From the IMG/VR virus record IMGVR_UViG_3300008216_000038, positions 1 to 34,030 of that record: DNA of 34,030 nt, one strand, 5' to 3'. Positions 1 through 34,030 of this stretch are shown here, one piece after another. The notes beneath the pieces are model-generated. The model ran no database searches, was not told the DNA's origin, and was given only the letters and a program-made list of their open reading frames with translations. The stretch comes from a virus. The translations under genes and the position numbers were made by a program. How positions within the stretch are numbered: position 1 is the first letter of the stretch; every line of letters starts with the position of its first letter.

Positions 1-1
1 C

Positions 2-3000
2 GCTTGGGTAGATCTGCCCAGCGAGATGCGGCTTGGGAACCTGAATACAGACGAAATGCGGAGATGGGCTCGCCTTCATCCGGAGGCTGCCGATGATGCC
101 TCGATGCCGGGTTTGGCTAGAGTAGTCAATGCGATCAATGACGACAGGATTGCAGACTCGACACTGCTGAACTCCATCGAGTCTATTGCTATCGGACAAC
201 TTCCGCCGTCGGTGTATGCGCACTCAATCCCGTCCGAGCAGTCCATGGTAGACGCCGTCTTGATTGCTGGCGGCATTACGATTGCAGCAATCGAGGCCAC
301 TGGCGGTAGGACCCCGCTGCAGTTCGAGCGGGCCTTTGGGCGCCTGATGCTTCGTACTGAAGAGGTGGACGGTCAGCCGCAGATCGTAGAGGGCTCCGTT
401 GGGCGAGGGATGCGTGTCGTTGGCGCCGCCACGGAGTTTTACGCAGAACTGCCGATTCCGTACATCACCCCAGCCGGGCGGGACTTTCAGCGCACCGGAA
501 CGACGATGATTCGGAGTCCGGATTCCAGTTACATGGCCCGTATTCTGGCAAATATAGAGACTGGCGAACTTGGATTCGCCAGGCACATGACTGACGATGC
601 GCTGGCTCGTGGTCATGAGCGCGGGTCGCTGCAGTACGACCTTCTTGGCGGGTTGGGAATACTGTCTGATTGGATGATCTACTGGGAGCGGCCGTTCATT
701 GCGGCGGCCGGCGTGCCAACCGGGATGGGAGTTCGTGCGTATCGGGTGTCCAAAGATTTCACCACATCTGAAATGGCCCTGCCGACTCGCGCTAGGATGA
801 TGCTTGCTGGCGCATCACCGTGGATTTTCAAGAAGACGCTTAGCGACGATGTGCTTCCTGTTCAGGCGGCAATCAACCGACTCGAAGATCTCATTTCAGG
901 TGAGAAGACCCTTGATGACGTGAAGGCAGCACTCGCTAGAGTGGATGAGCCCGGTGCTCTTAATTTACGCGAAACCAGGGTGGCAGAGCAGGTCCGTGAC
1001 CGGATGGAGAGCACCGGAGAGTCCTACAGGGACGCACTGAATACCGTAGACAGGGCCATGGACGCAGACGTCTGGACCTTCATGCGGTTCTTGCTCGACG
1101 GGGCCGTCCAGAACTCCATTCGTCGTGGCGACAAGGACATCCTGAAGATCATACCAAGCAAGTGGCACGATTCACTCTACGATGTCTTGCGGGCAGCTGG
1201 CGTACCGAACGTCAGGCAATTTCTCGAAGACATCGGAAACTGGTCATCACAGGCTGGAAGGTTCCATCTGTCCGCGATTGAGCGCCTCATGACCGATGGA
1301 GACCCGGGAACTCAGGCGCTACGCATGACTCCCGAGTACAAGCGCGTCCAAGCCGGTATAAATGCGCTCGTAGAGGCCGGCGATCTTCAAGAGTCGCACG
1401 CCGCCTGGATGCTTGGGCTCATGGAGCAAAACGCCTGGCGCCTCACCCTGGATGATGCCGTTACGGAAATCACCGATCCGGTCGATTTCTTTCGCTACGT
1501 TGAGCTCCGTCGTCGAGGAAAACCGGCAGAACCTCCAACTGAACTTGGACCAGAGCCTATTGAGGTCGAGGGGCCTGAGCCCATGCCGCCGGTTGAGGAC
1601 CTGTTGCCTGGGAGCTCCGAACCGTCAGGTGTGTACAAATTCGTTCCAGACCCAGACGTAGAAACGACTGGAAGAGGAACTTGGGAATCAGTTGATATTG
1701 AGCCTTCGCCAGTGTCTCCGGATGAGCCATTGGTGGTACCCACCTCTTCCCGAAGCCTGGATGAAGAGGGGCGGCTGCTCACCCCCCTCGACCTACCTGA
1801 CGATGTAAAGGCGCTTGGCTACGAAATATATGGCCAACCTGGCAGGAGGGACATTTTTGGCGCCCTTGGGCTTAGACCTGAGGTGCCTCTGATGGTGCGC
1901 AGACTCAAGGGGGCGCGTCCAAATGAGGGAGAACCGGTTGGTGCGCTATGGCTCAAGACCGCCACGCGATTTGATCTCGGCGGATTTGAGTGGTTGGCGG
2001 AGGCTGGCATAGATACCCCCACGGACCGCCTGCGGGCCAGCATTTGGAGTTTTCTTCGAGAGGTACCAGAGGAACAACTGCCTGTAGAGTTCTACTTTGC
2101 GGATGTTCTGGAGAGAAACATTTCCGCTGCCGAGCGCAAAATCGTTTTCGATGATTTTGGCGATCAGGTGAGGAAACTTTGGGCCGTTGGTAATAAGATC
2201 AGGCCTGTACCATTCCTCACGATCATTCCTGGCCGTGCAAGCGAGGTTGGCTACACCCACATATCCGATGATTTCTTTGGCTTGCCGACCACCACAAGAG
2301 CGATCGAAACACCTGATGGGTACACCATTGTTCTTGCAGAAGCACATCCACGGTGGGCCAAAGAGCGTGTAGAGGTCATAGAGTTCCCCCGCCGACCGTT
2401 GGAGGCGCCACCGCCTCGAGTAGAAGAGCCGGAGGCACCACCTACCCGGGTAGAGGAGCCCGAGGAGCCAACCGTCGAGGAGGTGCCTGCACCTCGGGTA
2501 GAAGAGGCACCGCCAGCTGAAGAGGTGCCCGCGCCCAGAGTTGAGGAGCCAGAAGCACCCCCGGTTGAAGAAGCTCCCGCACCCGAGGTCAAGGTCAGCA
2601 AGCCAGAAGAGGTACCAGACAAGGTTCGATCTGTTCCGCTTACCGCAACGATTCGAGAGAAGGCACTTGAACTGCTTGAAATAGACCTGTCGAAGATGAA
2701 GAAGCCTGGGCTCGTCAAGATCATTGGCGATCTCATCATCATTCCGAACAAGACAGCGAAGATGCTCAAGAAATACACCAGAGATGACCTCGCTGGTGCA
2801 ATTCAACGCTGGGCTGAGCTCTACGGTCGCTATCCCATCCTGACTGGTAAGGACGCACCTGGTCCAGTCGAGCCTGGCGCGACCAACCTAAGGCGGCGCC
2901 TATCGATCTCAATGGTTGATCAATGGTTGTTCGATGGGCACCTGACCACAGCGCAGGCCGCCAAGTTGCATGTCGTAATGGACCGGCTTCCGTCGGAGTG

Positions 3001-6000
3001 GTTTGAGCGCACAGCGCTCAGCGATATCGAGCATCCGGAGATCTACGAATCGACCCGTGTGTTCGGCCAAACCCGTTTGCGCAAAAAGCCCGACAGTCAA
3101 CTTGATGACGCCGCAATGGTCCAGGCGCTCAGGGCAATCATCGTCCCAGAAACCAGGCTGCCGACGAAGTTGTCCAAGGCTGCGACCGCGAAAATGGCAG
3201 CGCTGTCGTCAGATGAGCTCTTCGGCGAGCTCGCGAAAATCATCGACGACACAGCCTTTAAGGAATTCAAGCCTGGCATCATGATCGGCGACGTTCTGGA
3301 GGCCAACAAGGCCTTTATGAAGGAAGCCCGCCCGTATTTCGTGGAGATTGCTCAGCGCCTGTTTGAGGACCCAGAAATCCAGATCAAGCACGGCTGGAGT
3401 GGAATGCGCTCCATGCTTGAGCAGTATTCAGATCTCGGCCGAGTTGAGGCGAAAGGACCCAACAGTGTCTTGCGAATGGGAGACGCGGAGGAGTTCGTTC
3501 TGCGGACACTCACTGATGAGTTCATTGGGTTCCACGACAAGGACGTGGTGCTCTTCCACATCCTCCACGAGATTGCCCACACCCTCATCAAGAACATCCT
3601 GACGGACCAGGAACTCTCAGCGCTGGACCGCGCGTTCAACATCCACCGGGCAGCTGGCTTCAAGGGATGGCATCGGCGGGAAGAGGCTGCAATCGTCAGC
3701 ATCAAGGACGCCAGTGTACTTAGGGATGAGTGGGCCGCTGACATGCTGGCCTCGAACCTACTGGGCCACCGTGGGTTCGATGAGCTCATGGCTGCTATCG
3801 AAGCTGACGATCTTGCTGATGTGGGGCAGGAAATGGCCCTCCCAAGACAAGCACGCGAAGTTGGCGTCGGAGGATTGTCCGAGTGGGAACTTGCAGAAAA
3901 GCTGGATGGCTTCAACGGAGACGGACAGCGGATTGCCGAGTGGATGTCGGAAAACGTAGACGATCCATCATACAAAGCAATTTTGAATCTTATTGTCCCG
4001 CACCTTGAAGATGTGGACTTCCAGATTCTTAATGTTGGCGACACCGCCCCTCGGGGAATGGGCGATTCGATAGGCTATGCCGTTCCCGGGTGGACACCCA
4101 CCCTTTACCCGCGTGCGCCAAACGTCAAGGCCACTGTATACCTTCGCGGGCCAGATGCAGGAAAAACTGGCCTCTATAGCGAAGCTATTACTCATGAGTT
4201 TCTTCATGCCGCAACGATGCGGAGAATGAGAGAGGCCAAACTTGTCGGCAACGAGGGCACGGCTCTTAATAAGACGTGGTTTGAATTTGAGGATCTTACA
4301 AAGACGGTGCTTGCCGAAAGAAAGGCCAGATTTGAGGCTGGAGAAACGATTCCCGGGCCGAATTGGATCAATGCCGATGAGCTCATGGCGTGGGGCCTGA
4401 CGAACAAGGACTTTCAGGACTGGCTGCGGACAATCAAAGTCGACGTGAACAAGACTGCATTCACTCGGTTTGTAGAACTCGTTCGAGACCTGCTCGGAAT
4501 CCCCGCAAAGGAAACGAACGCACTCACGGAAGTGATCCGGCTCACGGAAAACATTCTAACGGCCGATGTCAGCAAGCTTCCTCTACGCGAATGGACGGCC
4601 CCAAGGCCAATAATTGCGGCTCCAATAAGGTTTGCGGACCAGGTTCGAGGCCTCTTTCAGGGTCTTTTTGAGCGCATAGCCTCCGTCCTCAAGCGTACCT
4701 ATGGGGACGAGGGCATCATCAAGGCTCTCGACATCAACAAGGACGTGGCTGACTACTTCACTGGGTTAGTCGACCGGCTGATGAGTGGGGAGGTGGACGT
4801 AGCGCCCATACGCCGCATCTACGAACGCAGATCGAGAGAACCAAGAACGCTGCACTCAATCTCCTCTTCCAAGCGCATGATTCGGCTCCGCGATGTGTCC
4901 GGTGTTGAACCATCGGAGATGGGGGTGGGAGAGCTCGACCTGGCTGTTCGCGATGCTGGGTTCATTGATCTGGACGACGCCAAGCGGGCCATGCGTGATG
5001 CCTATCTTGACTTCGATGAGTACGAGCGCCTCTACGCAGCATCCCGGGAGCTCCTGGGGCCCGAAAAGCTCAGCGAGGGCCCGAGTAGGTGGGGCAGTGA
5101 GGGCGAATGGTTTGTCAGTGGAGCGGTGGCCGCGAAACTCAGAGAGCTCGCAAAGCGAGTCGAGGCTCTGGGCGAGGACATCATGGCCAGGTACAAAGAA
5201 GGCCAACTTGATGGAATCGAGGATCTGGAGGCTGAGCACGCAGACCTGGTCTCTCGGCTTCACGCGGCCGAAAATGAGTTGCAAACAGGCGCCTCTGGCA
5301 TTGTTGAGAGTGTAGGCAGCTTAGAAGAAAAGCTTGGACGCACCTACGTTAGGTGGCAGCAGAACAGGGCAGACCCCGAGGCTCGTTTGAGCGAAATGGC
5401 TCATAAGCGCAGCGATGGTGACTACGACAGGCCAATGTCCAAGGCCGAGTACGATGGCTATTGGGCTGATGCCGTTAGGCACAACCTGCAGTTCGGGTAC
5501 TCCTATTCGGCCATCAGTAATAGGCCCGTCCTAAAACTTGGTCAGCTTGCCAAGATGTCCAACAAGAAGCTGCTGGCCATAGCGGAAGACGCCTGGCAGG
5601 TCCGAGAAAACATCAGAAGGCGCTACCCGGCGGCTGAAAACAGGGTGAACGAGGAAGCGCTGGCCGCATGGAACCTGCAGCGAATCATGGTGAACAAGAT
5701 GCCTGCTGCAGTTCAGGCAGCACTTGAGCTCATAATTCACGATCGCGGTGGACCACGCGGAGCAAGAATGGACCCCCCGAAAGAGTCTATTCCCCCGAAG
5801 CCCTTTGAAATCTTTTTCCACGGCCGCGAGGGAGCCGAGAGGGGGTTCTTCAGCTTTGATTTTGAGAACTACCAGTCACTCGTCAACGTTCTGAAGTATG
5901 GGGACTGGCGAACGCTTCTGCAGGCCAATGCCTTGATGTTGAGCAAGTTCATGGGCGAGAGGTGGGCCCAGGGCTTCATCAACCATTTCGACCACGCCAC

Positions 6001-9000
6001 AGATTCGGCCGGCCGCGTGATTCTTACGGCCCGTGGCGAGCTGCAGGCCGCTAAGGCGTTTGAGTGGTACATCCGCACGACAAACGCTCCGAGCGGCGGA
6101 CTCAAGCGGTACTTCGACCAGATGCACATGACGCTGCAGGACTACTGGGCAAAGATTCGTGGCCGCACCGCCATCATCCCTCCGGAAGTACGCCAGTTCT
6201 TTGACCGCTTTCTTCGCCCGGATCTTCGGTATGAGGGAGACGCCATCAAGTTGGGCGCCTTGCGAGAACACCCAGTCACCTTTCTTAAGGAAACAGCCGC
6301 TGAACGGCTTACGGACGAGAAGCAACTCAGAACCGCAAAGAGGCGTGCGTTTTGGTCCGTGAATCTCCACCCAGACGTTGTGCGGTCCGAGCTCGGTATT
6401 CCGGTGGGTGCTACCGAGGTGAACGGTATCGAAATCTTGTCAGCAGCTGTGGGCTACATTGCGGCGGAAAACGCCAAGAAGTTGCTCGGACCAGGTCGTA
6501 TTTTCATGATGAGCCCGCGGACGATGGTGCCTGAAACGCGCAGGAAACTAGTGCTCGATCGTTTGAGCGATCGTCTGCATGCCGCGATTGGCCAGTTCAT
6601 ACCAACGTGGAGCAAAACGAATAAAAGGTATGAACTTGATCCGGCACAGCAGGCTGGTATCCATGTTCTTCTTCAGGATGTAGCCAAGCACCCAATGGGG
6701 AACATCATTCCAGATCGTCTGCTGGAGCCTGGCGCTGATCTTAGTTGGATGGCCGTCACCGAATGGGCCAGTATCGCCGAGGCGATTGTCGACATAGAAG
6801 CTGGTGTAGGGGCTAGGAGGGCTCACTATTCAGAGCACATCAACCCGAGCCAGGCCTATGCGCTTTGGAATATGTTGAAGTCTGGTGTCGTAGACATATC
6901 TGAAGGCACCAATACTGTGACGGGGATGGTCAACAACCTGCGCAAGGCCTTCAAGTTGGATGTGTTTGCGAACGGAAACCTCGGTCCAGTCTTTCGAATT
7001 GTCTGGGAGAAGCGCATTCGCAGCATGGAGCTTGCCCCGCGCGAGATTTTGAAAATCGCTAGGGATGCGCTGAGTGGAGACAAAGAGGTCTCGCTCCAGC
7101 AGATCTACCTGAAGATGAAGGACTATCTCACGCCTCCAGTGAGCCCGTCCCTGGTCGACGACATCGTTGGAACGATCAATCTTGAGCACGTCGATCCGAC
7201 GATGAAAGCCAACGCTACTGGCTGGCTTGAGTTTCTGCGGGAATTCACCTCTGCAGAAAAGAAAAGGCATTGGGGTGAGTCGACGGAAGCATCATCGGCC
7301 TTGTTGCGCGGCGAAGAGCCTATGGGGCCTGGCTACAACTTTGCTCCCACAGCAGAAGGCATGAGCAAACTTGAGTACCTCCTTTCAAGCCATCTCCAGC
7401 TTGAGCGTCTTCTTGGGCAGTCACAGAGGTGGACAGAGCAGCAACAGGTCAACATTCTTCAGCCCATTCGTCGATATGCGATGGACCTTGAGGAAGCCAA
7501 GGCGCGTGGGGTGGATGGTTCCGAGTGGTTAGCAACTCTTTCGGACGAAGATCTCATCGTACTGGGAGACGCCCTCGGGAAGATCGAGATTAGCTTGGAC
7601 ACGTCTCATAAGAGAATCACCCAAGTTGGCGAGTGGCTTATGCAGGCTGCTGCCGGTGAGCGAGACGCCTCCATCTTGGAAGGAACGACGGAACAACAGA
7701 AAGCGGCCTTCTACAAGTGGTTCTACGAAGGCAACTTCACCGCAATGTTTGATTATCTCTTGGAGTTTGGGCGCGAAGCCGGCCATAGCAAGACATTCTC
7801 TACATACGACATCAACCAGGCCATGCTCAACATGATGATTCGCTTGCGGGCCTATGAGCTCATGGGCCAGGTGTCCAAAGATCTCGCCCGCTATGGTCTT
7901 ATGACCGACCTGTCTCAGTTAGGGACGGATATGCCGCTATTTGACGCCGTAACGGAGGCATACACTGGGTTCCGCCATGATTCACATGTCGACGAGGTGC
8001 AGTTCTACATTCAGATGCAGCTGAACTACCGCGCCACCGGGTATTTTTACAAAAAGACGGTGGATGTTCTGGCTCCAGACGGCACGCCAACAGGCGAAAC
8101 ACGCGACACATACGTTCATCGTGCGCCACCAGCGCCGAGAAGCAAGACAGGCAAGTCGATGCTGTCTCCGGAGCGTGCGGAATACGCCAAGAGTCGTGGC
8201 TGGGCGCGGGATCCAGAGATTCCAAGCAACTTTCACGAAATGCAGTCCTTTACCAGCGCCATGGAAATCCTTGATTCGATTGGAGTCAAGGCATCAACCG
8301 AAAAATGGGAACGCGTCCTGTTTCATGACGGCTCAGAGCACCTCATGCCGGCCGGTGCGGCCAGAGAGTATTTCGACGCACTAGAGCGGGTGGGAGAGCT
8401 CGGTACCGCCCGCGGCGGCGCGGCGCCAGCCAAGGCGTTCATTATTGGAAAAGCCGGTAGAGTACGGGTCAAAGAACGACCGACTGGCATCGATGTAAAG
8501 CAGTACCCAGGAGCTGTGGCGAAAGCCCAGTTTGGAAAGACAATCGACGACATGATGACGCTTTTCCCCATGACGGCACGCCACACGCGGATGGGCGTCA
8601 CCACTGGGATTTTCCTGCCGAATCCTGCGTACTACTTGGGTGTGGCTGTTGGCGCTTTCTTCCAGCTGTACGAGGGGCTCGGTCCCCTGGGCGCCATTAG
8701 GGCCGTAGCTAGCCACAATCAGATGAAGGCCGCCCTTATGGCCCGCCAGTGGAGAGAAGGAGATTACAAGCCTTCCGCCCCTCCGATTCCGACCAGATCG
8801 GGCGAGCTTCTAACAACCGACCTTCTGTTCGATGAAGTCAACTTGGAGGGCATGAAGTCGAGTTACATCCGCGCGGAAGCGATGCAGGGCATTGAGGCGG
8901 ATCTGCAGAAAGAACTTCGCAGTGCTCGATCTGGTCGTCTGCGAAGCATGTTGGGGAAAGTGTTCGACCAGGAGCGGTTGATCGAGACCGCCACCGCCAT

Positions 9001-10114
9001 TGACAACTATTTCCGTCTTTCGGCTTTTCTGGATGCCCGCGTAAGAGGCATGAACTCATCAGACGCCGCCAAGCTCGCTAGGAAGATTGGGTTTGACTAC
9101 GCGGCCTTGACCGAGTTTGAGAAGAAGTACATGCGCAGCCTGATTCTGTTCTACTCCTACTTCAGGAAGAACATGGATCTCTTCTGGGACACGCTCCTGA
9201 CGAACCCGGAGCGGCTCATAGGGCAGATGCGCCTGATTCGCGGCGTTCACTCTGTGGCGCTCGAGGAGGACCCGGAGGTCGTGCTTAGGAAGTACGCGAT
9301 GGGAAGACTTCCTGTGTGGTTCAAGGACGCAGCAGCCAATCAGCACGTACAGAACCAGTGGATGTATATCGTTCCACCACTTCCGTACCATGACGCGATT
9401 ATGTGGCCCATTGATCTATTTGGCGCCCTCAAGGGCGACAATGAGGCCCTTCGAGGCCTGGTGGCCCACGTCTCGCCGTGGTGGCAGGCCCCATTTGTGT
9501 TTGCTACCCAGAAGGACATCTTCTGGGGCAAAGAGCTTGAGCTCTACAACAGGGTACCCACCTGGTTGGTTGAGTGGGATCTCAACATGACTGGTGGGAT
9601 GCTGGTCAAGGACCTCTTTGACGTCCAGTTGAGAGCTCACGCGGACCCATCCAAGGCCGATGCCCCCGGAATGGAGCGTTGGTACCATGCTCGTAATGCT
9701 CAAGCCTGGTGGGCCTGGCGAAACCTGATGCAATTCCCTACGGCTGGCCGTTCCATGGACACCATCAGCGCGATTGATCGCGCCAACATCGGTCCTGTGG
9801 AGTGGATCAACGCTAAGACCAAGGAACTCGGGCGCGGTTACGATCCCGCAAGCGTCATCTTGACGAGGCCGTCTGATTTTAGCGAAGACACCATGACGCC
9901 CCGGCCAGGCCTGACCGAGCTCGACGAGTTCCTGGGGCTCATTGGAATTCGCCCCATGCAAATCATGCACGGCCACATTTCCGGCATTAAGATCCAGCAG
10001 CGCCAGATCGCTGAACTACGCAGGGCCGCAGCGAGGGCGAGGCTTTCCGACCCCGGAAGGTACCCTGGTGGTATTCTGGAGTTGGTTGGCCCCGGCTTTG
10101 TACCACCCAAGTAG
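2..10114 (+). CDS. Giant phage polyvalent / internal virion-type protein (5'-partial)
   Basis: The frame is open to the left edge with no stop before the first ATG at 26 and no Shine-Dalgarno there, so the true start is probably upstream; residues are numbered from that ATG (3,362 aa). Seen: a proline/glutamate linker near residues 503-600; an E/P/V-rich repeat linker at about 793-870; HEIAH at 1181-1185 with a later DEWAAD (E1235), a gluzincin-like third ligand; HEFLH at 1390-1394 with DELMAW (E1452), resembling zincin domains of polyvalent proteins; a predicted coiled coil near 1735-1790; a hydrophobic stretch near 2856-2885; and a C-terminal FYSYFRKN at 3042-3049, as in the C-terminal domains of large phage polyvalent proteins. 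By analogy it may be carried in the virion and injected to act at the cell envelope or on host proteins. A tape-measure role is less likely given the protease motifs. The family is fairly sure; the function is inference. Confidence 0.85.
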   Translation, partial: AWVDLPSEMRLGNLNTDEMRRWARLHPEAADDASMPGLARVVNAINDDRIADSTLLNSIESIAIGQLPPSVYAHSIPSEQSMVDAVLIAGGITIAAIEATGGRTPLQFERAFGRLMLRTEEVDGQPQIVEGSVGRGMRVVGAATEFYAELPIPYITPAGRDFQRTGTTMIRSPDSSYMARILANIETGELGFARHMTDDALARGHERGSLQYDLLGGLGILSDWMIYWERPFIAAAGVPTGMGVRAYRVSKDFTTSEMALPTRARMMLAGASPWIFKKTLSDDVLPVQAAINRLEDLISGEKTLDDVKAALARVDEPGALNLRETRVAEQVRDRMESTGESYRDALNTVDRAMDADVWTFMRFLLDGAVQNSIRRGDKDILKIIPSKWHDSLYDVLRAAGVPNVRQFLEDIGNWSSQAGRFHLSAIERLMTDGDPGTQALRMTPEYKRVQAGINALVEAGDLQESHAAWMLGLMEQNAWRLTLDDAVTEITDPVDFFRYVELRRRGKPAEPPTELGPEPIEVEGPEPMPPVEDLLPGSSEPSGVYKFVPDPDVETTGRGTWESVDIEPSPVSPDEPLVVPTSSRSLDEEGRLLTPLDLPDDVKALGYEIYGQPGRRDIFGALGLRPEVPLMVRRLKGARPNEGEPVGALWLKTATRFDLGGFEWLAEAGIDTPTDRLRASIWSFLREVPEEQLPVEFYFADVLERNISAAERKIVFDDFGDQVRKLWAVGNKIRPVPFLTIIPGRASEVGYTHISDDFFGLPTTTRAIETPDGYTIVLAEAHPRWAKERVEVIEFPRRPLEAPPPRVEEPEAPPTRVEEPEEPTVEEVPAPRVEEAPPAEEVPAPRVEEPEAPPVEEAPAPEVKVSKPEEVPDKVRSVPLTATIREKALELLEIDLSKMKKPGLVKIIGDLIIIPNKTAKMLKKYTRDDLAGAIQRWAELYGRYPILTGKDAPGPVEPGATNLRRRLSISMVDQWLFDGHLTTAQAAKLHVVMDRLPSEWFERTALSDIEHPEIYESTRVFGQTRLRKKPDSQLDDAAMVQALRAIIVPETRLPTKLSKAATAKMAALSSDELFGELAKIIDDTAFKEFKPGIMIGDVLEANKAFMKEARPYFVEIAQRLFEDPEIQIKHGWSGMRSMLEQYSDLGRVEAKGPNSVLRMGDAEEFVLRTLTDEFIGFHDKDVVLFHILHEIAHTLIKNILTDQELSALDRAFNIHRAAGFKGWHRREEAAIVSIKDASVLRDEWAADMLASNLLGHRGFDELMAAIEADDLADVGQEMALPRQAREVGVGGLSEWELAEKLDGFNGDGQRIAEWMSENVDDPSYKAILNLIVPHLEDVDFQILNVGDTAPRGMGDSIGYAVPGWTPTLYPRAPNVKATVYLRGPDAGKTGLYSEAITHEFLHAATMRRMREAKLVGNEGTALNKTWFEFEDLTKTVLAERKARFEAGETIPGPNWINADELMAWGLTNKDFQDWLRTIKVDVNKTAFTRFVELVRDLLGIPAKETNALTEVIRLTENILTADVSKLPLREWTAPRPIIAAPIRFADQVRGLFQGLFERIASVLKRTYGDEGIIKALDINKDVADYFTGLVDRLMSGEVDVAPIRRIYERRSREPRTLHSISSSKRMIRLRDVSGVEPSEMGVGELDLAVRDAGFIDLDDAKRAMRDAYLDFDEYERLYAASRELLGPEKLSEGPSRWGSEGEWFVSGAVAAKLRELAKRVEALGEDIMARYKEGQLDGIEDLEAEHADLVSRLHAAENELQTGASGIVESVGSLEEKLGRTYVRWQQNRADPEARLSEMAHKRSDGDYDRPMSKAEYDGYWADAVRHNLQFGYSYSAISNRPVLKLGQLAKMSNKKLLAIAEDAWQVRENIRRRYPAAENRVNEEALAAWNLQRIMVNKMPAAVQAALELIIHDRGGPRGARMDPPKESIPPKPFEIFFHGREGAERGFFSFDFENYQSLVNVLKYGDWRTLLQANALMLSKFMGERWAQGFINHFDHATDSAGRVILTARGELQAAKAFEWYIRTTNAPSGGLKRYFDQMHMTLQDYWAKIRGRTAIIPPEVRQFFDRFLRPDLRYEGDAIKLGALREHPVTFLKETAAERLTDEKQLRTAKRRAFWSVNLHPDVVRSELGIPVGATEVNGIEILSAAVGYIAAENAKKLLGPGRIFMMSPRTMVPETRRKLVLDRLSDRLHAAIGQFIPTWSKTNKRYELDPAQQAGIHVLLQDVAKHPMGNIIPDRLLEPGADLSWMAVTEWASIAEAIVDIEAGVGARRAHYSEHINPSQAYALWNMLKSGVVDISEGTNTVTGMVNNLRKAFKLDVFANGNLGPVFRIVWEKRIRSMELAPREILKIARDALSGDKEVSLQQIYLKMKDYLTPPVSPSLVDDIVGTINLEHVDPTMKANATGWLEFLREFTSAEKKRHWGESTEASSALLRGEEPMGPGYNFAPTAEGMSKLEYLLSSHLQLERLLGQSQRWTEQQQVNILQPIRRYAMDLEEAKARGVDGSEWLATLSDEDLIVLGDALGKIEISLDTSHKRITQVGEWLMQAAAGERDASILEGTTEQQKAAFYKWFYEGNFTAMFDYLLEFGREAGHSKTFSTYDINQAMLNMMIRLRAYELMGQVSKDLARYGLMTDLSQLGTDMPLFDAVTEAYTGFRHDSHVDEVQFYIQMQLNYRATGYFYKKTVDVLAPDGTPTGETRDTYVHRAPPAPRSKTGKSMLSPERAEYAKSRGWARDPEIPSNFHEMQSFTSAMEILDSIGVKASTEKWERVLFHDGSEHLMPAGAAREYFDALERVGELGTARGGAAPAKAFIIGKAGRVRVKERPTGIDVKQYPGAVAKAQFGKTIDDMMTLFPMTARHTRMGVTTGIFLPNPAYYLGVAVGAFFQLYEGLGPLGAIRAVASHNQMKAALMARQWREGDYKPSAPPIPTRSGELLTTDLLFDEVNLEGMKSSYIRAEAMQGIEADLQKELRSARSGRLRSMLGKVFDQERLIETATAIDNYFRLSAFLDARVRGMNSSDAAKLARKIGFDYAALTEFEKKYMRSLILFYSYFRKNMDLFWDTLLTNPERLIGQMRLIRGVHSVALEEDPEVVLRKYAMGRLPVWFKDAAANQHVQNQWMYIVPPLPYHDAIMWPIDLFGALKGDNEALRGLVAHVSPWWQAPFVFATQKDIFWGKELELYNRVPTWLVEWDLNMTGGMLVKDLFDVQLRAHADPSKADAPGMERWYHARNAQAWWAWRNLMQFPTAGRSMDTISAIDRANIGPVEWINAKTKELGRGYDPASVILTRPSDFSEDTMTPRPGLTELDEFLGLIGIRPMQIMHGHISGIKIQQRQIAELRRAAARARLSDPGRYPGGILELVGPGFVPPK
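2402..2620 (+). repeat. Degenerate E/P/A/V-rich coding repeat in the giant gene
   Basis: Codons for short units of the kind PAPRVEEPEAPP recur imperfectly about six times, giving an acidic, proline-rich and presumably disordered linker between the N-terminal region and the first metalloprotease-like region. Such tracts expand and contract easily by slippage. Confidence 0.7.
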
Positions 10115-10187
10115 CCTGCCCAGATTCCCTTCACCGTGATATCCTTCTCTCCGATTCACCACGTCTACTTCCAAGGAGACCACTACC

Positions 10188-10940
10188 ATGTCCCAAATTC
10201 CTGAACTTATGGGCGGACGACGCCTTACTCACGATGCCATTAGCGATAAAGGTTGGTATACCCGAGGCGTAGGCGACAAAGTTCAAATCTTTTCCGACTT
10301 TATGGGCGGCGGCGCACTGCCGCTCGATACCGCTGGCGGCGAAGGGTTTGTCAATCACGACACCTCGAGTTCTGGTGCGCCTACTTTCGCGTTTCAAGGC
10401 ACTGCCGATGGCGTGTATCGCATGGCGTTCGCCAGCACGAATGAGGCCGAATACGTCGCAACATACCTCGGAGACGCGGTTTGTGTCCCCTTTGACAAGA
10501 AGCCGATTTTTGAGGCTCGTGTCAAGTTGACCCTCAGTACGGGGACTGCTCTTACCTCTGCTGAGCGCCTCGTGATTGGCCTCGCGTCTGCGAGAAACAA
10601 CACCCTGAGTAGCATTGCTACTCATGCCTGGTTCAGACTGGCGGGCGCCAACAACAACATCAAGGTCGAAACCGACGACGGCACTACAGACAACGATGCT
10701 AACGACACAAACAAAGACTACGTCGATGCGACGTACTACAAGTTCAGGATTGATTGTAGCGATACGTCTGACATTCAGTTTTACCTTGATGACGTGAACG
10801 TCACCCCTGAAACCATGACGCTTGCTGGCGCGTCGGCCGGCACTCTACTCCAGCCATACATTGAGTTTCAGAAGGATTCTGGCACCACGACTCATGCCAT
10901 TGATATCGACTACATCTCAGTACTCTGGAATCGCACCTGA
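10188..10940 (+). CDS. Putative beta-sandwich phage structural protein
   Basis: A 250-residue protein with a good ribosome binding site (AAGGAG at 10173-10178). It has no signal peptide or membrane segment. The sequence is rich in T, S, G, N and D with alternating beta-strand-like hydrophobics, and near the C-terminus it has a pattern (YKFRIDCSDTSDIQFYLDD, then IDIDYISVLW) typical of concanavalin-like jelly-roll phage proteins. It is the first of the small genes after the giant gene, 73 nt downstream, and probably co-transcribed with it. A capsid decoration, tail or adhesin role is inferred from fold-like pattern and position; no catalytic motif is seen. Confidence 0.75.
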   Translation: MSQIPELMGGRRLTHDAISDKGWYTRGVGDKVQIFSDFMGGGALPLDTAGGEGFVNHDTSSSGAPTFAFQGTADGVYRMAFASTNEAEYVATYLGDAVCVPFDKKPIFEARVKLTLSTGTALTSAERLVIGLASARNNTLSSIATHAWFRLAGANNNIKVETDDGTTDNDANDTNKDYVDATYYKFRIDCSDTSDIQFYLDDVNVTPETMTLAGASAGTLLQPYIEFQKDSGTTTHAIDIDYISVLWNRT

Positions 10941-10969
10941 TCCATCCACCTTCTAACTAGGAGGCCGGA

Positions 10970-11419
10970 ATGCAGGGCTTCATTGTCAACGCTAATGCTA
11001 CAACCGAGGTCAGAGATACTTACGCGGCTATGGGTGGTGGTAATGTTGGTTTGATTCTTGAAGAAGATTCTACCGTCGACGCCAAATCCAGGGCAATGCC
11101 GCAGTCATGCTATCTATCGCACCTCGACCTTTCCCTTACCAACGCGAACAGCGCCACTACGGTGGATTGTTTTTTTACTTGGGATACGGGTCGTGATCAT
11201 CCCATGACTGGTGAGGCCACTGGTCAGAAGTTGAGTGAAGGGGTAACTAGCAACCTCAAGCATGTATCGATTTCGCTCGATGCTGTGGTGACAGCACCTA
11301 CCGCCCAGACGACGGCTGGGAAGTGCGTTCTGTGGGTGCAAGTGAATAACCACACCGGAAATCCAGAGATCGCAACAGCCAGGCTGCACTGGGCTGATTC
11401 GAAAGCTGGCAACCATTAG
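10970..11419 (+). CDS. Small putative virion protein (unknown)
   Basis: 149 residues, preceded by AGGAGG at 10959-10964 with ideal spacing. It is soluble and beta-rich, starting MQGFIVNANATTEV. A mid-region of the form FFTWDTGRDHPMTGEATGQK is followed by a C-terminal segment in which strands alternate with small polar residues, ending in an aromatic/charged tail (RLHWADSK). Its gene lies between two structural genes with short gaps, so a head-decoration or tail role is likely. The family is not recognised. Confidence 0.7.
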   Translation: MQGFIVNANATTEVRDTYAAMGGGNVGLILEEDSTVDAKSRAMPQSCYLSHLDLSLTNANSATTVDCFFTWDTGRDHPMTGEATGQKLSEGVTSNLKHVSISLDAVVTAPTAQTTAGKCVLWVQVNNHTGNPEIATARLHWADSKAGNH

Positions 11420-11427
11420 GGGGTAGC

Positions 11428-12393
11428 ATGGGTTTCAACAGTCCGTTCAATAGTAGCGGGGGGTCACAGATCCTTAGCGATCTGGATGTCGATGGCGGAA
11501 CCCTCTCAATCGACGAAACCAACAACCGCGTTGGCATTGGCACAACAGCGCCAGACGGGCGGCTGCATGTGATGAAGGGTTCTGCCGGAAGCGTCACGGC
11601 CAGCGGCGACGGTAATGCGCTTGTAGTTGAATCTGATGACGTTGCCGGTATGACGCTGCTAAGCCCTGGAGATGGGGTGATCTACTTTGGGGATGCGGCA
11701 GATAACGACGAAGGCCGGATCGCCTACAAACACTCTGACAATTCGATGAATCTGTGGACCAACAATGCGGTGCGCTTGACGATTGACAGTTCAGGTGATG
11801 CGACGTTTTCTGGAGCAATCCAGGCGAACAGTACAGTGACGGTTGGTACTGGAGCGCAGGCTGATACATACTTGAACTTTGATGGCAATGCTGTTGATTT
11901 CCGCATTGGCGTAGATGATGGGAACGATCAGCTTGAGATTGGGAAGGGAGTTGCCCACGGCACTACGTCCGCCATCATTATTTCCTCAACGCCCCAAGTA
12001 GTAACGACTACAGCCTTTGGGCAGAGTACCGGCGGGACCTTTGGGACCTTCTCTGACGGCGATGCTACTCCTTCTGTTGGTACTGGGAACCTCTGGAAGC
12101 ATCACGCATCTACCCAGACAATCACGATGTTCGATGACGGGATTGCTGGCCAAGTCATCAACGTCATTTCAACTGCGGCCATTACTTATGACGTGACGGG
12201 CACTAATCTCAAGGGAGGTAGTGTTGACCTCGTTACAGCCAGCGGGGACGTGACGCAGTGGTTCTTTGACGGCACTAATTGGTACTTGACCTACTTCATG
12301 GACGTGTCCGCTGACCACTCGGTTATCGGTGGTGGTGGTGGCGCTTCGGCAGACGATGGCAACCTCATCATTGGCATTCAATCTTTTAGTTAG
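11428..12393 (+). CDS. Putative tail fibre / fibre-collar protein
   Basis: 321 residues, with a G-rich ribosome binding site 8 nt after the previous stop. Residues 23-50 carry GGTLSIDETNNRVGIGTTAP, the recurrent short beta motif (N-R-V-G-I-G-T-x-x-P) found in trimeric tail-fibre shafts and in proteins ending in an S74-type chaperone. Here no S74 Ser-Lys chaperone domain follows; the protein instead continues with serine/threonine/glycine-rich strands (for example FGTFSDGDATPSVGTGNLWKH) and ends in a glycine-rich stretch before a short tail. A role in host attachment or the baseplate is inferred. It could be a shaft segment that assembles with neighbouring products. Confidence 0.75.
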   Translation: MGFNSPFNSSGGSQILSDLDVDGGTLSIDETNNRVGIGTTAPDGRLHVMKGSAGSVTASGDGNALVVESDDVAGMTLLSPGDGVIYFGDAADNDEGRIAYKHSDNSMNLWTNNAVRLTIDSSGDATFSGAIQANSTVTVGTGAQADTYLNFDGNAVDFRIGVDDGNDQLEIGKGVAHGTTSAIIISSTPQVVTTTAFGQSTGGTFGTFSDGDATPSVGTGNLWKHHASTQTITMFDDGIAGQVINVISTAAITYDVTGTNLKGGSVDLVTASGDVTQWFFDGTNWYLTYFMDVSADHSVIGGGGGASADDGNLIIGIQSFS

Positions 12394-12402
12394 GAACAAC
12401 TC

Positions 12403-12771
12403 ATGGCTGTTACGTTCAATAAGAGAAGACTTTCCGGGTCAACTGCTGGAAGAGGCCTTACCGTTACTGCTACCGCTAGCGGCAATCAGGTTGTTCACGA
12501 CCCGATTACGACGGCAATTGCTACTGGCGACTTCGATGAGGTTTGGCTCTGGGCAACCAACATCCACACCACGTCTGTCAAACTTACAATCGAGTTCGGC
12601 GCAACAACGGCAGCGAATGACCACATCGTGGTAACCATTCCCCCAGACAGTGGCCTTGTTCAGGTGCTCCCTGGTCTGCTTATTAGCGGCAACAATGATA
12701 TCCAAGCCTTCGCGGGCGTTGCGAGCAAGATCAATCTCTTTGGCTTCGTCAACCTGATTACGGAAAGCTGA
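12403..12771 (+). CDS. Small virion-type protein, paralog of the gene at 22609-23025
   Basis: 122 residues starting MAVTFNKRRLSGSTAGRG, with AGGA upstream. It shares with the leftward gene at 22609-23025 an ordered set of motifs: HD, then DEVWLW-x-TN, a V-x-x-T-I/M-x-x-G strand, V-T-I/V-PP-x-x-G, VLPG, GN, AxAGxA and a final G-F/Y-VN. The pattern suggests a compact beta-sandwich. Position after the fibre-like gene and overlap (TGATG) with the next gene suggest a tail or decoration protein. The biochemical role is unknown; paralogy is read directly from the two translations. Confidence 0.75.
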   Translation: MAVTFNKRRLSGSTAGRGLTVTATASGNQVVHDPITTAIATGDFDEVWLWATNIHTTSVKLTIEFGATTAANDHIVVTIPPDSGLVQVLPGLLISGNNDIQAFAGVASKINLFGFVNLITES

Positions 12772-13739
12772 TGTCGCGTAGGTCACGAGGCTCACTGAGG
12801 CTCGGAAAGCCAGACCCTGGATCGGCACAGCCAACCTTCTCCATGGAGGACGTTGGCTTCCAACGCCTCTACCTCGGCAATGCAGACGCCTCGGAACTTG
12901 CGCCTGTCAACAGGACCGGAGTAGAAGTCCCGGCAAGTGGCGCGACGTTCGCCATTTCAAGCGCTACTGATACGGCTGATTACAGCACGGCTACTATTGC
13001 TGGAACTTGTCAAGGCTCGGGTCTCCAGCCACACAACGCCTATGTTTCGGCTTGTTGGAGTTGGAAGATGTTCGATATCCTCGGCAACCCAGTGACTGGC
13101 GCCACCCCTGTTATCCTTCAGTGGGCCGTTGTGCTGACATCAAGAGATGCAGTAGGGGAGGAATTCCCAGACAGCGGCAATCTCAGTGTAAATCCAAGAT
13201 CGTGGCTGTGTTTGGGGGTTTCCGGGGACGATGCAGAGAACTTAGACGACAACTCGCAGCCAGCCCTCTCTGGATTTGAGGTCAAAACCCACGGCAATGT
13301 CGCGAGGCACTTGTCTGGAATGGCTTTGAAGGGCGGAAACATGACGGGTGAGGCTGGTCTTGCTACCACTTGCGGTAAGGTAACAGTGGCCACCATGACC
13401 ATGGGCCCCGATGATTCGGGGATCTGTACTGCTGGGCCGCTGGCCAGTACTATCTTGGGGGTAAAGACGGCTGGAACTAATACCTATGCCGGGCAAGAGA
13501 TCTATGATTCGCGGAATTATGATCGAGACACATCCGCAGGACTCATCGGCCTGGAGCTTGCTCCAAACTCAACAACACAATTGAACTGGATGCTTGCTCT
13601 GGGCAGGCAGACACTCACCCCCGCTACCTCGGATACTGTCGCTGTGTGGCGTTTCCGTATCTACGCCCGTGCCATCCCAGCGATAATGTACTCAAATGCG
13701 GACCCGACTTGGCGGAACTTCGCCAGAACTTGGTTGTAA
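12771..13739 (+). CDS. Putative tail / adhesin structural protein
   Basis: 322 residues whose ATG overlaps the previous stop (TGATG). The first 15 residues are basic (SRRSRGSLRLGK). The rest is beta-rich, with T/S/G-rich strands and tryptophans near the middle (CWSWKMFDI) and the end (DPTWRNF). There is no signal peptide, membrane segment or catalytic motif. Coupled translation with the upstream virion-type gene suggests the two products are made together. A tail, baseplate or surface-binding role is inferred from the neighbourhood only. Confidence 0.7.
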   Translation: MSRRSRGSLRLGKPDPGSAQPTFSMEDVGFQRLYLGNADASELAPVNRTGVEVPASGATFAISSATDTADYSTATIAGTCQGSGLQPHNAYVSACWSWKMFDILGNPVTGATPVILQWAVVLTSRDAVGEEFPDSGNLSVNPRSWLCLGVSGDDAENLDDNSQPALSGFEVKTHGNVARHLSGMALKGGNMTGEAGLATTCGKVTVATMTMGPDDSGICTAGPLASTILGVKTAGTNTYAGQEIYDSRNYDRDTSAGLIGLELAPNSTTQLNWMLALGRQTLTPATSDTVAVWRFRIYARAIPAIMYSNADPTWRNFARTWL

Positions 13740-13747
13740 GGTAAAGC

Positions 13748-14029
13748 ATGGATGCTGCACTACTTGTAAGGGCCGCTGATTCTGCATCGGCTGACGCTAT
13801 CGTCTCGGATGGGGGCAGTGGCTCTTTGTGGGGGGTTGCCCTACCAGCCGGTACATTTCTCATAGCCAAGGATAGATGGGCTCTCATTGCATCGGAGTAT
13901 GCCGTTCTAGATGAGCTAGATGAAAACCTCCCTGCGGGGGTCGAATACTTTCAGACCTTCGAGTATGACCTCTCTTCCCTCTCAATCAACCAGTTGACCT
14001 ACTACCTCTTGGGCAAGGGCTCGGCGTGA
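13748..14029 (+). CDS. Hypothetical small phage protein
   Basis: 93 residues, starting 8 nt after the previous stop. It is acidic, with an A/S-rich N-terminus, a central run LWGVALPAGTFLIAKDRWAL and a helical-looking, leucine-rich C-terminus ending LLGKGSA. No known motif is recognised. Its last codons overlap the GTG start of the next gene (GTGA), so the two are translationally coupled. The next product is a small membrane protein, so a lysis or virion-accessory role is possible but unsupported. Confidence 0.6.
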   Translation: MDAALLVRAADSASADAIVSDGGSGSLWGVALPAGTFLIAKDRWALIASEYAVLDELDENLPAGVEYFQTFEYDLSSLSINQLTYYLLGKGSA

Positions 14030-14319
14030 GCAAAGACCTCTTAGCTAAGATTGCATTGTGGTCTTTGCCTGTCTTTTGGGGCGCAGCGGGAGTCTACGCC
14101 CAAGTGCTTGGTACAGTGGAAGACGTCGAAGAGGTCGCCGAAAAGCTTGACGTTCACGAGGACCTCCCCGGTCACCCGGTGGACCACCAAAGAATGCAGG
14201 ACCACACACAGGTCATGGTAGAGATCGTTACCGAGCAGCGCGAGATGCGGTCAGAGCAACAGGACCTGGCTTTGTCGGTCGCGGCTATCTGCCAGGCGAC
14301 TGACGCGAGGTGTAACTAA
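14026..14319 (+). CDS. Small membrane-anchored coiled-coil protein
   Basis: 97 residues from a GTG start that overlaps the previous stop. Residues about 8-28 (IALWSLPVFWGAAGVYAQVL) form one hydrophobic segment, followed by an acidic segment (VEDVEEVAEKLDVHEDLPGH) and a Q/E-rich coiled-coil region (EQREMRSEQQDLALSV), with two cysteines at the end. One membrane pass plus a helical domain fits holin-like or inner-membrane spanin-like proteins, though either is inference. The TAATG junction couples it to the following gene. Confidence 0.65.
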   Translation: MSKDLLAKIALWSLPVFWGAAGVYAQVLGTVEDVEEVAEKLDVHEDLPGHPVDHQRMQDHTQVMVEIVTEQREMRSEQQDLALSVAAICQATDARCN

Positions 14320-14708
14320 TGGCTGTAAGCAGCACGAATGGGCTTGAGCTCAACACTCATGTAATCAAGAGCACGGCTATCAATGCCACTGTTTCAGACA
14401 ACGTCAAGTTGTCATCTGGAACCCTCCATGCGATTTCGCTCTCAGCAGCAACAAACGGCGGGACAGAGACCGGCTTCATCAAGCTCACGTTGACGGACAC
14501 AGCTGTTGTGGTTGCTACAGACCCATCGGACATTCAGTTTCCGCTTAGAGAAGGCAATACGATTTCAGTAGACATCACTGATTCGTCGGTGAGCTCTGCT
14601 GGCGGTGTTGCCTTTGATGTCCTTGGTGTATGGCAGGTCAATGCCGCGGCCAAAGCAGGCAATACAGCGATTGGTGATACCATCACCGGGTACTTCACGG
14701 TCAAGTAA
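14319..14708 (+). CDS. Small beta-sandwich virion-type protein, divergent member of a local family
   Basis: 129 residues starting MAVSSTNGLELNTHVIKST; its ATG overlaps the previous stop (TAATG) and GAGGTG lies upstream. It contains a strand of the form FIKLTLTD, a P-x-D-I-x-F-P element, a charged turn and a hydrophobic C-terminal strand (TGYFTVK). The same order of elements appears more clearly in the products at 14708, 16561 and 16931, so I place it as a divergent member of that family. A decoration or tail-accessory role is inferred from position. Confidence 0.65.
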   Translation: MAVSSTNGLELNTHVIKSTAINATVSDNVKLSSGTLHAISLSAATNGGTETGFIKLTLTDTAVVVATDPSDIQFPLREGNTISVDITDSSVSSAGGVAFDVLGVWQVNAAAKAGNTAIGDTITGYFTVK

Positions 14709-15103
14709 TGGCAACTTCAAAAATCACAGCACTGACTCCCCTCGCTTCCTTCATGTGGAAGGACACGGCGGCGACAACAACTGTCGTTACAGTGACTGGC
14801 GCTACGAGTGGTTCTCTGCTGCAGGTAGATCTCGATAATCAGGTCGGTAGTGCCGCTGTGTTTTTGAAGATGACCTTCCCGAGTTCCGGAACACCAGATA
14901 TTGGCACCACAGCAGCTGACATGAAATTCTACGCGCCGGCAGGCAAGCGCATCATCTACACGATTCCACAGGGGATCCCGTTGGCGTGGATCAACGGAAG
15001 CGGGCAGTTGTACTACTGGCTCTCCACGAGCAATACAGAGTCAAGCTCTGCAGCTCCGGCTTCTGGAGAAGAGCCTACTGTGCGAATCACGCTGACGGCA
15101 TAG
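14708..15103 (+). CDS. Small beta-sandwich virion-type protein (family of 16561 and 16931 genes)
   Basis: 131 residues; the start overlaps the preceding stop (TAATG). Features in order: SLLQVDLDNQ, a VFLKMTF strand, a GTTAADMKFYAPAG turn, YTIPQG, and a terminal AP-x(6)-VRITLTA. The products at 16561 and 16931 show the same sequence of an LK strand, D/P turn, a strand ending near VP/IP-x-G, and a late TT-x-PS-to-IK strand. Small proteins of this type are frequent in environmental phages next to tail genes. Function is unknown. Confidence 0.65.
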   Translation: MATSKITALTPLASFMWKDTAATTTVVTVTGATSGSLLQVDLDNQVGSAAVFLKMTFPSSGTPDIGTTAADMKFYAPAGKRIIYTIPQGIPLAWINGSGQLYYWLSTSNTESSSAAPASGEEPTVRITLTA

Positions 15104-15124
15104 TCGTGTATAGGATCGTGTGTG

Positions 15125-15439
15125 ATGCCCGATGATGACAAAGGAAAGGGTTTCAATCCTCTCTCGGGCATGCCGCCGTGGGCCTGGGTTTTGCTACTGG
15201 GCAGCGGTAGCGGTATCGGTTTGGGTGGGTTGTCTCTTGTTGAACAAGAAGAACAAGAAGAACGAGAATGCCCTGACGAGAACGAAATATCTGTAGCTGT
15301 TGCTCGGGCAGAGGCGGCAGAGGCCAGCCACCGGGCAATGATTGATAGCCTCCAAACCATGGCTCTTCTTTTAGGTGAGTGTCAGACAGACAGGGATGAG
15401 GAGCCTCCGAGGAACTCCACCATGAGGTCATCCTGGTGA
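15125..15439 (+). CDS. Small membrane protein, spanin- or holin-like topology
   Basis: 104 residues from ATG at 15125 (a GTG at 15122 is equally possible; AGGA at 15112-15115 suits both). A short charged N-terminus precedes one hydrophobic segment (PPWAWVLLLGSGSGIGLGGL, about residues 17-36), then a glutamate-rich stretch (EQEEQEERE) and an alanine/glutamate helix (VAVARAEAAEASHRAM). This is the single-span plus periplasmic-helix layout of inner-membrane spanins; no sequence motif proves it. Its stop overlaps the GTG of the next gene. Confidence 0.6.
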   Translation: MPDDDKGKGFNPLSGMPPWAWVLLLGSGSGIGLGGLSLVEQEEQEERECPDENEISVAVARAEAAEASHRAMIDSLQTMALLLGECQTDRDEEPPRNSTMRSSW

Positions 15440-15942
15440 GTGGTGGCTTCTCCCTCGATGAACTAACCACCGCGCTCCACGACGCGGTCATCAAGGCCTC
15501 GAACATAGGTGAGCAGGCCGCTCTATCCGCTATTCAAAAGGAAGAGCAGTGGGTCGTTGTGCTAAACGACGACGGAACTCCAGCGCAAGATGACCACGGT
15601 AATGCTGTCTACAGGCCGCGCATGGTCACTCTGCGGTTGCCGTTCTGGGAGGATGGCAAAAAGATTGAGCGAGACATCGAGGTTCCACTCTCTACCTTGA
15701 CGACCAACAGCCAGCTGATGCTCGACAAGATCTCCGTGAAGATGAAAGTTCAACTCCATGGCCTCGATGACAAGGCCGATCTTGGTTGCGAGCACAGAAA
15801 GATTCGCATCAACACGAATACGGGCGGGTTTCTTGGAAAGAAAAGCGGTAATATGGCTGAGCTTGAGCTCGTGTTTAGCGGCAACGATGCAGCGGAAGGC
15901 GCAGTAAGAATCGATAACCAACTGATCAAGCTCATTCCTTAG
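15436..15942 (+). CDS. DUF2589-related protein, first of a tandem pair
   Basis: 168 residues from a GTG overlapping the previous stop (GTGA). An N-terminal helical segment (LDELTTALHDAVIKASNIGEQ) is followed by a strand pair containing LRLPFWEDGKKIERDIEVPL, then TLTTNSQLMLDKISVKMKVQL, and near the end a strand ELVFSGNDAAEGAVRIDNQL. The middle matches, in order and pattern, the next gene's VPLLAI-x-x-x-PSLxVKEVDVEFTMEV region, so the two look like diverged paralogs. DUF2589 has no assigned function that I know of. An association with tail or secreted assemblies is inferred from position only. Confidence 0.65.
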   Translation: MSGGFSLDELTTALHDAVIKASNIGEQAALSAIQKEEQWVVVLNDDGTPAQDDHGNAVYRPRMVTLRLPFWEDGKKIERDIEVPLSTLTTNSQLMLDKISVKMKVQLHGLDDKADLGCEHRKIRINTNTGGFLGKKSGNMAELELVFSGNDAAEGAVRIDNQLIKLIP

Positions 15943-15950
15943 GAGAAAAA

Positions 15951-16553
15951 ATGCCTGATGGCCTCGTCTCAATGTCCTCCCAGTTTGGTGGCTTGCCGAT
16001 GGATCAACTCATCGGTGGACCACTCAAGGCTGCATGCGATTCACAGGTACAGCTCGCGGCTGCTACTGCAGACTTCATTCAGACCGTTGGCCTTGAGAAG
16101 GATGCGAATGGTGTCCTCACAACCAGGACGGTTGACTTCACCTACCAGAAGCCGGTGAACGATGGGCAGGGTGGGTTCACAGAAGAAACCAATAGTCTTT
16201 CTGTTCCCTTGCTTGCTATCCTGAATACTCCATCGCTATCTGTGAAGGAAGTGGACGTGGAATTCACGATGGAGGTGAAGTCCAGCACCTCATCCAAGGC
16301 CAGTCGCGATTACCAGGCCACCCTGGATACCGAAATCAAAGCAGGGTGGGGCCCGGTCAGTGTTGACGTGAAGATCCACGGGTCAGTCTCATCTCACAAT
16401 GAGAACACGAGGAGCTCGGATAACTCCGCAAAGTACACTGTGAAGGTACTAGCCCGAGACGACGGAATGCCTGAAGGACTAAAGCGATGTCTTGACATCG
16501 TTCAACAGGCTATTGCAGAGAAGCCACAACCAGCAGCTCCAGTCCAACCGTAG
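15951..16553 (+). CDS. DUF2589 family protein, second of a tandem pair
   Basis: 200 residues; AGGAG lies 6 nt before the ATG. Layout: a helical start (MDQLIGGPLKAACDSQVQLA, then ATADFIQTVGL), a strand RTVDFTYQKPV, the diagnostic core LSVPLLAILNTPSLSVKEVD leading into VEFTMEVKSS, then SKASRDYQATL and a strand-rich region with serines and asparagines (SVSSHNENTRSS). The C-terminus is helical (GLKRCLDIVQQAIAEK). This order matches my memory of DUF2589 (Pfam PF11655). The family name is fairly confident; function is unknown. Presence in a phage late operon next to a paralog is the odd point. Confidence 0.75.
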   Translation: MPDGLVSMSSQFGGLPMDQLIGGPLKAACDSQVQLAAATADFIQTVGLEKDANGVLTTRTVDFTYQKPVNDGQGGFTEETNSLSVPLLAILNTPSLSVKEVDVEFTMEVKSSTSSKASRDYQATLDTEIKAGWGPVSVDVKIHGSVSSHNENTRSSDNSAKYTVKVLARDDGMPEGLKRCLDIVQQAIAEKPQPAAPVQP

Positions 16554-16560
16554 GTAGATC

Positions 16561-16926
16561 ATGGCAATCAGCATTACAACAATGTCGACCAGTATTGGTG
16601 CCGACGTTGTTTACGACACCGGAGTCGGTCTTACCGCTGTCGAGAACATCGTTGGCGGCTCTGGCACCTGGTATACGATCTGCGCCAAGAACACAGACTC
16701 TGCAACTGCATACCTCAAGTTGTTCGACGCCAAGACATGCGTGCCTGGTACTGATCATCCGAACTGGGTGCTGCAGTGCAAGGGTAGCGATACCAGCATC
16801 TGGACTGTTCCAGACGGGGTGACGTTCCCAACTGGTTTGAGCTACTTTGCGTCGGAAGAGCAGGGCATTACGGCCACAACGGCACCGAGTGCGCTGACTA
16901 TGTGGATCGTTATTAAGAAGGATTGA
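16561..16926 (+). CDS. Small beta-sandwich virion-type protein (paralog of 16931)
   Basis: 121 residues, with AGGTAG just upstream. Pattern in order: ATAYLKLFDA, VPGTDHPNWVLQ, TVPDGVTF, then GITATTAPSALTMWIVIKK. The next gene has HLKVYDSADPAD, PELILRV, then GGIAGTTSPTSDVTVRVLIK at the same places, so these adjacent genes are tandem paralogs. The compact, strand-rich design and absence of catalytic motifs point to a decoration or tail-accessory protein, but no function is established. Confidence 0.7.
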   Translation: MAISITTMSTSIGADVVYDTGVGLTAVENIVGGSGTWYTICAKNTDSATAYLKLFDAKTCVPGTDHPNWVLQCKGSDTSIWTVPDGVTFPTGLSYFASEEQGITATTAPSALTMWIVIKKD

Positions 16927-16930
16927 TACC

Positions 16931-17332
16931 ATGGCTACTTCCGCAACAACATTCAGAACGAATATCGCATCCATTGAGGTGGTGGATACCGATTGCACTA
17001 CGACCAGCAGCAACGACCTTACTGGTAGTGTTGGAAGTCTAGGGCCGATCATGTATGAGATCGACAACACCGGAAACACCACGACCTTTGCTCACCTCAA
17101 GGTGTACGACAGCGCGGACCCTGCTGACGGCGGCAGTGCAAGTCCAGAACTCATTCTTCGCGTGCAGGCCGGCGTGAAGCGGCAGTTCATTTGTATGACT
17201 GAAAATACGACCCCAGCAGGAGACGAAATTGCCAACCTGTCGCTGCGATGCGTGACGGAAGGCGGTATTGCCGGAACCACCAGCCCAACATCTGACGTGA
17301 CTGTTCGTGTTCTGATTAAGGACATGTCGTAG
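16931..17332 (+). CDS. Small beta-sandwich virion-type protein (paralog of 16561)
   Basis: 133 residues, starting 4 nt after the preceding stop. The C-terminal half (HLKVYDSADPAD ... LILRVQAGVKRQFICM ... GGIAGTTSPTSDVTVRVLIK) aligns by eye with the preceding product and more weakly with those of 14319 and 14708. It has two cysteines in strands (FICM and SLRCV) and no membrane segment. It is the last virion-type gene before the lysis enzyme. Likely tandem duplication within a structural cluster. Confidence 0.7.
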   Translation: MATSATTFRTNIASIEVVDTDCTTTSSNDLTGSVGSLGPIMYEIDNTGNTTTFAHLKVYDSADPADGGSASPELILRVQAGVKRQFICMTENTTPAGDEIANLSLRCVTEGGIAGTTSPTSDVTVRVLIKDMS

Positions 17333-17339
17333 GCAGATC

Positions 17340-18113
17340 ATGTTGATTCGACGTGGAGCTCGGGGAGAGCACGTTCGCGAGATTCAGGTGATTCTGAACA
17401 GAATTGGGTTCGGGCCCCTAGCCGAGGACGCTATCTACGGGCGCGGATGTGAGAGCGCGATCCGCCTTTTCCAGAAGGCCGAAGGGTTGGGGGTAGACGG
17501 CATCATAGGCCCGAACACCATGGCGGCCCTAAGGGGCGAGCCAACGCCAAATACGGGCCAGGAACCGGCCATCCTCGGCGTGCTTCGCGCCAAAGGGTAC
17601 ACGGTTTTTGACGATGGCCAGGTGAACATAATTGGCGTCAGGTCCAGCAATGCCATTGCCAACAGCTTCGATGATGAGATGCACCTGGTTTGGAAGAAGG
17701 GCAGCTGGAATCACAAGACCTATCCGTGTACTTGCGATCCAGGCACTTACTATCTGGAGCATCCAATGAAGGTAGAGGGCACTGCCATACTCTGCCCAGG
17801 GCAGTACCCGGTCTACAAATTCGACAAGCATCGGGGCACCTATGTCACTTTGTGCCAGAGGGCAGGTCCCGTGAAATGCTGGCGCGATAATACGAAGGAC
17901 TCCATCCTTGACCACACAGGGGACCCCTCCATTTCGTGGGGAATTAACATCCACCATGCTGGCACTGACAGCACTGAAGTTCAAAAATGGAGCGCCGGCT
18001 GCCAGGTTTTCAAACGGCTGGAAGACTGGAGTGAAGCCGTGTCTATCTGGAAGAGCTCAGGTGCTGATCTATTTACCTATACGCTCATCGATGATACAGA
18101 TCTGACCTCTTAG
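17340..18113 (+). CDS. Peptidoglycan-binding / YkuD-like cell-wall enzyme (candidate endolysin)
   Basis: 257 residues. Residues about 3-65 are a PG_binding_1 domain (LIRRGARGEHVREIQVILNR, then AIRLFQKAEGLGVDGIIGPN), which binds peptidoglycan. The C-terminal part has GINIHHAG (H205-H206) and, 12 residues later, SAGCQVF (C221), the His...S-x-GC layout of YkuD/L,D-transpeptidase-like enzymes, where cysteine is the nucleophile. There is no signal peptide, so export would need a holin or virion delivery. It sits between virion genes and a membrane protein with an acidic tail, as lysis genes often do. Whether it cleaves or remodels peptidoglycan cannot be told from sequence; 'endolysin' is an inference from context. 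Confidence 0.8.
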   Translation: MLIRRGARGEHVREIQVILNRIGFGPLAEDAIYGRGCESAIRLFQKAEGLGVDGIIGPNTMAALRGEPTPNTGQEPAILGVLRAKGYTVFDDGQVNIIGVRSSNAIANSFDDEMHLVWKKGSWNHKTYPCTCDPGTYYLEHPMKVEGTAILCPGQYPVYKFDKHRGTYVTLCQRAGPVKCWRDNTKDSILDHTGDPSISWGINIHHAGTDSTEVQKWSAGCQVFKRLEDWSEAVSIWKSSGADLFTYTLIDDTDLTS

Positions 18114-18122
18114 GAGGAGAAA

Positions 18123-18377
18123 ATGGACCTCAAAGCACTACTAGAACAGCACAAGATCAAGGCCAGCTTCGTTGGCGGCGCCCTTGTGGTGAGCACAGCA
18201 TACGGAAGCTGCCAGTTTATGGCCCCCGCGGAAGAGCCAGCGCCTGTAGAAGAGGCTGCTCCCGATGCTGAAGAGTCGGCAGAGGAAGAGGAGGCACCTG
18301 CTGCTGAAGAGCCTGCAGAGGAGGCACCTGCTGCTGAAGAGCCTGCAGAGGAAGAGGAGGCCGACGAGGAGGCATAG
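18123..18377 (+). CDS. Small membrane protein with acidic E/A/P repeat tail
   Basis: 84 residues, with the strong site AGGAGGAG upstream. A short charged N-terminus (MDLKALLEQHKIKA) is followed by one hydrophobic segment (SFVGGALVVSTAYGSCQF), then about 50 residues that are almost wholly E, A and P. The cysteine after AYGS is a poor lipobox, so lipoprotein status is doubtful. It directly follows the cell-wall enzyme, suggesting a lysis-cassette or envelope role. The tail contains an exact tandem DNA repeat. Confidence 0.7.
   Translation: MDLKALLEQHKIKASFVGGALVVSTAYGSCQFMAPAEEPAPVEEAAPDAEESAEEEEAPAAEEPAEEAPAAEEPAEEEEADEEA
18291..18350 (+). repeat. Exact 30-bp tandem duplication within the acidic-tail gene
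   Basis: Bases 18291-18320 and 18321-18350 are identical, each beginning GAGGCACCTG and ending GCCTGCAGAG. The unit keeps the frame and adds ten codons (EAPAAEEPAE). Identity at the DNA level implies a recent slippage or unequal recombination event. Confidence 0.95.
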
Positions 18378-18385
18378 GCCTCCTC
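18366..18385. terminator. GC-rich hairpin at the convergent junction (candidate bidirectional terminator)
   Basis: GAGGAGGC at 18366-18373 pairs perfectly with GCCTCCTC at 18378-18385 around a 4-nt loop that contains the stop codon of the rightward gene. No clear T-tract follows on either strand, so it may act weakly or only with factors. It is the only stem I see between the two converging operons. Confidence 0.45.
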
Positions 18386-18396
18386 ACGCGCCTACC

Positions 18397-19032
18397 TCAC
18401 TCTGTCGCGGCTTCACTGCCCACGGCATCAGTCGCCTGGCTCGCATCGCTTTCTGGGATGGGGGCCATGGTGACGATGAGTTGCTTGAGGAGCTCCTTGA
18501 GCTCATCGTCTCCGGTGCTTCGGCTTGACAGCGCCGTGAGGACCTCATCAGGCAGCGGCTGCGTCTTCACGCTGACATTCACAGCTGGCGCACCGTTGTG
18601 GTACTGCAGGTCGGTTTGATTGAGCGCGTCGACCCAGCGGACCACGAGCATCACACATTCGTTACTCGAGGCATCCCGGCGGATGTCGGCCTCGAACTCC
18701 ATCGGCTTCCACTCACCGTTGCCCTGGGTGTGCTCGATGTGCTTGAGCATGTCCTTGATCGTATCGTTCACCTTCTGCTCGAACAGGCCGGCTCCGATGT
18801 TTCCAATCAGACCAGTGAGTTTCCACTTTGTGTCGTGAAGCCTGGTCCTGTGACTCGACCAGGCCTTGGCTGTTTTCTTGTCGATGAGGATGCTATCGCA
18901 AACCTTGCGGACGATCTTGAGAAATTCCTCAGCCCGCATGATGGAGTCTTCTTCCTCCGAATCCTTGTTGGCGCTGGGCTTCAAGCCAATCTTCTGCGCA
19001 TTGATGTGGTCCATTTCGGTCAGCAAAGACAT
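18397..19032 (-). CDS. Hypothetical protein downstream of RecT
   Basis: 211 residues, with AAGGAG (19040-19045 on the opposite strand) upstream of the ATG. Charged and helical: an acidic stretch (SEEEDSIM), a basic-aromatic segment (AKAWSSHRTRLHDTKWK), a glycine-rich turn (GLIGNIGAG), a middle beta-like part with CVMLVVRWVD and QYHNGAPAVNVSVK, and a tail DDELKELLKQLIVTM. It is the last gene of the leftward operon, 35 nt after recT, so it may assist recombination or ssDNA handling, but no motif supports a specific role. Confidence 0.7.
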   Translation of the reverse strand: MSLLTEMDHINAQKIGLKPSANKDSEEEDSIMRAEEFLKIVRKVCDSILIDKKTAKAWSSHRTRLHDTKWKLTGLIGNIGAGLFEQKVNDTIKDMLKHIEHTQGNGEWKPMEFEADIRRDASSNECVMLVVRWVDALNQTDLQYHNGAPAVNVSVKTQPLPDEVLTALSSRSTGDDELKELLKQLIVTMAPIPESDASQATDAVGSEAATE

Positions 19033-19067
19033 TGAGATACTCCTTAGGCTGTTGGCCTATATCCTGA

Positions 19068-20021
19068 TTAAGCGAACGGGTCAGCGTCTTCCGCGAGCTC
19101 GACCGGCTCTTCTGGTTCTGGGTGGTCGTGTACGAATTCGTTTGCGGGCTCTTCTGCAGCAGTCTCGACCACCCTCTTGGCCCTGCTCTTTCGCCTTTTC
19201 CTCTGCGCAGGCGGTGCGTCCGCATCAATGGTCTCGGTGACATTGAGCAGTGCCTGCTCGCCCGCATCCTTCTCAAGGTCCTTGCGGACGGCTTCTGGCA
19301 CGAACATGTCCGTATTCTGGCCAGCAATATCCGAGACTGTGTCGTGGGCCAGCGCGGCCCTCGCATCAGCTGTGAGTGGCAGGTACTTGCAGATGCGTCG
19401 GATGACGGTCTTGCGCCACATCTCTTCGGTGTGCGTGACCCACGGCCCTGACTGGCCGCTGCGTGCCGAGTTGCGGATGGACTCGATCTGGTCTCGGCGC
19501 ATGACCTCAACCTGCTTCTGGCCATCCTTGAAGAAGCACACAGCGTATGCGAGCACGGGCTGACCGGGATCCCCATCGTACTTCGGGCGGTGCCGAAGGA
19601 CCTCTCCTCCCTCCAGATCGAAGACGTGTTCGAAGTCCTCGTTCTCGTGGACCACCCGGGCCACAAAGTTGGCGACATCGCCTGAGCGGCGCACCAACTC
19701 CATCAGGCCGGTGTAGTCAATCCAGAGCTCGGCTTCCATGGTTTTCCGCTTGCTGTTGTAGAGCGGAACCAGGTGGGCTCGGTGTAGCACACCGCCGGCG
19801 ACAAGGTTGAGCTCGCAGGCCTTGGCTAGAGAGGTGTAGACAGACTCTGGGCTGCAGTCCAGAAGGCGTTCGTTCTTGTAGGCCTCAAAGCAGGCCAGGT
19901 TGACGATGCGCTCAATATCTGTGCCCTTGGGGGCGATTCGCTTGAGGGTGGGGGATTTTCGCTCAAGGTATCGCTTGAGATCGTTCAGTCTGCCTGACTG
20001 TGTAAGTGCTGTGTTGCTCAC
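19068..20021 (-). CDS. recT: RecT-family single-strand DNA annealing protein
   Basis: 317 residues from a GTG that overlaps the exonuclease stop (GTGA), with GGAG upstream. Typical RecT signs in order: an N-terminal helix (RLNDLKRYLERK), PESVYTSLAKACELNL, then GGVLHRAHLVPLYN, ELWIDYTGLMELVRRSG, and a late segment with GPWVTHTEEMWRKTVIRRIC leading into KYLPLT. The C-terminal 70 residues are acidic and disordered-looking with a basic RKRRKSRAKR patch. RecT anneals complementary single strands exposed by a partner exonuclease; the coupled YqaJ-type nuclease gene immediately upstream is that partner. Used in phage recombination and repair in the cytoplasm. Confidence 0.93.
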   Translation of the reverse strand: MSNTALTQSGRLNDLKRYLERKSPTLKRIAPKGTDIERIVNLACFEAYKNERLLDCSPESVYTSLAKACELNLVAGGVLHRAHLVPLYNSKRKTMEAELWIDYTGLMELVRRSGDVANFVARVVHENEDFEHVFDLEGGEVLRHRPKYDGDPGQPVLAYAVCFFKDGQKQVEVMRRDQIESIRNSARSGQSGPWVTHTEEMWRKTVIRRICKYLPLTADARAALAHDTVSDIAGQNTDMFVPEAVRKDLEKDAGEQALLNVTETIDADAPPAQRKRRKSRAKRVVETAAEEPANEFVHDHPEPEEPVELAEDADPFA

Positions 20022-20983
20022 GATTTATCTCCAATGATGCGCAGCACCCGGGCGCCAACGCGTACTGAAAGGTAGGACTCGTATAGTTCCGGGTGGTCCT
20101 TTTGAAACTTCTTCTGGTCGAATCGCTGAGAGTCTTTGTTCTTCTTCCAGGTGGCGATCTTATCTATGCCGGCGCCGTCGCCGATAGCGGCCCTCAGTCT
20201 GTTTTCGATTGTGCTCTTCTCAGACGAGAGCTCCTTGTGGAGCCGACGAACCTCGAGTAGACGCTCGTGCATTCCGATTTCATTCCCAGTCGCTGGGCGA
20301 AGTGACTCCGCTTTTGGGCGCGGGTGCATCAAGGCGAGTGCCGCCTTGGCTAAATCGCTGCCATCCGGAGGTGGCGGGACGTTCCCATCGACGTGCTTGC
20401 CCCACCAGGCGAGGGCGGTATCGAGGATCTGTGTGCCAAGTTCCTTGTCGCGATCGATTCGATATTCTCTGTAATCGTCCAGTCCAATCAGAACGGCGAC
20501 ATCCCATCGATCCAGATCGGACACCTCCATGTAGACTCTGCACTGCACCTCGACATCGAGTGGAACCAGGCCTGTCCCGCCTTCTCCCCATCCGCGCGAG
20601 GATCTGCGGGTCTTGATCTCCAGCCCCCACGTTTGATTGCGTGAGTCTGTGACAATGCGATCCGGAGTGCCAAAGATATGCGGCCTTTCGGGGTGCCAGA
20701 CCAGGCCACACTCCTTCACCTCTACGTTTGGATTGCTCTCGGCGTAGAGCTCAGACACATACTTCTCCATGATCCGGCCACGCTTCATGACTGGATTGTC
20801 TGATTGCTCTTCGATTTCGAGGCGCATCTTGTTCGACCAGAGCGCAAACGGGCTCTTCCCGAAGGAACCGTTCTTCATTTCACTGCTGGCTGATGCGCAC
20901 ACGATGGAGGCGATATCGGTACCGCCTAGTCCACCCTTTCGTTCACGGAGCCACTGCTGCCGTTCGTTGGTTGTCATGTTCAT
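20018..20983 (-). CDS. YqaJ-type (PD-(D/E)XK) exonuclease
   Basis: 321 residues if started at the ATG at 20983 (MNMTTNERQQW; a second ATG lies 6 nt on). An in-frame ATG at 21028 would lengthen it, but that stretch is poorly protein-like and overlaps a TTGACA promoter element, so I prefer the shorter form. Motifs: GGTDIASIV at 20-28, E73 in GRIMEKYV, D108 in GTPDR, E122-x-K124 in LEIKTRR, and Q147 in VEVQCRVYM. These are the metal-binding and catalytic positions of the YqaJ/lambda-exonuclease fold. It would resect double-strand DNA ends to feed RecT, encoded just downstream with overlapping codons. Confidence 0.9.
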   Translation of the reverse strand: MNMTTNERQQWLRERKGGLGGTDIASIVCASASSEMKNGSFGKSPFALWSNKMRLEIEEQSDNPVMKRGRIMEKYVSELYAESNPNVEVKECGLVWHPERPHIFGTPDRIVTDSRNQTWGLEIKTRRSSRGWGEGGTGLVPLDVEVQCRVYMEVSDLDRWDVAVLIGLDDYREYRIDRDKELGTQILDTALAWWGKHVDGNVPPPPDGSDLAKAALALMHPRPKAESLRPATGNEIGMHERLLEVRRLHKELSSEKSTIENRLRAAIGDGAGIDKIATWKKNKDSQRFDQKKFQKDHPELYESYLSVRVGARVLRIIGDKS

Positions 20984-20989
20984 AAAGGA

Positions 20990-21018
20990 AGCGTAGTCAC
21001 GGCTGATGGGTGTGTCAA
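20990..21018 (-). promoter_or_regulatory. Candidate leftward promoter for exonuclease-recT
   Basis: On the minus strand a perfect TTGACA (21018-21013) is followed after exactly 17 nt by TACGCT (20995-20990). The -10 matches consensus at only three positions, so it is probably weak or activated. Initiation would fall near the ATG at 20983, giving a very short or leaderless 5' end. Confidence 0.45.
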
Positions 21019-21029
21019 GGAGGCACACA
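21011..21029. promoter_or_regulatory. Candidate operator: 19-bp inverted repeat
   Basis: TGTGT (21011-21015) and ACACA (21025-21029) are perfect inverted arms around a 9-nt centre. The left arm overlaps the TTGACA of the leftward promoter and the site lies upstream of the divergent HTH gene, so a bound repressor could block leftward transcription and regulate itself. Five-base arms can occur by chance. Confidence 0.4.
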
Positions 21030-21041
21030 TCGGGGTGGACA

Positions 21042-21047
21042 TATTAT
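21042..21047 (+). promoter_or_regulatory. Candidate -10 element for the rightward HTH gene
   Basis: TATTAT matches TATAAT at five of six positions, 38 nt before the ATG at 21085. No acceptable -35 hexamer is found 16-18 nt upstream, so the promoter is weak or needs an activator. Confidence 0.3.
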
Positions 21048-21084
21048 GGTAGTTTGGCTATTCTTGCCAGCGGAGAAGCACCCG

Positions 21085-21327
21085 ATGGCCACAGTCGAGC
21101 AGTACCGTATGGCGTTACCTGGCCGCAGTAGCCGAGCTTCCTTTACAGAGTGGTTGAACGAACAGCTGGCGCCAATGGATCAAAGCCTTAGCGTTCACTA
21201 CCTGCGCGACCTGGAACGAGGAAGAAAGATTCCATCACTATCATTGGCCGTCGCCATTTCACGCGCAACCAGCGGTGTTGTTTCACCCGCCGAGTGGCCT
21301 GGCCTCTCGTTCAAGTTGCGGCTTTGA
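21085..21327 (+). CDS. Cro/CI-like HTH regulator, divergent from exonuclease
   Basis: 80 residues from ATG at 21085, preceded by GGAG (21072-21075); upstream in-frame codons at 21010-21084 are not protein-like and lack a ribosome site. The sequence SFTEWLNEQLAP, then SVHYLRDLERGRKIPSLSLA and VAISRATSGVVSPAEW has the lambda-repressor-type HTH pattern: a LERG turn, P-S-x-x-x-A, and an I/V-x-x-x-T-x-G-x-V tail. The protein is short, without a dimerisation or peptidase domain, so Cro-like. Divergence from the exonuclease operon plus the palindrome at 21011-21029 suggests it controls that operon. Its 3' end overlaps the opposite-strand gene by 45 bp. Confidence 0.75.
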   Translation: MATVEQYRMALPGRSSRASFTEWLNEQLAPMDQSLSVHYLRDLERGRKIPSLSLAVAISRATSGVVSPAEWPGLSFKLRL

Positions 21328-21534
21328 GTAGCGGCACCAGGTGCACACCTTGTTTGAATCGATCAGCAGCAGCACTGACCCTGGACCGCACCGAGCGCAG
21401 AAGCCTGGAATGACTACGCCGGATTCACCATCAAGGGCGAAGACGTCTCCATGCCGAACGACTGTTCCGTTGGGGATATCTTCCCAGTTAAGCTCGTGCC
21501 CCGGAAACGGTACAATCACGCCTGAAGTTGCCAC
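21283..21534 (-). CDS. Small zinc-ribbon protein (unknown)
   Basis: 83 residues from a GTG preceded by AGGA at 7 nt. It has two paired cysteine motifs, CARC and CTWC, about 16 residues apart, as in a zinc ribbon, and an N-terminal beta part (VIVPFPGHELNWEDIPNG). It converges on the HTH gene, overlapping it by 45 bp, and starts 28 nt from the divergent gene at 21563. Zinc ribbons in small phage proteins usually bind nucleic acid or another protein; which applies here is unknown. The overlap lowers certainty slightly, but the cysteine spacing and ribosome site argue it is real. Confidence 0.65.
   Translation of the reverse strand: MATSGVIVPFPGHELNWEDIPNGTVVRHGDVFALDGESGVVIPGFCARCGPGSVLLLIDSNKVCTWCRYSKPQLEREARPLGG
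21488..21516 (+). promoter_or_regulatory. Candidate rightward promoter for the basic-tail gene
   Basis: TTAAGC (21488-21493) is followed after 17 nt by TACAAT (21511-21516, five of six matches). It lies inside the opposite-strand zinc-ribbon gene, which is expected as only 28 nt separate the two divergent starts. The -35 is poor. Confidence 0.35.
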
Positions 21535-21562
21535 AACCCCATCCTAACAAACAGGAGTTCCC

Positions 21563-21868
21563 ATGCCTCTTATTGATCGAGACAAACTTAGAGATATCCG
21601 AAGAAACTGGAAACGGCGGAATCTCAGCAAGGACTTGCCGGAACTGCTGGCTCACATCGACATGCTTGAATCGATGGTCGGAGAAGGCAAGATCACCGTC
21701 AACGTCGGCGCCATCAAGGCCACAGTTGATGCGGGCCCAGACGGCAAGTTCGGCACCAAGGACGACTCGGTGAAGCTCAGCCGCGCCAAGAGGAAGCCTG
21801 CCGCACGGAAGAAGGCACCCGCAAAGAAGGCCGCCGCAAAGAAGCCGGCGGCTAAGAAGAAATCCTAG
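21563..21868 (+). CDS. Basic-tail protein with acidic Gly/Asp loop (possible DNA-binding)
   Basis: 101 residues; AGGAG lies upstream. The N-terminal half is helical and charged (LRDIRRNWKRRNLSKDLPEL, then LLAHIDMLESMVGEG). The middle has a GPDGKFGTKDD loop that resembles short metal-binding Asp/Gly loops. The last 27 residues are almost only K, A, P and R, like histone H1 or bacterial nucleoid protein tails. A lysine/alanine tail usually binds DNA electrostatically. The gene is a rightward island in a leftward operon, so it probably has its own promoter. A role in DNA packaging or transcription control is inference. Confidence 0.75.
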   Translation: MPLIDRDKLRDIRRNWKRRNLSKDLPELLAHIDMLESMVGEGKITVNVGAIKATVDAGPDGKFGTKDDSVKLSRAKRKPAARKKAPAKKAAAKKPAAKKKS

Positions 21869-21872
21869 GATT
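21861..21872. other. 12-bp palindrome containing both stop codons of convergent genes
   Basis: AATCCTAGGATT is a perfect palindrome. The rightward gene ends with TAG at 21866-21868 and the leftward gene with TAG on the other strand (21865-21867); the two stops share the central CTAG. It has no loop or T-tract, so a terminator role is doubtful. Confidence 0.6.
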
Positions 21873-22062
21873 CGATTTCGGTGCGCAGCGCAGCTGTCAT
21901 CAACTGGAACGCGATCCACTCCTTGCGAAGCCGAAGAGTTTTCTTGAGCTCTGTGCGCACGGCTTCGTACCGTGGTCCGTAGGCGACCAGGTCATCGTCA
22001 TCGTCTACTACCATCCAGCCGTTTTCACTGCTTTCAAGATTCCAGCCCTCGGGTAGTATCAC
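21865..22062 (-). CDS. Small hypothetical protein (65 aa)
   Basis: Starting at GTG 22062 gives MILPEGWNLESSENGW and avoids a 109-bp overlap with the upstream gene that the longest frame (from 22179) would require. The protein has an acidic run (VVDDDDDLVAYG) and a helical C-terminal half (RYEAVRTELKKTLRLRKEW). The stop is shared with the convergent gene. No family is recognised. The start is uncertain, since no strong ribosome site precedes it. Confidence 0.5.
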   Translation of the reverse strand: MILPEGWNLESSENGWMVVDDDDDLVAYGPRYEAVRTELKKTLRLRKEWIAFQLMTAALRTEIES

Positions 22063-22070
22063 TTGGCTAT

Positions 22071-22604
22071 CTACCGAGGCATTGGGAAGCTTTCGATCGG
22101 CACCAGGCTCTGGAGGAACTCGCTCACGAACGCCATATGCCAGGCTCTCGCTGACTCCATGAAGGAGAGCACGAAGCATTCCTCGGACAGAAGGTTCCAG
22201 AACGTCTCCTCTTCACTACTCAGCATACGACGGGAAGCGTCCGCGTGCTTCCACAACTCGTATGGACGCATCCCTATCCACTTCTCTATCCCGGCAATCT
22301 CAATGTCGTCTGGTAGTTCTCCGTCCTGCTCCAGCTCGAACAGGGCGTCTCCAACATAGGAGTTGACATCGCTGATCGATTCCAGCTGGAGCTCCTCAAC
22401 AACCCAGGGGGGCTCTGTAAACATGGCGTTGATTCCAATCATCAACAGCCTGAGCATGCTGCCGTCATCAATCATGGTTTCGATTTCGGTGGACGTTGAG
22501 TCGTAGAGACTGAACAGCCTCTTCACGGAGACCGGGAACCCGAGTCCTGACTGCAGGTCGATCTTATCGATCTTGGCGAGAAAGTAATCTACTTGGTTGT
22601 TCAT
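22071..22604 (-). CDS. Hypothetical acidic protein
   Basis: 177 residues; its ATG lies 4 nt after the stop of the upstream gene. Acidic and helical: MNNQVDYFLAKIDKIDLQSG, a run LRLLMIGINAMFTEPPWVVE, an acidic segment (FELEQDGELPDDIEIAG) and an aromatic helical C-terminus (ESARAWHMAFVSEFLQSL). There is no signal peptide, and hydrophobic parts are too short and too charged for a clear membrane span. No family is recognised. It is co-transcribed with replication genes and the structural paralog at 22609. Confidence 0.65.
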   Translation of the reverse strand: MNNQVDYFLAKIDKIDLQSGLGFPVSVKRLFSLYDSTSTEIETMIDDGSMLRLLMIGINAMFTEPPWVVEELQLESISDVNSYVGDALFELEQDGELPDDIEIAGIEKWIGMRPYELWKHADASRRMLSSEEETFWNLLSEECFVLSFMESARAWHMAFVSEFLQSLVPIESFPMPR

Positions 22605-22608
22605 AGTT

Positions 22609-23025
22609 CTACGATGGTGTGGCTGCGGCCGATATGGTTGTGATGGCTGTCCTGTTCACATACCCCATGACATTGACTACGTTGGCGCTGCCAGCATAGG
22701 CCGCAATGCGGCGACCTAAGGTGCCGTTCCCACGCAGTGGTTGACCAGGTAGTACAAGCATCCAACCAGCCTTTGGCGGGACGGTGAAGATAGTTCTCTG
22801 GTCCACGGCTGCAGTGGCTGTTGTCAGGTAGCCGATGTGCATCGTGACCTCTACTGGTGCGGCCGATGTATTGGTCATCCACAGCCAGACCTCGTCTTTG
22901 ACGTTTGTAGACAAGGGCGTGTCGTGAATGAAGGACCCGTTCCCGCTCGTGTCCGTGATTTTGATTGGGTCGCCATCGCCTTCTGTGCCGCTTGGCGCCA
23001 GGTTCATTTTTCTATAGGAGGCCAT
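22609..23025 (-). CDS. Virion-type protein paralog inside the replication operon
   Basis: 138 residues, with AGGA before the ATG. Motifs in order: HD, DEVWLWMTN, VEVTMHIGYLTTA, FTVPPKAGW, VLPG, GNGTLGRRIAAYAGSAN and VMGYVN. Each has a counterpart in the rightward protein at 12403-12771, so the two are paralogs on opposite strands. The fold is probably a small beta-sandwich used in the virion, yet this copy is placed directly after the helicase gene. It could be a mobile 'moron'-type copy expressed early, or a structural gene moved by inversion. Confidence 0.75.
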   Translation of the reverse strand: MASYRKMNLAPSGTEGDGDPIKITDTSGNGSFIHDTPLSTNVKDEVWLWMTNTSAAPVEVTMHIGYLTTATAAVDQRTIFTVPPKAGWMLVLPGQPLRGNGTLGRRIAAYAGSANVVNVMGYVNRTAITTISAAATPS

Positions 23026-23033
23026 GTGAATTC

Positions 23034-24392
23034 CTAAAAGTACGAGGCGTCGTCTTCAACTTCTCTGGGCCGATCGATCTCGATGACATCTCCCATCTTA
23101 GACCAGAGATAAGTACGAGTGCCCTTGTGCATCTTTCTCACTCTCTCGTAACCGAGAGAGCGCATGATTGTTCCGACACGCATTTCGGAAGGCTTGCTCA
23201 TCTGGTACGGTTCCAGCTTGAGGCCCTCTTGCATAATCTCCTGGGTGGTGACCTGGCTCTGGTACCTTGTGTCCATCCAGACGACCAGTATCTCCTCCCA
23301 CGGATCCTGCTGTCGGTACTCGTCCGAAACCTGCTGAAGGTCATCTTCCCGGTCATCCTGCAGCCACCAAGACTCATTGTTCCGATAGGCTACGACGGCC
23401 TCAGCCCACAGCTGTTCCCTGTTGGCGTTGAGCCAGTCCAGATTGACGGTGCCCACCTCGACCGGCCAGAAGCGGCGTGAGCCAGTCATGTCAGAGATGA
23501 AGGACTTCTCGTTGGTGGTGCCGCAGAACACGCAATGCCGCTTCTTAGTGACCGCGTGGCGGCCGTATGCTGGGCGGTAGGTGTCTTCTTGGGCGGACAG
23601 GAATGCCTTGGTGGCTGAGTTCGCGCTCTTCCGGATGGAGTCGAGCTCGGCCACCTCGTAGATCCAGGTGCGCTGAATCTGTGCGTAGGCGTTTGGCGAG
23701 CCGATATCCATCGGCGTATCGCAGAAGTACTGCTCGCCGGCCAGGGTGCGGAAGGCTGTGCTCTTTCTGGCGCCCTGCTTGCCGATCAAGATGAGCACGG
23801 TGTCTGCCTTGCAGCCAGGCTGCACGGCTCGGGCTACGGCCTGAATGAGCCATCGGCGAGCTACATCTCGATGCAGTTCATTGTCGGCCGCACCGACCCC
23901 CCGGATCAACCACTCAGAGATGCGCGGCGTTCCATCCCAGGTGCAAGAGTCCAACCACTCTATGAGTGGGTTTCGCTTGCGTTCTTCACCAATCAGCGAT
24001 GCCACCTCGGTAACCAGGCCGGTGCTGAGTCTCATGTCGTACACCTTCTCAAGCCAGATGGCGATGCGGGTGTCGTCTGTATCTCTGTATTCCTGGTCGG
24101 CGAGCATCAGGACGTTTCTGAAGTCATCCTTCCAGACCTTCTTTTTCCAGCGTCGGTCGTGGGAAATGATGAGGTACGCGTTTCTCTTGGTGGGGCGAAC
24201 GGCCTTGGTGCCGTCCTTGGTAGTCATCATCTGAAGCATAGACAGGACGCTGCTGCTGGCCTGCTCTTCCTGCCCAGCGCTGCCCGTGGGTTTACCATCC
24301 GGACCTACGGGTCCAGTGTCTATCGCTGCCTCCATGAGCTCAACTAGAGTGGGGGCGTTTGCTTCGGTCAGGGTTTCGGACAGATCAGGCAA
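23034..24392 (-). CDS. VirE-family phage helicase (primase-associated ATPase)
   Basis: Best start is the TTG at 24392, which has GGAG 7 nt upstream and overlaps the primase stop; a TTG at 24446 would force a 62-nt overlap. This gives 452 residues. Seen: a segment NAYLIISHDRRW near 71-82, then WLDSCTWDGTPRISEW, Walker A IGKQGARKST at 203-212, a Walker B-like WIYEVAELD near 243-251, and an arginine-finger region GSRRFWPV at 304-311. These match the VirE/VapE (PF05272) AAA+ type found in phage and island replication modules, where it works with a primase. The C-terminus has a winged-helix-like part (MRSLGYERVRKMHKGTRTYL). Upstream primase is coupled, consistent with a split primase-helicase. Confidence 0.88.
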   Translation of the reverse strand: MPDLSETLTEANAPTLVELMEAAIDTGPVGPDGKPTGSAGQEEQASSSVLSMLQMMTTKDGTKAVRPTKRNAYLIISHDRRWKKKVWKDDFRNVLMLADQEYRDTDDTRIAIWLEKVYDMRLSTGLVTEVASLIGEERKRNPLIEWLDSCTWDGTPRISEWLIRGVGAADNELHRDVARRWLIQAVARAVQPGCKADTVLILIGKQGARKSTAFRTLAGEQYFCDTPMDIGSPNAYAQIQRTWIYEVAELDSIRKSANSATKAFLSAQEDTYRPAYGRHAVTKKRHCVFCGTTNEKSFISDMTGSRRFWPVEVGTVNLDWLNANREQLWAEAVVAYRNNESWWLQDDREDDLQQVSDEYRQQDPWEEILVVWMDTRYQSQVTTQEIMQEGLKLEPYQMSKPSEMRVGTIMRSLGYERVRKMHKGTRTYLWSKMGDVIEIDRPREVEDDASYF

Positions 24393-25410
24393 TGGTTCGC
24401 TCCAGTGGAAGCCTGTAGACTTTGCGTGGCGCCAAGGTCTTGGCAATCGTGCTGGCGTATTCGTCGCCCTGTTCGTCAGGGTCGCACCCGATGTAGATGG
24501 TTGCGTTGTCTGGCACGTTCAAACGGGAAAGTGAGGAGAAAGATCCGGAGGCACCGGAGATAATAGCGAGTTTGGTGTTGGCCTTTGCGGCTTCGGAACA
24601 GGCCATGATGAGATCAGTGATGCCTTCGCAGATGAGAAGGCCTTGTAGATCCTTTGTAGCGCTGCCTTTCATCAGCATCATCCCTTCGCGGTTGGCCATA
24701 AAAAGACCGCCAGCCTCGACACCTAACGGCCACCTGGTCTTCGGGGCATCTTTCCGATCAAAAACTGATCTGGCGTGAATGCTGGCAAAGGTGCCGTCGA
24801 TTTCAAAGGCCGGCACGATGAGCTTCCACTGAGAACTCCATCGTCTTGGCCACCAGTCTGGCCAGGTGTATTGGTTTGGGTCCGGTAGTACGCGGGCCAC
24901 GCCTGACTTGATGAGTGAGGGGATGTCGAACTGTCGTCGTTCAAGGAACCGCAGCACTGCGGTGTCTGTGTTTGAGCCAGTGAGCGTCTCGATCTTTCGG
25001 CTGGCAGACCACAAGGCGATGACCTCTTCTTGACTTGGCCGTTGCCTCTTTCTGGGTTCTCGTCGTTGTGGCTGCGTCACCGGTGTGCCGTTGGTTTGTT
25101 CTTCAATCCATCCACTCTGGAGGAACCACTCTTTCACAGATCGCTTCTTTTCTGCGGTGAGATTCCTCAGCCTGTCGCCCTCCATCTTGATGGCCACCAG
25201 ATCAATAGCATCACCACCTGAACCGCAAGCGTGGCACTTCCAGGCGCGGTCATCCCTCGTCACACCGACGGGACCGCGCTTGTCGTTGCTGCCGCGTGTC
25301 TCTGCGCCACAGTGGGGGCATGGTCCGAATGACCTACCGCGCTTCGGTGCTAAACCGACAGCTGTAGCTATGGTGCCAAGCGGCACCTCTTTTGCAGATT
25401 GAATCCACAT
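24385..25410 (-). CDS. DnaG-like primase with zinc ribbon and Toprim
   Basis: 341 residues from an ATG with CGGAGA upstream. Zinc ribbon: C31-x2-C34 and C59-x2-C62 (CPHC and KCHAC), then a linker rich in basic residues and a Toprim fold with E262 in LLICEGITD and an acidic pair D310-x-D312 in IGCDPDEQGDEY. Zinc-ribbon primases bind template DNA and make RNA primers. The stop overlaps the start of the VirE helicase gene, consistent with a two-protein primase-helicase. It is shorter than chromosomal DnaG and lacks its C-terminal helicase-binding domain. Confidence 0.88.
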   Translation of the reverse strand: MWIQSAKEVPLGTIATAVGLAPKRGRSFGPCPHCGAETRGSNDKRGPVGVTRDDRAWKCHACGSGGDAIDLVAIKMEGDRLRNLTAEKKRSVKEWFLQSGWIEEQTNGTPVTQPQRREPRKRQRPSQEEVIALWSASRKIETLTGSNTDTAVLRFLERRQFDIPSLIKSGVARVLPDPNQYTWPDWWPRRWSSQWKLIVPAFEIDGTFASIHARSVFDRKDAPKTRWPLGVEAGGLFMANREGMMLMKGSATKDLQGLLICEGITDLIMACSEAAKANTKLAIISGASGSFSSLSRLNVPDNATIYIGCDPDEQGDEYASTIAKTLAPRKVYRLPLERTIA

Positions 25411-25447
25411 GGTGTCTCCGCGGAGGATTCGAAGACTGACGCGAAAG

Positions 25448-25732
25448 TCAGCCAGCCATTTCCACGGAGTAGGTGAGCTCTCCAGTATGACTAATGGTAA
25501 AGCTCATCTGGATTCCGGTTTCTGCCTTTGCGCGCCTTGCGTAAGCGACCATCGTGTCCATCATGGGCGGGGGCCTGTTGCCCTTCATCATGTGCCATAG
25601 CGCTGTGTGACTCGTGCCGAGGACTCTGGCCACTGGGCGAATGCCGCCACCTAGCGATTCGACAAGAGCATCGAGCGCGGGCTTAGTGTCCACGCGTTCT
25701 TTTTGGTCTACATATTTCCTGCTATGTCCCAT
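25448..25732 (-). CDS. Cro/CI-like HTH regulator
   Basis: 94 residues; AAGGA lies upstream of the ATG. The N-terminus is basic, followed by an HTH pattern ALVESLGGGIRPVARVLGTS, then HTALWHMMKGNRPPPMMDTM and VAYARRAK. The 'Q/P-V-A-R-x-L-G-T-S-x-x-A-L-W-x-x-x-x-G' pattern is typical of XRE-family DNA-binding helices. The C-terminus is beta-like (MSFTISHTGELTYSV), so it could dimerise. It is encoded next to the primase in the leftward operon and may regulate it or a distant promoter. No operator can be assigned. Confidence 0.75.
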   Translation of the reverse strand: MGHSRKYVDQKERVDTKPALDALVESLGGGIRPVARVLGTSHTALWHMMKGNRPPPMMDTMVAYARRAKAETGIQMSFTISHTGELTYSVEMAG

Positions 25733-25735
25733 GAT

Positions 25736-26122
25736 CTATCCTTGGAATAAATTGTAAATAGGTCGTTTGTTTGTGCTGTCTTCGGAGCGTGTGGCCATGA
25801 GTGTCACCTCGCCGGCATCGTCTCCGTTGTCGTTGCGCACGCTCTTGCAGATCGAGAGCGTCTCTCCGAGGTTGAACTCCTCATCACTGTCTGGAAGTTC
25901 CATGACGATTTGATCGAAGGCCAGGTCAATCATCGGAACGATGTTCGTGTGAACGCCTGTGGCGCCACAGTATTCGTAATGCCCGATGCCCTGATCCTCA
26001 AAGTCTAAGGAGCTATTGTCAAGTACGGCCCAGAGCTCATCAAGTACCTGGTCGCATACGTCACGCTCGTAGTTCTCGTCGTATTCAACGAGCAGTGGTC
26101 GGGGGGCTGCGCTTCGCTTCAT
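25736..26122 (-). CDS. Hypothetical acidic protein
   Basis: 128 residues from an ATG with a CA-rich leader (CTCGTGTTGTGT on the plus strand, 26131-26142) also seen before two other genes. Acidic, with mixed alpha/beta look (EYDENYERDVCDQVLDELWA, then LDFEDQGIGHYEYCGATGVH and DLAFDQIVMELPDSDEEF). No motif known to me. Its position between the HTH regulator and radical SAM gene gives no clear functional hint. Confidence 0.6.
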   Translation of the reverse strand: MKRSAAPRPLLVEYDENYERDVCDQVLDELWAVLDNSSLDFEDQGIGHYEYCGATGVHTNIVPMIDLAFDQIVMELPDSDEEFNLGETLSICKSVRNDNGDDAGEVTLMATRSEDSTNKRPIYNLFQG

Positions 26123-26130
26123 GTCTGTTC

Positions 26131-26142
26131 CTCGTGTTGTGT
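26131..26142 (-). promoter_or_regulatory. CA-rich leader element 1 (ACACAACACGAG)
   Basis: On the minus strand ACACAACACGAG ends 8 nt before the ATG at 26122. It is the one-base-shorter version of ACACAACAACGAG found at 32380-32392 and 33206-33218. There is no strong Shine-Dalgarno here, so the element may aid ribosome entry. Confidence 0.45.
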
Positions 26143-26187
26143 GCTGTAGCCAATGTAGGCAACTGCCTGCTGCCTGTCAAGGCAACG

Positions 26188-27075
26188 TCACTCGTTGAGA
26201 GTTTTTTGATGTCCGCGGAACAATGGCGCCACAAATTTGAGAGCTTGCTCCTTCGCTTTGTGGGCCCCGTACATGGCGGCAGGCCTTGACCAGAGACGAG
26301 ACAGGAGCCTCCACTCTGTGGGGTAATCGATCCACCTGTCCTCTGGTTGGTACAGCTGGGCATGAGGAATACAGTCGAGTTCCCACACCCGCTCGAGGCG
26401 GCTGGTCGCCTTCTCTATGGTGTCGTTGCCGAAGCCAATGAGGGTGTAGACCCGGAGCCTCTTCATGGAGACGTCACTGAGGATCTCTCTCGCCTTCTCC
26501 AGGTGGTGGATGGCCAGCTTGGTGTCGGCCGCGAGGAAGATCTGTCCGAGCCTGATGGTCTGTACCTGTTCTGCAAACCAGGGATTGACCAGGCGACAGT
26601 CGATGCCGCCGGCGAACTCAATGCGTTCTGACTGGTTCCGCAACATCTCGAACACTCCGGCCTGGTGAGCTCTTGAGGCCTGCAGGAAGTTGTTGTCCTG
26701 GATTATCCAACCAGGCGGATAGTCTGGTATCTCAACGATGCGTCCTTCCCGAGCTGGGACCCGACACCATGGACACTTTCTGTTGCAGCCCCGTGTTGTG
26801 AATGTCACGCCTTCCTTGATGTACTTGCCCGGAACAAACTTCCCTTGCTCCTCATCAAAGGCGGGGCCGCCAATCTTGACGACGGGGTAGTGGGCTGCCC
26901 ATGCTCTCTGGAGCCTCTTGCCTTTCTCGATGTCCCAGGTGAATGCCACGGAGACATGCACCTCACTCACGACCGATGGGTCAGGTCTGAACATGGGCGG
27001 GTCGCCGACGAATGCCAACGCATCCTTCGGGGTGTGGGAGTTGCGCCTTGGGAATACCCGGATGAGTTTCTTCAT
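26188..27075 (-). CDS. Radical SAM enzyme (phage type, substrate unknown)
   Basis: 295 residues from ATG 27075, chosen over the ATG 30 nt upstream because it follows the previous stop and a G-rich site. The cluster C97-x3-C101-x2-C104 (RGCNRKCPWC) binds the 4Fe-4S that cleaves S-adenosylmethionine. Then IIQDNNFLQASRAH, IEFAGGIDCRLVNP and a later GFGNDTIEKATS and DCIPHAQLYQPE fit the radical SAM barrel. The N-terminus could hold a cobalamin-like or partner-binding domain (VSVAFTWDIEKGKRL); no B12-binding motif is clear. It lies next to a PP-loop ATPase and DNA modification genes, so modification of DNA bases is a possibility; tRNA modification or nucleotide metabolism are alternatives. Confidence 0.85.
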   Translation of the reverse strand: MKKLIRVFPRRNSHTPKDALAFVGDPPMFRPDPSVVSEVHVSVAFTWDIEKGKRLQRAWAAHYPVVKIGGPAFDEEQGKFVPGKYIKEGVTFTTRGCNRKCPWCRVPAREGRIVEIPDYPPGWIIQDNNFLQASRAHQAGVFEMLRNQSERIEFAGGIDCRLVNPWFAEQVQTIRLGQIFLAADTKLAIHHLEKAREILSDVSMKRLRVYTLIGFGNDTIEKATSRLERVWELDCIPHAQLYQPEDRWIDYPTEWRLLSRLWSRPAAMYGAHKAKEQALKFVAPLFRGHQKTLNE

Positions 27076-27080
27076 CGCCC

Positions 27081-28067
27081 CTACTTCTCTGAACCAGTGT
27101 CGCACATCCCCCAGCGCACACAGCCCTGATGGCCTGTCGGGTCAGTGAAGAGTTCTACCTGGTTCATGCTCCCGCCTCGAGTGGTGCGAGCCCACTTGAT
27201 CACCTTGTCGATAGGCCAGCCATCACCCGCACGCTTTCCCGTCTTCGCGTCAGTTCTGGAGATCGGATTCTGGAACCAGGTAGGGGGATGATATCCGAGA
27301 GACTCGAAGGTCTCACCCTTGTCGGCATATCGAGCCGCGGCCATATCCATAACGACCTCTTCGAGCTCGCCAAGAATGCTTAGGCGTTCTGGCGTGAAGT
27401 CGCTCATGGCCCGCAGCTCCGCCTTTCTAGCAAAGATGCATGGGTAACAGCCTACCCTGGTCGATCCTTGCTCAAGGTAGAGTCGGCAGGGGCGCACCCC
27501 GTGGCGCTGGTGGATAGCGATGACATCCTCTTCCGACCAGTCGATCAGTGGGCGCCAGACATCACACTTGAAGGTTCCGCTGTGTTCCCATTCCAGCATG
27601 AGAGACCGGGCGGCACTCTCCTGGGCCCGGATGCCCACGACATTGACCACTTGGCCCTCGCGCTCAAGGAGGTAATCCCTTGCCGGGAAGACCTTGAGGC
27701 CTTGAGTACACCACCGCCTGACGCGAGAGGGAAACATTCCCTTCTTCAGACAGAGCCGCACCATCGAGGAATACTCCACTCCAAGCATCTTCTCGAAATG
27801 CTCTGCGATTGGAACCAACTCTTCCTTGAGGTCGATCTTGGCTTGAAGCCTGGTCACGGGCCCCACGACAGCTGGGAGATCGTTCTCTACATACTCATAG
27901 AGCAGGTCGTGTTCCCATCCAGTATCGAAGAAGATGCGGTCGTACTCGTCAGGCTCGAAGCCCAACTCCATGAGGTACAGGCAGCAGGCCGTGGAGTCCT
28001 TGCCACCGCTGACAGAGACAACCAAGCGTCGTCCTGCGAGGATGTCATTGAGTTCTGTGCGTGTCAT
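27081..28067 (-). CDS. PP-loop ATPase of the PAPS reductase / DndC-like superfamily
   Basis: 328 residues; ATG overlaps the methyltransferase stop (ATGA). The PP-loop VSVSGGKDSTA at about 17-27 binds ATP and adenylates a substrate. Later parts carry FDTGWEHD, a RRWCTQGLK element, VVGIRAQESAARS, WRPLIDWSEEDV and GCYPCIFARK, so two to four cysteines might hold an iron-sulfur cluster or transfer sulfur, as in DndC and TtcA-like proteins. Plain PAPS reduction is less likely in a phage, as no other sulfate assimilation gene is present. I see no DndA, B, D or E, so a full phosphorothioate system is not present in this window. Confidence 0.85.
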   Translation of the reverse strand: MTRTELNDILAGRRLVVSVSGGKDSTACCLYLMELGFEPDEYDRIFFDTGWEHDLLYEYVENDLPAVVGPVTRLQAKIDLKEELVPIAEHFEKMLGVEYSSMVRLCLKKGMFPSRVRRWCTQGLKVFPARDYLLEREGQVVNVVGIRAQESAARSLMLEWEHSGTFKCDVWRPLIDWSEEDVIAIHQRHGVRPCRLYLEQGSTRVGCYPCIFARKAELRAMSDFTPERLSILGELEEVVMDMAAARYADKGETFESLGYHPPTWFQNPISRTDAKTGKRAGDGWPIDKVIKWARTTRGGSMNQVELFTDPTGHQGCVRWGMCDTGSEK

Positions 28068-28912
28068 CGTCCTTCCCTAACTTGTCGGAACAAAGGCGCG
28101 TCGCCCCTGATTCGTCTGCGAGCTTCTTCTGCGTACTCTTCGTTGAGCTCATAGCCCAGGAAGTTTCTGCCCAGCCTGTTCGCCACCAGGCCGGTGGTGC
28201 CAGCGCCGGCGAATGGATCGAGCACCAGGTCTCCGACTGCACTCCCGGCCTTGATGCAGCGCTCTGCCAGCAGCTCCGGCATGACCGCTTGATGGCTTCC
28301 TGCGTACCTGGCCACAGGCATGGACCAGACATCTCTCGGTCGGCGGCCGTCGAGCTCGTCAGCGTTGTACACGCGCCCGCTGTAGGTGTCGTTGCCGCTC
28401 TGCTTGTGCCCGCCAAAGCCAGCTGTGATGGTGGCGTTCGGATGCTTGAGTGGTTCAAGCACAGCCTGCATATCGAAGTAGTAGTCGTGCTGCTTGGCAA
28501 AGAGAAAGATGTATTCGTGCGATGGCGTGAAACGATTGGTGACGCCACCTCCTGCAGGGATGGGATTGGTCTTGTGCCAGATGATGTCGGAGCGCAATAT
28601 CCAGCCACGGCGCTTGAGTTCAAGAGCCACGCGCCACGGCATGCCAACCAACTCCTTGTTGTGGTATCCGTCTCCGATGTTCAGCCACAGCGTTCCGTCG
28701 TCTGTGAGGATGTTCCCGACTATGTCCAGCCTGTTGGCCAGTTGGTAGACGTATTCATTCCTGGTCTGGTCAGCGCCGAGCTCGCCATCGGTTCCATAGT
28801 TCCGTTGGTTCCAGTAGGGCGGGCTCGTCACGCAGCACCTGGCCGCGTTGGTAGATGATTCTGTAAGGTTCTGGCAGTCTCCATGGATTACTGCAGCCCA
28901 CGTTTCAGGCAT
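28064..28912 (-). CDS. DNA amino-methyltransferase (N4-cytosine or N6-adenine, beta class)
   Basis: 282 residues from ATG 28912, with GGAG upstream and an 8-nt overlap with the GNAT gene stop; in-frame codons further upstream are low quality. Motif IV TSPPYW at 29-34 precedes the SAM-binding motif I DPFAGAGTT at 232-240, the beta-class order. Intervening segments include GTLWLNIGDGYHN, MPWRVALELKRRGWILRSDI, PSHEYIFLFAKQHDYYFD and PRDVWSMPV. An S-P-P-Y motif is most frequent in N4-cytosine enzymes, but adenine enzymes with it exist. A solitary phage enzyme without a restriction partner would protect phage DNA or mark it for a second modification. Confidence 0.92.
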   Translation of the reverse strand: MPETWAAVIHGDCQNLTESSTNAARCCVTSPPYWNQRNYGTDGELGADQTRNEYVYQLANRLDIVGNILTDDGTLWLNIGDGYHNKELVGMPWRVALELKRRGWILRSDIIWHKTNPIPAGGGVTNRFTPSHEYIFLFAKQHDYYFDMQAVLEPLKHPNATITAGFGGHKQSGNDTYSGRVYNADELDGRRPRDVWSMPVARYAGSHQAVMPELLAERCIKAGSAVGDLVLDPFAGAGTTGLVANRLGRNFLGYELNEEYAEEARRRIRGDAPLFRQVREGR

Positions 28913-29417
28913 GTTGTATGTCTCCGGAGAACAGTTGGAGGGTTGAGTTGATTGCCAGTTCTGCTGGCGGCATGTCTGCGGGCAACAGCTGGAGCGCAAT
29001 GAGGCCCAGGTCTTTGGTCTTGCCCACTTCCTTGAATCCTGCCCGCCTATAGCACCGGCCGAAGTCCCGCTTCTTGCGGACCTTGCGTGGGTCTACGAAG
29101 GTGATCATGCCGAGCTCTGGCGGGTCTCCCCACACAGCACGGGTAGCGGCGATGGCCTCGAGTATGAGCTCACTGGAGAGGCCGGCGCCCTCGTTCCGGA
29201 ACAATGAGTTCACCCAGGCGCCAGCCCATGCGTGCTTGGTGTACTCCGGAAAGGGCCAGGACGTGACCCACAGCGCCTTGGCGGGAGCTCCTGCCAAGAG
29301 CACGACGCACCGACCAGGCGGGACGAACTGCGGGCTTCCAACCTTCTGTCGGTTGTAGTGCCTATCGGCTAACGGCAACGCTTCCTTGTCGGCGCGGCTG
29401 GATACTCGCCACCTCAC
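28905..29417 (-). CDS. GNAT-fold protein, Mom-like DNA modification candidate
   Basis: 170 residues from a GTG coupled to the upstream mini-gene (GTGA). Early motif ADRHYNRQK (H20-Y21), then FVPPGRCVVLL, ALWVTSWPF, KHAWAGAWVNSLFRNEGAGL, with R-N-E-G-A-G at 74-79 matching the acetyl-CoA-binding R/Q-x-x-G-x-G/A of GNAT proteins, and a C-terminal RCYRRAGF near 121-128 matching the GNAT YxxxGF element. GNAT proteins of this kind in phages include Mom of phage Mu, which adds a methylcarbamoyl group to adenine in DNA. The adjacent DNA methyltransferase supports the Mom reading. I rely on the motif pattern and context, not an alignment; an unrelated acetyltransferase remains possible. Confidence 0.75.
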   Translation of the reverse strand: MRWRVSSRADKEALPLADRHYNRQKVGSPQFVPPGRCVVLLAGAPAKALWVTSWPFPEYTKHAWAGAWVNSLFRNEGAGLSSELILEAIAATRAVWGDPPELGMITFVDPRKVRKKRDFGRCYRRAGFKEVGKTKDLGLIALQLLPADMPPAELAINSTLQLFSGDIQHA

Positions 29418-29482
29418 ATCGCCTGCTCAAGCAGCCAGGTCACGGCAAACCAGAGGACCAACAAGATTAAAACTTCTTTCAT
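29414..29482 (-). CDS. 22-residue membrane mini-protein coupled to the GNAT gene
   Basis: ATG at 29482 overlaps the upstream stop (ATGA) and its own TGA overlaps the GTG of the GNAT gene (GTGA). The product is MKEVLILLVLWFAV followed by TWLLEQAM: one lysine, then a compact hydrophobic helix and an acidic end, a typical single-span peptide. No ribosome site is needed because of coupling. It could be a toxin-like or regulatory peptide, or serve chiefly to deliver ribosomes to the GNAT start. Confidence 0.6.
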   Translation of the reverse strand: MKEVLILLVLWFAVTWLLEQAM

Positions 29483-29880
29483 GCGTCCCCCACCGGGCCT
29501 GCTTGGTCTACGAGGGCGCGTTGGTATTCAAGGGCTTCGTTCGCTTCCTGCTTCCTCTCCTCTTGTTTCGCTTTCCGAACCCTTGCAACCAGGTTCTCTT
29601 GCCACTGGTACTTGATCGACGGGAGCAGCGCACACACGCTGGGGTCTCGCGGATCCCCATGGTGCCTGAGGCAGTAGTGCAGGAAGTCTTCCGCCATTTC
29701 CCATGGGTCTTCCGGCAGATCAGCCAGGCCACAGTAGTCTCGCCAGATTTCCTCGTAGGCGTCATCGTCCTGAATCTCGTGCCGTGCATCGCGAATGCCT
29801 GGGCCAAAGGCTACGCCGGTGGTGTTGCAGTAGAACACTGCGATTCCCTTTCGCTTGTCGTGTAGAACATCAATCGCCAT
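29479..29880 (-). CDS. Hypothetical protein upstream of the modification cassette
   Basis: 133 residues. The N-terminal half is mixed (IAVFYCNTTGVAFGPGIRDA) with a GFGP-like turn; the middle is acidic and aromatic (DDDAYEEIWRDYCGLADLPE, then DPWEMAEDFLHYCLRHHGD) and the C-terminus is a charged helix (VRKAKQEERKQEANEALEYQ). Not recognised. The start lies 3 nt after the helicase stop and the end overlaps the mini-gene, so it belongs to a tightly coupled unit with the GNAT and methyltransferase genes. Confidence 0.65.
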   Translation of the reverse strand: MAIDVLHDKRKGIAVFYCNTTGVAFGPGIRDARHEIQDDDAYEEIWRDYCGLADLPEDPWEMAEDFLHYCLRHHGDPRDPSVCALLPSIKYQWQENLVARVRKAKQEERKQEANEALEYQRALVDQAGPVGDA

Positions 29881-29883
29881 GAT

Positions 29884-31263
29884 TCAAACCTCGCATCCGA
29901 GCTCTCTGTAGAGCTTCATTCGTTTCTTAGAAAGCGCAAAGAGTGCGCCAGATCTGTCGACACAGTCGACCACCAGTGGAGTCTGCTTGTTCTCGGCCAC
30001 GCGCATGATGCGCCCGATGCGTTGCTGCACTCTGCCCATCGCCTTGGTTGGAGAGGTGAGCACAACAGTATCCAGGCTAGGCAGGTCGAGTCCTTCGTCG
30101 GCAACCGTAGTGGCAAAGATGGCCCGCAGTTCTCCGGAGTCGGCGGCCTCAAGTACAGCTGCCCGCTTCTTCTTTGACATCGTGCCGACCAGCGCAGCGG
30201 CACTGAAGCCTGCGTCAGCCAACTCCTCTGCCAGGTCTACACAGTGCGCTACCCTATCGGAGAGCACCAGCACTTGGCGGCCTGCGTTCAAGAGCTCACA
30301 GATTCGACCGATGATCTTCTCGTTTCGATCTGTGTCGCCGCACATCTTGTTGATCAGTATGGGCCAGTCGACTCTAGTGGCTGGCGGTTCCCATCCGGTG
30401 AACAGTTGTTCCACCCTGGGCGCCATGACGCGTCCTGCATCCACCATGTTCTTAGTGCTGATTTCCTTGAGCACGTCACCGAAGTGCCAGTACAGGAGTT
30501 TGGTGAGCCCGTCGTTTCTCTCTGGCGTTGCAGTCAGCCCCAGTCTGTAGGTCGAGGGGATAGCCATGAGCACACGGGAGAAGGTGTGCGCCGGTACATG
30601 GTGAGCTTCATCGAGGATGCACAGCCCGAACTCGTTGTCGACAGCCCACTGGTACAGTTCATCCCAACGCCAGCGAATCAGGCTCTGGATGGTAGCCACG
30701 ACCACGCGCCCGGTGTCGTCGTTGTCTCCACCACCGATGACCGTCGCGTCGATGTTCAGTTGTTCCTTGCACCTGGTGACCCACTGCATCGCAAGGTCGA
30801 GTGTATGGACCAGCACCAGAGCTCTGGTTGGCAGTGCTGAGATTGCGCCGATGCCGATGGTGGTCTTGCCTGCACCGCATGGTGCCACTACCAGGCCACT
30901 GCCTGTGTTCAGGAGCTCCTGCACGGCCTGGTTTTGGTAGTCCCTAAGGGTGATGTGGTCGGCTATGTCGAGGCGGTCAGCGTCACCGCACACTGTTCGC
31001 CTTGTGATGTCCAGGTCCAAGTCGTCCAGGCTCACGGCTCTCGGCACCATGATGCCGCCGTACCAAGGATGCCAGACAGGGAACAGCTGTGGCCCGTATA
31101 CCCAGCGCTCCGGCAGAGGCAGCCTCTTGCCTTGGCTTCGCAGCCTCATGGCCTGTTGCCACTCGGGGCTTTCTAGCTTGTAGGTGTCCTTGATCTCGCC
31201 CAGGTATGGAGAGCCAGGCGGCAGGTACCATCCACCAGCAAGCACGGCGCGGGTGTCGTTCAT
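29884..31263 (-). CDS. SF2 DEAD/DEAH helicase (RadD/UvsW-like)
   Basis: 459 residues; ATG overlaps the stop of the previous gene (ATGA). Motifs: a Q-like LRDYQNQAV at 107-115, Walker A APCGAGKTT at 127-135, DEAH at 218-221 (CILDEAHH), TATP at 244-247 (LGLTATPERN), a helicase-C domain with VGTMSKKKRAAVLE and TVADEGLDLP, and motif VI near the end (VQQRIGRIMRV). This pattern is standard for SF2 translocases used by phages such as T4 UvsW to process recombination and replication forks. The N-terminal 100 residues contain an aromatic segment (ERWVYGPQLFPVWHPWYGG) found in several phage members. It is an ATPase acting on nucleic acid; exact substrate unknown. Confidence 0.92.
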   Translation of the reverse strand: MNDTRAVLAGGWYLPPGSPYLGEIKDTYKLESPEWQQAMRLRSQGKRLPLPERWVYGPQLFPVWHPWYGGIMVPRAVSLDDLDLDITRRTVCGDADRLDIADHITLRDYQNQAVQELLNTGSGLVVAPCGAGKTTIGIGAISALPTRALVLVHTLDLAMQWVTRCKEQLNIDATVIGGGDNDDTGRVVVATIQSLIRWRWDELYQWAVDNEFGLCILDEAHHVPAHTFSRVLMAIPSTYRLGLTATPERNDGLTKLLYWHFGDVLKEISTKNMVDAGRVMAPRVEQLFTGWEPPATRVDWPILINKMCGDTDRNEKIIGRICELLNAGRQVLVLSDRVAHCVDLAEELADAGFSAAALVGTMSKKKRAAVLEAADSGELRAIFATTVADEGLDLPSLDTVVLTSPTKAMGRVQQRIGRIMRVAENKQTPLVVDCVDRSGALFALSKKRMKLYRELGCEV

Positions 31264-31787
31264 CGCTCGTCCCTCATCTTTCCTACAGCGTAGCTCGCGA
31301 AGAGCTCAAGCACGCGCTTGGCGTTGAGCACGATGCCGGCGTCCTCGGCTTCTTCGAAGGCCTTGTTCAGGTTCTCGGTTGCGCCGACGAGCTTGGCGTT
31401 TTCCGCCTTGAGTCTGTCGATTTCGTTCAGTGCGTTGACCAGTCTCTTCCGCATCCAACGGGTTTCTTTCTCTTGGTCCGGGCTTCGCATGAGTGGCGTG
31501 ACGCCGTCGGCCAGTCTCCAGGTCGTGAAGCCATTGGCGCCACGCTTGCCGTTGACATAAACGAGCAGGCCCTTCTTTCGTAGCGCGTCTAGAGATGTTC
31601 TGGCTCGGTTGTTGGGCTCTGACTGCAAGACTTTGCCGGATCTGCTGGTCTCCTTTTCCTTGGTGCGGAGGCCTAGTAGTTCAACTACGTCGTCGGTTGT
31701 GAACAAGGACCCCGGGTAAAGTCGAGTATAGGCCCAGCAAAGTATGGCTGCCTGGTTCGTTCCTTCTCGGACGCCTTGGAAGATCAT
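31260..31787 (-). CDS. Winged-helix / coiled-coil protein (putative regulator)
   Basis: 175 residues, coupled to both neighbours by ATGA. N-terminal half: QAAILCWAYTRLYPGSLFTT, DDVVELLGLR, NRARTSLDALRKKGLLVYVN followed by GANGFTTWRL, which follows the helix-turn-helix plus beta-wing pattern. C-terminal half is a coiled coil (LVNALNEIDRLKAENAKLVG). A winged helix with a coiled-coil tail suggests a dimeric DNA-binding or loader protein for the adjacent helicase. No exact family assigned. Confidence 0.7.
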   Translation of the reverse strand: MIFQGVREGTNQAAILCWAYTRLYPGSLFTTDDVVELLGLRTKEKETSRSGKVLQSEPNNRARTSLDALRKKGLLVYVNGKRGANGFTTWRLADGVTPLMRSPDQEKETRWMRKRLVNALNEIDRLKAENAKLVGATENLNKAFEEAEDAGIVLNAKRVLELFASYAVGKMRDER

Positions 31788-32113
31788 TCCTCACCACCCG
31801 GGGTGTCTGATGCGCGACACCCTTCGAGTATTGAGAGTGACAACTCCTGGATGGCCGCGCCACGCTCACGGTCTGCCTTCGCTTCACTTGGGACGTCATG
31901 CCGCGCGAGATGGAGAACCAGGTCAGCCACCGTGAACAGTGTGCTTGCCAGGTTTCTCAGCGCAATCGCCTCTGAACCGCCGCCGCTGTTGAAGTAGACC
32001 TCGTCTTGTCCCTCGCGAAGCACGAGCCTCACTTCTGCCATATATATGAGGTGTCCGTGAATGATCTCGGATTCTATGATTCGAACGGTGGGCTTTGCTT
32101 GCAGGTCGATCAT
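31784..32113 (-). CDS. Hypothetical small protein
   Basis: 109 residues, ATGA-coupled at both ends. A beta-rich N-terminus (KPTVRIIESEIIHGHLIYMA, then EVRLVLREGQDEVYF), a glycine-rich turn (NSGGGSE) and a helical middle (AIALRNLASTLFTVADLVLH). The last 25 residues are charged or flexible. No membrane segment strong enough to call. Position between a winged-helix gene and an unknown gene gives no functional assignment. Confidence 0.65.
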   Translation of the reverse strand: MIDLQAKPTVRIIESEIIHGHLIYMAEVRLVLREGQDEVYFNSGGGSEAIALRNLASTLFTVADLVLHLARHDVPSEAKADRERGAAIQELSLSILEGCRASDTPGGEE

Positions 32114-32475
32114 GACTGACCTCCGCTGCTGGCGTTCCAGTAGTCTCTGACGTCGTCGTCATCGACACCGTGCTGGCTCTCCATGGCGCTGTCGACCAGC
32201 CCGACGATGTCCTGGGCTGCCGCCTGGTGGTCGTCGCCGTACAACTCGTCTGCGATGAGGTTCACAGCCAGCTGAACAGGCAGTTCCACAGTGACCGTGG
32301 CCTTGTCCTTCACCAGGTTCTCAAGGTGTCCTCTGGAGTCGTCGGGGGGTGATTGAATTGCTCGGTCTTTCATGGTGGTCTCGTTGTTGTGTTGTAGTGA
32401 AAGGTGGTGCTCGATGATCTTCTGCATGTCGTTGTAGACAGCAACCGGGATGACGATGTCTGTGGGTCGGGTCAC
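32110..32475 (-). CDS. Hypothetical protein with two possible starts
   Basis: 121 residues from a GTG at 32475 that overlaps the upstream stop (GTGA); this frame begins TRPTDIVIPVAVYNDMQK with normal codon use. An internal ATG at 32373 (MKDRAIQSPP, 87 residues) is preceded at 6 nt by ACACAACAACGAG, identical to the leader at 33206-33218. Either the long form, or both, are made. The shared C-terminal part is acidic and helical (VTVELPVQLAVNLIADELYG, then DIVGLVDSAMESQHGVDDDD). No family recognised. Confidence 0.6.
   Translation of the reverse strand: MTRPTDIVIPVAVYNDMQKIIEHHLSLQHNNETTMKDRAIQSPPDDSRGHLENLVKDKATVTVELPVQLAVNLIADELYGDDHQAAAQDIVGLVDSAMESQHGVDDDDVRDYWNASSGGQS
32380..32392 (-). promoter_or_regulatory. 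CA-rich leader element 2 (ACACAACAACGAG)
   Basis: On the minus strand the element ends 6 nt before an internal ATG at 32373. It is identical over 13 nt to the element at 33206-33218. If the long frame is used it also encodes QHNNE, so coding constraint does not explain the match. Confidence 0.5.
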
Positions 32476-33023
32476 GCCTCACCCCCTTCGACCATCTCGC
32501 TGTTCGAGAAGGCAGCCGGTGAGCTCATGCGGCGGCGCACGCGCTCTCGGTGTTGAGCTACCTTGTCCTCAAGGAAGCCCTCGTCTTCACCCTCGGCATC
32601 GCTTCCGCAGTCGTTGCATACGAACTCGCTTGAGTCGATCTTCTCCAGACCGCCCGTCAGGCCACGGTCAGCGTCGACATACACCGAGATGATGAACGTC
32701 GGGTCTCCAGCGAAGTGGGACTCGCACATTGGGTTGCTGCACTTGATGATGCCTTTTCCTTCAATGTCAGGGAGGCCGGGCCACGCGGTGGTATTGGCCG
32801 CCTCGTAGACAGGCTCCAGCTTTTCACGCGCCTGGCAGACAGACTCGCGCAGGTGTTCCCACAGCGTCTTGTCTTCAGATGCTCCGGGGCACTTGGCCAG
32901 AAGCATTGGTATGGAACACTTCGATGTGCCCAGCAAGTCGAACACATGTCCGAGTTCTACCGTAGCCTCATCCAGATGCTCGTAGATTTCCACAAGGAGT
33001 TCGTACAGTTCGTCGCGGGTCAT
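32472..33023 (-). CDS. Zinc-ribbon-containing protein
   Basis: 183 residues from ATG 33023, whose ATGA overlaps the stop of the 59-residue gene upstream; the in-frame ATG at 33059 would overlap that gene and is rejected. N-terminus MTRDELYELLVEIYEH resembles the neighbour's MTRNELFELIEAVDHS. In the middle are C-x4-C (KCSNPMCESHF) and, about 45 residues on, C-x2-C (VCNDCGSD), which could form a zinc ribbon. The C-terminus is charged (EDKVAQHRERVRRRM). A nucleic-acid- or protein-binding role is inferred from the cysteines only. Confidence 0.65.
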   Translation of the reverse strand: MTRDELYELLVEIYEHLDEATVELGHVFDLLGTSKCSIPMLLAKCPGASEDKTLWEHLRESVCQAREKLEPVYEAANTTAWPGLPDIEGKGIIKCSNPMCESHFAGDPTFIISVYVDADRGLTGGLEKIDSSEFVCNDCGSDAEGEDEGFLEDKVAQHRERVRRRMSSPAAFSNSEMVEGGEA

Positions 33024-33199
33024 GACTGGCCTCCTTCCATCAAAGCGATGCCTTGGCACTCGGATTGCTTGATTGCCTCAAGCGCGTCGCGGGCGTCTTC
33101 AAGACTCTCCCTCCAATCGGCAGGCGGGTCGTCTTGCACGGCTGACACGATAGAGTGGTCAACGGCTTCGATGAGCTCGAACAGTTCGTTGCGGGTCAT
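33020..33199 (-). CDS. 59-residue protein, short paralog of the neighbouring zinc-ribbon protein N-terminus
   Basis: ATG 33199 to TGA at 33020; the product begins MTRNELFELIEAVDHSIVSA, is acidic and helical, and ends CQGIALMEGGQS. Its stop overlaps the next ATG (ATGA). It has the CA-rich leader ACACAACAACGAG 6 nt upstream. The first 16 residues match the next product in order (MTR-x-EL-x-EL), suggesting local duplication. Function unknown. Confidence 0.65.
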   Translation of the reverse strand: MTRNELFELIEAVDHSIVSAVQDDPPADWRESLEDARDALEAIKQSECQGIALMEGGQS

Positions 33200-33205
33200 G
33201 GGTCT

Positions 33206-33218
33206 CTCGTTGTTGTGT
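33206..33218 (-). promoter_or_regulatory. CA-rich leader element 3 (ACACAACAACGAG)
   Basis: On the minus strand this 13-mer ends 6 nt before the ATG at 33199, in the 42-nt gap after the membrane protein gene. Exact match to 32380-32392 and near match to 26131-26142. No strong Shine-Dalgarno otherwise precedes this gene. Confidence 0.55.
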
Positions 33219-33241
33219 GTCTTGTCAGAATGCCTGACCTA

Positions 33242-33370
33242 TTAGTAGTAACCAAGGCGGATAACGGTGTCAAGCAAGGCACCGGTACCCACTGCCACAC
33301 ATGCCACCAGCCAGGCCAGCATGCTGCCAGCCATCGCGCATTCCACCAGGTCGTAGTCAGTCGTTCTCAT
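33242..33370 (-). CDS. 42-residue single-span membrane protein
   Basis: ATG at 33370 to TAA at 33242, preceded by the excellent ribosome site GGAGGAG, which is formed by the last codons of the upstream gene. Product: MRTTDYDLVECAMAGS, then a hydrophobic span MLAWLVACVAVGTGALL and a short tail DTVIRLGYY. One cysteine lies before and one within the span. A small membrane peptide of this type may affect host envelope or serve as a minor accessory; no family is known to me. Confidence 0.65.
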   Translation of the reverse strand: MRTTDYDLVECAMAGSMLAWLVACVAVGTGALLDTVIRLGYY

Positions 33371-33374
33371 TGTC

Positions 33375-33932
33375 TCACTCCTCCAGGCCGAATGGATTCT
33401 CGGCCACGGCTTGTATCCCTTCCGCCTTGTTGCGGTACCACCGGGTCGCCCGAACCCCGTCGCGCATGTTTCGCTTGGGGTACCAACCGAGCTCGCGCAG
33501 AGCAGCGGCGACCATCATCTCTCTTTGCTTCAATGAGCTCACAGCCTGGACCACTGGGTAGTCTCCCACCGCAAGCAGCACGTCACCCACCGTCATACCC
33601 GCTCGCGCGCGAAGGTCGGTGTAGTCCTCGACCGCAGCCACCAGGCCAGCGTCCGGAACCAGGTGAGCATCCCGCTTGCGCTTGTGCTTGGAGCTCCTCT
33701 TCTCCGCACCAGTCAACAGCCCCAGTCTCACGATGTCAGGGTGCGCATTCACACTGTGCTTGTCGTACAGATACAGAACCATCCTGGCCAGGTCAATCTC
33801 AGTCATCTCCCGGCCACGCCAGTACAGACGAGCTTGCCCAGCACCAGTCAGCTGATACGACAGCCGACCGCTGAACACTGGGTCTGTCAAGACAGCGTTG
33901 GATACGTCACGAATACCGCTCTTAAAGGACAA
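33375..33932 (-). CDS. Winged-helix protein with VirE-like end regions but no ATPase
   Basis: 185 residues from a TTG start at 33932, because the classic site GGAGGTGAT lies 5 nt (from GGAGG) before it; the longer frame from GTG 33995 would pass through palindromic regulatory DNA. Early segment NAVLTDPVFSGRLSYQL with EMTEIDLARMVLYLYDKHSV, then HPDIVRLGLLTGAE resembles the segment before the ATPase in the VirE helicase at 23034; the end (LRELGWYPKRNMRDGVRATR) resembles that protein's winged C-terminus. No Walker motif is present. The middle is basic (KRSSKHKRKRD). It may bind DNA and regulate or load the replication proteins; this is inferred. Confidence 0.7.
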   Translation of the reverse strand: MSFKSGIRDVSNAVLTDPVFSGRLSYQLTGAGQARLYWRGREMTEIDLARMVLYLYDKHSVNAHPDIVRLGLLTGAEKRSSKHKRKRDAHLVPDAGLVAAVEDYTDLRARAGMTVGDVLLAVGDYPVVQAVSSLKQREMMVAAALRELGWYPKRNMRDGVRATRWYRNKAEGIQAVAENPFGLEE

Positions 33933-33933
33933 A

Positions 33934-33942
33934 ATCACCTCC
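33934..33942 (-). promoter_or_regulatory. Near-perfect Shine-Dalgarno (GGAGGTGAT) deciding a TTG start
   Basis: On the minus strand GGAGGTGAT is complementary over nine bases to the 3' end of bacterial 16S rRNA. It sits directly upstream of TTG at 33932, which argues that the first gene of the leftward block starts there. Confidence 0.75.
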
Positions 33943-33948
33943 AATAGG

Positions 33949-33960
33949 GGTATCCATACC
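33949..33960. promoter_or_regulatory. Palindrome GGTATCCATACC before the leftward block
   Basis: GGTAT and ATACC are perfect arms around CC, immediately upstream of the ribosome site. GGTAT recurs in the right arm of the larger inverted repeat at 34015-34026. It may be an operator or an mRNA hairpin. Confidence 0.45.
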
Positions 33961-33984
33961 TTACAGTGCCACCCACGTCTACCC

Positions 33985-34026
33985 TTTTGCCACACCTTTC
34001 GGTTTTTGGTAAAGGGTATGGCAAAA
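33985..34026. promoter_or_regulatory. Imperfect inverted repeat at the right edge (candidate operator/early promoter region)
   Basis: TTTTGCCACACC (33985-33996) and GGTATGGCAAAA (34015-34026) are inverted with one mismatch around an 18-nt spacer; with one bulged base the pairing extends through TTT/AAA. This lies upstream of the first leftward gene and no reading frame of quality crosses it. No convincing -35/-10 pair could be placed, and the region continues beyond the window. Confidence 0.5.
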
Positions 34027-34030
34027 CGCC

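Follow-up and report, generated by a model that had tools for sequence, protein, structure and literature searches.

Two candidate zincin domains of different families in a giant phage protein of the putative ejection type

The zincin is the commonest domain of phage polyvalent proteins (Iyer et al. 2017, PMC5512222). According to the same survey, 1–5 zincin domains are present in ~36% of polyvalent proteins, ~8% of these having more than one copy, and self-processing or host targeting was suggested as their function. A zincin is also part of the virion RNA polymerase (vRNAP, gp50) of phage N4 (PDB 9pnr and others; related vRNAPs occur in Schitoviridae), in which residues 2141-2378 correspond to the published C1 domain (PMC12633501). 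The structure of the N4 protein has been solved. In the structure paper on the ejection protein of phage PhiM1 (PDB 8vb2; PMC11440229), neither HExxH nor a protease or metal site is mentioned, as judged by text search. Note that folds with HExxH are not necessarily proteases, as the motif is found in radical SAM enzymes as well (PMC12633501). Phage giants with several zincins have already been described (Iyer et al. 2017); new in the protein presented here are the family of its upstream zincin and an apparent swap of the downstream one in a relative.

The window, i.e. the whole stretch of 34,030 nucleotides analysed here (IMG/VR record IMGVR_UViG_3300008216_000038), starts with an uninterrupted frame of 3370 codons on the plus strand (2-10114), which is open to base 2 and continues past the 5' end of the contig. 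Residue 1 of the encoded giant protein aligns with residue 468 of the giant of contig L167, and ~470 N-terminal residues are missing at the contig edge. The open frames of relatives encode 3501 (L154/L167), 3864 (L025) and 4008 (L026) amino acids, and the complete window giant would have about 3500-4000. The features of this gene are as follows.

2..10114, plus strand: giant protein of the internal-virion/ejection type (putative), 3370 amino acids present, N terminus missing
2..1504, plus strand: remainder of the N-terminal region, residues 1-501, kept in all relatives
1505..1654, plus strand: Pro-rich linker 1, residues 502-551, adjoining the N-terminal region
2369..2629, plus strand: Pro/Glu-rich linker 2, residues 790-876, where L026 has a ParB-like insert
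3377..3796, plus strand: zincin 1 (putative), gluzincin-like and lineage-specific, residues ~1126-1265, kept in L025, L026 and L154/L167
3566..3580, plus strand: HEIAH of zincin 1, residues 1189-1193 (HEIAH/HELAH/HELSH/HEMTH across four giants)
3725..3742, plus strand: DEWAAD of zincin 1, from residue 1242
3728..3742, plus strand: EWAAD of zincin 1, residues 1243-1247, with the predicted third-ligand Glu and an Asp at +4 as in gluzincin ExxxD
3866..4564, plus strand: zincin 2 (by profile and model), ejection-protein zincin of the N4 vRNAP C1 / phiKMV gp37 type, residues ~1289-1521
4193..4207, plus strand: HEFLH of zincin 2, residues 1398-1402; H, E and H invariant in 50 sequences
4376..4393, plus strand: DELMAW of zincin 2, from residue 1459
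4379..4381, plus strand: Glu1460 of DELMAW, predicted third zinc ligand of zincin 2, invariant in 50 sequences
4679..10096, plus strand: C-terminal backbone, residues 1560-3365, showing identity with L167

A preliminary description of this DNA had reported the pairs HEIAH/DEWAAD and HEFLH/DELMAW, about 210 residues apart; motifs and coordinates proved exact, and the protein holds exactly two HExxH, separated by 209 residues. The predicted third ligands are E1243 and E1460, located 54 and 62 residues past their respective HExxH. In composition-preserving shuffles of the giant, 0.09 HExxH per protein were found on average, and only 0.35% of the shuffles contained at least two, so that a chance origin of both motifs is unlikely by motif count alone. 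Beyond this count, we take both motifs as real because their ligands are conserved in homologues. The plausible third ligand that the preliminary description assigned to each site is indeed a conserved Glu, kept in all 50 zincin-2 sequences and in all four giants that possess zincin 1; its premise that the HExxH should lie in helices also holds, as both are within helices predicted by AlphaFold2. Its reading is thereby supported in part, namely for two zincin-like sites in one giant chain with relatives among internal virion/ejection proteins; cutting of host or virion proteins at two stages, or of the giant by itself, would be conjecture.

Zincin 2 can be solidly assigned by sequence to the large family of ejection-protein zincins that includes N4-type vRNAPs, internal core proteins of the phiKMV/PhiM1 type and other polyvalent giants. 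A profile built from 50 sequences matched in PDB the phiKMV-type internal virion protein (9sfn, chain 9sfn_G; E 4.3e-47), N4 vRNAP (E ~2e-15 to 3e-15; 2.7e-15 for residues 2141-2378 of 9pnr) and the PhiM1 ejection protein (8vb2, E 6.5e-8), which retains HEAAH and the third Glu (HEFIS). In fact, the only invariant columns of this alignment are H, E and H of the HExxH and the Glu of DELMAW, i.e. across 50 phage giants the invariance of zincin 2 is limited to the four predicted catalytic residues. Residues 1312-1524 furthermore match phrog_2206, annotated as virion RNA polymerase (E 3.6e-12); this match covers the zincin part of that family and excludes its polymerase. A tblastn search with zincin 2 retrieved 293 phage records (E<=1); most of them are internal virion proteins of the phiKMV-like kind or N4-like vRNAPs, and a crAss-like giant and a DarB-like giant of Serratia phage Parlo are also included. 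An IMG/VR pattern search for the third-ligand motif alone, D-E-L-h-A-W-G-L-T (DELhAWGLT), detected 18 contigs, and in all of them (18/18) an HExxH is present in the same frame 54-83 residues upstream.

Structure prediction of the zincin region was based on AlphaFold2 with the 50-sequence alignment (mean pLDDT 74), which modelled both zincins; a single-sequence prediction of residues 1051-1560 reached a pLDDT of 37 and was not interpreted. In zincin 2, the modelled core (pLDDT ~90-97) consists of strands 255-259, 274-277 and 294-298 (segment numbering), followed by the HEFLH helix (309-328, with HEFLH at 314-318) and the Glu helix (374-383, with the third Glu at 376). This is the order of elements described for the zincin core (PMC5512222), and zincin 2 as modelled thus has the hallmarks of the superfamily: an HExxH helix after a three-stranded sheet and a third ligand on a later helix. 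A Foldseek search of the model found nothing significant in PDB; in BFVD, it yielded 12 matches (E 5e-12 to 5e-4, best 4.6e-12), namely polyvalent-domain proteins, internal core proteins and one virion RNA polymerase.

Gluzincins have an ExxxD following their HExxH, and this is the pattern of zincin 1. Its H, E, H and E-W-x-A-D are invariant in 4/4 colinear giants, down to a backbone identity of ~34%, with 54 or 52 residues between HExxH and Glu. The domain is ~60% identical in the IMG/VR giants L025 and L026; in L154/L167, the active-site stretch is 37% identical (comparison of the full-length proteins gives E 3e-6). Among the four giants 29 of ~153 columns are invariant, and the probability that all five motif positions fall among them by chance is ~2e-4 by simple multiplication. 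No match to zincin 1 was found by sequence search in Pfam, NCBIfam, PHROGs or PDB, or by tblastn against known phages; its profiles found no relative among the genome contigs, and the zincin 1 of the deep relative, used as a scan query, found itself only. EWAAD alone was rejected as a search motif, as it is undiagnostic: besides two known relatives, its hits had no HExxH in the same frame. In the model, HEIAH lies within helix 96-115 and EWAAD within helix 153-169 (pLDDT ~50-83), with no strands or beta sheet ahead of the HExxH helix and no fold match in PDB. As far as sequence comparison goes, zincin 1 is a separate, lineage-specific gluzincin-like domain (HExxH-54-ExxxD), known from four members, and represents a family that appears new relative to the libraries searched.

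A tandem duplication of one zincin was considered and rejected: the profiles of zincins 1 and 2 share only 10 columns around the HExxH (14% in hhalign), and the two domains are therefore not recent duplicates.

The giants have a common layout, consisting of an N-terminal region of ~980 residues, a Pro-rich linker in the same place, two zincins and a C-terminal backbone of ~1500-1800 residues. The giant of L154/L167, which came from the scan for the zincin-2 motif, is colinear with the whole window giant, with 29% identity in the N-terminal part and 34% in the C-terminal part. Against L167, residues 1-573 are 28.9% identical (E 6e-61) and residues 1929-3350 are 34% identical; between these terminal regions, the only significant matches are the two zincin stretches. 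The position equivalent to linker 1 has at least 11 Pro per 40 residues in 4/4 giants. Profile searches with the N-terminal region gave no PDB sequence match, and those with the C-terminal backbone gave no meaningful one; besides the zincins, no effector domain was identified in the window giant.

Several observations concern individual relatives. Contig L001 (IMGVR_UViG_3300025277_000123) begins within the giant gene and stops short of the zincins; it matches the window giant with 100% identity over the final 690 residues. The L154 giant has a LysM domain in its C-terminal backbone (residues 1593-1634, E 1.4e-10), and no domain was found at the equivalent place of the window giant. In L026 (5222-7267; residues ~1347-1449 of the giant counted from GTG), a ParB-like stretch (phrog_1033, E 1e-3) sits in the Pro-rich linker upstream of zincin 1; it is absent from the window giant and from L025.

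How does this protein compare with the described ones? In N4 vRNAP, as in the window giant, the zincin (C1, residues 2141-2378, aligning with zincin 2) has an N-terminal region with a linker before it and a large C-terminal region after it. However, no T7-like RNA polymerase was detected in the window giant, which possesses a second, unrelated zincin upstream, and no sequence match to N4 C2 is detectable in its C-terminal region; similarly, blastp found no match between the C-termini of the LUZ7 vRNAP and the window giant. A T7-like polymerase hidden in the N-terminal or middle regions was rejected as a candidate, since the profiles of these regions match no PDB chain, with the chains of N4 vRNAP included in the library. 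Judged by sequence, the window giant thus shares the C1 zincin with N4-type vRNAPs and lacks a recognisable T7-like RNA polymerase domain. The 9sfn (phiKMV gp37-type) and 8vb2 (PhiM1) proteins match zincin 2 over ~240 and ~150 residues, respectively, and keep the HExxH and the third Glu, but they are only ~1260-1340 amino acids long and the match is limited to the zincin-2 stretch; phiKMV gp37 has one HExxH only. The gene on L169 at 2198-5989 encodes the PhiM1 internal core protein, with a length equal to that of PDB 8vb2, and retains HEAAH and HEFIS. Polyvalent proteins (PMC5512222) resemble the window giant in being giant multidomain phage proteins with, in some cases, more than one zincin, and the ParB-like insert of the relative L026 is a further likeness; on the other hand, the window giant yielded no effector domain besides the zincins, and its zincin-1 family is unmatched in the libraries used.

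Giants with one zincin-2 domain and a further HExxH stretch are found elsewhere, e.g., the DarB-like protein of Serratia phage Parlo and the vRNAP of Vibrio phage PG11. In six further contigs (L056, L059, L064, L067, L104, L127) the zincin-2 domain is accompanied by HE[LM]AH ~775 residues downstream. Unlike the window giant, these other giants with an extra HExxH carry second motifs of other types and at other positions. The longer pattern HE[LM]AH[FY]xxRNHGxxF is present ~760-980 residues downstream in the same six contigs and in L082 and resembles the SprT-type HExxH...H.

As to genome position, genes for a major head protein and for a virion structural/internal virion protein lie in the same orientation within the last 18 kb of the 73-kb contig of L025. 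The gene of the L025 giant begins around base 230 of this contig, and adjacency to the head genes assumes circular permutation; no overlap was found between the contig ends. The homology of the window giant to virion or ejected proteins lies in the zincin-2 domain only (9sfn, N4 vRNAP and 8vb2, as well as the Foldseek matches in BFVD). By analogy with these proteins, the giant is probably packed into the phage head and injected into bacteria.

The two zincins appear to have different histories. Immediately upstream of zincin 2, zincin 1 included, L025 and L026 share 84-88% identity, and immediately downstream 78%, whereas zincin 2 itself (residues 1291-1480) is only 37% identical. Of the fourfold sites, 51/213 differ in the flanks and 17/28 in zincin 2 (Fisher p 2e-4). 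Furthermore, in a tree the zincin 2 of L026 groups with that of L023 (support 97/91), whose giant matches the window giant only weakly outside zincin 2. These sequence data suggest that in L026 zincin 2 alone was exchanged by recombination, as a cassette. Alternatively, the domain may have diverged fast, but this is disfavoured because synonymous sites jump too. More tentatively, zincin 1 may have founded a new zincin family working alongside the common ejection-protein zincin, with zincin 1 tracking the backbone and zincin 2 serving as a swapped cassette; such a pattern would be expected of a zincin 2 that determines host- or target-specificity in the course of entry.

The reading that we consider probable is that of an ejected giant internal virion protein of the polyvalent kind, with two independent tandem domains of the zinc-metallopeptidase type, which would act after ejection. 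We infer zinc binding, proteolysis, its timing and its targets for both zincins in the following way. The giant would be packaged and ejected together with the DNA; each zincin probably binds one Zn2+ via His, His and Glu and probably hydrolyses peptide bonds, with the Glu of HExxH as the general base. Most likely, the two would act after ejection, not within a single relay but on different substrates, located in the host envelope or cytoplasm or formed by linkers of the giant itself. With two separable zincins and, in one relative, an apparent natural swap of one of them, these phages offer comparative handles on what is cut, whether proteins of the host, the machinery of ejection or the giant.

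This last target leads to self-processing, in which one or both zincins would cut the giant in cis, e.g. in the Pro-rich linkers, either after ejection or during assembly, and free its N-terminal, middle and C-terminal parts. We regard it as possible, though rather doubtful. In 4/4 giants, the N-terminal region is indeed separated from the zincins by Pro-rich linkers, autoprocessing has been proposed for this class of proteins (PMC5512222), and DdrB of phage P1 is cut before packaging. However, a Pro-rich stretch was found in only 29 of the 111 zincin-2 frames of at least 1200 amino acids and hence is no general substrate, and N4 vRNAP, carrying a zincin of the same type, is packaged unprocessed (PMC5512222), because of which we disfavour maturation cleavage by zincin 2 in particular. 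It is also conceivable, if improbable, that the metal sites are structural or otherwise non-proteolytic, i.e. that the metal stabilises an ejection protein that has to unfold and refold, or that another chemistry takes place. To exit the capsid, the giant presumably has to unfold, a point that has been discussed for N4 vRNAP (PMC12633501); encapsidation in N4 depends on the zincin-bearing region (PMC5512222), and HExxH occurs in other chemistries (PMC12633501). Nevertheless, the general-base Glu, which a purely structural metal does not need, is invariant in 50 sequences, and because of this invariance we prefer catalysis to a structural metal.

Zincin 1 deserves separate consideration, as its HExxH could be coincidental or vestigial in an ordinary helix, zincin 2 alone being a real metallopeptidase. 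The giant is largely helical, so that finding an HExxH within a helix carries little weight; two or more HExxH do occur in 0.35% of the shuffles, and an extra HExxH was present in 10 of the 99 scored zincin-2 frames, some of them probably by chance. In addition, zincin 1 has no family, PDB or fold match, and its model is of moderate confidence and has no sheet. We nevertheless think this unlikely: H, E, H, E and D are kept in four giants, one of them at ~34% backbone identity; all five motif positions are invariant although just 29 of ~153 columns are (chance ~2e-4); and in L167 nothing but zincin 1 and zincin 2 still aligns significantly between the terminal regions.

The window carries other genes as well, on the minus strand. 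RecT-like annealing protein and RecE-like exonuclease genes adjoin each other at 19068-21028, as in a phage recombination module. At 26191-28999, genes for a radical SAM-type protein, a protein with a PAPS-reductase domain and an N6/N4 DNA methyltransferase adjoin and may possibly serve DNA or nucleotide modification.
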